Source of the DNA: Pegea sp. RAD2-039
Taxonomy: Eukaryota > Chordata > Thaliacea > Salpida > Salpidae
Direction of reading: 5' to 3'
DNA length: 64,000 nt
Assembly: GCA_034620365.1 (NCBI GenBank)
Contig: JAQGEQ010000145.1
Span: 62,001 to 126,000, forward strand
Part shown: piece by piece, positions 1-64,000 of the stretch
How the letters are laid out: each line of letters opens with the position of its first letter
How positions within the stretch are numbered: position 1 is the stretch's first letter
Notes under the pieces: model-generated
The model's input: the letters and a program-made list of their open reading frames with translations, nothing else
Database searches by the model: none
Told to the model about the DNA's origin: nothing
Translations under genes and position numbers: made by a program

Positions 1-2
1 AA

Positions 3-1834
3 ATGTCTAATGTTTATAGAATAATTTCTAGAAATTTTTCTGTTTCACCTCATTTTTATGCTTTTGATAAATATATACCTAAAAAATCGTTAAGTGATTT
101 TCACAAAAAGAAAGCTTATACCCCATTAAAGACACCACCTATGAGTATTGCAGCTAAGAAACTTGGGTAAGAAAAATATCCCTTTTAACTGATATCAATT
201 AGTTATTTTTAGATTTAAAAATAAAGTTGAAATGTATCCTGAATATCCTATGGAAGAACCACCTAAGATTTGGATGATTCAACAAACAAAAAAGTTGAAG
301 GGTTATCCTTACTGGGTTAAAAATATCATGAAAGAATTAGGATTAAGTAAAGTGAGTTTTTTTTATATTTTGATAATTATTTAGTCTTTTTCTCAGAAAT
401 ATTCAGAATATTATGTATTTAAGAGCTTTTAAATTATTATTTTTTAAAATTACTTATAATTTGTAATTTGTAAGTAGATATTCAATCTTAACCATTTTTA
501 TTTCATATATAATTACATAAAGTAAAGTTTTCTTCCTTGAATTATCAACTTATTGATTCAAATAAATCTAATTTATTTAATTAGATTAATTATCTGTTGG
601 TCATACTAAAAATAAATTTGATAAAGCATAAAAGTTTAATAAAGTCAAATTGGGTTTATTTATTTGATCTTTAAAAACTCGCCAACACCATTAAACAAAT
701 TTTTCTTGCATATAAATCTTGTAGCTTGTGGTCTAGGGCACTAAAACTTCTTTGCTACTAGCACCAACAGCAGCCAGCACTTTGTGAGCTTTTAAAAATA
801 ATTTTATTGATTTTTTTTATTAACTTTCTTTTAGGTTGGGCAAATTAGTTTACAAACAAATTCTCCGAAAATAAATGATTTGTTGTGGGATGTGAAAGCT
901 GTTGTAAAGTAAGTTTTGTTGATAAAATCCAAAAGTTTTACTTTCTCATCGATTTTTGTTTCGAAAATTATATTTGCACGATTTGATAAGTTATTAGAAG
1001 ACATTTTTGAAAGTTTTTTAATTTTGTGAAAGATTAGAAGCTTCCAACTCTAATTACTTGATTATTAACTTGCCAACTCACACGGTGTCTTTACCAATAT
1101 GGATGTCAACCTTGTAGTTGCTTGGGGGGAAGCAAAGCCTATGGGAGTCAACTCAGACAGAAAACCTCCACCTTGGTGTCCTTGGTGACACTAAACAGCG
1201 AATCTAAACAAGGGGGTTAACCAGCTTATGCTACTTTGCACTATAATCGAATGAAGTGAAGTTTGAATGTCGACTTCTATCTATCTACTACTTCAGTTGA
1301 TGATAAAATCTGTTTTAATTTATTTGTTTATAAATTGAGTTGAAATTAAAATCTTATAAGTTTTCTTTCATTTATTCTTACATAGAATTCAGCCAGTCAG
1401 ATTTCCTGGTGGTCTACCCACCGCTGATGATGTTGGTTACACAAAGCTTCTTTCAAATGGTGATTTTGTGATTAACAAAAGTATGAAACCAACTTATGTA
1501 GAAGATTCTATCCCATTACCTGATGAAAGTGATTATATGGTTAGTTTGTTGGTTCCTTGTACAAGTTCACTTCGTGTTGAATAAATAAACTAAAACTGAA
1601 TTTCAATAATTTTAAAGTTTTATAAAAAGTAAATCAGATTGAAAGCTAACTTATTGCTATTAGGTGGTAGATGGTTATCGAATGTGCACAAACTGTAAAC
1701 AGAAAAGATGCCTTCTGTTGGGAGTGTGTCAGAAATTAGTTGATCAATCAAAGAAAAATCCTCTTGAAGTCCTTGGACCACGTCTCTTCAATTTCGTTGA
1801 AAATCCCAACAAAAAATTGAAAAATGATAAATAA
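3..1834 (+). CDS. MRPL30: Mitochondrial large-subunit ribosomal protein L30 (uL30m), 5 exons
   Basis: Predicted exons 3-166, 213-351, 835-908, 1386-1539 and 1664-1834 join in frame to 233 codons. The N-terminus is basic and Ser/Thr-rich with RNFSVS, as expected for a mitochondrial targeting peptide. The uL30 core follows: KIWMIQQTK, then GYPYWVKNIMKELGLSK and KAVVKIQPVRFPGGLP, which match the MRPL30 signature (YW..I...LGL, V..I.P...P.GLP). The protein should sit in the mitochondrial 39S subunit. It is clearly longer than the vertebrate protein (about 160 residues): the last exon adds about 56 residues with a Cys pattern C-x2-C-x4-C-x5-C. An AATAAA lies at 1875-1880. The ATG is 3 nt from the window edge and an upstream start cannot be excluded. 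Identification is firm; exon ends were inferred by eye. Confidence 0.85.
1080..1250. repeat. GC-richer island inside MRPL30 intron 3, repeat-like
   Basis: This stretch lies in the 477-nt third intron and is visibly richer in G and C than its surroundings (runs such as GGGGGGAAGC and CCTCCACCTTGG). No open frame or splice-compatible exon was found. It looks like an old inserted repeat. No terminal repeats or Pol III boxes were recognised. Confidence 0.3.
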
Positions 1835-2189
1835 ATTATTTGTTGAATTGTTTCTATTTGTTTTTAATCATACTAATAAATTTATAAGACGAAATAAACT
1901 CAATTTGTTGCAACTTTTTCCATCTTATCATTTTAAAAGCTATTCTTGAAATTTATTTATTAAGTGAGTTTTATGAAGCTAGTATTCATCTCATGAAAGT
2001 TCTCTTATAAGATTACTAGCATCCAGGTAAAAATCCCACCAGTGATATAAGTAAAGAAATCATTTATAACGGATCTGTTCAAGTGAATAAATATTAATTT
2101 GATATTTCAATCTCATATTTCTGTTGATATGTTTAAACTGAATTTGTAAAACATGGTGGTAATTAGAATGACAAAAACATCTTTTTTCC

Positions 2190-2760
2190 ATTAAAGTTAA
2201 TCTTGAATTCTGTTCTTTTCGAACTCAACTGGGTTTGCTGTGTCAATTTCTTTATATTATCTATTAAAAGAAACAAATTCTGATTTTGTTGCGATTACTG
2301 ATCACTTCATCTACAGGCAAACCTTTTTTCTGTGGATCTGTTCCATCAACAACCTCATTTAGGTTATTTTCTTGCTTCTACGCTTTGCTATACCGAGACT
2401 TTCAGCATAAGCTGAAGCTTTATATAAGCTGAACTGAGATGTCAGGATCTCGTCAATTGTTATTCAATCAATGCATCATCAAAAGTAGCGTCTCGCGATC
2501 TTCATCGGAAATATATCTGAATTAAGTTACAACTTCAACGACTTTGCTTTTTGTAGTTCTTCTGATGTTGGTGTGACTTCATAATGTGGTCTTGAAGCTG
2601 CGCAGCAGTTTCTTTTACTTTACTGAGTTCACGAACTTTTTGGTTAGGACTTTTCGTAACAAATAGCAGATTGACTTGCTATTGTTGGAGGTGTAACTTT
2701 CTCCAGCCAAATTTTCATTTCTACCACCAGAACTTTTCTGTACTTTTATTTTTATTTGGT
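2190..2760 (-). pseudogene. Decayed coding relic, family not recognised
   Basis: On the minus strand, frames broken by stops and shifts still carry protein-like stretches. One reads SPNQKVRELSKVKETAAQLQ near 2570-2660; another reads DTANPVEFEKN near 2210-2250. Composition is less AT-biased than the flanks. It may be a processed pseudogene or a transposon remnant. I could not assign a family. Confidence 0.25.
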
Positions 2761-4400
2761 TCAGCTCTGGTTGTGTTAGTCTTCCGTTAGTTAGGGTATC
2801 TCACAGTAGTTAGCTAACTTTTTTGCATCTAGATTTGCTTCTAAATATATCCTACCTTTTTACATCAGTAGCTGCTTTAGTCTTTAATCTTTCGACTGCA
2901 GATTATTTCCATCTATTGGTTGCACTCTTTGTTGAGATTTGGTGTCGATTGTGATGTTTCAGAAGCTACTTCCTCTCGCAGTTTCTCGATAGAAGAGTTT
3001 GTTTCCCTCTATCATACAGGGCCCCGCAGTCCCCCAAGGGCTACCAAGGGCAAGTTACCAAGGGTTACAACTATTTGCCATTTTGTGAGCATCCTTATGC
3101 TTCACGTTGAAGGGTTAGACTTCCTTTAAAATGATATTATCTTACATTGTATCATACAATAAGATATTGTGATTAGAATCTTCATGTTAGTCTCAGTAAT
3201 ATATCAACAAACTTTCATGAAGAATATTAAAAAATTAATAATAATTGCAAATGATGAAGTAATCTGCTTTTTCTTTTTGATATTATTACATTTTTTTCAA
3301 TAAAACTTCTTTGTAGCTGTTACTATATAAAATGTCAATCATTTTTTTAAGTAGTTTTTAACAACTTTACAAGCACTAAGAATAACTGAAATTTTTACAC
3401 GACGTAAAGCTTGAAGTCTCTGAAAAGCTGCATTTATGATTAATACTTTTCCAATCAAACAATTTTTATTTAATATTACCTTATTGATTTATGTTTCAAA
3501 CTCTTTTAAAAATCTATTTTAAACTTTCTTCAAAGTTAAATTACCAATAAGATTTTTCTTCAAGAATTTTCAAGAACAATTGAAAGGCAATTTTAATTTT
3601 ATGTTAAACTGGCTTATTTAGATTGCTTTAATAATATGAATTTATTCTTTCTTGCATATATAAGTCAGAGACTTAAAGGATTTAGTATCGAGTTTATAGA
3701 TAATTGGTAGTAGAGATATATATAGACATTTTTATTAACTAAAAAAAGTGAAAGAAATATTAATGTGATAATTCTGAAATATTTTGAATAAATAAAATAT
3801 CAAGATAAACAATTGTATTTTTTTATTCCTTTTCTATTAATTTCCGAAGCAGCAGATGAAAGAAAGTTGAAATTCATACATGAAAGTTTAATTTTGATTA
3901 TGGTCAAGAATATGCTGAACTTAGATTCGCTAGTTTGTGACACAGCCTAGTGACCTGGGACTGTGACATCAACGGATTGCAAATTTTCTGGGTTTCATAT
4001 TCTTTGCTTCTCCTAAATTAGTGAGGATATTTATTCATAGTTTGGAAATCAAGCGCTTGTTGCTCAACGATGAGCAGATTACTGATTTTTAAGTTTTGTA
4101 CAAAAGATACTGATCAATTTTGGGATATTCAAGATCACATGATTAAGAATGACTTGATGGAACAGCTTGTGTCTCAGATTTCTGCATCACTACTTGTTAC
4201 TTGTTGCTGAGCATTTGTTGGTAATTGGCTGTACTGAGGCGTAAAATCTGTGAAATAAAACGAAATGAAATAAAAGTCAACTTTAAAGTTAGTGAGGTTA
4301 CATTGTAGATTGTATTTAAGTAATGTTATAAATATATAAGTATTAAATTTTGTGACTTTTTAAGTTTGTTGGTGATATAAATTGATTTAAGAAAAGTGCC
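2761..4400. other. Intergenic DNA with no supported gene
   Basis: No exon chain or recognisable protein was found on either strand. A short open frame at 2920-3129 (+) has no family resemblance. A GC-rich patch (3020-3070) and an imperfect AT-rich hairpin (about 3122-3168) are the only visible structure. Confidence 0.5.
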
Positions 4401-4420
4401 GAGGTAGCTGTTGTATATAC

Positions 4421-5610
4421 TTAGACGATAATAAGAAGAAAATATGAGGAGTACATGCTCTGTGAAGTATGGAGCCTTTTCAAATGGACTATGGATAATG
4501 TTATGGCTTCTTTGGTCGATAACCACCATGGTGGATGTGCAATGAATGATGATATTAAAAAATTAAAAAGCAAAGCACACAATGAAATGCAGAAAAAAGT
4601 TTTTAGTCTTTCTTTTCTTTGAAAATGTTTTTCTTCTCTGTCCTTCAGTTGTTTACGAAGTATAAAGCGCCAATTGGAGCAATCCACTGCAGTATCTTCC
4701 CAATTACAACTAGTGATGTTGAGCGTTTTCACATGGCGCTTGTAAGTACCCTTATAAAGAAGATAGGTCAATATTGCGTTTGCAGTCTGGTAGCTTCCCT
4801 TATAACAGATTCTTTGGGATCTTCCGTCTTCCGTCTTCCATCCAACAAACGTGTATAAGCCAGCCAAGTCTTTGCTTGCTGTAAATTGTTGTCAGACAAG
4901 TTGTGCTTCAAGACTTCTTAGTTTGAGATCTTTTGCTGCCACGTTAAATACGACGAAGACAACGAAAATGAAAGACGGCAGAGTTTATTTTTGTTTATTT
5001 TCTTTAGTCTTCGATAAAATTCAAGTTTTGCTGGCGTACAATAGCGTACTGCAGACAAATGCTCTATAGATGACAGCCTTGGTTTTGATAGGTATCTTTG
5101 GATTATCCCAGACTCTAGAATTAAACTCTACAAATGTACCATGTGCTTTACTGTTGATCTCAGCTTCTAATGATACTGATGATATTATTTTTGAATCGAG
5201 ATAAACGAGTTTATCTACAGCTAGGAACTGTTATCTTGACTAGACAGATTTTTAGTCCAAAGTCTGTAGAGGCTGATGAAAATTGGTCCATCAACATCTG
5301 TAGGTCTTTTGCTACAATTGCTGAGTCATCGGCAAAAAGTAGGTCGCGGATGTGGATCTTTTTAATTTGCTTTTCACCCATTGTAGAAATGGTTAAGTTC
5401 TTCTCTTGTTGGTTGATAATCTAGTTTGTGTATCATTGGTAACAATTGCCACATTGGTTTGTTGGTTTGTTGGGAGTAAGGAAGCAAAAAGTACTCAGCC
5501 CACTTTTCTAGTTGCTCCTCTCTATCATACAGCATCTCTCCTGTGGTAGATTGCATAGCAGTAGTCGGACGTTTTGTAGGTTTATTTCGTAAACGTCTAA
5601 CCCACATCTG
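4421..5610 (-). mobile_element. 5'-truncated LINE, reverse transcriptase to C-terminus
   Basis: On the minus strand, LINE-type pieces appear in the right order with frame breaks. Near 5550 is DREEQLEKWAEYF, the linker before the reverse transcriptase. Near 5280-5370 is RDLLFADDSAIVA, whose FADD is the catalytic motif. Near 5045 is FVCSTLLYA. At 4640-4860 come GWKTEDGRSQR and AVDCSNWRFILRKQL, typical of the C-terminal region of such elements. There is no intact ORF, so the copy is dead. Its clade (RTE-like or a related APE-type lineage) is uncertain. Confidence 0.7.
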
Positions 5611-5924
5611 TAATTGTTTGTCTCTACTTTCTAAGATATTCTCTTTATATCTTCTGCATCAGTGTGCCAACAGCTCATCACGTAAATCTTATAAATTTGT
5701 TAATTTAAAATTAAACTACAGATCATTCATACCAGCTCTTATTGATGAAAATAAAAATATTATCTCAGTGATTTTAAAGACACTGAACTTTGCAACAGAA
5801 GCTTTTATAAGTTCTTCACAAACGACAATGACTTCAAAAATATTATTCTTAAATCGAAAAATCTAATCTTATGGATGACTTTGTTTTCGATGAATTTAAT
5901 AATTTCCCTTTGACGTTTTCTTGA

Positions 5925-6790
5925 GATTTTCTCTAGTGTTGTCCAAAGTAACATTATTGGCCCTACTCTTTTCAATATTTTTATCAATAACATTAGAAAC
6001 AGTTCTACATCATTGATATTGCCTACAGTTCTACATCACTAAATAATTCAAGAAACTAATAATTACAACTAGTGATGTTGGGCGTTTTCACATGGCGCTT
6101 GTAAGTACCCTTATAAAAAAGATAGGAATGGCCGATATTACGTTTGTCGTCTGAAACTAAATTCTTTTTGCCGACGATGCCAAACTCTTAAGTACTAAAT
6201 CAGTTGCTTTTCAATTTCCTTTGGAATTCACTAATCTATGGCCTCAATCGAGAAAACTCAAGCTAGCCACCGACAAATGTTTTCAACTTTCAATACAAAA
6301 TCTTCAAGCTCTAGCTCAATATCAACATCAACTGACTTTTATTTAGACAGCAAAAAAAATACCAACGTCATGTCATTAAAGACCTGGGAATCTTTAGAAT
6401 AGATTCATTAACTTCAGATCAATTTCTCAAATGTTTTCAGACAAGAAATAAGTGGACCCTGTTAAAGCGTTTTGCCAAATATATCCGCTCTAAATTAGAG
6501 TTCAACTCTTCCTTATGGAGTCCTCACCTCATGAAAGATATCACAAATCTTGAATCCACTCAAAGATCGTTCACTAAAAAAGATTTTCTAAGATGCAGCC
6601 CACTATTTTTCTCATACGAAGACTGTCTCTACAAGCCTAATATTAGTTCCTTGCAATATAGACAACTTTTTCTTATCTTGTACTACTTTTAAAAATTCTT
6701 TTCGTCATCTTAACTTTAAAGAATAATTTAAAGATCATTATACTCCCATACATCCTCAGAGGTTCTTCAATAAAAATTAAACAACTTTAA
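5925..6790 (+). mobile_element. Broken CR1/Jockey-like LINE fragment
   Basis: In the plus direction there is a reverse transcriptase box reading NIIGPTLFNIFINNI at 5955-6000. The catalytic box FFADDAKL follows at 6164-6187. Further on come LATDKCFQLSIQNLQ and a region reading LEFNSSLWSPHLMKDITNLE, the usual pre-C-terminal block of CR1/Jockey-type elements (LEF.S..WSP...DI..+E). Several frameshifts and stops are present. The two RT boxes are pushed apart by an unrelated fragment at about 6061-6150. Confidence 0.6.
6061..6150 (-). repeat. Copy of part of the neighbouring minus-strand LINE
   Basis: About 90 bp nearly match 4690-4785, in the same plus-strand orientation (AATTACAACTAGTGATGTTG and GGCGCTTGTAAGTACCC in both). 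The piece therefore derives from the C-terminal region of the minus-strand LINE. It sits between two reverse transcriptase boxes of the plus-strand LINE, which suggests a nested insertion or local rearrangement. Confidence 0.65.
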
Positions 6791-6963
6791 TAACACCCAG
6801 TGGAGCAACATCTATTTAATTTTCTTAAGTTATACGTAACACTGCCAGTCTCATCACTTTTTTCTTCTATTTTGACATATCAAATTTGTTACTCATATAT
6901 ATTCATAAAAATTAAAAAAATTAAAATTAATTTGTTAATTAATACTTTCACATTCAAAAACTC

Positions 6964-8036
6964 TTAGCATTGTTCTTTACCTTGAGGTTGCTGCATTATC
7001 ACTACCCCAGCTGGTTGCTGCATCATTACCACGCCTTGAGGAGTTTGAACCATAGTTTGAGGTACGTAAGTCACTTGGTATTTAGAAGTAGTAGCTGACT
7101 ATAAAAAATATAACATAAGAGTAAAACTACTTAAGGCTTGAGGAAGTACTTGAAGAAATCAACGATTTAATAATTGATAATATTTAAAAGTAAACGCATT
7201 CTTTATTAATTTTAATTCTCTTTTTGAAGCAAAGTAAAAAGTAGAACAAAATTACTCGATAGCAGCAGCATTTGATGAGTTGACAACAATACGTAAAAGT
7301 GATTATCAGCATAAAAAATTTGACCAAACACAAAACACAAACCAAACCAATGATGACCAATATCGAAACAGTTCTGGCATAGAATTGGAAAACCTGGAAA
7401 AAATAATGTAATTAATATTTGTTTAAGGTTAACCAGAGTAAATTCCTAATGTTACAAATTCTACTTACTTTAGCAAGTAAAAATATAGAATCGAAGAAGC
7501 CAGTTAACTCGAAGAAACAACCAATTGAAGCGAAAATCATGTACGCTATCACCTAATGAAAGATTAAGAATATAAGATATCAGTTTAAATCATCTAAAAC
7601 TTTATAAGGTGTTTACAATAATATGAAGTATAAATGATAACATCTTGCGTCTTAGTTAAACAAGCTTTACTGAAATATTAAAGAGCTTATCGTGTAAGTA
7701 ATAAAGTTTTCAGTTTACTATTCCATCACCCGTTTTCTGATATCCAATTCTTATTCCAATCCCACCAGCCACCACTGTCTGTAAACTTGAGATTAGAGAA
7801 AGTTTTTAATAATCTTAGTAACAAAAAATACTTCTGAAATTATCTGAGTTTATGATTATTTAAAAACTTAAAGAATTTAGTAAGCGATTTAAAAAACTCA
7901 CAAAAGATGATGCCCATATAGATGCATGATTTAAAAAAGGAAGTATCCCGTAGTCTCCATATATCAAAATGGTGCCTGCTGTTCCCATAATAATACTTAT
8001 AATTGCAAGTATAAGCTCTACAATCTGTGAATTCAT
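6964..8036 (-). CDS. Small four-pass membrane protein, MS4A-like in layout
   Basis: Predicted exons (minus strand) 8036-7902, 7778-7719, 7552-7469, 7393-7256 and 7098-6964 all join in phase 0 and give 183 residues. Four hydrophobic segments are visible at roughly residues 7-27, 34-60, 66-90 and 100-128. The last ends in Cys-rich YCC and KCCCYR, likely palmitoylation sites. The cytoplasmic tail is rich in Gln, Pro and Val, with repeated MQQP. Both termini would be cytoplasmic. Four TM segments, short loops and a polar tail resemble MS4A/CD20-type or other small tetraspan proteins, but no diagnostic motif fixes the family. The start ATG is followed directly by the first TM segment. Confidence 0.6.
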
Positions 8037-10380
8037 TTTTTTATAAAATAACCTTTCAGAGTAAAACTGATTATTTGAAAAAATGAATTTATCTTTAAAG
8101 ACAATTTTCTTTTTATAGATGAAATCGATAAAAGTTACTTTATCTTATTCTCCCCAAAAATATTATTTTTCATAATTGTTGCTATGTTGCTACAATAAAG
8201 AAAAATTATTAATTTATTTATAATATATATAATCGTAATTTATCATAACACTAAATTCAAATTTAGTAAATTGTATCAATTCTAATTAACTGATATTTTG
8301 TAATAATACCGATGATTCGATTTTACAAAAATAAATCGAAATATTCAGAACTCTTATCTATATATTAAAGTCATAAACTAATAGAATTACAATTTACTAA
8401 AATTATTTAGAGTTTTTATTTTTTGTCGTTTTTTTTTGAGATACCAAAAGTATTTTGAGTTATTTTTATTCTTATCAGTAAACGTTTTAAATCTAAATTA
8501 AGCTAAAATTCAAAAATGAAAATATAAATGTAGTTTTTATTATTTGAAAAGATCTGAAACCCTGACCTTAAAACCAGAGTTATATTCAGTTAAATTTTTA
8601 ATCTGATGTGTTTACACCAAACAATTTTTTATATGATTATTTAAATTAATAATAGTTAAAATTATGCCTATTATAAAACTAAAACTCATTTAAGAAGTAT
8701 ATTTAGAAATAATTTTATTTTTGTGTTAGAATATATTAAAGCTAAAATATAATTTATAAAAGCAAAATTCACCCACCGAAATCATTTTCATTTGACGTCT
8801 TGTTTGAATCTTCTTCGTAAGAAGTCCATTGAATTGAGAGTTGTGAATCATACTCAGAGTTTCGAATTTGTAAACTTCATAAAACTTATTATCTTTTTAT
8901 GTTTGAAACCACACAAAAAATAGATCAAAACTTGATTAAAAACTAAAGCAATCTACTTTTACAATTAAAAATTATAATCTGAAACCATATCAGTTTAAAA
9001 GAACTTTGAAGCTTCAGTAAAACTTTACAAATATGTCAAAATCTTTTACAACTAAACAAAAAACAATTTTTCCTACTAATATTTACGTTCTCAAAGTGCT
9101 AAACATAACTTCAATCAAGATAATATCGAATCAAAGTCGGGCGTTGTGAAGTGCGCTTGTAATACAGCTGCTAAGAGGATTGAAAAGGTAGATGAAACAA
9201 AGCCCTGGGTGCAATATTGTGTTTGTACAAAAATTCTGCTGAATTTGTAACTTCCAGTCACGCGTTGAATAAAAATAAAAGAATTAATATTTGGGAAAGA
9301 TTTAACCACAAAATTTTTGAAGATATTGTTTGAATCTAACCCTGTAAAGTTTGTTAAAATAATAAATTTTAGTGAGTTTAAATTCAACGTTTTCTAAAAG
9401 TGCAACTGATTCAATATCAGTTATAAATATTGTGGCATAGCAGCATATTCTGTTTTATAAATCTTATTGAGATTACTTGTTAAATATTTGCCTGATTGTT
9501 TATTTCATTTCATTAAATTTTGTATCAAAATATCGTCAATTTTAAGTTACTTTTTCAGTTTTAAAGCTAAAAGTTTTAAGATGGAATAAAAATTTTCAAA
9601 GATACTATAAACAAAAGTTTTCAAAAATATTTCTGCGTTTTTAGATATAAATTTGAAGCTTAATAAGACTTTTAACAACTGGTAACTTGCATAACTTTTT
9701 CATAATTGAACCAAGCATCTTTGTGACACTTAAAAACAATTCTTTTTAACACTTACTAGCACCTTGTATTTTCTTCTTTCTTAAATTTCTTATAACATCA
9801 AAAGGAAATCTAAAATTATCAAAAGTTGATCTAAAGATGAACTATTTTTCTTTTTTCCTACGTTGTTTTGAACAAAACTGATCAAGTGTAAAAATATTTC
9901 TATTTTCTTTTGTTCCTTCGTCTAACTTTGGTATTCAAATTAAATGTAGTTTTACATTATGAATTTTTGTTGTTTAAAAAGTTTCGATATAATCATTGAG
10001 ACTAAAACTACGATTGCTAAAGTTCGCTAACTAACAATAAATTCTTTGAAAGAAAGATTTTTAAAAACATTATTTTATAAAACCTTGTCTGAATAGTTAT
10101 TGAAGAGTAATTATTTAATCTCTATCATTGTTCAACTTTTTATATAGAGTTATTCGTTTATTACAAAAAATTAAAATAATTTAATAACAAACGGAAATGA
10201 AAATAGTTTTTTTACCGGGATTCTTGTGTAAGTTAATATTTTCTTATATCTATGTTTAATCATTAGCAGGAAATTTTAAACTATGTTGATTTTAAACGCT
10301 TTCAATATGTTTGTTTTGAATTAAAAACACCATAAATAAGTTTAAATGTTTTTCTTGGCACTTAGTCATGAGCGAGTTTT
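8037..10380. other. Intergenic AT-rich DNA, no supported gene
   Basis: No exon chain or known protein was found. Around 9120-9230 a GC-richer patch weakly resembles the LINE segment at 4700-4790 (a GCGCTTGTAA core and CAATATTG-GTTTG). It may be a very old copy of the same element. The open frame overlapping it on the minus strand looks fortuitous. Confidence 0.4.
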
Positions 10381-10399
10381 TCTTAAACAAAAAAAAATA

Positions 10400-10950
10400 A
10401 AAAATTCAACGGAAAATGATGCAGAAGTTTCTGCAACTGATGCCAAGCAACCAACAAAATGATCGAGACCTAAGCAGCACTCTGAACACCGCAACAATCG
10501 GGTGGCTATAGTCGTCAAAACGCTGGGAATGGTAAAAGAAGTCGTACTTTCAAAAATTCAAAAATAAAAATACTAAAGTAAAAGTGCAACACACAAAGAT
10601 GTCACTATCGCAAAGATACTAGCGCAAAGGTGATTGAAACAAGCAAATAATATCGAGCATTAGAAGATCGGAAGCGGAAACAACAGCAACTTGCTTTTGC
10701 AAGATATGAGTGTTTACATGGTAACCGTATAGACGAGGAGAGGACTGTATATAAGACTTTTGATTAATGGAAAGCAACTCAAGCAAAAGAGCGCAAACAA
10801 GGTCTCAATATTTGCAAACCTTACGAAGAAGACGGTCAGATTATAAATAAGATAAACTATGGAAGAAGGAATTGATGGATCAAATCAGATCTTAGGGTTG
10901 TTGGCAGAACCAGACTCATGGACATGTTCAGATTAGGTGTTTGAAATATA
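10400..10950 (+). pseudogene. Processed-type pseudogene of a SERBP1/HABP4-like RNA-binding protein
   Basis: The stretch has no introns and reads through several frameshifts. Its best part is near 10750-10840: KTFD, then a stop, then WKATQAKERKQGLNICKP. SERBP1/HABP4/Stm1-family proteins carry TLDEWKA.Q followed by FNIRKP, so the stop (TAA) replaces the Glu codon GAA. Upstream are Arg/Gly/Asn-rich fragments such as GGYSRQNAGNGKRSRTF, which fit the basic middle of that family. Loss of introns together with stops and shifts suggests a retrocopy of a ribosome-associated mRNA-binding protein gene located elsewhere. Family assignment rests mainly on the DEWK block. Confidence 0.45.
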
Positions 10951-12772
10951 CAGAGTAAGTAAACTATAATTATTTCCTCGAAGTAATCAAATGATCGCTT
11001 TTCTCAAAATTGTGATCTGATATTTACAATTTCTTTTCGTTTTTATAAAAAATATTTTATTTTTATTCTTAACAAATAGCGATAGTCATTTTAATTTTTG
11101 GCAAATTAGCTTCGTTAAAAATAGAAGTCAAAGCTACTATTGTTTCGATGCTTTGAAAGCATGTTAAAAAAAAATTAGAATATCAGAATATTTTCTTGAA
11201 TGTTCAATATTAGAATCTGATTTTCTATCTTTGTTAGTCATCTTCTCTGATATTAAACTGTGTTTGGGTTCTGTCAATGTTTACTCATAAACTCTTGGTC
11301 GATTTAGCTTGAAAAACTGATTTATAAAGTGAATATTATTTATTTAATATTTCACAATAGGTGTTTTAACGTATGGATCAAAAGAGTATTTGAAGTTGAG
11401 TGCCAAAGTATCATTTTCTGGTTATTAAGCTAACAACGTTTGCTAGTATACTAGTGTAGTTTCAAATATTATAAAAAATATTTGTTAAAATTTTACTGAA
11501 TTTATAAGATAAAGTCTTTTTTCCTTTACTGTTAAAAGTTTTTATCCGATTTGAAAACAGCCTGTAGTGATAATTGAGGTATTCAAATATATGATTTAAT
11601 ATATTTTTGTCTTTATTAACCAACTTAAATATTTATAAAATTTATTTTAATTTATGGTTATAGTGATTGTAAAATCGAAAGTTTAATACTTTTATTGAAT
11701 TTCAACTGACAAAGTTTTTATATTTTATTAGCTATTATTAGTTTCTTCTCTTTATTTTTAAATTCTATAAAATTGAATTAATATATAATAGTGGTTTTTA
11801 AAATTAAAGGTTATTTTTTAATTAAACTTTTATGAATTTATTTTTGTGCTTGCATATTTTGTTGACAGTTTTAAAAAGTTACTGAATTATTATTTTGTAA
11901 TTTGGATTCACATTTTATTTCATAACTTCTATTTACTCGTACTTCTGTAGTGTTTCTATTCTTTTTTACTTTAATTATATTAAACTGATATTTAAAATCT
12001 TTTCATTATCCTTCCGTAGTCAACATTTTTGTTATAATTCGTCATCTGTTGCCATGAGTTTATAAATATAATAAATAAATTAATAAATGAATATTATAGT
12101 TAAAAGTAAATATTTAAATATTATATTTGAGTTTGTTCTTTAAAAGTATTTTCTTTCAATTTTTTATATGCTATAGAACTAATTCATCTGAACCTCGCAA
12201 AATATAAAGTTTATAAAGTATTTATTTTCATAATTAAAAATTTTCCTTAAGTATTGTTATTTTACAAATACCTAAAAATATTTTTAAGTTTAGATTTTTG
12301 TTACTATTTTAGTAACGAGCTGTTTGTAAAATACATAACTTTATCTAGTTAAATTTCCTAATAATATATTTTATCTATATTTTAGATTGAGTCAATTCAA
12401 TTTTTTTATGAGCAATCATTATCCATTCTTATAAAATTGTTCAAAATATTTAAATTGATTTTTTTATTATTTTTTATTTATAATTTTATCTAAAAGCTAT
12501 GAATAAATTATTTCATTATTATTTTTTTTGACATAATTAAGTAAAAATGTTTTCATCTAATTATAATTTCTATTTTGTTTGTAAAAAAATTACAACTTTT
12601 TATATTAGAAGAAATGAACAATTTTGAATTAGATTATGTTTAAAAGATATTGTTGAGTATTTCATAGTTAAATTTCATTTGAATGAATATAAAATGTTTT
12701 CTTTTTCTAATATATTTTCTCTTATTATTTTTTTAAAGTTTTTGATTATTACTTTAAATTTGTAAGTTAAAA
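10951..12772. other. Very AT-rich intergenic DNA upstream of PPP1R2
   Basis: Composition becomes extremely AT-rich from about 11000 to 12770, with long T and A runs. I see no exon, RNA gene or mobile-element motif. The last few hundred bases presumably hold the promoter of the phosphatase inhibitor gene, but no convincing core element stands out. Confidence 0.5.
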
Positions 12773-13183
12773 ATGAGTGACCAGCCTATAAAAGGGATTT
12801 TAAAATCTGCCAATCATCAAAAATCAGTTCGAAGTATGACTTTTGATGAAATGAATATCTTGGCAACAAATCATCCCTCAGATAAAGATTATGGTCACAT
12901 GAAAATAGATGAACCAAAAACTCCTTATAGATATGATGAAGATGAGATGGAATGTGATCCTCCAATAGATTTAGAAGATTTATCTTCACGTTTACAGCAA
13001 AAATGTAATGAACCAATTGCATCTCATAGTTATGATAAATTTGAAGAATCAATGTCACCTGAAAAAAAGGAAAAAAAGAGAAAATTTGAAGAAGCAAGAA
13101 AAAGTCATTATAATATGAAGGAGCAAATGAAACGTGCTAAAGAGTTGATGAAACTTGAAGAAAAAAATGAAAATCAAAAATGA
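12773..13183 (+). CDS. PPP1R2: Protein phosphatase inhibitor 2 (PP1 regulatory subunit 2)
   Basis: A single exon encodes 136 residues. The hallmarks of inhibitor-2 are in order: KGILK near the N-terminus (residues 7-11, the first PP1-contact motif); [16 protein letters not shown], equivalent to the W-D-E-NI-AT-HP block; [13 protein letters not shown], containing the regulatory Thr-Pro (PKTPY) that GSK3-type kinases phosphorylate; and [14 protein letters not shown], the helix whose HYN segment covers the PP1 active site. Vertebrate inhibitor-2 is about 205 residues, so this is a compact form lacking most of the acidic tail. It should bind and inhibit PP1 in nucleus and cytoplasm. The absence of introns in a split-gene neighbourhood may mark an old retrocopy that remained functional. 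No inactivating change is seen. Confidence 0.88.
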
Positions 13184-13659
13184 TATAAAATACTGAAAAC
13201 TTTTTAAGAAGATTTTTTAAAGTTTACTTTATAAGTAATTTTGTTGTTTATATTAAAAGTTTGTATTTTATTTTAATAATGTAAAATGTTGATGGTTAAT
13301 ATTGGATTATTATTATTATAATAATTAAATTTTATTTTTCTTTGAGTTATTTTAAGTAGCATAAAAAAGAGAACAATTTTTCATATTAGTAATAATAATT
13401 ATATATTAGTTTATTATCTAATATATAATTTGTAGTTGTTAACAATTTTTAGGATTTTCAAATATATGATATTTAAGAAAAGGAATCCTTATCTAATCTG
13501 AATATTCATTTATTTTTCATAAAATATTTTTAACTGACTTATAGTGATTTTCATTATCCATCATACTAATACAATTTGTTCCAATTAAAAACAAGTTATT
13601 TGTAGTTTAATATTAGTTTATTTTTTGCTTCTTTTTGTGATAATTACTTCAAGTACAAA
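13184..13659. other. Intergenic region between PPP1R2 and PP2C
   Basis: AT-rich spacer of about 475 bp on the plus strand between two co-oriented genes. It should contain the 3' UTR of the inhibitor gene and the promoter of the phosphatase gene. No clear AATAAA or TATA element in a convincing position was identified. Confidence 0.4.
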
Positions 13660-15648
13660 ATGGGACAGACATTAACTGAACCAGTTGTAACCAAAGAGAG
13701 CTTTTCTGATGAAAATGATACATTAAAGGTTGGTTCATCTTGTATGCAAGGCTGGAGAGTATGTAAGTCTTTTTTCAACAACTTATTTCAGTTTAATTTT
13801 CATAATGCATCTTTTTGTAGATATGGAAGATTATAGTATACAAAAATTTTGTCTCAATGATGATAAAGATATGCATCTCTTTTCTGTATTTGATGGACAT
13901 GGAGGTGATGCTTGTGCTGCATATGCCAAAAAGCAGCTAGAATCTATGTTACTTCAACAACAGTCTCTAAGTAAAATCTACAACTTTCCTCATTCATTAT
14001 ACATTTTTATAAGTTGAGATAAATTTTAGATTTGTTAATTTCTATCTGCTAACTTTTTATTGACTTTTATATATCATCAAGCATATTCTAATTCTTCTCT
14101 CTCGTTGCAGGCAAAGGTTTTATTTCTAAATCATTACAATCAGCGTATCTTTTATTAGATGAAAAACTAAGAACCGAATGTTCTAATCTTAGTGACTCTT
14201 CTGGATGTACTGCAGTTTCTACAATCATTAAAGACAACAAAATATATTGTGTAAGTTATTTTAGTGATGGATTTTATCATGAACACCTTAATGATGGTTA
14301 TGAGTAATTACAAGTCAATATCCTAAACACGTTTTAACATCTTTTAACTACCTGCTAATCTATTTCCTTGCATTTAAAACTTCAAAATCGTTTAGTTTTT
14401 GTCAAGGTTATCTAGAAAACGGAATATGTGATGATGTATATCGAATAATTGATATAAACTTTTCCATCTTTTCTTTATATTTGTAGCTTACCACTAATTA
14501 AATATTTCATATTTTTTAAATTGAATTTGAAATCACAAAAAGTGACATTTGAATAATTAGAAACTTTTCTTTTGTGTTTAACTTCTATTCAAATGTAAAA
14601 TTCTTATTCACAAGCCTGTCTTTAAACAATTAACTGAATTAGAAAATAGTTCTTACAACAGAAATCAGTTAATTTCAATCTAACGGCTTTATTACGATTG
14701 TGTTTTTACCTTTCAGATTGTGCAAGTTTTACATAATCATAATATTTACTCACAAATATTTTTTATGACAATTTAGAATTTGCAAACTAAAATTAGAGAT
14801 TTAGACAGATTAGAAAACTCGTGTAGAAGGTGATGTTTTCTCATCCTAGGCTAATATTGGTGATTCACGAGCGGTAGCAAGTGTAAGGGGTCACGCTCAA
14901 CTTTTATCTTTTGATCATAAACCAAATCACGAAAGAGAAAGGAAACGGATTGAAAATGCTGGAGGTTTTGTGGAGAATTGCAGAGTTAATGGAAGTTTGG
15001 CTCCTTCTAGAGCTTTTGGTGATTTTGTTTACAAACAGAATACAGATCTTGGTGTAAAAGATCAAATTGTGACAGGTACAAATTATTTTATCGCTAATCA
15101 AGTTGATGATTTCATCTAAAACTTCATTTTGATTACAATGAAACCTGTTTTCATTCGCTCTTTCGCTGCTATTTACTTTTGAAGTTCACAAGACAGCAGC
15201 TTTTAGGTCTTTTAAAAGTCTTTTCAACATTTCTTCAGCAAATCCGGACATTTTAATAAAAGAAATCACTGAAGAACACGAGTTTATAGTACTTGCAAGT
15301 GATGGTATCTGGGATGTGATGGGGAATCAAGATGTTGTTGAATTTGTTCGTAAAAATTTGGCTAAAAAAGTCGAGCCCGTAACAGTAAGTAACAAGCACG
15401 TGACCTTGCTCATTAATCGTTACAAATTTTTACAGATTTGTGAGCAAATGATGAATTGTTGCTTATCTGATAATAATTTCGGATCTGGTTCTGATAACAT
15501 GACTGTTGTCATAATTGCGCTGAAAAATAATAAATCTTTTGAAGAATTATGTCAGAAATGCGCTTTGCCAAGATCTTGCAACATTCCATCATGTTGTTTA
15601 CTTGATTCATATCCAACTTTTGTGTTGGGTGGTATTAGTGTTTTGTAA
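13660..15648 (+). CDS. PP2C-type protein serine/threonine phosphatase (PPM family), 6 exons
   Basis: Predicted exons 13660-13762, 13821-13970, 14111-14250, 14850-15075, 15239-15384 and 15436-15648 join in frame to 325 residues. MGQTL at the N-terminus could be a myristoylation signal. PP2C motifs in order: SCMQGWRVYMED; LFSVFDGHGGD, where the Asp and Gly bind the two metals; SGCTAVSTII; ANIGDSRAV; FDHKPNHERERKRIENAGG; SRAFGD; VLASDGIWDVM, with the metal-binding Asp; and SGSDNMTVVII, with the final metal-binding Asp. All catalytic positions seen are kept, so an active Mn/Mg-dependent phosphatase is expected. After the catalytic domain there is a short Cys-rich tail (CQKCALPRSCNIPSCC). The exact PPM subfamily cannot be told. 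Confidence 0.88.
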
Positions 15649-18600
15649 GATCTTCACTATCATCTTCGTCTTCTTCGTCAGTTTGTTTTCTGTTTAATCA
15701 ACTTTCAATTAATCGTACTCATCAATCTTTTCAACAACATCATTTTTATCCACAATTCAAATTTTCTTGAAGCTTAAATGACAAATAAGTTACAAGTCTT
15801 GCCTTGCATCAATTTTTTCATATACCTATCTATTTTATCTATCAAATTCGGAGCCATCAGAGTCTCATAACTTATCCCATATTAGCTTGCCTGATACCTT
15901 TCTATGCATATGATTAATTATTTTCAGTAATGAGTAATTTTGCATAATTTGGCTACATCTACAAACCAATTCACTGTTCCCTTCTTACGAAAAGAGATTT
16001 TAATATTTTTGCTCTACAAAGAAGACATTTGAATTAATTTACAGCATGAATCAGCTGATAATTAGACCTGTCTTCTTCATATTCAAATCATTCCACAAAA
16101 ACCCACATTTATTCTAAAACTGCTGTTGGTCAGAGCCTTATTCGATAAATTTGCCAACAAATTGGGCTTTTACACATTTGGCGTGAAGGTCATTGAACTA
16201 ACAGGTACTGGTGTTTGTGACATTTTCAATCGTCGATTATATCAACTAACTGTGCAATGCTAGTCAGCTTTGTCATTTCGTTGTCGATTTTACTTAACAT
16301 TGATGTTTCAACCAACTTTGACAGTGTTATTTGTCACAATTTCATTTCTTGTCTGGTAATGAAAGTGCCTGCTACAAACATCTTGTAGTTGCTTGTCGAT
16401 TTTACTTAACATTGATGTTTCAACCAACTTTGACAGTGTTATTTGTCACAATTTCATTTCTTGTCTGGTAATGAAAGTGCCTGCTACAAACATCTTGTAG
16501 TTGCTTGTTGGTCAGAACTACCTTCCTCGGGTACCGCTCACTAAAAGTTTATTTTCATCAATTCTGTGATTTCTTCACTCCTAAAACACTTGCAACAATC
16601 TTATAAATGAGCTTGCCATGTTGTTAACATGCTCAGTAAAAAGCACTGAACGCTGTTTAACTTTTTAGTTACTGAGAAGTTTGCCAAGTTCAACAAACTT
16701 TCTGTTCAAGTGTCGGATGCATGTAAAAACATTTCTTCTTCAAAATTGATTATTTCTTGCTTTTAGCTTACATCAGTTTCACTTTCTTACATTAATTTAT
16801 TAAGTTTCTGTCAAGAAAAATTGTAACTTTTTACTTTAGAATAAGATTTTCAACAACTTGAAGCTTTCAATTATCAACAAGTAGCTTTTATTCTAAAGTT
16901 TTATTTATTTACTTAAAAACTTTTGCAAATTTGTGCTGACAATATTAAACGGTTTGTTGCTTTTCTACAAATTACCTGCTTATTAGGAAACTATTTAACT
17001 ATTTGTATGATTAACTTTTCATTTATTCTCTTCTGTACCTTTAAACTTTTGTTTGAATAAGGTTTTCATGAGAATAAACCATAGCTTTACTTTGTTACGT
17101 TTGAATTCTAGCCATTAAATGTTCAGTTTGCTGAAATATTTCATTTAGTTTGATTCCAGTATTCATATAATAGTTTTCTTGAACAATCTTTAATATTTTT
17201 CAGGTTTTAAAATAAAATTCAATTTTCTTCAATATTTTTTTAGATAAATTTGATAAAACTTTGTAATGTTGTAATCTTAAAATATAATTATTCAAAAACT
17301 TGTTTCATTAAATATTGAAACTTCCGTTTTTACATGGAACACTTTATGCAAATGTCATCAAGTTTCATTTAAATAATCTTTAAAGTACAACCACAGGATT
17401 TAGTTTGACTAAAAATAAAATTTCGTGAAAGAACTTATTGAAAAACTTTTTTAAATTACTTTAGTAAACAGATCTTAACTAAAAAGTTACAAAGATAGTA
17501 ACGATATCGCCTGAATCAGGTGATTTCATTGTAAAGTTCCGTTTCGATTATTTCTTATCTAATCGATTAAAAGTTTGAAATGAAAATTTAACAAATTTCA
17601 GTTTTTAAAATCGAAACTTTTAACAATTTTTCCAACGATAACTTAACCTTGACAACTAAAAATAAATCACAGTCAAATTGATTTCTTTTTTGCACCTCAA
17701 GTATAGATATTTATAGGTTTTATTGAAATTACCATTTCAATAGCAGAAAAAAACATTGAAGATTTTTCAAACTCCAAATTTTCAATCTTTAAAAATATTT
17801 TTGAACAAATATATATAATATTACCATCTCATTTGACCTGTAATTTGAATTCAGATAAATATTAGATTTTTTTACTACTCTTTACTGGTAGATAACTTCT
17901 TCACAACAAATAGTTTGAATAAAATATTCTAAAAATGTTTATTTTTAATGCTAACCGAGTATAAGGCCAGTAACTTATAAAATATTTATCTTTCTCTGAA
18001 AACAAGCATTCCAATGAGCTTATTTATTTTGTAAAGATTGCAAAGATTGTAACGTTTTAATTTTTTGAAGTTTTGTGGTGGAAAAATACTCAGCTGTATG
18101 AAATAGTTTAATTTTTATCTTCCTTATTACTCATTAAAAACTGATCGATGAGATGATGTTGGTACAATTTACAAACGTGTTTTAATGCCAACATCTTTTT
18201 TTGGATTTTTAAAAATCGATTTCTAGGTGATAGTATAATACTTTTTGAAAACCTTAGAGTTATAATTTTGAATCATAAATTATGTAGTTAGTAGTAAATT
18301 ATGGTATTCATTATTATTAGATTAAATATAAATTAAGATTTATGAATTAAAAATTGTATTACAACTTCTACTACAACCTTTAATACATAAAGCGTATGGT
18401 ATACTTACGTTCAGCAAACTAAATGTAACTTGCAGTTTAGTAAACAGAAATGAAAGCTAAGCGAAAATTAAGCCAAATACTTTTAAAATGTGAGTGTAAA
18501 TAAAATGCTTTTTATTAATCGTTGGTATTAATAGTTATCTTGAATGTAACAAATATAAGAATTTGTATTTGGTTATATATTAGGGGAATCACCATTTTTC

Positions 18601-18690
18601 TAGTTTGGTTAATTCAAAGTTTGTGATTTACAGAAAATTACAAACTAATTCAGATATAGATTCAGTTTATCAAAGCAACAAATTCTAAAC
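15649..18690. other. Intergenic region between PP2C and ISY1
   Basis: About 3 kb without a supported gene. It contains a 2 x 112-bp tandem duplication (listed separately) inside a slightly GC-richer stretch from about 16000 to 16700 that may be an old repeat. The rest is AT-rich. The final bases before 18691 are the 5' UTR and promoter of ISY1. Confidence 0.45.
16281..16504 (+). repeat. Direct tandem duplication, 2 x 112 bp
   Basis: The sequence from TTGTCGATTTTACTTAACAT at 16281 recurs at 16393, and the two copies are essentially identical over the whole period, ending in CATCTTGTAGTTGCTTGT. Near-identity implies a recent local duplication. No coding sense was found. Confidence 0.9.
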
Positions 18691-20477
18691 ATGGTGAGTT
18701 TTTTCTATTTGAATTTAAATTTATTAAATATTTAATTTAAATGATGTCTTTAATTATCCTAAAAATATGAAACATAGGCTATCAATAAATTTTCTTTTAA
18801 ATAATTTTATTATTTTATAATAATACTTTAAACTTATTGTTTTAGTTTTAATAAAATTAATAAGATATTTGAACATTTATTTTGTTAGTAAAAGTTGATT
18901 TTTTAGATAATAATATTGTTTTTAAAAAATCAATTATTTCATGATCTTACTAATATAATTTTAGATAATTGTTAAAAATTTTATTTTTATTTAGTTAACA
19001 AACTAATATAACCCAACTGCAATTGAATTAATTTTTTTAATTTAAATTAATTGTTCTATTTAATACTAAATATATATTTTATATATTTAAAAATCAATTT
19101 AGATAAATTTTAATAATTTATTAATAAATAAATTAGGTTCTAACTCCTTGTTAGGTAATTTCAAATAAAAGTATTTATGAATATATATTATTCATCTTCA
19201 AACATATAATTGTATGATGTTAATAATCTTTACATTAAATTCAATTAATGAAAATAAATTAAAAAATTGTAAATATATTTATTCTTCAATTTAATTTTTT
19301 TTTTTCTTTTGTAGGCAAGAAGTGCAGAAAAAGCTGTGTAAGTTTTATCTAATTTCTATAATAACAATTTTAAATAAAGTTTTTTTAAAATCTCTTAAAG
19401 TTTCAATTTTTTTTTTTAAACAATTTTCAAAAATTTAAATTTATTATTTGGAAGCACTGCGTTGGCGCGTTTTCGTAAGATGAAAATGGAAGAAGGTAAG
19501 TTTGTGGAGAAGCGACCTTTCATCGCGTCCACTTGCACAAATCTTCGTAAATGTGAGAAATGGAGACGACAGATTCTTGGCGAGATCTCGCGCAAAGTGT
19601 CCCAGATACAAAATGCAGGACTTCCACCTTTTCAGTGAGTCTCTCACATCATCATCTGATCTTCATCAGCTGATCTCTAGAGTCCGGGATCTAAATGATG
19701 AGATCAACAAACTAATCCGTGAGAAGAAGCACTGGGAAGATCAGATCCTAGTTTGTGGCGGACCAGACTACAAAAAAATTGGTCCGAAGATGCTGGACCA
19801 TGATGGTAAAGAAGTCCCAGGAAATCGTGGATATAAGTAAGCTAGCAACTTCATAACAACATCCAAATCATTGGGACTTAATTCAGATACTTTGGAGCAG
19901 CAAAAGATCTTCCTGGAGTTAGAGAGCTGCTCACTAATCAAGGTATGATCTTTTGTGACTTCCTGTTTCCATAGCAACAATGAATCTTACAGGATCGGTG
20001 AAAACCCGGAAGACTCGAGCTCAGATGATGAAAGGAATAGATGTAGATTATCATGGATACAGGGATGAAGATGACGGAGTAATCTTGGGATTAGAACAGG
20101 ATGTGGAGCGCGAAGGTTTGTGACGTCATCATGAAAATATCGTGAAGATTTTTGTTGTAGCAATTGAAGTTGCCTTAGAGGAATGGAAAGAGAATGGAGC
20201 TATGATCCAAGAAGAGCTGGGAGCAGATACTTTGGATGCAGATTATCAAGTAATCTTTTTAAATCTTTAACTTCATTTTCTAATCTTTGATCTTTAGTTT
20301 CGAGAGGTTCAAACAGAAGAAGGGTTTCGACCATATGTATCTCATGTACCTGTTCCTACTCAAGAAGAAGTGAAAGATGCTCTTCTTAAAAAGAAGAAGC
20401 TGGAGTTGTTAGAGAGATATGCTTCGGAGTCGAGAAAAGAGCAAAGTGAACACGCAATCGCGTTGATGCAACTTTAA
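18691..20477 (+). CDS. ISY1: Pre-mRNA splicing factor ISY1, 8 exons
   Basis: Predicted exons 18691-18693 (ATG only), 19315-19337, 19455-19634, 19681-19836, 19887-19942, 19993-20115, 20161-20249 and 20298-20477 give 269 residues. The protein aligns from end to end with ISY1: MARSAEKA at the start, then ALARFRKMKMEEGK, KWRRQILGEISRKVSQIQNA, RDLNDEINKLIREKKHWE, GGPDYKKIGPKMLDH, GNRGYKYFGAAKDLPGVREL, KTRAQMMKGIDVDYHGY and a C-terminal HVPVPTQEEV block. ISY1 belongs to the NineTeen/XAB2 part of the catalytic spliceosome. The acidic linker of the human protein (about 285 residues) is shorter here. Five of the seven introns are 45-50 nt; the intron at 20116-20160 contains TGACGTCA. AATAAA occurs at 20526-20531. 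Confidence 0.93.
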
Positions 20478-23400
20478 GTAGAAAATGAACACTAGGTGGC
20501 GCTGTTTTAAATGTTTTATAAATACAATAAAGTCCATTAAATTTTGTGAAAATTTTTGCTGCAATTTCTTTTTAATGAGGTTTTAAACTAAACATCTAAA
20601 ACAGATCATCAAAACTAACAACATTTTTGTAGTTTGCTTTTAAAATACTTCATTAGAAAAACCTCAAGTTTGTTTTCAGTCAAAATAAAGTTTTGATAAT
20701 AAAAGTCAAATTGAAGAGTTATCAATTAATTAAAAATCATTTTACAGGATTTTTTATTCTGTGTCATCAAAAAGTTTTGTGGTATAAAAAAAGTAACATA
20801 TTTTCATTAAAATTTAAAGCAGTGTTTTTCTGGCAGCACATAATCTGAAATTTTCAATACCAATGGTTTTCAACATCAACTTTAAGCTTAACCAGAGTCG
20901 ACCAGCACTTCGATTTAAAGAATATGCAAACTTTTGAACCTCACAAATAAACTCTCTGCTTAATAATAAAAAGTACTTATGAGCTGCATAATTAAATGCA
21001 GCAAAGACCTTGAGGCTAGCTCATTGAAAATTATGATGGGTTAATTTATTGACCTGCTTAACCATAACCTTCTTTTCATTTTTTCACAATATTTTTACTC
21101 CAATGAAATACACCACAAATTCTAAGCATTATAAACCGTAAGTTTTATAATATAACCCTCATATGGTAATTTATCTGTTATTAAATTTTTCTAGTTAACC
21201 ATAGTTTTAAAGTTGTATATTAATTTTATGTTTTTATACAAATAACGTGAAATTGCTCATATGCTGCTTGCTCATAAGCAAATCGATCATAAAATTATCA
21301 AGCTAAATAGTTTTAAAAAATTATAAAATCTAATCAAATTTAATTATCTTCATATCAATCATTTAATTGATTTTGTATAGAGATTATTTAAGAAACATAA
21401 AATAATGATGTATTAACCAGGTGCTCAAAACCTATTTTTCTAATGTTGTGCATAAAAACTTATATAGAATAAATAATTTAGCAAAATTAAAATAAAGTTT
21501 GTGCTTAGATGCTAAAAAATGGTGTTTTACATTTCGTGCCAGCAAATGTTAGCTAAACTAACAAAATTATATGAAACTTGAAGATACAATGTAATGCAAC
21601 TTAATCGTGAATATTTTTCAACAAAAATCTTATCATTTTAAACACATGCACAACTTTACTAAAAACATGTTTTTAAACTTTCATAGAACTTCTAGTAAAT
21701 GTGTTTGTAAAAAATAAATGGTTGACATAATACAATATTTAATTTAAAAGCAATTGCCTCAAGCTCTGTTACCTTAACAGATTCAATAAACTATTTTTCT
21801 TAATTTATTTTTCCAATACATAATTGTGTTGGTTACTTAATCCATTTAAGCTTATAAAAAAAAATCATAATATTGTTGTTTAATTAAGCTAAAAAACATG
21901 AAACAATTTCTGCTTTATTTTAAATTAATCAGTAGAATGTTTTAAGAAACATTTGAAATTTTAAAACTGAAAACAAATGTTTTTCTACTTGTAGAACACT
22001 CAATCGTTAGGTTTATTGCAATTAAATTACTTTCAACTTTTATGTATACTCATAATATTTTCTTTGCTTTTTACAATATATTAAAAATAAACGCAAGTCT
22101 GTAAAATGAAAAATATAATTTATCAAATGGAAAATAAATAAATGTTAAATCTATCTATGAATAAACTGATTGTAAAAAGTTATGTGAATAATTTTATAAT
22201 GTTTTAAGTATAAAAGTAAATGATCTACTATCTGGTATGCCAAAAAACACAACAAATAGTTCATTTAATTTTGTTTACTTCAAAGCAAGTAATACTCATA
22301 AAAGTTGATAAGAAAAGACACAAGTAATGATAAACAAAATGAAATTTAATTGTAATTAGTAATCTTTTTAAAATTAAAATAAACCAATTTTGTTGTTTTT
22401 AACGTTTAAATGATAATGATACAAATATATAACAAACTCCTTAAAGATATTCACAAAATTCGAAGAATTCCAGTTTTTTTCTTAGACTACTGATAGTTTT
22501 GTGATTAATTAAAAAAAGGTTTGACAACAATTAGTTTGTTTGATCTTCATTACTTCCCAACATTCTTTCATGGAGGTAAAAAAAATTTCAAGTTTGTGTT
22601 TAGATCAGAATTTTCACTTCCTATACTTTCTTAAAAAAGTTATTAAAAAATAAAAAGTTGCAAAAATGACTTTTTTAATTTGATCGATAACTAGATACAC
22701 TAAAATGAAAGTAAAAAAAAACTAATTAAACAAGATAAGAACATGCTGTGTCAGCACAGTACAACGAATTTTTAATAAAATCGTTGATACTTCTAGCAAA
22801 CTTTTCATAAAGTTTTTTTTAACTTTTCATAAAATTATTGTCGAATCTTCAATAAAATATCACAAAAATATCGTTGAAATACAGAAAATGTCAAATAAAA
22901 CAGAATTCTTTTTTATAATTAATTAACTTTCTGTTTTTTATCATTCTTGAAATTTGACTTAATCGTAAAAAACCATATTTTTAATGAAAACAGATCATGT
23001 AATAAATCAAAATTCATTTATCTAATTTAGTTCAAACAAGCAACTTTTTTTTGAAGTTGATCATATTTAAATAAGAATATTCAAAAAATTATGATTTATT
23101 ATTATGCATTCAAGTTATTTTCTTTTTATAGATTTCATGCTTTTATTATTCCAAAGCTTTTAACAATTAATTTTTTACTTTTAATGTTTATGATAAATCA
23201 CTGAAATTCTCCTGACAATTTTTCAACTAAAAGTTTTTTTCTGTTTTTTCGATTTCACAACTAAAATATGATAATAAAATTGTTGAAATATTTCTTTTCA
23301 CCTCAAAATATCATTATCATCATAAGATTTTAAATCTAAGCAGATCATATAAAAACTAGCACCAACGTTTCAAACAACCTGATTAGCAAAATAAATTTAA

Positions 23401-25932
23401 ATTTCTTCTTTAAGTTGTTTTTTAAATTTCAGTTTTATTAACTTGTAACTTAAAAATAACAATTTTTAGGTCTTCAAAGTCAATAAAATAAACTTTTAAA
23501 TAATCCATAAATTTTCTAAATTTTATTACGGAATATTAATTGATTTTCTCAAAACATGTTTTATAAAAAATCAACTGATATTTCATCTATATATGAAAAT
23601 TGTAGTTAAATTTTGATTAAATATCTGTAAGTAACAATATTTGTAAGTTCTTCAAAAATCGTGTTTTCGAGAACAGATCAACAATTGTTCTCAGCTTCTT
23701 TGCTTATCTAGAAGGTGTTTATAAGAGCTCTGCTTTGTAATACTAGCAAAGCTGGTTTAGGCGTTAAATGGGGCACAAAAATAGATTAAAATTCGATCTG
23801 AATATAGTTTATATTTTAGTTGGTTTGCAAAACCATGAAACTGAAAATAAATTTATTAATTTGAAATTAATTAAAACATTTATATATAGTCAAAATACTC
23901 ACAAGAAGTTTATTAAATTAATGATTATTCTGTAATTACTTTTGATATTTTTGCTTATCTATATCAAGTAATTGTTTATTTATGATTTTTAAACATTTTT
24001 TTATTTCTATAATTTGCAATTAAGGTACTTAGAATAAATATTTTAGCTAGATGAGTTTGGGAAAAGTACTTCTCATAAGCAGTTATTTACAGTTGATAAC
24101 TGAACTAAGATTAAATCTAAGTTTTAACAAAACCAAAATTGTTTTATTTGAAAGAATGCAAAAAGAATTTTACAATTTTAATGAATAAATTAAAAGTTGT
24201 AACATTTTGGGTCGAAAATGAATTTAGTACAAGATGAGAACTTCAAATAACTTGTAGGACTAGAAAATGGTTTCATAATACTATTTATTATACTCACATT
24301 ACATAAGATGTTAAAAAATTTTATTAGGAGATAGAAATTTTGAGCAATAAGGGAATTTTGAGGAATAAGATTTTAGTTGGCATGACTAGTAATTGTAATT
24401 TCATTTAACAATTTAGTTCTGTGCATATTCGTAGAATATTAAATTTTCTCAATTATTTTGTACTCACAACAAATAATTTTATGAGAAATTTAATAAACCA
24501 ACTTTGTTTAGAAAACAGTCATTAAAAACAATTGGTGTAACTTAAATTAAAACTTTCTCCCCCAACAACAACAGGTCGATAGCTTTTTTTACAAACAAAT
24601 CTTGTTTTTGGTAGTCGAAGGTGCTTAGAAGATATATATCAAAGAGTTAGTATTCTTCTTATCAAAATGTCGGTATGGTTTAAAAGTACTTTAAGACTTA
24701 AAGTAAAAAACGTTTTTCTTTTCTAGATTATTTCTTTGATTATAGAATAAAAGAAAACCAAAAAGTATTCTTACATGATAAGTTAGGTTCTAGTCAGTAG
24801 TGAAAATCATCAATAAAAAGTAAATAAAACATAAAAATGAAAAGTTATGAAAATATGTCTTATAAAGCTAAACTAATTAAATTTATAAAATTATGCAATT
24901 CACCAAATCGAAACCTTCAAAAGTTTATAGAAATTCGCAGTAATTAAAAAATATAAAAATTATTATCATCAAATTTTTGTAATTGACAAGAAAATAAAAT
25001 TTTAAACGAATTTTTGCAAACATATTGTATTAAAACTGAGAAATGAGAACAATTAATTTGAAACCATTATATGAGGTACTCAATATTCATATACAATCTT
25101 AATTTGACAAATATGATAATATTCTCATATCTAGTTGAGATAATAATGTTAACAATTTACATTTTACAACTGTAGATCTAGTTGTTGTTAAAACCAGCAG
25201 AATTTATTCAATAGGTGTTAAAGGAGATGGTAAAAGTGTTTGATCATTTTGCAAATAAGAAAAAAATGCAATCAATTAATTTGGTAATTACAAAAAATTT
25301 TTCTCTTCTTAAATTTAAAAATAAGTTAAACTTTCAAATTTGTTTGTTTGCATGAAAATATATTTAATTGCAAATAGCTTTGCTTGCACGAAATATTACT
25401 TGATAATTGATACAAGATGTTGTCTAAAGTTGACTTTTTTTAAAAACTATTTTTTATGTCACGTTGTGTTAGGTAACATTTTCATTTTGCAGTAAACTTT
25501 GAATCATTGCCAAATCACTCTTTTCGTGCAAAAGCACTTTTGCAGAAATATACATGATGTTTTAAACGACCTTTTAAACTTCAAGTGTTTATGGTACTTT
25601 CTACCATTTAATTCGTTCTGAGTTGTTTACTGAGTTACTTACTAATAGTAATATCCTGAAATACTTTTGAAATTTTTTTATTCCTTTTCATTTTCATTTT
25701 GCTACAGATCAACATAAATACAAACAAAATAATCGAACAACAACAACAACCAAGAAGACCTTTCCGTCTATCAATTGCGTTTTTACAGAAGTTCGCAAAC
25801 TTGGAATAAAACTTTGAAAAAGCCGGGAAATTTTTGAACAACTTCAAACACAATTAAACAAAATCCACTGAAGAAATCAGGAAAAAACCAAATAACAGAA
25901 AAAACTCAACTGATTCATAGGTGATTCTTAGA
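20478..25932. other. 5.4-kb AT-rich gene desert
   Basis: No exon chain, RNA gene or transposon protein was recognised on either strand. The sequence is uniformly AT-rich with frequent homopolymer runs. It lacks the TGACGTCA palindromes that are dense in the gene cluster to its right. Short open frames near 25635-25853 (-) look like chance frames next to the sushi gene's 3' end. Confidence 0.5.
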
Positions 25933-28900
25933 TCAAAGATTATTAAGAAGAGTAACTCCAGGAAAACGACCAGAATTGGTACATTTTCGGGACCTACACA
26001 TTCTTTTCCCGATGATATTCATTATTGACTCTTCCCAGAGAGCATCTTTCTGCCAATGATGGAACACAGCAAATGATCCTTGCCCAGAAATTTGATCTAA
26101 AGTATCTTCTATACTTGTTCCAAATCCAAACGACATCACCTACAAAGATGTAGAAGTTAGAAGAGTGATGAGGAAGTTATGAATGTACCTCAGCAACTCT
26201 TCCAAGTCTCTCAGCTGCTGAAGATACATCCGGGAACCGATCTCTGGGTATCTCATTATTAGTGAAGACTACAACAGATTTTGGTTGATGATTTCTTCTT
26301 GGAGCTTCTTCAAAAAACTTTGGACTTTCATCCAAGACTTTCAGGAGTTTATCTTGATCTGAGATGAGAAGTGTTAGAAGTTATCAATTGGAAGTTTGAT
26401 AAGACCTTGAAGTGGTTGAAATTTGATGCTGTTGATTTGGAAGATGATCTGATCTCTGTTAGATGAGAATTCAATGAAGACCCTTTTTTCTTCACTCCAT
26501 GTAACTAATCCAATTCTCAGATTATCTTCTCCGAGAATAACTTGACTAGAAATAGAAATCATGAAGTCGTCTCTTTTGTACTTCATCACTTACTTGATGA
26601 AATTAATAATAATCTTGACGAAGAGGTTCCAATCAGGTGTAGATGATGGAGGATCAATTATAATCAACATATCTCCGGGAATTACAGGAGGACATATTGC
26701 TGTAAAAGATGAAGATTAATTTGCAAAGTGATGATCAATGATAACTTACGTTGACAACAAGCTGGATACGAATCAAATTTTCCTGTTGCTAAGCAAACAT
26801 TTGAATCAAAATCTTTTGGTACCAGTTCATAGTTGTTGTTGCACTGAAAATGACATTTTGATTGAGGGGAATTACCATTTGTGCATCTTATAACTCCATT
26901 TGGAATTGTTTGAGTTGGACAGTTTTTGTCTGGTGAAAGTAGAACATTTAAATATTCGTCATTTACAAATGACAACTTCACTTTCAATCTTTCGACATTC
27001 AGCATTCGTATAACTCCAAGTTGGTTTCTTACGTGTCCCTGATTCACATGTAATTGTTCCTTCACCTACTAAATCATAACCACTATCACAAGCAATCAAA
27101 CAAATAGTTCCAACTCGATGTGGTTCACATTCACAAAGAACTTTTCCATTCTGTGGAGCGTTCACTTCAACTGTACATGTGTCTTCATCTGAAGATGATA
27201 TAATTAAGACATATAATGACTTATATTTGAGACAAACCTCTAAACTTGTGTTTACAAGATGGGATTTTTGTATTCCACATAATTCCTGCTTCATTCTTAA
27301 CGCATCTCACTACTGAATCACCAATTAAATCGAAGGAACTGAGACAATTAAATTCGCAAACTTCATTTAAACCGATCCCAACACAACGAACTTTTCCATT
27401 TCCAATTTCACTTAATCTTGGTGAACAAGTTTCTATCAAATTATTTGTCAGTTATTTTTATATTTTTTTACAAACATCAAACCTTGTTCTAAGATACATT
27501 GAGGATGTTGTCCGTTCCAATATAACTGCCCATAATTGTCTCTGATGCACTCAAGCAGACTTGCTCCAATCAACAGATAGTCATCATTACATTTATACTC
27601 ACAAATTTGTCCTCTACCTTCACCTTTACATGAAAAATTTCCATTTTCAATTTCAATTTCGTGGCATTTAACTCCTGAAATAAAATAACATCTCAATTTT
27701 TAACAAAATTGTTTAACGTAAATAGAACTTGTTTGTTTTAAACCGCAAATATTAGAATTTGATTTTAGTGAAACACGTTTTCTAGTAGAAACTGTATCAC
27801 GAGTTAACCTGGTTTGAGAGGGGAACATATTGGAATGTCTGCGTTCCATTTAATATCTCCATCAATAGAACGGTTACAAGTAGCAACAGTGACGCCCATT
27901 AAATAATAATTTTCTTCGCAATGGAAAGTACAAACTTCACTATCTTCAGTTCCAACACATTTAATACTTCCATGTCGAAAAGCTGCTGGTAACTTGAGAC
28001 AAGATTCAATCTTTTCAACTGTAAATCAACGCCTTAAATTATGATCAACAAACGCTGTTGTCATCTCACTTTCTTCCCCGATCAAGATACTTATACAGCG
28101 AGGGGCTTTATCACTCCATTCGAAGCCGGACTCGTATAAAGAGTCACATGTGATTTCACTTGCACCATGTAACGAGAAGTTCTCGTCACAGTCGAATGAA
28201 CACGTTTCGCGCCCTTTAGTGTCAGCTTGACATTTAACTTTTCCATTCTCAATATGTGAATAAATCGGGAAGCAATTACGCGGATCTACAAAGTCGTGAT
28301 GAATGTTGAGTTGCCATGACTACCATCACTCACATTTGTCCTTGACGATGCAATTCGGTACTTGCCCACTCCATGACAACATCCCACCCTGATCTCGGAC
28401 GCAAGTGATGTAATTTGAATCAGAATCAATTTCAAAATCTTCATCACAAGCCACAAAGCAAAGATCTTCTGCATCGCGACCTGTACAGATGACGCGACCG
28501 TTTTCTATCACTTCTGGAAGGTCTGAGCAGATCCGATAGACTTCATCTGCATATTACGATTCAATTGAAATCAACACAAGTTGCAAATTCGAACTCGACC
28601 ATTTTTGTTATCAGCAGAACAGGTGGGGGGCGCTGAACTCCATGCCAATCGTCCACTACTATCACGTGAACATATGACGTCATTGGGGCCAAGTAAAGTG
28701 CCCCCATTTTGACAAGTGAAAGAACAGGTCTCGCCGAAGCCGCTGCCTTGGCAACGTGTACCAATGACTTCACTGAAAGTAGCTGGTCGTGGCTCACATA
28801 AGTCTGTAAAAATGTCACGTGACTGTGTGTGGATGACGTCATAAGCGCGAGATACTTGTGATAAGAGCTCGACATTCGGGAACATTGCTACTGGTTCTGA

Positions 28901-30240
28901 AACGACCATCAATTAGTGAACACGTGATAGACGAGGCACCGACGATGACGTAATCGTTGTCGCATTCGAAGCGACAAATCTCTGTTAATCCATTACCACT
29001 GCAAATCACGTGACCGTGTGGAAAGCTTGGAGGTTTCTCGACGCAACGATCTTTGAAAAAAACGATAAAAAAAGGAGAAAGAAAAAGATGAAGAACTGAC
29101 CAGGGACGTAAACGCACGTCGGGAAGTTATTCTTCCAATTTTCTTTGCATTTCATTTTGCTTTCACCAATTAAAATTGAATGTTCGCGACACACGAAGTT
29201 GCAGGTAGTGACGTCATCAACTACTTCACATCGAATCGATCCATTAACAAAGTCACGTGGTACCGTTTCCAAGCACTGGTTGCTAGGAGATTCAGTTATA
29301 ACTGGTGAAGATTCAGAAACAAAATCATGGTAGTTATCTGCATAGCAACGATCGTTAGCAACCATTTCAACAACAGCTGTTTGATGTAGTTACTTAAATC
29401 AAAGAGTTCGCAGGTGGGTTTCTTCGAGCTCCAGCCAGTGACGTCACAAACACTACTGATGTCACCAACGATCAAATATCCTGTGTTGCAGCTGAATCTG
29501 TTAGAAATCGTGTCAACAGCTGGTTACTAGGCTTTTTGTTGCCTAGTTACCTGCATACACTCCCTAAGTTGCTTTCATCACTACACACAATCTGTCCGTT
29601 TAGAAGTGATGACGTCATGGCGGGATCACAAGAACCTATCAGCAACAAGTAATTTATGTTTAATGATGAATGTGATTAAGTCAAAAAATCTTTCAAGAAG
29701 TTTCAAAACTTTTTTAATTTCATTTTTAATTTTGAAGATATTTTCATCAAAAACCTGAATTGCTTCCAGAGCCTGAGACCTCTTCGCAGATATTTCGGCT
29801 GTTACACAAGTTTCCATGACAACAACAGGTACAATTATCGCTAGAACATTTCTGGAAGACATTTTCAACTACCTGTTAGATAATTAATTTACTGGAATAG
29901 ATTGTAATACTGACGTCATCAGAACATGACCCCTTGAACGCCATACATCCCTTTGAAATCACCTTTGAACCCGTGACATCATAATATACAGAAGTTGAAC
30001 AAATCTAAAAAATATTTGAAAGTAATTGAAAAATGAAAGATTTAAATCCAAACCTGACTTTGATCTTTACACGTGATCTCTTGTTGATCATTTGAACAAG
30101 AGTCTCCATGGCAACTGTAACATTTTAACGAAACTACAAAAAAAGAAGCTTTTAGTGAATTGCTTTGAAAAAGAAGCAAGTTCACCTGAAGTAGAGACTG
30201 CAAAAATCAACAAATAAAAAACTAAATAGAATATTTTCAT
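25933..30240 (-). CDS. Secreted Ly6 - 11 sushi (CCP) - vWA multidomain protein
   Basis: The start ATG at 30240 opens a signal peptide (MKIFYLVFYLLIFAVSTS). Exons down to about 29755 encode a Ly6/uPAR three-finger domain: LKCYSC at the start and CTCCCHGNLCN at the end (CC....CN signature). Eleven sushi/CCP modules follow between 29635 and 26750, mostly one per exon with phase-1 borders. Each has six rather than four cysteines, the arrangement known from selectin sushi repeats. The last exons (26700-25933) form a vWA domain (DMLIIID, then LRIGLVTWS, SVVVFTNNE, VMSFGFG) followed by a short Cys-containing tail and a stop. Total length is roughly 1000 residues. There is no transmembrane segment, so secretion is likely. 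The vWA metal site is degenerate (DPPSS instead of DxSxS). I know no named orthologue. Complement factor B/C2 also joins CCPs to vWA but carries a protease, absent here. Confidence 0.8.
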
Positions 30241-33200
30241 TTTGCTTTCTAATACTGCTATGTGATAGTTCCTAAAGTTCTCAGTTTTACATAACCTCCG
30301 GTTATATAGTCATTGGTGTTATGACGTCATTGCTTCTCGTTTCAAACGTTGATGTTAAACGTGATTTTGAAGAAGAAAAAAGTTTAAATTAAATATAAAT
30401 TAAGCCATCATATTGTATTTATTAATTTACAAATACTGAAAAAAACTTTTCAAGTAGATATCTTATTCATTTTGTGCAAATAGAATAAACTAAAAAAGTG
30501 AAACCTTTCAATTATTTGATTATTATCAGATATATTTTTATAAATATCTTTTTAAAATGATTAAATTTATCAGTTTTTATTTCTCACAAGTTTTTGTTTC
30601 TCCCAAATTTCGTAGTTTAAACTTTTCTGAGAAAATTAATCAGATTAAATCAATTCATGCAAATAAGAATTTGAAACATATCATGTTGTGACAAATTTCA
30701 CTCAAATTACCATTTATTAAAACTAACCGGAAGCTTAAACTTTCATAATCGTGAAAATTTATCAGCAAAATGTTTAGAAAAACTCTAAAAATTCAGCCAA
30801 CGACAAAATAATATGAATAAAATGTAAATTTATTGATAAAAGGCCAGAAAAACGTCAGCGGTGAAATCGGGAGTCAGTTAGAAATCACTTAAATGACGTC
30901 ATCAAGTCTTAAAATCTATTTTCCACAAGACTTTTTTGACGAGGATAAATTTTATTACAACTTCTTCAAATTTTATTTCATTTTTAAATTTAATAATTTA
31001 TATCGTGTTCAAGATTTATTTAAGTGACTTTACATAAGGAGCTAAATATGTAATATGTTCCCTAGAAAATTACCAACATAGCAAATAATTGAGATTATTT
31101 TTTGGCTGATAGATTACCATGTAATTTTGTATATTAGCTTTTATAATAAAAAGCAGACAACAAAAATAAATTTCAACGCATTACATAATATTAAATTCTG
31201 TTAAATTCAATACGTAATATTCAACTAATTAAATTTATCTTTTTTAATTAAAAAAATTATCACATGGTGCTTTATATAATGATTTATATAATATTTAATA
31301 CTATTTCTGTCTAAGTTTATGGACAGAAAACATTTCTAATATATAAAACATTTTAATCTTTTTAAAGTTCAAACATTGTTTTTTCAACTATAGCTACTGC
31401 AATGTTAAATAATATATTTAAAGAATTTTATCATAATTCACAAAATCAGTCTCAGCAGTTTTTAAAATCGCTTAAATACCTAGCTAGAGTGAAATATTTT
31501 TATATTATCTGCATATTATAGATAAGTGCTTTGTGGTATATTACTGAACGCCTGAACTATTAAGTAAAGTAAACCTAAAGACTTTTTGGCCGACAGCTTT
31601 GTATTAATACAGCTTCAGTCAGTTTTTTTGAAAGCTACCTAAACAAACGATATTACAAATTCTAAAAATGGTAATTTTTCCAAAAAATACTTTATAAATG
31701 AATATAAATTTAATAAATATTGATGTAATATATTGTCTTTTATAAGAATTTTTTAGCTGAAAATCTTATATAGGGTTATGTTAGTAGCAATAAATTGGAA
31801 AGAAACCTTTTAACTTCGATTTTTATTGTTCAAATGTTTTGCTAAAGATATCAAAAGCTGTAAACAATATTTCAAAAATCAATCGTTTGTTTGAAAATCA
31901 AATTTTTTGGCAATTGCAAAGTAATTTTTCTCAAACAGATAACTATTTTGTGAACGTCTTAGAGGAAGGTTATTCAAACATTATCAAAGTGAAAGAATTT
32001 CTCTAAATTCTAAATAAAGATAAATAAAGATAAATATTAAAAAATTTAATTTCAAAATGTTTAATGAAATTTTGTTGTAATTATTTTCAGGAAGTACTTT
32101 TGGCAAAATGTTGCTTTTTTCAGTTATTTTTTCAGATTTTCTTTGCAATTTATTCGGCTTTAATCTATTTAGTATAAATCAGTGGCGTTTGAGGCGAACG
32201 AATTGGAAAGGATTTAATTATCTTCGTGTTTACAACTAAACATCGTGTTCAAATAGTTGCATAAAAAAATTAATTAAAAAACCTACAAAACTTAATGAAG
32301 ACTATTTAATGGTTTTTCTATAATAAGGTATTAAATTAAACAAACCCAACAAGTTAATTAATGAAATAGTTTTAGGCTATCTTAACATTTAAAAATTGTT
32401 TTATGAATTTGTTATGTTAGAAACAGTTTGTAAATTAACGGAGTATTTGTTCAAATATTTAATTTTTGGGTTTTATATCAAAAGATTAAAAATTAGGTAA
32501 TTAACTTTTACTACATAATGAAGCAATTATATAGTTTCAAATGCATTTGGTTAATTGGCATGATTCAATTAAAATATAAAAATTGTTGATAAGAAAAATT
32601 TATCATTTTTTCGAAGGACTTTCATTTTTTTAATAAACTTAATTTGAAAAAGTTAAATTTTGGTTGGTTATGTTCTGAAATAAAAAAAATACAATTTGAT
32701 TAAATAAAGTTTACAAAACTAGAATAGAAACAATAAAAATATAAACATTTTTAGAACTAAACCTCAAAATATGTTTTACCTCTGGAATAAATCGGAATAA
32801 GATTTCTCAGAATTCCGACTTTGATATTAGCAAGTGTATTGGTACTTGTGAAAATTGAGTTTTAATACAAATACTTTATTTTGAATTATATAAATGCTTG
32901 CTATTACTTTGTAAGTTATTTCCAAGGGTTTAGATTTCGTAATAATGAAAAGTTCAGTTTAGTTTTGTGTTATATAACTATATAAGTATGTAGCCAAACC
33001 TAAAATATTCATAACTGCTGTTCTAAAGTAAAACATTTTTAGGTTTTCATCATAACTTTCAGACTTAGTAGTTTTTAATTATAGAATAAAATATAAAAAT
33101 AAATTGAAGACATACTTTCGTGTAATGATCAAATTAATTATTTTGAATAAATAGAAGTTATATCATTAGAAACTTTAGTCAAATTAAAGTATGCTAAAAT

Positions 33201-33894
33201 TATTAATCTAAAAATATTTTTAAAAACGGATAACGTAATATCATATTAATTTAGATAATTCATGAGCTAAATTTTGATAAAGTTCTACAAGAACAAAATT
33301 AAAAATTTAATTTTTAATTTTATGATCCACAGTTTTTGGGTTCACAGTTCTGATAAAAGAATAATTGTTTTTAAACAAGTTCTTTTTAAACTTTTTTTAG
33401 TTGCTTATCATCTAATATAACTAAATAATAATAGATATATTGCTTGTTTAAAAACCTTTAAATGTTTTAAATATTGTTTTTTAGTATTTTCATGCAAAAA
33501 ACACGAAAAAATGTTTACTAATTAAAATAAAAAATTTTGTAACATTGTCAGTTATCTAACATTAACTAAAGAAAATATTTTTGCTTGTTCTTCTGATAAC
33601 GACAACACATGGCTACAACTTTGTAAACTTCAAAATGATTTTAATTACATTTCTACATTTAATTATTAACTTTTGAAATCACAACTGTAAATTTAAAAAA
33701 CTCTTGATAAGTGTTTGTTAACAAGTTTGCTTCAATTAGTAATTTTGTTGAAATATTCAAATTACAATCGTGTAACTGGATCTTCATCAAAAGATTTGTT
33801 GATATTTCCTTTTTTAACTTCACATCCGCTACAATAAAACTCAACATTAATTATTTTCAACAACTTGATTGTTTCAAATACAACTAAATGAAAT
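30241..33894. other. Intergenic region, no supported gene
   Basis: About 3.6 kb of mostly AT-rich DNA. The first 700 bp upstream of the sushi gene contain two TGACGTCA palindromes (near 30322 and 30895) and are probably its promoter region. A sequence at 31655-31680 resembles the ISY1 start context (CAAATTCTAAAAATGGT), but no following exon could be found. Confidence 0.45.
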
Positions 33895-36236
33895 TTAAAC
33901 TTTTGTTAGAGTTGTAAGATTTCTAACGAAGAGCAACCTATAATCTTTGTTGTTAATCCCAGCAAAAAAATTCTCTGCCTCTTCTATTGTTTGTGTCAGC
34001 TTGCATCCTTTTGTTTCCGGGAAGAAGCAGCAAGTAAAAGATGCTAAAAGTGAAAGAACTCCAAAAATGGTGAATGGAAGCCAACTGATGGAACTTTGAA
34101 GGAATATGATATAAGGAGAAGCTATACTACCACATCTCGAAGCCATGGAAGATATACCAAGAGCATTACCTCTAAAAGAACTTATTTGAGATGATATTTC
34201 AGATTTGTAGTATACTGGCACCTGACAACGCTTGGAAAAAGTTCAGCACAGTAATTGTAAACGATCGCAAAACAAGCTGAAACTACCATTTTACCTAAGA
34301 AAGCAAAAACAGTAGAACATGTTTCCAACTCTGAAATACAAATTAGTAGTGTTTCCAATATTAAACTAAAAATAAACTTTAATCTAATTATTTTTTAGGT
34401 GGCATCAACCAGTTTATTTTGTTACTTGATCTCCTTGCAATTAATTAAAGCTAAAAATAGCTAAACATGAAATGGATATATTCCAAAAAAAAAACTAGCT
34501 ACTCACGCCACTATATATGACGTCATCAAACAACTTTACATGTCACTTACGTTGATTACCATTTGCATATTCCTTGATGACGGTGCTGATAAGACAAGAA
34601 AGTCCTTGAACAAGAAAAGCAGAGGACAAAATAGTTCTTCGCCCTACTCTGTCATAAATGCTATCACATAAAAATTCTGGAAGTAGCAACATTTGAAAAG
34701 AAGAAAAACCTTTTCATTAAAAATTGAAGAATGAAATAAGCTGAGATCTCTAAGATGCCGTTCAAAGCATTATTCAGAAAGATATCTTCAGAAATATTTC
34801 CTGCGTTTAATGCAAGTCCGTAGTAAACTGTAGATATGGCAAACCTGCAAAAAACCATTTTGTGTTTCTAATCATATATTGATCGAAACCAACCAACAAA
34901 ACATCATATTTATGATGATTAGTCGCATCTTAGGTGTTTGAAATAAATCCTTTGTGGAATAAGATTTATTTTCTTCTAATTGATTTTCCTAAAAATTCAA
35001 CACAAATATTCAGAGGACATCTAGTGGTGAAATGTTAACTTCTATTTCTGCATCTTTCCAATCTTCCTTTGTTAATATCTTCCTGTTTTCTTCCGCAAAT
35101 TTTTCTGTCAACTTTTTCCCTTCTTTCTCTCTTCCATTTGAGAAGAGCCATTCCGGTGATTCAGGAATCTTGTAAAAAGCATCTTTAAAGATCGATTCTA
35201 ATATTTGATCTTCTTACCAGGAAATGGATGAAGATTGAAAGGATCGGAGTGAGCGAGATGATCAAGTAGAAACCTCTCCATGATCTTAGGAAGTAGGAGC
35301 AAAGAGAGTTGAGTGTGTAACCAAGCGCGAACGCGGAATGTGTGTGGATACCGGTCACCACTCGTTGTTCACCAGTGATCTCAACAACTACCAAACCAAT
35401 TAGCAACGCGATATAGTCGATGGTTGTCATGGTTACCGTAAACAAACATGATAAGAAATCCGCCGTGCGAAAACGCTGCAGTGGTAAAACGAAAAGCGAC
35501 GAAGAATGGAAACCATGGCGACAATGACGTCATCACTCCCGATACTAGTCCGCCCACGGCACATATCAACATTGTGTGACGTCGCCCGATGCTGATGACG
35601 TCATAAGTGGTTGAATAGTAAGTTACTAGGCAACAAACCGATCAGCGACAAATCCAGAAATGATTGCTCCAGCCCACATCCCAGCAAAGAAGATGGAAGT
35701 CGCGATGACGCTGAGGATACTTCGATCACAAACCAGATCCCACTAAAGAGCTACTAAATGACGTCATTAAATAAATTGATCGCAAGAGAACGCTTACTTG
35801 TTTGATGGTAGTAGAAATGAACTGATTCGTGACGAAATAATGACCATGATCACATTTGATGACGTCAGCACTTTTATTGACGCAATCAGTGGTCGGTGGT
35901 TGGCATGTGGACAGGTTAAATCCATATCTATGACATCTGTCAAAACCTTCGGGTGTTGTCGGTGACGTCATTTCTAAAATATCATCTTCACTTAGTTCCG
36001 GGTAAAGTGATTGGTTATCAAGTGGAGGCACGTGACATCTGAATTGTGCGTCACGTATTTTATAATGTGGGTATTTCCCGAATGTGAAACCTGTATGGTA
36101 TGTAAGCGTCATAAAAAACTGAAGCGATGCTGTGCATTCCGGAAGGGATTGCAATCCATAAGACGAGAATAAGGATACGGATTTGGTAGCGACCCAAACA
36201 TCCAATCTTGTTGAGGATTACTTCGAAGCTTATCAT
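33895..36236 (-). CDS. SLC22-family organic ion transporter (MFS)
   Basis: The start at 36236 gives MISFEVILNKIGCLGRYQIR, the typical SLC22 N-terminus. A large extracellular loop follows, with YRCHVPP and FDRCHRYGFN. Next is WDLVCDRSILSVIATSIFFA with the family-diagnostic WDLVC, then AGAIISGFVADR-IGRRHTML, the MFS loop 2-3 signature. Later segments are VVEITGEQRVV, SYFLRSWRGFYL, IPESPEWLFSNGR (the ESPRWL motif), VYYGLALNAGNISEDIF, DRVGRRTILSSA, YNYCAELFPSVVRGNALGIS and FFPETKG-TIEEAENF. About 12 membrane spans and roughly 500 residues are expected, so it is full length. The substrate (organic cation, anion or carnitine) cannot be told. Introns are about 40-60 nt and several contain TGACGTCA. 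It is divergent from the gene at 36383. Confidence 0.85.
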
Positions 36237-36382
36237 CGTACAAATCTAGAAACACATTTTTGTGAATGGCAGCCAATTTAAATGACGTCATAAATGATTT
36301 GGTGACGTCACAAAACAATTACTTTTGGAGTGATAATAAAATTGATTTTAACCTGAAATTTTTCACTGGATTTGTTATAAAA
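36237..36382. promoter_or_regulatory. Shared divergent promoter region with two CRE-type palindromes
   Basis: Only 146 bp separate the start codons of the minus-strand SLC22 gene and the plus-strand vWA-CUB gene. The spacer holds two perfect TGACGTCA palindromes (36283-36290 and 36303-36310) and a CCAAT (near 36273). TGACGTCA is the CREB/ATF site. Because the same 8-mer is frequent in nearby introns, a regulatory role is plausible but unproven. Confidence 0.5.
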
Positions 36383-39300
36383 ATGAAATTAATTTCGCTT
36401 TTGCTGCTTTTGTGGCTTTCTGCAGCTGAATCGCGCGTTTTCGAGTCTTCGAATCGATTTGAAACTTTTCAAGGTTTGATCAAAAGTTTTAGAATTCAAA
36501 ATCTTTAAAGACGATTTAATAAAATTGAAAAGTTTAAAAATCTCTAAAATATTTTTTTATTAAAATTTCAGAATTGATGGATCCTTTTGATGCGCCTCAA
36601 CTCAATATGGATGACGTCACTGACTCGCGTGACGTCATCTTCATAATTCAAGTTTCGGGAATTACAGTAATGATCATGTGACTTCAGTTAACATGTCTAA
36701 CGTCACTACTATAGGAACGAGATATCTCATTTATCCGTCAACTGATTGAAATTACAGTTAATCAGATGGAAGGGATTGGTCAGAGTCGCGTTTCAGTGAT
36801 CTTCTTCAATAAGATCAGTATAGAGCTCATTAGTTTTTCAACTTGCTGTTCAAGAGGGCGTTCTCATCTTCTTCAAATAATCCAAAATGAAATCACATTG
36901 AAAAAAATCTACACTGCGACAGCAAGCACTTCTAAAGGGGATCAATCTCATATAAACCCAGACTCAATTGATGTTGAAGAAGCTTTTCTTTACGCGAAAC
37001 GTCTCTTGATAAATGACGTCATCACCTAAAGTTTTCTAACTGCTTTTATTTTAGTGAAATATCTGTCTGATGAAGTTCCTTTGAAGAAACCGACTTTGAT
37101 CTTGTATATTGGAAACTTAAACTCGCCTTACACTGACTTATTACTCTATCATCGAGCATACGATGAAATAAAATCATGCAAGCAAGCTGGTGCGTGGTTG
37201 ATGAGTGTGCTTGTTGATGAACAGGAAAAGAGGTTTGAAACTACAAGCCAAATATTGACATCAAATACTGTTTATCTTTTATTGTAAAATGATAAAACCA
37301 ACCAATAAGTTACACTCAAATTTGAATAATTTATCAAATTCTTTTGTAGATTATCAAAACGTCAATTATCAAATAGCCGAGAAATCCAACAGAAAAAAAA
37401 GTTGCATTCTGAGTCGGTTTCGAGTAAAAAAAGCAAAAATAGCAAATAATCAAAATGAATTTTTCTATTTAGCAAATATTTGAATAAAATTAAAAGTGGC
37501 GAAAGTACAAATAAGGAAGTATTAGCAACAAATGATTATGATAACGATGACTTAGCAGAATTAGTTCTACATTTACAATCAAATAATTCAATCATTGCAA
37601 GAAAACTTGAAAAAAATTTAGCAGAAATTTATGTAAAAGTTAGTTTGAAAATAATTTAAGCAGAAATTTGACATTTTAACTGAATATCAGAAAATAGCAA
37701 GTACAAGTGAAGATGGATTAGTGATATCTGATTATTCATTTTTAATAAAACCTATAGTAACTGATTTAATTGCTTTTAGGATAAAAAACCCGACAACGTG
37801 GTTCGGAGGTAACTTACTAATTGTTCATTGAAATAATTATCAAGGAATATTTAGAGTTTTTAAAAGATTTTATTTTATCAGTTAGAATGTCTGAACAGAA
37901 AGAATAATATAAATTATTTCATCTGTAAAAAATTTTCATTTTAGAGGCAGAGATAACAAGTAGTTGTAAAAATACTAAAAATGGAAACACAAAAATTTTG
38001 TGGTCACCGAATTATTTCGTTTCTTCTAAATATCCATCATCAGTTCATTGTGTGTGGAAATTAAGAGCTCGAAAAGGATGGAGAATTTATATCAAGTAGT
38101 TTATACTCAGTTGTATTTTCAAGGAAAGCTTGTTTTGTGATAAAGATAAATTGCTTAAATCGTTTAGTATTTTGTGTTTAATGCCAAACCTTTTCATGTT
38201 TCTTACATTTACCTTTCTTCAAACAAAATAGTTTTTAATTGCATTTTAAAAAAATTTATTTCAATTTTCAAAACAGATTTGAAAAGTTTAAAACTGAAGA
38301 AACTTTTGATAAAGTTGACATCTTTGATGACCATATTTTTGATCCTAGTAACAAGTTGGCTTCTTTTAGGTGACAATTTAACTTTCAAATTCATCAAACT
38401 TTTTATTACTTTTTTCAGTGGTGATCTTAACTCCCCAAATCTTCTTCCAGTCGTAACTAGCACTAATGAACGAATATCTATCAGGTTTACAAGTGATAGT
38501 AGTCACAACAAGATGGGGTTTGTCGCTAGGTGGCAGGCAAAACCTCAATCGCTTTTCTTAAAAGGTTATTTACAAAATGATTTAATTTTTGGGTTACAAA
38601 GTCATCATAACAGTAGTTATAAAAAAGTTAGATTTATTGTTTGATATCTTCCATCTTTTTTAATAAAAGCTTCATTTTCAAACTAAATCTTTTCAGGATT
38701 TGATGTCGTTTATCTGGTAGATACTTCTAGTAGTATCTCTATAGAATCGATCATTAAAATAAGAGGATGGATAAGTGTTGCCACTAAATTATTTGACTTT
38801 GATGAAAAGAAACTGAAAGAAGTTGAAACAAAAAGGTTAGCTGCTACAAATCACTTCAACTATCCTCATCATTCAATTTCAAAAGTAATAAATATAAAGA
38901 TGAAGAAATTCAAATAAGAAGTTCACAACCAAGCCGTTTTGGATTGATAAAATTTGGCACAAATCCACAAATTATATCTTCAATTAAAGATCAAGTCACT
39001 AGAACTCAATTCATTTCTCAGATTAAACAAATAGAAGTTTCTCAGTCTGGAAGTTCAATCGGGAAAGCGCTCGACTTTTCGCGTATCATGCAGTTTAAGT
39101 TAGTCTTCTCTATTATTTCTTCAAATCTTTAAAATCTTCTGATTCAGTTTGCTGAGTAAAGATCTCCGTTCTTCGAGTCCTAGCAGAAAAATCATCTTCA
39201 TCCTATCAGATGCATCCTCTCTTGATGATTTGAAGCGTCCTTCACGACGTCTCTGTGACAACCAAATACTCCCAATCCTCATCGGAGTCGATTCAGTCGA

Positions 39301-40045
39301 TCCTCGTGGACGAAAAGATCTTTTACGAAGCTGTGGATTGTTCTTCTCCTTGGCAACATCACCATCGGCGGTTGTTATGGAAATTTTGGTGAGTTTTAAA
39401 TAGTTATTGTGATGACGTAACTTACAATACACATTAGGAAAAACTTGGATTAGATCGAAAGAGCATGAGTCATCATCGTGTTGATCTGCCAATGACGTCA
39501 TCAAGCACGTTTCCATTGCGACCGACATCGACTATAAAACCTCGAAAGCACGATAGAATACTACTTAGTAATTTACTAACTTTTGCTCGCTAGGTGGCGC
39601 TAATAATCTTCTCTTCTTCAGAACCTGATGAGAAGCGTCTTGATGTTGAGTTTCCATCTCCAAGAAAATTCAATTTTCTCTCTTTTCTTATACTTCTGGT
39701 TCTTATTGGTACTTGTACATCTTTAAGAGCTTTCATAATTGAACAATTTACTTTTTTAGGTGGAATTTTGATCTTGGCTCTTATGTCTCTGATTTATCTT
39801 CACATTTTGGCACCAAAGTCATGGATGAAGAGAAATGCTTTGGGCAAACAGCAGCATATCCAGGTTTATATTAAAGACACACAAATTCAATTACTGATTT
39901 TGTTGTTGATTTGTAGAGATGTAGATTTAATGGACAAGCTTATACTGAAGACTTATGTGAAGGATGTAGAAATGATCGTGTTAGTTCTGATCTGTATCCT
40001 TGTATGATAAATAGCTTCTGGGACATGAATTTGAAGAAGTTTTAA
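36383..40045 (+). CDS. Type I membrane protein: vWA-like - CUB - vWA - TM
   Basis: The start at 36383 encodes a signal peptide (MKLISLLLLLWLSAAESR). Domain order: a vWA-like domain (DVIFIIQVSG at 36640, RVSVIFFNK, KKPTLILYIGN at 37083); a Lys/Ser-rich linker; a CUB domain from about 37950 to 38540 (LWSPNYF, SVHCVWKLRARKGWRIYI, DKVDIFDD, ISIRFTSDSS, GFVARW); a second vWA (38700-39400: FDVVYLVDTSSSIS with an intact DxSxS metal site, RFGLIKFGTNP, SGSSIGKALDFS, KIIFILSDASS); a transmembrane segment split by an intron (about 39680-39800); and a basic cytoplasmic start (KSWMKRN). The Cys-containing tail ends at 40045. The first vWA has Q-V-S-G-I at the metal site, so it probably cannot bind a cation. 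Exon limits between 37210 and 37900 are uncertain. No orthologue is known to me. Confidence 0.75.
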
Positions 40046-40075
40046 TTTTTTGAAAAGTTGAAATATTCCACAAAA
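39817..40075 (+). repeat. Left end of the tandem segmental duplication (copy 1)
   Basis: From AAAGTCATGGATGAAGAG at about 39817 to about 40075 the sequence is almost identical to 50578-50832. Homology between the two copies resumes at 46911 (copy 1) and 50950 (copy 2) and runs through the reductase genes. The duplication border therefore lies within a late exon of the vWA-CUB gene. Confidence 0.85.
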
Positions 40076-40374
40076 ATCTATTTCTCCATAAAGTTTAATA
40101 AATTCAAAAAAGTGGAACTTATTTGTAAACTTTTAAAAACAATTTAATAAATCTATTTAAATACGCCTGGCTACAAATAATAGCCTTTATAGAAAATACA
40201 AAATACTATGAATACAGAAAGATTAGGAAAATATCGTAAGTTTCACAATTAATTATAATTAATGTAGATAAGAAATAAAAATAAATTCTAAATAAAAGAA
40301 AATATACAAAGAAAATGAAAAACAAGTAGTTTTATAATTCAGTTGTTAGCAAAATTACTTAAATCATTTATTTC
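40046..40374. other. 3' flank of the vWA-CUB gene up to the LINE cluster
   Basis: AT-rich sequence without coding potential. Beyond about 40075 it no longer matches the second copy of the segmental duplication, so the LINE-containing insertion relative to copy 2 begins around here. Confidence 0.4.
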
Positions 40375-42260
40375 AATAAATGCGAAGGAGGGTGCCTGAA
40401 GAGAGCACCTCTCGCTAACACACGAACAACATCTATTTAGTCAAAAATATAGAAAGCAAAAGATATAACACATGGCATTTCAGTAGACCTCAAAATATAA
40501 AACAGTGAACAATTACATATAATGTTAATAATATAAAAACGGAGGAAATCACAGTTTATAAATGGTATTGTTGGCAATATTATAACGGTTCAACTTCTGC
40601 TTGAACAACGCGAGCGACTCCGACATGACAATTGCAGCTGGTTCCATGTACTAATTGTACGGTATGAGAAAAAATTTGCTCTGACCAATGTACCAGGTGA
40701 TATAGGCTTATTAAGATGTAATGTGTGTCGTCTGAGCTGATATAGCTTGAGGGAAGGACTAATGGAAAAGAAATCATCGAATTGAAGGTCAATTAAATTA
40801 TGGATAATTTCAAAAATAAGAATTAAGTCGTGTTTAATCCGTCGGATTTCCAAAGTATCTAAATTGAAGAAGCCGAGACGATGTTTATAACTATCATATT
40901 TAATATTAAGTTTCCTGCATACTAATCTTGTAAATGTGGCCTGAACAGATTCGATTTTTTTGATATCACTAACTTGATATGGCATCCATGCACTAACATT
41001 GTATTCAAGAATTGGGCGTATGTACAGTTTGAAAAGATTGATAAAGAAGCATGGATTCTTAGAATTAAAGATCTTTATAATAAGGAAGACAAGGTTGATA
41101 GATTTTCCAAAGATTTTGGAAACATAATTGTGCCATTTAAAGTCAAATGATAAATTAATGCCAAGCGAAACTGGTTTGTAGTTAATAGGAGTAATAATAG
41201 CTTTCTTCCAAATTTGTGGAACTCTTCCTCGCCTCAGAGTGATGTTAAGGAGTAGAGATAAAGATATTTATACAGAGGAAGTAGTTTTTCTTAAAAACAA
41301 AGCTGGGATCTGATCTGGGGTGTTGAAAATTGATGGTTTTATGGAAGAATTAGCCTTAGATACCGTATTACACGTTATGTCAAGATCTACCATCTCAGAG
41401 ACATTTGTAAGAATGTCGGAGTAGGAGAGAGAAGGAGTATTACCATCATTGGTTATAAAACGCTGTTAAATTGTTTGTTTAGCAACTCAGCTGTATTCTT
41501 TGGTTTCATCACAAGCTGGTTATCAATTAGGTGAGGTAGATGAGACCTCGCCTTAACCTTTGATTTATAAAACCAAAAAACGTTTCTTGCAAGGTGAAGA
41601 TAAAAGTGCACTTTCTCTTCCTAAGTAAAAATTAGAAATAGATTTCTTGTAAACTATACAAAGATCTTTGTACAGAGATTTGATGGAAGGGTCTGTTTTA
41701 GTTTGTTTGTATAGGAGGTTTTTTAAATGTTGTAAATTCTTTAAATATTTGGGCAAATGTGGTTTTTGTTGGCTCTATAAAAAGGTATGAATTTTTTGAT
41801 TGACTCTTTAACGATGTTAGTAAACCTTGAGTAAATAGTATTGATGTCTTCGGAAGAGTTGAAAACAGAAATCCATTCAACATCTGATAGAAACTTTTTA
41901 ATAACATTATAATTTCCACAGTAAAAATTCCTTTTGCTTGAAGTTTTAATGTTCATAGAAAAAGTTTGATGGAGCTTGAATTCAATCATATTGTGATCGC
42001 ATGTCAAAGCAAAAGGTTCTTTTTGATCAACGTAGATAATGTTTTCGGGTTTTGATGTGATGAGAAGATCCAAAGTATTACCACTAGCTTGGGTTGGAAA
42101 AGTAACCATCTGAGATAGATTATTGGTAATAAGGAAGCTTACAAAGAAAAGCTGAATTAGTATTATCCCTATCCAAGTTTAACGATTTTCTAATAAATGC
42201 TAAATTCGGGTTATTCCAATCAATTTTACTGAAATTAAGATCTCCCAAAATATATAACTC
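40375..42260 (-). mobile_element. CR1-like LINE, endonuclease to 3' tail, degenerate
   Basis: On the minus strand an endonuclease part (LGDLNFSKIDWNNPN at about 42250, then SGNTLDLLITSKP and TCDHNMIEFKL, the DH catalytic block) continues into an eroded reverse transcriptase. Readable again at 40985-40590 is the C-terminal block with MPYQVSDIKKIESVQATFTR and RTISTWNQL. The element ends near 40375 in a conserved tail with a GAGAG-CTCTC stem-loop. The middle (41200-41740) contains many stops. It is dead. Confidence 0.75.
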
Positions 42261-43480
42261 AGGACACACAACGCTCTTCAAAACCTTCAATAAGGTCTTA
42301 ATAGTAACTTCCTCATTAGTTTTGAAGGGTGAATGTGCAACGATTACTGCATCTTCGGCAAAAAGTAAGTCACAGATGCAGATCTTTTTAACTTTAGAAA
42401 TCATTTAGAAGCATTGAAAAGACTTCTTTCAGATCTTGAATGAAAGTAGACTCCTTCTGAGGATGCATTAATGCTTGTTTTAGTAATATTGAAAATAATA
42501 TTGCGTTGGGGCATCCCTGTTTTACTCCGTTTTTGATGGTAAATGATTCCGAATAGCTTCCATCATATTAGACTATTGTGTTCATGTGGAATGACTTCAT
42601 CATCTTAAAGAGGCTAGGTAGACATCCAATCTTCAACAGTATCAATAACATACCTTCCCTACTGACAAGGTAAATGAACACGATATGCAAGTGTTATTCT
42701 TTGCATTATTTCTGTGATTGACGCACAGAAAAATCATTATCATAGTCGAGCGTTTTCATCACTGGTGTGATTCTATCCTTTCAACTAGCATTTGTAGGCA
42801 AAGAAGCATCACATGAGTGAATCTTAAGCAAGGATATTCCTCTGTGATTGTTGCAATCGTACCTGGCACCCTTATTTTTGTACATCGTCTTCTGAAATCG
42901 ATCCTTCTCCCCAACATTTGATTAAAATATCGTGGAGAAGAGGCAAGTTGTACATTTTTTACCAAGTCAGGTGGTATGTGGGTCGCTACCATTGCAGAAA
43001 TGGCTTTGATAAGTTATTCTCGTGTTGGTTTGTAATGTATGATTGGTAAATGTTTCATTTTATCTATAATTACTTAAAATTTCAAAAGCAATAAAATTTA
43101 TGATAAACAACTGAAACACAAATGAGATTCATTCATAAAAATCATTTTAGAAAACTTAATGACTTAAATAAAAAATGTCTCCTTAAAATCCTATCTTTTA
43201 TCCTGAGACAAATATAAAATATTTTTTATCCGCAAGGTGATGATACAAAGCTGTTAAAACTAGATTAAAACTTCATTCTAAACATTTTGTGTAAGATAAG
43301 TATCTTGAGAGATATTTGAAACATGAAAAAAAGCAAATACTAAATGAAAAGTGAAAAATTTATCTATATAATTATAAAATTATGATATCAAGAAACTAAT
43401 CAAATTTAATCTTATTTATTCTATTTAAAATTACATTAAAAGAATAGTTAATAATTAATTTGTATTATAATGAGAGTTCA
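42261..43480 (-). mobile_element. Chimeric LINE block A (reverse transcriptase fragment)
   Basis: The minus strand contains an ORF starting MVATHIPPDLVKN (42992), then broken frames with FTIKNGVKQGCPNAILFSILL (RT box) and KICICDLLFAEDAVIVAHS at 42390-42340. In the catalytic box FADD has become FAED. The RT sequence stops abruptly after VVCPEL and is joined to the endonuclease of a different, CR1-like LINE. The whole block with this junction recurs inverted at 58.3-59.5 kb. AT-rich non-coding DNA at 43000-43480 belongs to the repeated unit. Confidence 0.7.
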
Positions 43481-43489
43481 TCAACTTAT

Positions 43490-44900
43490 TTTTATCATCT
43501 ACCGACTGACTCCAATAAATCTTGTAGACTTTTGTGAAATCCAACAATTTTCATATTCAGTTGGAGAAATTCTTGATATAAAAAATATATAAGAAATAAA
43601 TTGTTTCAACAGTAGAGTATTAGAACAATTTCCAACCAACTAATTGTTTTTAGGATAAAAAGTATGTAATAGAAGATGTAAATTACGTTCTAGTGCAAAA
43701 GGTTCTTTTTGATCAACGTAGATAATGTTCTGAGGTTTTGATGTGATAAGAAGATCCAAAGTATTACCACTAACTTGGGTTGGAAAAGTAACCATCTGAG
43801 ATAGATTATTGGTAATAAGGAAGCTTACAAAGAAATGACTGAATTAGTATTATCGCTATCCAAGTTAAACGATTTTCTAATAAATGCTAAATTCGGGTTA
43901 TTCCAATCAATTTTACTAAAATTAAAATCTCCCAATGAAAAAAAAACAATTCTCAAGGCCCATGTTGGAACTTTGTATTTGAAATCAGTTGGTTGTTCCT
44001 TCTGATTTCGGTTATACGCCTCTTTTAGAAGACGCTTATTTTCTAAGCGATCATCTTCACACATATCATGTGCTACTCTAATGCGCTCGAATTTTTTGTC
44101 AAGCTTTAGCTTATACAGCTTGGCAAGAAACTTGCATTTGTTCCAATTTTCCTGAAAGGATACTTTCAGCGGTCTTTGATGATCTGAACTTTTTGCTCCA
44201 AGTCTAGTCATTGATATCTTTGGAACGTCCACAAAATCAAGGCTTTGAGAGCACATTTGATTAAAAAACTTACTGTCATCATCTCTATCAGTCTCAGAGA
44301 CATTAAAGATGATGACATTGTTTTCTCTGTCCTCACGATCTACAGTGAGTTTTTTGTTCGTGTCGGTGACCTTCTTGGCAAGAAGCTGCACCATGCTAGC
44401 ATTTTTGTCGGAACCGGAATCACCGACCACCGAGGCCCATGTGACTTGTTTCTTTGTAGAGGCATCCAGTTCGTTGGTTGATTTGGACAAGCTAGAATTC
44501 TTTTTGTTGATTTGATAACATTGTTGCCAATTTCAGATATAAATTTGGCTAATTCAGCAGATATAGATTTGCTAATGTCGGATAATAGGTTAGAATTAGA
44601 TGAGGGAGCTGTTGTTTCCATGGCTCTACATTTAATGCACAACCATTTAAACCCCATTTGCTTCATCTGGTTGTTATCAAACATATCATAAATTTTCTTG
44701 CTCACATCACTACAGGTTCAATGAAACCAGGAGAGGCATTTAAAGCATTCTATTACCGGATCTTCACTAGAGCAAATTTTATTGTAGGATTGGCAATCGC
44801 CATTGCAAGCTTGGTTTGAGGAAGTTGGTTTGTGAGAATTTTTCTATATACTGGAATGTAAGGTCTTGGCAGTTTTATTTGGATCCACCACGGTTTTTAT
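43490..44900 (-). mobile_element. CR1-like LINE ORF1 with PHD finger, fused to endonuclease remnant
   Basis: Reading the minus strand from about 44830, a PHD-type zinc finger appears: CNGDC, then ECFKCLSWFH, an in-frame TGA, TC, and WLCIKC. A Ser-rich and coiled part follows, then an RRM-like domain (RENNVIIFNVSETDRDDD at about 44340; RIRVAHDMCEDDRLENKRLLKEAY at 44100). PHD plus RRM is the usual ORF1 design of CR1-like elements. The ORF then runs directly into FSLGDFNFSKIDWNNPN, the middle of an endonuclease domain, so a large internal deletion removed the start of ORF2. 43490-43825 is the remainder of that endonuclease piece plus unrelated sequence. Confidence 0.7.
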
Positions 44901-45559
44901 TTTCATGAAAGATTTTAGTGTTGCCAAACCAAATACTTCGAATCGATTTGTTATCTAGATAGAATAAATTATCACGAAAAATATACAAATCACTTAATAA
45001 AAATACTTTTATCACAACTTACAAACAATATGAAAATAAAACCTATAACAAATAAAATAACATAATAAATATCACAGTTAACCAGATGTTAAAAGAACTT
45101 GACAAAAATTGATGTAGTGATGGAATAGAGAACATTTCAAGATCATATTATTGAAAAAGTTGTTGTCAGCTGGTGGAAAAAAGGCGTCGATATTGCAAGG
45201 ATATATTAAGCTTATAGAAGAGGTTTACTATGAAGAGTAGAGAAATGAATGCCTCATCAGGAAAACATTTATATGATCTTTGAGTGAAAGTCTAATTTAG
45301 GATGGATATATAAAAAAAAATTTACAATTTGGAATTAGTATTCCAAATACTTGAGATCTTAGAAATTGGGAACTTCCATTATAGAAAAGTTAAATAATAT
45401 TGGACAAAGCTTGAGGGTTTATTTATTGACACATTGGAGAAACATTTGTCCGTAGCTAGCTTGAATTATCTGGATTAAAGCTATAAGTTAATAGATTTCA
45501 AAGAGGCGAAAAACCGCTGATTTTTTACTAAAACTTTGCTATCATCGATAAAGGAGCAT
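44901..45559. other. Spacer between two oppositely oriented LINE copies
   Basis: No clear coding sense. It probably contains the eroded 5' part of one or both LINEs. The stretch near 45400-45560 has LINE-like composition but no motif I can name. Confidence 0.35.
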
Positions 45560-46488
45560 TAAACTACTAGAACCATTTAGTGATGAAACATTCTCGTAAA
45601 CCAGCTGCAAATTCCTTGAAGCAATACTCCATCAATAGATTTATTATTCAACGAGTATCTTCGGTCCTAGACCTTGGCATTACTCTATCATCTGATTTTA
45701 AATGGCGCAATTATGTTTCCAAAATCTTTGAAAAATCAATCCACCTTATTATAAAGACCTTTAATTCTAAGGATCCATACTTCTTTATCAATCTTTTCAA
45801 ATTGTACGTCCAATTCTTGAATACAATGTCAGTGCATGATGCCATATCAAGTTAGTGATATCAAAAAAATCGAGTCTGTTCAGGCAACATTTACGAGATT
45901 AGTATGCAGGAAACTTAATATTAAATATGATAGTTATAAACATCGTCTCAGCTTCTTCAATTTAGATACTTTGGAAATTCGGCGGATTAAATACGACTTA
46001 ATTCTTATTTTTTAAATTATCCACAATTTAATTGACCTTCAATTCGATGATTTCTTCTTCTTCATTAGTCCTTCCCTCAAGCTATATCAGCTCAGACGAC
46101 ACACATTACATCTTAATAAGCCTATATCACCTGGTACATTAATCAGAGCAAATTTTTTCCCATACCGCACAATTAGTACATGGAATCAGCTGCCATCAGA
46201 CATTGTTATGTCGAAGTCACTCGCGTTGTTCAAGCAGAAGTTAAACCGTTATAATATTGCCAACAATGCCATTTATAAACTGTGATTTCCTCCGTTTTTA
46301 TATTATTAACAGTATATGTAATTGTTCACTGTTTTATATTTTGAGGTCTACTGAAATGCCATGTGTTACATCTTTTGCTTTCTATATTTTTGACTAATTA
46401 AATGTTATTTGTGAAAATGTGTGTTAGCGAGAGGTGCTCTCTTTAGGTACCCTCCTTCGCATTTATTGTAATAAATAAATAAATAGAG
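45560..46488 (+). mobile_element. 5'-truncated CR1-like LINE with intact 3' tail
   Basis: Plus-strand coding sense with few breaks: VLDLGITLSSDFKWRNYVSK, MPYQVSDIKKIESVQATFTR, RRHTLHLNKPISPGT and finally RTISTWNQLPSDIVMSKS-ALFKQKLNRYN, the standard C-terminus of CR1/Jockey-type reverse transcriptases. The 3' UTR ends in GTGTGTTAGCGAGAGGTGCTCTC-type tail sequence and an (AAAT)n run at about 46470-46485. It is the same family as the minus-strand copy at 40375-42260; the two tails point outward. Confidence 0.85.
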
Positions 46489-47695
46489 AATACTGACCTA
46501 TTAGAGACACATTATTATAGCATAGATAGATCTCCTAATAAATAAAGATATAATTTTTTTGTAAGAGTTAAACTGTTCTTTATGTTGTGAATGGTGGTGA
46601 TAATGTCAATATTAGTAAAATCAAACCAGTAAATTTATTAGTCAAAATCGTCCATAAGATTAAAACCCTTCGCTTAAAAATGATGCTTTTGAAATCGTTT
46701 TCTTTGGTGAAGACTCTCTGAGAGCTTCTCGTTTCATTAATTAAGTTTAACATTTTGTTGCACTTAAGGTTGTTTTAACATTTTAATTTAAAGTAATTAA
46801 AAGTTAACAAAAATAATTAATTAACTTTTTGAATGATCAATATTGATTTCAGTATTCAATTTTTATATAAATATTGCATAAGCTTGCTTATCTTTAAAAT
46901 AATTTTTATTAGAAATGACTAATCAGCTAATATTTGCTATTGTAAACGCAGACGAACATTTGATCAACAAATTTTATTAGTTACCAAATTACTATCGAAA
47001 CGGCAATTCGAGAATTAATTATGTAGTTAAAAAATTTCATAAAGTATTGTCTTGTTATTTATTTACTAACTATGAACCTATCACAAATTTATTAGATAAA
47101 CTGTTTACTAGAATTAAAATAAATGCACTCATAGTAATCATAATCAGGTAAATCATTAATTATCTGTTATTGTTGAGTTTACTAGTTAGTACAGTTGTAA
47201 CTTTAAAACTGTATTTATCCTTTAGATATTTAGAACAAGTCACACCATTTCAAAAAATTGACTATTTAAATATTTCATTTGTAATTTATAGAAATTTATG
47301 AAATCTCAAAAGCAAATATTAATTAAAGCTATTTATAGTTACATAAGTGATTTATTTTAAAAAATGACAACCAAGCTATAAATTAATTTAATATATTCAA
47401 ATAAATTGTGTTTTTATTATAAGAAAAAGAAGCTTAATTAACAAAACAAAAAAGTTATTAAATAATTAAAAGATAATTTGTACTAAAGGCAAACAAACGC
47501 TTTAATATTTATAAGTTTTCCAGTAAAAGTTTGTTTAACGTTTTTAAGAAAACAATTATTGATTTTTATAATAAATAGATTAATAATAATAAGGTTTTGG
47601 ATAATTTTCATGAAGCAACTACCAGGAAATCAAAAAAGACGTCTACACTTAAACAAACAGACCAGTTTTCAAGTCTATATAGAGCAGTTCGAAGC
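46489..47695. other. Upstream region of the first reductase gene, part of the segmental duplication
   Basis: No gene. From 46911 onward the DNA is closely related to 50950-51290 and 52250-52630, the corresponding region of copy 2, which is interrupted there by about 0.95 kb of extra DNA. AT-rich, without recognisable elements apart from the promoter listed next. Confidence 0.5.
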
Positions 47696-47706
47696 TATAT
47701 ATAAAA
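47696..47706 (+). promoter_or_regulatory. TATA box of the first FAR gene
   Basis: TATATATAAAA lies 59 bp before the start ATG (47765), with an initiator-like ATCAGTAGG just downstream. The same arrangement is kept in the second copy (54490-54500). Confidence 0.55.
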
Positions 47707-47764
47707 CATCAGTAGGTTTGTTACAGTGACAATCTCTAGGAAGTAACTTGAAGACGACACAGAA

Positions 47765-50024
47765 ATGGTACATAGCTAGATCATATAAGAACTTTAGAAG
47801 AAATAATTTATTTGCAAAATCAATTTTATTTTTTTATTTTTTTTTAAGGAATATCCTCTAATTGCGGACTTTTATGCTGGTAAGACTGTAGCCTTAACAG
47901 GAGGTACAGGGTTTGTTGGTCAAGCAGTGATTGAAAAACTACTTCGAGAATGTCCTGATGTAAAGAAGATCATTTTATTGATCCGAAATAAAAGAGGAGT
48001 CGATCCCGAAGAACGTCTTGATCAATTGGTCATGAAACCAGTAAGTTATCCACTAATTTTATGAACATTAAAGTTTCAGTTGGAATATTTGAAGGCTTTT
48101 GAGAAACTCAGAAAGATTGATCCAAGCTTTCGGAAGAAATTGGCTTTTGTTTCATGTGATCTAGAAGCTGAAGATTTAGGATTAAGTAAAGATGGTCGAA
48201 AGATGTTGGTGAATGAAGTGAACATCTTCATCCATTCAGCAGCCACTTTAAAGTTTAATGAAGCTATGAGGTAAATGTGGTCACGTGATCTACTTCATCT
48301 CAATTATTTTACCACGTGACGTTTACAGAATCGCTTTCAACATGAATGTACAATGTACTCGACGATTGATGAAAGTTTTCCGATCCATGAAAAATATTCA
48401 AGTCTACGTTCACATCTCAACAGGTTCAACAAACATCTTCAAATCACTAATGACGTCATCACCGCTGTCTGCAGCTTACGTCAATTGCAATCGATTTGAA
48501 GGAGAAGTTGAAGAGAAAGTCTATCCGAGTCGCATCTGCTACAAGGACATGGAACATTCTCTTAAATGGATGAAGGATGAAACAATCGAGAAAATGCTCG
48601 GCGACATCTTAGAAGAGCGGTTAGTCTCATAGTGACGTCATCATCATGTGACGTCATCATCGCTTTTTTAGACCAAACACTTACACATTGACGAAAGCAA
48701 TGGCAGAAGAAGCAGTTATTAATGAGATTGGGGAAATCCCCTGTTGCATCGCGCGCCCAGGTATAATTACTGCGTCAATTAAGGACCCTGTACCAGGATG
48801 GATTGGGAACTTATATGGCCCGACTGGGCTCATGGCTGCTAATATGAAAGGCGTTTGTCGGTTGTGTATTGGTGATCCAAGTTGTATCATGGACTTGGTT
48901 CCTGTCGACTTTATTGCAAATGGTATCATTGCAAGTGCAATGAAAACTGCTATTGACGCGAAAACGCGACGTCGCGACCAAAAGTCCCGGGCTAGTATTG
49001 ACAGTGGTACATCTGAAGCTTTCCATAACTCAAAAACTGTTAGTTCATCAGATGAATCTGGTTTGTTGGTCTTCATCTTGGCCTCAATAGATTATAATAA
49101 TTGAGATTTTATTAGATACTTCTTCAATTGACATGAATCATTATCGAAAGGAGCCAGCAGTTTCAGATGTCCCAGTCTACCACCTCTCTGCTTGTGGCGT
49201 CAATCCAATCAATCTTCAGGGAATCAGTAAGTTTGTTTACATGGAAACGAGTCCAATCAGTATTTAAATGATTATTTTGAAGTTGATGGTCTGAATTATT
49301 GGAACGAAAAAACGCCTGCAGTACATTATGTACCTTTAAAAGCATCTATTGACTGGAATAGGTTTTCTAATTTGCTTCAATCTTTTTGTTAGTTTTTTGA
49401 CATTTTTTTTTGTAGAAATTTCTACAAATTCCGTTCTTTTTTAATTGAATATCTTCCATCAGTTTATCTTGATATGTTAGCAAAATTATCAGGACAGCGA
49501 CAAGGGTAAACCTCTACAGTGAAAAGTGGTCAGCTTAATGATTATTTGTATTAAAGAGCTAGGCCAATGTACACAAGATTAGAAGCTGGGATGAATGTTT
49601 TAGAGTTCTTCTTTAGAAATTGTTTTGATTTTCAATGGAAGCGATCAAAAAATTTGCTTTACAGTCTACACCCGAAGGACCAACAAGTGTTTAATTAAAA
49701 GTTTAATCACATTCCATTTTTGATACCTTTTATTTTTAGACATACAACTTTGATCCTCATACTCTTGATTGGAGAGATTATTTAGGTGTATACTATGGAG
49801 GGATTAAAAAGTATGTGTTACGAGAAAAGAGCTCAGTAGAAAATAATCTTAAGAGACAAGCCAGGTAAGATGTAGATGTTTGTAGTAGATTGTAATGTAA
49901 GTTTATTTGTAGAGTGAATCAAGCCTATGACATTGCTAGCAATTTATTTTTGATGGCTGCTGGTATAGTCCCGGCTTCATTTGGAGTCACTAACACAATA
50001 TGGGAGTCAACTTCTTATAATTGA
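47765..50024 (+). CDS. Fatty acyl-CoA reductase, copy 1, 11 exons
   Basis: Predicted exons: 47765-47767 (ATG only), 47849-48040, 48080-48270, 48329-48619, 48672-49060, 49116-49226, 49283-49361, 49416-49505, 49563-49686, 49740-49864 and 49913-50024. They total 568 residues in frame. The N-terminal NAD(P)-binding Rossmann domain has GKTVALTGGTGFVGQAV (TGxxGxxG) and IFIHSAATLKFNEAM. The catalytic YxxxK is YTLTK in RPNTYTLTKAMAE, and IARPG-ITASIKDPVPGWIGN follows. The C-terminal FAR domain has SFLIEYLPSVYLDMLAKLSG and LGVYYGGIKKYVL. The enzyme reduces fatty acyl-CoA to fatty alcohol with NADPH, for wax or ether-lipid synthesis, usually on peroxisomal or ER membranes. Relative to animal FAR1 (about 515 residues) there is an extra polar insert near residues 355-390 (RRRDQKSR, Ser-rich). 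The two C-terminal membrane helices are shortened. Confidence 0.85.
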
Positions 50025-50577
50025 TAGATCCAAATATTGAAGAAGTCTTTTATTTAATACTTTAGTCTGTATAAATTATATGAATTCAATTAAATCTGGA
50101 TAAAGTGATAAAAATAAGTTTTAAAGCGTTAAATGGGAAAAATTTTTAATGATTATTCGCTTGAATAAGATGCAACGAAAAAATGTATCTTTCACTTCAA
50201 TTTATCTAATACTATATATATCGTTTATAACATTGCAAAAAAAGAACTTTAATTTCCTTTCTACATTTAATAATTGGTGCTTTTAAATAAAATATCAGAA
50301 AACAATTGAATTGAAAAAGTTGTGTCTAAATACTCTGTCAATAAATCAAATTGTTTTTAAAAACTCCTTGATAATTGGTTCTCTGAACTTGTTTTAAATA
50401 AATAACTTTCCAAGTCACTTGGTTAAATCAGATGATTATCAAACTAATGTTTCTATCATTGAATTTTACTGAATTCTCACAACTTAATGATTAAATCTAA
50501 TAATTAGCTGTTTACTTTCAAATCAAGTTTTCGGATTTTTATATCAAAAGTCTTTGAGTCAGTTAATACAGGTTGTA
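50025..50577. other. 3' flank of FAR copy 1 up to the duplication junction
   Basis: AT-rich and without a gene. Its first 250 bp match the DNA downstream of FAR copy 2 (56814-57150). The junction with the copied vWA-CUB exons lies at about 50575. Confidence 0.5.
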
Positions 50578-50805
50578 TTAAAAGTCATGGATGAAGAGAA
50601 ATGCTTTGGGCAAACAGCAGCATATCCAGGTTTATATTAAAGACACACAAATTCAATTACTGATTTTGTTGTTGATTTGTAGAGATGTAGATTTAATGGA
50701 CAAGCTTATACTAAAGACTTATGTGAAGGATGTAGAAATGATCGTGTTAGTTCTGATCTGTATCCTTGTATGATAAATAGCTTCTGGGACATGAATTTGA
50801 AGAAG
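50578..50805 (+). pseudogene. Stranded copy of the last exons of the vWA-CUB-vWA gene
   Basis: The sequence reproduces 39817-40045 nearly base for base: the end of the exon coding KSWMKRNALGKQQHIQ, the short intron and the terminal Cys-containing exon up to the stop. Nothing of the signal peptide, vWA, CUB or transmembrane segment precedes it. It is therefore an orphan 3' fragment made by the tandem duplication and is presumably not expressed as protein. Confidence 0.85.
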
Positions 50806-52695
50806 TTTTAATTTTTTGAAAAGTTGAAATATGTCATTAATTTTTAACAAAATTTTTGAAACTTTTTTAAATGATCAGTTTTCATCTAACTATTTGCTTA
50901 TCTTTAGTAAAATTTTTAAATGTTCCTAACCAAAAAGTTCAAAATAGTTCTTTTAAAGTGGTTAATCAGCTAATATTTGCTATTGTAAACGCAGACGAAC
51001 ATTTGATCAACAATTTTTATTAGTTACCAAATTACTATCGAAACGGCAATTCGAGAATTAATTATGTAGTTAAAAAATTTCATAAAGTATTGTCTTGTTA
51101 TTTATTTACTAACTATGAACCTATCACAAATTTATTAGATAAACTGTTTACTAGAATTAAAATAAATGCACTCATAGTAACCATAATCAGGTAAATTATT
51201 AATTATCTGTTATTGTTGAGTTTACTAGTTAGTACAGTTGTAACTTTAAAACTGTATTTATCTGTTAGATATTTAAACCATCACAAATTTTAAGAACAAG
51301 TTATCAGCAACTTTATAAAGAAAAAAACAAGCTAGGCTTAAATCCAAATTTATTCAAAACAAAACCATTATACATATTTTCTTATCTTTGACATAGAGGC
51401 TTGTTTCAACTAATTTCTTTGCCAAATTCATTTCACAAACTTATTTAATAAGTCAGTTTTTTGATATTCACCCGATTCAATCCATATGCATTGATTAAAA
51501 TATCAATATTTTAATTTATTCAGTTATGAGCAAATAGTACTACTGCCTCATGCTAGGAGAAGCAAGGGTTGCAGTAATAATCCCAGATAGAAATTTGTTG
51601 ATCGAGATGTTACTGTCCCTGGTTAGTGAGCCATGTCAATAAGTCCTTGATAGAAAGACTGGGGTTAGTTCAACGGCTGCTATTTTCCACTAAGATCAAA
51701 TTTATTTACAAAAAGGAAATAAATCTATCAGCTTCTTTACATCTATATCTTCAGCTTACAAAGCCAAATGAAGTAATTTTATTGATGTAACTGAAAATTG
51801 AATTCCGAAACACATATGTTTATAAATGATGAAACATTGACAACTTTCAAAACTTGTGAGCCTTCCTAGAAATCTGGTTTGTTAACTAATAAGTAAAGTG
51901 GTGAGACTACTTACTTTAAGAAAAGAAGCTAACTCAGTAGAATGGAACCTTATAAAAAAATCTACATTTTTTAGTGTTGTAATTATAAACTTTTATTGCG
52001 CAAGTTGTTAACATCATTGTTATTTAGCGGCAAGACAAGTTCTACCGAAGACTTTTATTTATCAGATGATAAGATAATGAATATCTTAGTCTTCTAAATT
52101 CAACAACTTTTCGCCTTTAAAGAAAACATTTTGGTTTATAGTAGTTATAGCAAGTTGTTTAGGAATGATGTATACTTAGAAGAAACCAGTATATTTTAAA
52201 CTGGTGATTTCTGTAATATGCAAATAATTAATAATTAACTGTCATTTCAGAAAATTGGCTATTTAAATATTTAATTTGCAATTTATAGAAATTTATGAAA
52301 TCTCAAAAGCAAATATTAATTAAAGCTATTTATAGTTACATAAGTGATTTATTTTAAAAAATGACAACCCAGCTATAAATTAATTTAATATATTCAAATA
52401 AATTGTGTTTTTATTATAAGAAAAAGAAGCTTAATTAACAAAACAAAAAAGTTGTTAAATAATTAAAAGATAATTTGTACTAAAAGCAAACAAACACATT
52501 AATATTTAGTTTAAAAAGTATTCACTGCCAGTAAAAGCAATAAGTTTTCCAGTAAAAGTATTTAACGTTTTTAAGAAAGCACTTATTGCTTTTTACAATA
52601 AATAGAATAATAATCAAGGTTTTGGATATGAGATGTATCCATCAAAGAAAGTTACCAATTAATTGGCTTTCCTGTACCTTAAATAGAATCAATGA
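50806..52695. other. Duplicated upstream region of FAR copy 2 with about 0.95 kb of extra DNA
   Basis: 50950-51290 and 52250-52630 match the region upstream of FAR copy 1. The interval of about 51290-52250 is absent from copy 1. It includes a GC-richer patch near 51540-51700 but no coding sense or terminal repeats I can define, so it is an insertion in copy 2 or a deletion in copy 1. Confidence 0.5.
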
Positions 52696-52726
52696 TTAAA
52701 TTTGAATTTAATTCAAATTTAAATTT

Positions 52727-52923
52727 TGTCCTGCTTAGTGGCGAAGCGGTTACTACACCTACCTTCTAGTTAGGAAGTACCGGGTTCGACCCCAGGTGGA
52801 GACATATAAAACTCCTGAGAAAAACCATACAAAACTCGTGAGAATGTGTGTTAGAGAGATGTGCTCTCTTTAGGCACCCTCCTTCGCATTTATATAAATA
52901 AATAAATAAATAAATAAATAAAT
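52727..52923 (+). mobile_element. tRNA-derived SINE with a LINE-type 3' tail
   Basis: The 5' part is tRNA-like: an A-box TGGCGAAGCGG at 52739-52749, an anticodon-arm-like CCTACCTTCTAGTTAGG, and a B-box GGTTCGACCCC at 52783-52793, which together would form an internal Pol III promoter. A short linker leads to a 3' tail (about 52842-52893) nearly identical to the tail of the CR1-like LINEs at 46415-46470 and 40375-40424. An (AAAT)n run follows. The pattern is that of a SINE mobilised by the partner LINE. It has no counterpart in the first copy of the segmental duplication, so it probably inserted after duplication. Confidence 0.88.
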
Positions 52924-53089
52924 ATTGGTGCCGTGTATGAACTGCGAGGCATAAAAAGCATAACTAGTACACCTTAAAAATTCCTTCTTTTGTTAAGTCC
53001 TCTATTTATTCTATTATACAACCTACATTACATGTCTTTAATTTTTTGTTAACCTTTACATATGTCTCTTATCAATAGAAAGATTACAT

Positions 53090-54010
53090 CAATATTCCTT
53101 AAAAAAGTGTATAGATATAAGCCACTAAACCAGCGACCAATTTCTCTCACTGCTTTTGTAGTATTTTCAAACTAACTTTATCGCAAAACATTCTAACTTA
53201 TCTTCTCCTTAAAAACTTACTTTATAAACATCACTTTAGAGTACTTTCTCAAAGATTCTTCAATTATCAGCTGTTGTCTATCCATCACTAGTGGCTGTAT
53301 TCTTCAACAAATAATCTGACAATTCATCTATTCAGACATACACAACACTCTTGATTCAGTTCCATTTTGCAAGTAAGAAACTCTCAAAGAATTTAATATT
53401 TATCTAACTCTTATTCCCAGGATTAAACAGCTTCTTAAAGATAGACATTAATAACTAATTCTACTTAATCTATATCAAGTTTTTTGAGGTCTTCCAATGT
53501 GGTGTTCCCCGAGGTAGCATTATTGGCCCTCTTTATTTAATAAAATAGAACTTTTAACCGACAAATGTTTCTACCTGTCAATAAAAAACCTTAGCATCAT
53601 CAAACTTTTATTTAGACAGCAATAGATTTTCTTAATTGGCTGTCATTAAAGAAAATGTGAAGTTCATTTCGTAAATTATATTTTTCAGATATGTCTATCT
53701 ACTTTATATCCATTTTTTTAATCTATTGAGACAGAATTTGTTTGGATATTATTCAATTTTTTGGCCAAATATATCCGTTTCAAATTTAATTGAATTACTT
53801 TGGTAAACATATTACACAACTTGAACCAGTTCAAAGACCGTTTACTAGGAAAGCTTTTACTAGATAACCATTTGCAATATCTCTACGCCTTTTCTCAAAC
53901 CTCGTACTACTATTTAAAGTTGTTTCTTCAATCTTAACTCACGGATTCTTTAAAGACCATTTATACGTCCTCAGAGGTTTGTCATTAAAAATTAAGCAAT
54001 AACTCGATAA
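53090..54010 (+). mobile_element. Eroded CR1/Jockey-like LINE fragment
   Basis: Frames broken by many stops keep the reverse transcriptase landmarks in order: RPISLTAF near 53135, FEVFQCGVPRGSIIGPLY near 53485-53540 and LTDKCFYLSIKNLS near 53560. The last resembles the matching segment of the fragment at 5.9-6.8 kb, so both belong to one family. Like the SINE beside it, it is absent from FAR copy 1. Confidence 0.6.
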
Positions 54011-54489
54011 CTTTAAAACAATCGATCAGAATAACAACTGTTAACAGAATAACAACAACAAAAATAATAGTGATTGTTAAAATCTTTTTTCAGTTTCAAT
54101 CACTTCTTTAAAATCGATCACATTTTTTGAAATTTTGCTAAAAAGTATGATTTAAGTAACTTTGCTAACAAGTGAATTATAATACTAAAGTTTTTTCATT
54201 TTCTTCATATACTCCAATATGTATTTTTAATTTAAATATCTACTTAAGACTCCGCAGTTTTCATATTGATTTTCTACACTAATTATTTCAAACTAAGAAA
54301 TTTACAATCTTTTAATTATCTCTCAGTAGTTAAATAGTTTTGTATTTGCTATAGAGGCTGCTTGACCTTTTGTTTGCACCCAGGCGGTTTTCAAAACAAA
54401 TAATAAATATACCCGATACACATTTTGAAAAACATATTTACATACACACAAACCAACCGGTTTTCAAGGCTAGATAGTCAGTTCGAAGC
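54011..54489. other. Spacer before FAR copy 2 promoter
   Basis: AT-rich, no gene seen. Homology with the upstream region of copy 1 resumes near 54450 (GGTTTTCAAG, then GCAGTTCGAAGC or GTCAGTTCGAAGC), which marks the right end of the DNA unique to copy 2. Confidence 0.4.
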
Positions 54490-54500
54490 TATATATAAAA
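54490..54500 (+). promoter_or_regulatory. TATA box of the second FAR gene
   Basis: TATATATAAAA precedes the start ATG (54559) by the same distance as in copy 1, and the surrounding 70 bp are nearly unchanged. The second gene therefore kept its own core promoter. Confidence 0.55.
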
Positions 54501-54558
54501 CATCAGTAGGTTTGTTACAGTGACAATCTCTAGGAAGTAACTTGAAGACTTCACAGAA

Positions 54559-56813
54559 ATGGTACATAGCTAGATCATATAAGAACTTTAGAAGAAATAA
54601 TTTATTTCAATTTTATTTTTTTATTTTTTTTTAAGGAATATCCTCTAATTGCGGACTTTTATGCTGGTAAGACTGTAGCCTTAACAGGAGGTACAGGGTT
54701 TGTTGGTCAAGCAGTGATTGAGAAACTACTTCGAGAATGTCCTGATGTAAAGAAGATCATTTTATTGATCCGAAATAAAAGAGGAGTCAATCCCGAAGAA
54801 CGTCTTGATCAATTGGTCATGAAACCAGTAAGTTATCCACTAATTTTATGAACATTAAAGTTTCAGTTGGAATATTTGAAGGCTTTTGAGAAACTCAGAA
54901 AGATTGATCCAAGCTTTCGGAAGAAATTGGCTTTTGTTTCATGTGATCTAGAAGCTGAAGATTTAGGATTAAGTAAAGATGGTCGAAAGATGTTGGTGAA
55001 TGAAGTGAACATCTTCATTCATTCCGCAGCCACTTTAAAGTTTAATGAAGCTATGAGGTAAATGTGGTCACGTGATCTACTTCATCTCAATTATCTTACC
55101 ACGTGACGTTTACAGAATCGCTTTCAACATGAATGTACAATGTACTCGACGATTGATGAAAGTTTTCCGATCCATGAAAAATATCCAAGTCTACGTTCAC
55201 ATCTCAACAGGTTCAACAAACATCTTCAAATCACTAATGACGTCATCACCGCTGTCTGCAGCTTACGTCAATTGCAATCGATTTGAAGGAGAAGTTGAAG
55301 AGAAAGTCTATCCGAGTCGCATCTGCTACAAGGACATGGAACATTCTCTTAAATGGATGAAAGATGAAACAATCGAGAAAATGCTCGGTGACATCTTAGA
55401 AGAGCGGTTAGTCTCATAGTGACGTCATCATCATGTGACGTCATCATCGCTTTTTTAGACCAAACACTTACACATTGACGAAAGCAATGGCAGAAGAAGC
55501 AGTTATTAATGAGATTGGGGAAATCCCCTGTTGCATCGCGCGCCCTGGTATGATTACTGCGTCAATTAAGGACCCTGCACCAGGATGGATTGGAAACTTT
55601 TATGGCCCAACTGGGTTCATGGCTGCTAATATGAAAGGCGTTTGTCGGTCGTGTATTGGTGATCCAAGTTGTATCATGGACTTGGTTCCTGTCGACTTTA
55701 TTGCAAATGGTATCATTGCAAGTGCAATGAAAACTGCGATTGACGCGAAAACGCGACGTCGCGACCAAAAGTCCCGGGCTAGTATTGACAGTGGTACATC
55801 TGAAGGTTTCTATCACTCAGAGTCTCTTAGTTCATCAGATGAATCTGGTTTGTTGGTCTTCATCTTGGCCTCAATCGGTTATAATAATTGAGACTTTATT
55901 AGATACTTCTTCAATTGACATGAATCATTATCGAAAGGAGCCAGCAGTTTCAGATGTCCCAGTCTACCACCTCTCTACTTGTGGCGCCAATCCAATCAAT
56001 CTTCAGGGAGTCAGTAAGTTTGTTTACATGGAAACGAGTTCAATCAGTATTTAAATGATTATTTTGAAGTTGATGGTCTGAATTATTGGAACGAAAAAAC
56101 GCCTGCAGTACATCATGTACCTTTAAAAGCATCTATGGACTGGAATAGGTTTTCTAATTTGCTTCAATCTTTTTTTTTAGTTTTTTGACATTTTTTTTTT
56201 GTAGAAATTTCTACAAATTCCGTTCTTTTTTAATTGAATATCTTCCATCAGTTTATCTTGATATGTTAGCAAAATTATCAGGACAGCGACAAGGGTAAAC
56301 CTCTACAGTGAAAAGTGGTCAGCTTAATGATTATTTATATTAAAGAGCTAGGTTAATGTACACAAGATTACGGGCTGGGATGGATGTTCAAGAGTTCTTC
56401 TTTAAAAATTGCTTTGGTTTTCAATGGAAGCGATCGAAAAATTTGCTTTACAGTCTACACCCGAAGGACCAACAAGTGTTTAATTAAAAGTTTAAACACA
56501 TTCCATTTTTGATACCTTTTATTTTTAGACATACAACTTTGATCCTCGTACTCTTGATTGGAGAGATTATTTAGGTATATACTATGGAGGGATTAAAAAG
56601 TATGTGTTACGAGAAAAGAGCTCAGTAGAAAATAATCTTAAGAGACAAGCCAGGTAAGATGTAGATGTTTGTAGTAGATTGTAATGTAAGTTTATTTGTA
56701 GAGTGAATCAAGCCTATGACATTGCTAGCAATTTATTTTTGATGGCTGCTGGTATAGTCCCGGCTTCATTTGGAGTCACTAACACAATATGGGAGTCAAC
56801 TTCTTATAATTGA
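54559..56813 (+). CDS. Fatty acyl-CoA reductase, copy 2
   Basis: Same exon plan as copy 1: ATG-only first exon (54559-54561), second exon from 54636, stop TGA at 56811-56813. The TGxxGxxG, YTLTK and C-terminal FAR motifs are all kept, and no stop or frameshift was found, so it should be functional. Differences are scattered: VNPEERL for VDPEERL, MITASIKDPAPGWIGNF for IITASIKDPVPGWIGNL, GFYHSES for AFHNSKT in the Ser-rich insert, and a small cluster in the exon near 56350-56420 (RAGMDVQEFFFKN for EAGMNVLEFFFRN). Introns are also nearly identical, which implies a recent tandem duplication. Copies may differ in chain-length preference or expression, but nothing in the sequence proves it. Confidence 0.85.
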
Positions 56814-58269
56814 TAGATCCAAATATTGAAGAAGTCTTTTATTTAATACTTTAGTCTGTATAAATTATATGAATTCAACTAAATCTGGATAAAGTGATAA
56901 AAATAAGTTTTAAAGCGTTAAATGGGAAAAATTTTTAATGATTATTCGCTTTAATAAGATGAAACGAAAAAATGTATCTTTTCACTTCAATTCATCTAAT
57001 ACTATATATATCGTTTATAACATTGCAAAAAAAGAACTTTAATTTCCTTTCTACAATTAATAATTGTTTGCAAAATGTGTATTCAAGTTGAATTCGTTTT
57101 GTTTAAACTTCAGATGATATTTAATAATTGGTGCTTTTAAATAAAATAACTTCATCAGAAAACAATTGTTTGGAAGTTTTTTTTACTAGAATAATAATAT
57201 ATAATAATCCTAGTTATTTTGCTGTGTATCTCAAATTGATTATGCTTAGATTTTATAACGATTTTACTTAAGAATTAAATATTTTTGAAAATATTACTAA
57301 TTTTTAGTAACAAGTTTGTATATTGTTTTTTATGATTTTTATTTTATGATACGATTTATTTATTGTTTAAACATCCAAATCAACTTTGACCTTAGTTTTC
57401 CAAGGTTTGTTTAAGCTTTACATTTAATTTATAGAAAAAAGAAATGTTTATTATCAAGGTTCTTAATTAAATTAAATCATTTTTGATGCCTTTATTATTG
57501 TCAATGATAATTAAATAAATATTGGGTTGTAATGAAGAAATGACTACAATGTACACTTCATTACATTAGTCGAATGTTTTTTTTGTGTAGCCGCAGACAT
57601 TGCAAAGTCTAAAAATAACTGTCCTGTTTCTACTTTCGTACAACTTTCTTGAATAATCTATAAAAGGTTTTTGTCTATAAGTTATACAACTTTTAAATAT
57701 TTTCCAATATGACATTTTTACAATAAAATCGTTTCCAAAAGTGTTAATATTAATAAAGAAAGTTATGAATTAGAATGTAAATTGCTTTGTAGTTAAACAA
57801 AACATTTCATCATCGAAAACCAAATATATTTTCATAAATTTGAAAAATATCTTTATATTAATAAGAGTCATTTGGAAATGTTTTATAAAATCGTTATTTG
57901 GAAAGCTGCTGAAATAAATGTGTTATTTTGCTGCTTAAACTATTTTTATTGAAATAACAATTTTGTTATTATTCTAAACTTATTTACTGTAGATATCTAT
58001 AACTACTTTCAAGTTATTTTAAGCACCATAAGAAAAGTCACTAAATGATGAAACGTTGGATAAACTAATCTTTTCAAAGTTGTTAAATTCATTTTTTACA
58101 CAGATCATCTTATGATGAGCAAATTTATATAATTTGATTAGAAAGATCAGTTTGATGAGCAAATTAAACCTATATGATTTCATTATTCAAATTACTTTAA
58201 ATTTTAATATTTTTTTAATTATTATAAAAATTATTCTCAGTTGTTAGAAACTTAAAAATAATACAAAGT
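56814..58269. other. Intergenic region downstream of FAR copy 2
   Basis: The first approximately 340 bp match the 3' flank of FAR copy 1, with a small insertion near 57065-57120. Beyond about 57180 the DNA is unique, AT-rich and without a recognisable gene or element. Confidence 0.5.
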
Positions 58270-59935
58270 AAGTACATGAAAAAGTTGATATGAACTCTCA
58301 TTATAATACAAATTAATTATTAACCAGCCTTTAAGATTAAATTTAATTAGTTTCTTGATATCCTAGTCTTATAATTATATAGATAAATTTTTCACTTTTC
58401 ATTTAGTATTTGCTTTTTTTCATGTTTCAAATATCTCTCAAGATACTCATCTTACACAAAATGTTTAGAATGAATTTTTAATCTAGTTTTAACAGCTTTG
58501 TATCATCACCTTGCGGATAAAAAATATTTTATATTTGTCTCAGGATAAAAGATAGGATTTTAAGGAGACATTTTTTATTTAAGTCATTAAGTTTTCTAAA
58601 ATGATTTTTATGAATGAATCTCATTTGTGTTTCAGTTGTTTATCATAAATTTTATTGCTTTTGAAATTTTAAGTAATTATAGATAAAATGAAACATTTAC
58701 CAATCATACATTACAAACCAACACGAGAATAACTTATCAAAGCCATTTCTGCAATGGTAGCAACCCACATACCACCTGACTTGGTAAAAAATGTACAACT
58801 TGCCTCTTCTCCACGATATTTTAATCAAATGTTGGGGAGAAGGATCGATTTCAGAAGACGATTTACAAAAATAAGGGTGCCAGGTACGATTGCAACAATC
58901 ACAGAGAAATATCCTTGCTTAAGATTCACTCATGTGATGCTTCTTTGCCTACAAATGCTAGTTGAAAGGATAGAATCACACCAGTGATGAAAACGCTCGA
59001 CTATGATAATGATTTTTCTGTGCGTCAATCACAGAAATAATGCAAAGAATAACACTTGCATATCGTGTTCATTTACCTTGTCAGTAGGGAAGGTATGTTA
59101 TTGATACTGTTGAAGATTGGATGTCTACCTAGCCTCTTTAAGATGATGAAGTCATTCCACATGAACACAATAGTCTAATATGATGGAAGCTATTCGGAAT
59201 CATTTACCATCAAAAACGGAGTAAAACAGGGATGCCCCAACGCAATATTATTTTCAATATTACTAAAACAATCATTAATGCGTCCTCAGAAGGAGTCTAC
59301 TTTCATTCAAGGTCTGAAGGAAGTCTTTTCAATGCTTCTAAATGATTTCTAAAGTTAAAAAGATCTACATCTGTGACTTGCTTTTTGCCGAAGATGCAGT
59401 AATCTTTGCACATTCACCCTTCAAAACTAATGAGGAAGTTACTATTGAAGGTTTTGAAGAGCGTTGTGTGTCCTGAGTTATATATTTTTGGGGGATTTTA
59501 ATTTTAGTAAAATTGATTGGAATAACCCGAATTTAGCATTTATTAGAAAATCGTTTAACTTGGATAGGGATAATACTAATTCAGTCATTTCTTTGTAAGC
59601 TTCCTTGATGCCAATAATCTATCTCAGATGGTTACTTTTCCAACCCAAGTTAGTGGTAATACTTTGGATCTTCTTATCACATCAAAACCTCAGAATATTA
59701 TCTACGTTGATCAAAAAGAACCTTTTGCACTAGAACGTAATTTACATCTTCTATTACATACTTTTTATCCTAAAAACAATTAGTTGGTTGGAAATTGTTC
59801 TAATACTCTACTGTTGAAACAATTTATTTCTTATATATTTTTTATATCAAGAATTTCTCCAACTGAATATGAAAATTGTTGGATTTCAAAAAGTCTACAA
59901 GATTTATTGGAGTCAGTCGGTAGATGATAGAAAAT
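58270..59935 (+). mobile_element. Inverted second copy of the chimeric LINE block
   Basis: 58270-59500 is the reverse complement of about 42250-43480 with few changes, including the MVATHIPPDLVKN frame at 58754-58987, the GVKQGCPN and CDLLFAEDAV RT boxes and the junction to the CR1-like endonuclease. From about 59490 to 59935 it continues as the reverse complement of 43490-43935. In the first locus that segment lies on the other side of the block. The order is therefore permuted between the two loci, as expected if a tandem array of the unit once existed. Confidence 0.75.
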
Positions 59936-60678
59936 AAGAATTAATTTAGTTGAGGAGTTTTAGTTGAGGATAGATCCACCGAGAAAATGTTGAAATCCAC
60001 TGAAGAAGCAGGAACTATTTCTAAAGGTGGCAACTGATGATACTTTGAGATTGAATAATAACAATGTAGATTTATGAGAGGAATTTTATTTCCACGAGAA
60101 ACAAATACGATTGGGTAAAATAAACACCATCGGCATATCAAACCACAATCGGTATTGCAAAGTTTTCTGTCAGTATCGAAACTAAAAAGTAGCAATCCCA
60201 AATATAAGTAATATCTGAAACAGTTGTGGGTATGTCCAGAAACTCAATTGTGAATTATTGAAGCTACTGTGAGTATAATGAAGAAAAAATCAAATTCCTA
60301 TAAAGGTAATTGAAATTGTTGAGATGGGTGAAACAACTTTGTCTTTTATTGATTGTATACAAGGAGCTTGAATTAGGGGGGAAATATCTCCTCTAGTTTG
60401 CAGAGGTAAGAAAACGATGAAACAAAAAAGATTTAAAGAAAATAACAGATAATGGTTGGTTACTTAACACATTTATTCTAAAAACAGCTAACATGCTTTA
60501 AAATCCAATACAGCAACTTTATTTGGAAATAATTGATCCATTTAAGATGTTTTTGATGTACGCAAATTGATGAGAGAAGCAACAATATATATGATGCAAC
60601 AAGTATGGGTTAAAATCAAACCAACCAACCAACCAATCAGTTGTGAAAGAAAAGTTTGCCATCTTATCTTCAAACCAG
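59936..60678. other. Spacer between the LINE block and the 3' end of USP7
   Basis: No supported gene. The open frame at 59941-60201 (-) has no family resemblance and no splice partners. The right part should be the USP7 3' UTR. Confidence 0.4.

Positions 60679-64000
<3,322 letters not shown>

Follow-up and report, generated by a model that had tools for sequence, protein, structure and literature searches.

A predicted family of Ly6-sushi-vWA proteins in the salp Pegea, and a diverged member lacking the vWA metal-binding motif

Does the minus strand of a 64,000-nucleotide stretch of the Pegea sp. RAD2-039 genome (contig JAQGEQ010000145.1, positions 62,001 to 126,000; hereafter the window) encode one protein joining a Ly6 domain to sushi modules and a von Willebrand A (vWA) domain, and, if so, to which family would that protein belong and what might it do? 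A sequence-only reading had proposed a signal peptide, a Ly6 domain, eleven sushi modules and a C-terminal vWA domain joined in frame, and our exon model bears this out. The gene runs from an ATG at 30240 to a TGA ending at 25933 and comprises 20 exons, with GT-AG borders at 19 of 19 introns and a 1060-codon frame free of internal stops. The predicted protein of 1060 residues consists, in order, of a signal peptide (a hydrophobic N terminus judged by eye), the Ly6 domain, 11 sushi modules, the vWA domain and a short Cys tail. All exons listed below come from the exon model; exons 5 to 15 and 18 to 20 were also assigned with Pfam and home-made profiles, and further evidence for the others is given in brackets.

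Exon 1, 30186..30240, minus: signal peptide (MKIFYLVFYLLIFAVSTS) with the start codon; end phase 1 (N terminus by eye)
Exon 2, 30054..30133, minus: Ly6 part 1 (LKCYSCHGDSC...); end phase 0 (Pfam)
Exon 3, 29915..30004, minus: Ly6 part 2 (ICSTSV...GSCSDD), corrected 3' end, phase 0 (Pfam score rising from 22.8 to 26.2 bits; paralogue candidates)
Exon 4, 29755..29872, minus: Ly6 part 3 (VVENVFQKCSSDNCTCCCHGNLCN) plus linker; end phase 1 (Pfam, alignment)
Exon 5, 29551..29635, minus: sushi 1, first half
Exon 6, 29394..29497, minus: sushi 1, second half
Exon 7, 29101..29337, minus: linker and sushi 2
Exon 8, 28856..29050, minus: sushi 3
Exon 9, 28600..28803, minus: sushi 4
Exon 10, 28334..28546, minus: sushi 5
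Exon 11, 28091..28285, minus: sushi 6
Exon 12, 27809..28018, minus: sushi 7
Exon 13, 27483..27674, minus: sushi 8
Exon 14, 27238..27432, minus: sushi 9
Exon 15, 26982..27188, minus: sushi 10
Exon 16, 26750..26929, minus: sushi 11, ends in a double Cys (ACC) (paralogue junctions, home-made profiles)
Exon 17, 26594..26699, minus: CPP junction plus vWA part 1, whose metal site is degenerate (IIIDPPSS); end phase 2 (Pfam, paralogue introns)
Exon 18, 26406..26545, minus: vWA part 2; end phase 1
Exon 19, 26189..26358, minus: vWA part 3, with VVVFTNNE instead of TDG; end phase 0
Exon 20, 25933..26139, minus: vWA part 4, Cys tail and stop codon

When the whole window protein was scanned against Pfam, 11 stretches were recognized as Sushi (150.5 bits; cut-off 20.7), VWA scored 42.5 bits (cut-off 23.8), and Ly6 was not listed at E ≤ 1. 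Scanned alone, the Ly6 region reached 26.2 bits for UPAR_LY6 (cut-off 24.8) with the corrected exon 3/4 junction. An earlier version of this junction, a 24-nt intron in phase 1, gave a score under the cut-off and was dropped in favor of a 42-nt phase-0 intron, which raises the score and fits the paralogue candidates. The nearest PDB sequences to the window Ly6 are LYPD6 and activin receptors (E about 0.002 to 0.003), and a six-sequence alignment displays its LU cysteine plan with the CC....CN end. The earlier claim that no protease is present also stood: Pfam found no protease in the window protein, and the stop soon after vWA leaves it without a C-terminal trypsin domain. Nor did Pfam match EGF or pentraxin in this protein, and no membrane anchor was seen by eye. 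The home-made profiles used as controls were seeded partly from the window gene and hence find it by construction; they gave no match on the reversed window, no Ly6 match in eight other 10-kb stretches and, on the real window, the gene itself plus one vWA match on the opposite strand.

The locus had been put forward as a candidate for a new gene family, and relatives are indeed present in this genome. Ly6 followed by sushi, in the same order and on the same strand, was found at no fewer than 10 loci including the window gene (at least nine others), a count obtained by examining 35 of the 73 motif sites found. Within the DNA examined around each, vWA lies downstream in 7 of the 10, and three, among them the C13 locus at 989 kb, have none. 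A phase-1 Ly6-to-sushi junction is the top in-frame splice candidate in 7/7 paralogues, as in the window gene; the gaps there go down to 89 to 96 nt, and the top-scoring introns measure 50 to 83 nt in five of the seven. The sushi-CPP-vWA junction likewise has its top candidate in phase 1 in 6/6 paralogues, matching the window gene, although in C116 and C18 the reading frame can also continue across this gap unspliced. The double Cys (ACC) precedes vWA in five of six paralogues tested as well as in the window gene, and vWA intron phases 2, 1 and 0 recur where tested. Matching the exon 3/4 junction, a phase-0 candidate occurs in 5/5 paralogues tested; under our crude splice score the sequence-preserving candidate between Ly6 parts 2 and 3 is present in all five and ranks first in one, and that between vWA parts 1 and 2 of C13 ranks third. 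Signal-peptide-like starts were seen by eye in five paralogues inspected, and a stop soon after vWA in six that were read. Since the starts, the phase-1 Ly6-sushi junction, the CPP junction and the post-vWA stop recur, the Ly6 and sushi/vWA exons most likely form one gene. Their separation into two genes had been named as an outcome that would overturn the architecture; at the level of genomic comparison, paralogue order, strand, junction phase and short gaps argue against it.

The six aligned Ly6 sequences share thirteen invariant Cys residues, including a CxCCC motif, with just 25 to 37% identity between the window Ly6 and the other five. None of five paralogue Ly6 domains exceeded the Pfam cut-off. 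A genome-wide UPAR_LY6 search returned no match; introns divide the domain here, and control genomes were silent too. C42, with vWA beside a Ly6 motif site, had no Ly6 profile match and was excluded from the family, although it is among the five in the proximity figure; C59 showed no domain matches. In L002 the eye had suggested a C-type lectin domain, which Pfam did not confirm. From these comparisons, the predicted plan of this multigene family is Ly6-sushi(1 to 11)-vWA, and the window gene, which shows the order SP-Ly6-sushi(n)-CPP-vWA-stop with the shared intron phases, is a diverged member.

Besides its many relatives in the genome, a degenerate vWA metal site (MIDAS) is a feature of this gene beyond those in the sequence-only reading. 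The window vWA has DPPSS for DxSxS, lacks the GTxTG loop and carries TNN for TDG. The metal-binding motif is kept in four of six complete family copies: DxSxS, GTxTG and TDG are all present in C13b, C8 and C38a, and C18 has DxSxS, the loop GTATHT and TDG. C116 is also degenerate (NSSKS). Used as a BLAST query, the window vWA retrieved no paralogue vWA at E<1 among the family loci examined. Judged by these motifs, the window copy is a diverged family member whose predicted vWA has lost the metal-binding motif.

SVEP1/polydom is a secreted protein with an N-terminal vWA, many sushi modules, and EGF and pentraxin domains. The window protein resembles it in uniting vWA with many sushi modules in a predicted secreted protein, but its vWA is C-terminal, neither EGF nor pentraxin was matched, and Ly6 is present; Ciona KH.C4.450 bears the SVEP1/polydom name in a table (PMC8495957, accessible text). 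Complement factor B and C2 are described as CCP-VWA-protease proteins (PMC11312191, accessible text). They share the succession of sushi modules and vWA with the window gene, whereas the family described here lacks a trypsin domain, carries a Ly6 head and up to 11 sushi modules, and stops soon after vWA. The head of the window protein has the cysteine plan and CC....CN ending of Ly6/uPAR (LU) proteins such as LYPD6 and of activin/BMP receptor ectodomains, passes the UPAR_LY6 cut-off, and is flanked by phase-1 introns. According to the accessible text of a 2019 review, LU domains occur as single-domain, GPI-anchored, LU-only multidomain and TGF-beta receptor forms and in a few non-homologous settings (GPIHBP1, SP-10); mobility of Ly6/LU as a module is doubted, and the words sushi and von Willebrand are absent from that text (PMC6600238). 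Among the matches listed in the open-access PMC literature on Ly6 or three-finger proteins together with sushi, vWA or tunicates, no architecture of this kind appeared.

The present family exceeds the review's picture, and on one recent occasion the head alone seems to have been copied. Two loci share a 665-bp block of signal peptide plus Ly6 with 658/665 identical positions (98.9%), while the flanks are 51 to 67% identical, about what is seen at random (mean 60%, maximum 67%). Contig C14 carries EGF-Ly6-vWA-EGF genes with the same Ly6 type (CRCCC....CN) upstream of vWA. There, EGF arrays replace the sushi rod, although one copy seemingly has sushi between Ly6 and vWA by eye, and the vWA junction differs, its Ly6-to-vWA candidate being in phase 0. 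Ly6 parts 1 and 2 occupy one exon in these genes, and thus the Ly6 exon set differs between genes. These comparisons suggest that large mosaic proteins can incorporate a Ly6 domain, and that Ly6/LU largely behaves as a mobile module in this genome. The stronger proposition, that LU/Ly6 is a bona fide mobile tunicate module, shuffled into two or more mosaic backgrounds (sushi-vWA and EGF-vWA), its heads copied between loci independently of the body, we regard as doubtful. If true, it would imply a lineage-specific repertoire of recognition molecules with exchangeable heads, for example in self/non-self recognition.

On balance we lean towards a single gene encoding a secreted, rod-like adhesion or recognition protein, a diverged member of the Ly6-sushi-vWA family. 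Domain types point to an extracellular role, in which the predicted three-finger head would bind a protein partner, the sushi rod would give reach, and vWA would hold the protein to a matrix or cell-surface ligand, with the metal site for this kept in most complete paralogues. With its own metal site lost, the window vWA would either bind in a metal-independent way or act as a regulator or decoy. The family may have grown by module copying, the Ly6 head being able to move apart from the sushi and vWA body. If expressed, these genes would supply a candidate set of adhesion/recognition proteins in the sister group of vertebrates, and a case of sushi and vWA in factor-B-like arrangement, used with no protease.

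A more specific role in the tunic, larval adhesive or metamorphosis matrix, like that of other tunicate vWA/sushi genes, is quite possible, though we hold it a little short of an even chance. Ciona vwa1c is expressed in larval papillae (PMC4109947), a reporter of a predicted transmembrane sushi protein gene of Ciona marks outer collocytes (PMC10962819), VWFA and Sushi rank among the commonest domains in changing Ciona metamorphosis proteins named only by domain (PMC13225635), and some Oikopleura house proteins have CCP or VWA (PMC3390340). Like the present family, ascidian Vwa1/vwa1c, Ci-sushi and the oikosins are tunicate extracellular genes with vWA or sushi; compared by description only, however, the accessible parts of these sources describe no Ly6 domain for them.

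It is rather less probable that the family is immune, consisting of soluble body-fluid molecules that would tag microbes or non-self cells or regulate complement-like C3/TEP, with copy number and changed metal sites as diversification. The best PDB matches of the window sushi part are CR1, CR2 and other complement regulators; yet sushi modules of many proteins resemble these. The C3/TEP thioester domain has no fewer than 37 exon matches in the genome, many on C249 and C278, and the multigene character of the family and its recently copied head block would also suit such a role, as would vWA-type sequences, including Boltenia Vwa1 matches, in a Botryllus allorejection EST library (PMC2527998, accessible text). 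Against it, the protein lacks a protease, and the diverged Ly6 copies C13b, C18 and C116 have dN values of 0.13 to 0.20 and a dS that could not be computed (-1, taken as saturation), which points to purifying rather than diversifying selection.

Decay of the window copy, with loss of vWA function, appears improbable: alteration of all three metal-site motifs, the similar state of C116 and the vWA-less C13 locus at 989 kb would fit it, but the frame is intact over 1060 codons and 20 exons with no stop or frameshift, and 11/11 sushi modules are recognized by Pfam. We rejected the model of two adjoining genes wrongly joined, one for a small secreted protein with Ly6 and the other for a protein with sushi and vWA, as highly improbable, for although the intron 4 donor is weak (GTTTTT) and a stop within two codons after it would end an unspliced Ly6, the Ly6-sushi junction recurs in paralogues and, in that frame, the sushi part is preceded by neither an ATG nor a signal peptide of its own.

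A search for COX1 gave no match. Elsewhere in the genome, Pfam gave a GH6 match of 35 bits (cut-off 27); to our knowledge, GH6 among animals is confined to tunicates.

Rebuilding of the minus-strand gene in the window bore out the secreted Ly6, sushi, and vWA product that the sequence-only reading had described:

25933-30240, minus strand: signal peptide, Ly6, 11 sushi modules, C-terminal vWA

The gene has 20 exons and 1,060 codons with no stop inside the frame, and its 19 introns are all GT-AG, 15 of them 47 to 56 nt long. A Pfam scan of the whole protein returned 11 Sushi stretches and one VWA, each over its cut-off, with no match for Ly6 and none for a protease. Scanned alone, the Ly6 domain reached 26.2 bits, above the cut-off of 24.8, when the intron was taken as 42 nt, a splice that joins GSCSDD to VVENVF; a 24-nt intron was rejected as implausibly short, the domain alone then scoring 22.8 bits. 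By eye, the protein begins with a secretion signal and ends without an anchor. The Ly6 exon set has a phase-1 intron on either flank. By sequence, the Ly6 is closest among solved structures to LYPD6 and the activin receptors, the sushi part to complement receptors 1 and 2, and the vWA to collagen VI. Our own domain profiles were partly seeded from this gene, so that its matches to them are by construction; the reversed window gave no domain match, nor did eight other stretches of the genome match the Ly6 profile.

The host assembly (105.7 Mb, 387 contigs) was searched for the Ly6 ending CCxx[DN]xCN, which occurs at 73 sites, compared with 14 for the pattern written backwards; 12 of the 73 belong to a single repeat tract on contig C38. 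Among the 61 others, 5 lie <6 kb from one of 130 vWA matches on the same strand, where ~0.3 would be expected, and the Ly6 is upstream in all five, although one (C42) has no Ly6 profile match. Thirty-five of the 73 sites were examined, mostly in stretches of 3 kb apiece, on the motif's strand. A Ly6 profile match followed by same-strand sushi was present at 10 and absent at 25, and a vWA lies downstream at 7 of the 10.

Loci with Ly6 followed by sushi, by contig (sushi counts are our own reading)
Window: 11 sushi; vWA
C8: 10 sushi; vWA
C38 at 496 kb: at least 8 sushi; vWA
C38 at 508 kb: 7 sushi; partial vWA
C13 at 995 kb: 3 sushi; vWA
C116: 2 sushi; vWA
C18: 1 sushi; vWA
C13 at 989 kb: no vWA ahead of the next gene
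C13 at 319 kb: examined DNA ends too soon to decide on vWA
C264: examined DNA ends too soon to decide on vWA

Seeds for the profiles came from a C14 gene and the window gene, and matches were added later, which biases the profiles' E-values toward the family; none of five paralogue Ly6 domains exceeded the Pfam cut-off. Judged by sequence, the Ly6-sushi-vWA gene is a member of a family rather than a single gene.

The same gene structure recurs among the paralogues. The best in-frame splice from Ly6 to the first sushi is phase 1 in all seven tested, as in the window, and the gap between the domain ends is 89 to 117 nt in five of them. Between the last sushi and the vWA, a CPP motif and a top-ranked phase-1 splice are found in 6/6 paralogues and in the window, although in C116 and C18 this gap can alternatively be read without a splice. 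A double Cys ends the last sushi in five of the six tested and in the window. The vWA introns have phases 2, 1, and 0 where tested, matching the window, with the phase-2 candidate ranking only third in C13. By eye, a stop follows shortly after the vWA in all six paralogues that have one (five of these, like the window, carry a tail Cys pair), and signal-peptide-like starts precede Ly6 in the five paralogues whose upstream frames were read. Because these junctions, phases, starts, and stops recur, the Ly6 and sushi/vWA exons most likely form one gene, and the recurrence weighs against the alternative, raised earlier, that they belong to separate genes.

The window copy is a diverged member of this family. 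In its vWA metal site, DPPSS replaces DxSxS, the GTxTG loop is missing, and TNN stands where relatives show TDG. All three motifs are present in C8, C38 at 496 kb, and C13 at 995 kb; C18 has DxSxS and TDG with GTATHT as the loop, while C116 has an altered motif, NSSKS. Counting the window and leaving out the incomplete vWA of C38 at 508 kb, four of the six complete copies thus keep the site. BLAST of the window vWA found no paralogue vWA in the loci examined, and the window Ly6 is 25 to 37% identical to five others.

Two loci on C13 (989 and 995 kb) have in common a block that spans the signal peptide and every Ly6 exon and intron and matches at 658 of 665 aligned bases (98.9% identity):

C13:988532-989196 and C13:994195-994859: 665-bp block

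The block ends two bases past the Ly6 CN codon, and its flanks, in 200-base steps, show 51 to 67% identity, similar to random pairs (mean, 60%; maximum, 67%). This pattern suggests either a head-only copy or gene conversion. On C14, a Ly6 of the CRCCC type, as in the sushi family, lies between EGF modules and a vWA, a second protein background for the domain; large EGF-Ly6-vWA-EGF genes form a cluster there (150001-160000 and 170001-180000), and one gene has, by eye, an apparent sushi downstream of Ly6. The Ly6-to-vWA splice candidate on C14 is in phase 0, and a single exon covers Ly6 parts 1 and 2; therefore, this unit is not identical to that of the sushi family. The genomic evidence argues against the doubt, expressed in a 2019 review, that Ly6/LU is a mobile module. 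Among the diverged Ly6 copies of C13b (a C13 locus), C18, and C116, dN is 0.13 to 0.20 and dS is not computable, which we read as saturation; these values fit purifying selection.

The product would be an extracellular adhesion or recognition rod, in which the Ly6 head would bind protein and the sushi modules would act as a spacer; the vWA could bind ligand via a metal ion in most complete relatives but not in the window copy. In published reports, tunicate vWA and sushi genes function, or show expression, in the larval papillae, during tail regression and metamorphosis, and in the Oikopleura house (PMC4109947, PMC10962819, PMC8495957, PMC13225635, PMC3390340), and because of these settings we slightly favor a matrix or adhesion role over immunity. 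An immune role is possible, since vWA-type sequences also appear in a Botryllus allorejection library (PMC2527998). A Ciona gene, KH.C4.450, is named after SVEP1 (PMC8495957). The open-access literature searched yielded no Ly6-sushi-vWA architecture, and its novelty rests on that search.

Exons matching the C3/TEP thioester domain number at least 37 in the host genome, with clusters on C249 and C278, and the genome also carries a glycosyl hydrolase family 6 (GH6) gene (35 bits; cut-off, 27). Both features are consistent with a tunicate host; among animals, GH6 is known only from tunicates. The window is AT-rich; TGACGTCA occurs in it 27 times, compared with ~0.5 expected (hand arithmetic at ~30% G+C), and CACGTGA 12 times. 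Its other features are as follows:

36715-39132, plus strand: further vWA-containing gene, on the strand opposite to the Ly6-sushi-vWA gene
40590-45855: broken ORFs, LINE-type retrotransposon-like by eye
48270-49104 and 54570-55891, plus strand: fatty acyl-CoA reductase-like gene in tandem copies (NAD_binding_4)

In the first, the VWA at 38827-39129 scored 26.7 bits (Pfam cut-off, 23.8), and Pfam recognized no domain in the ORF at 36715. The sole match among three ORFs scanned in the second was a subthreshold Exo_endo_phos_2, and the third contains two identical 120-aa ORFs, at 48270 and 55057. On the same contig, 34 to 54 kb ahead of the window (C139:8001-28000), lie vWA, EGF, and sushi exons, and the vWA copies there carry DxSxS motifs.
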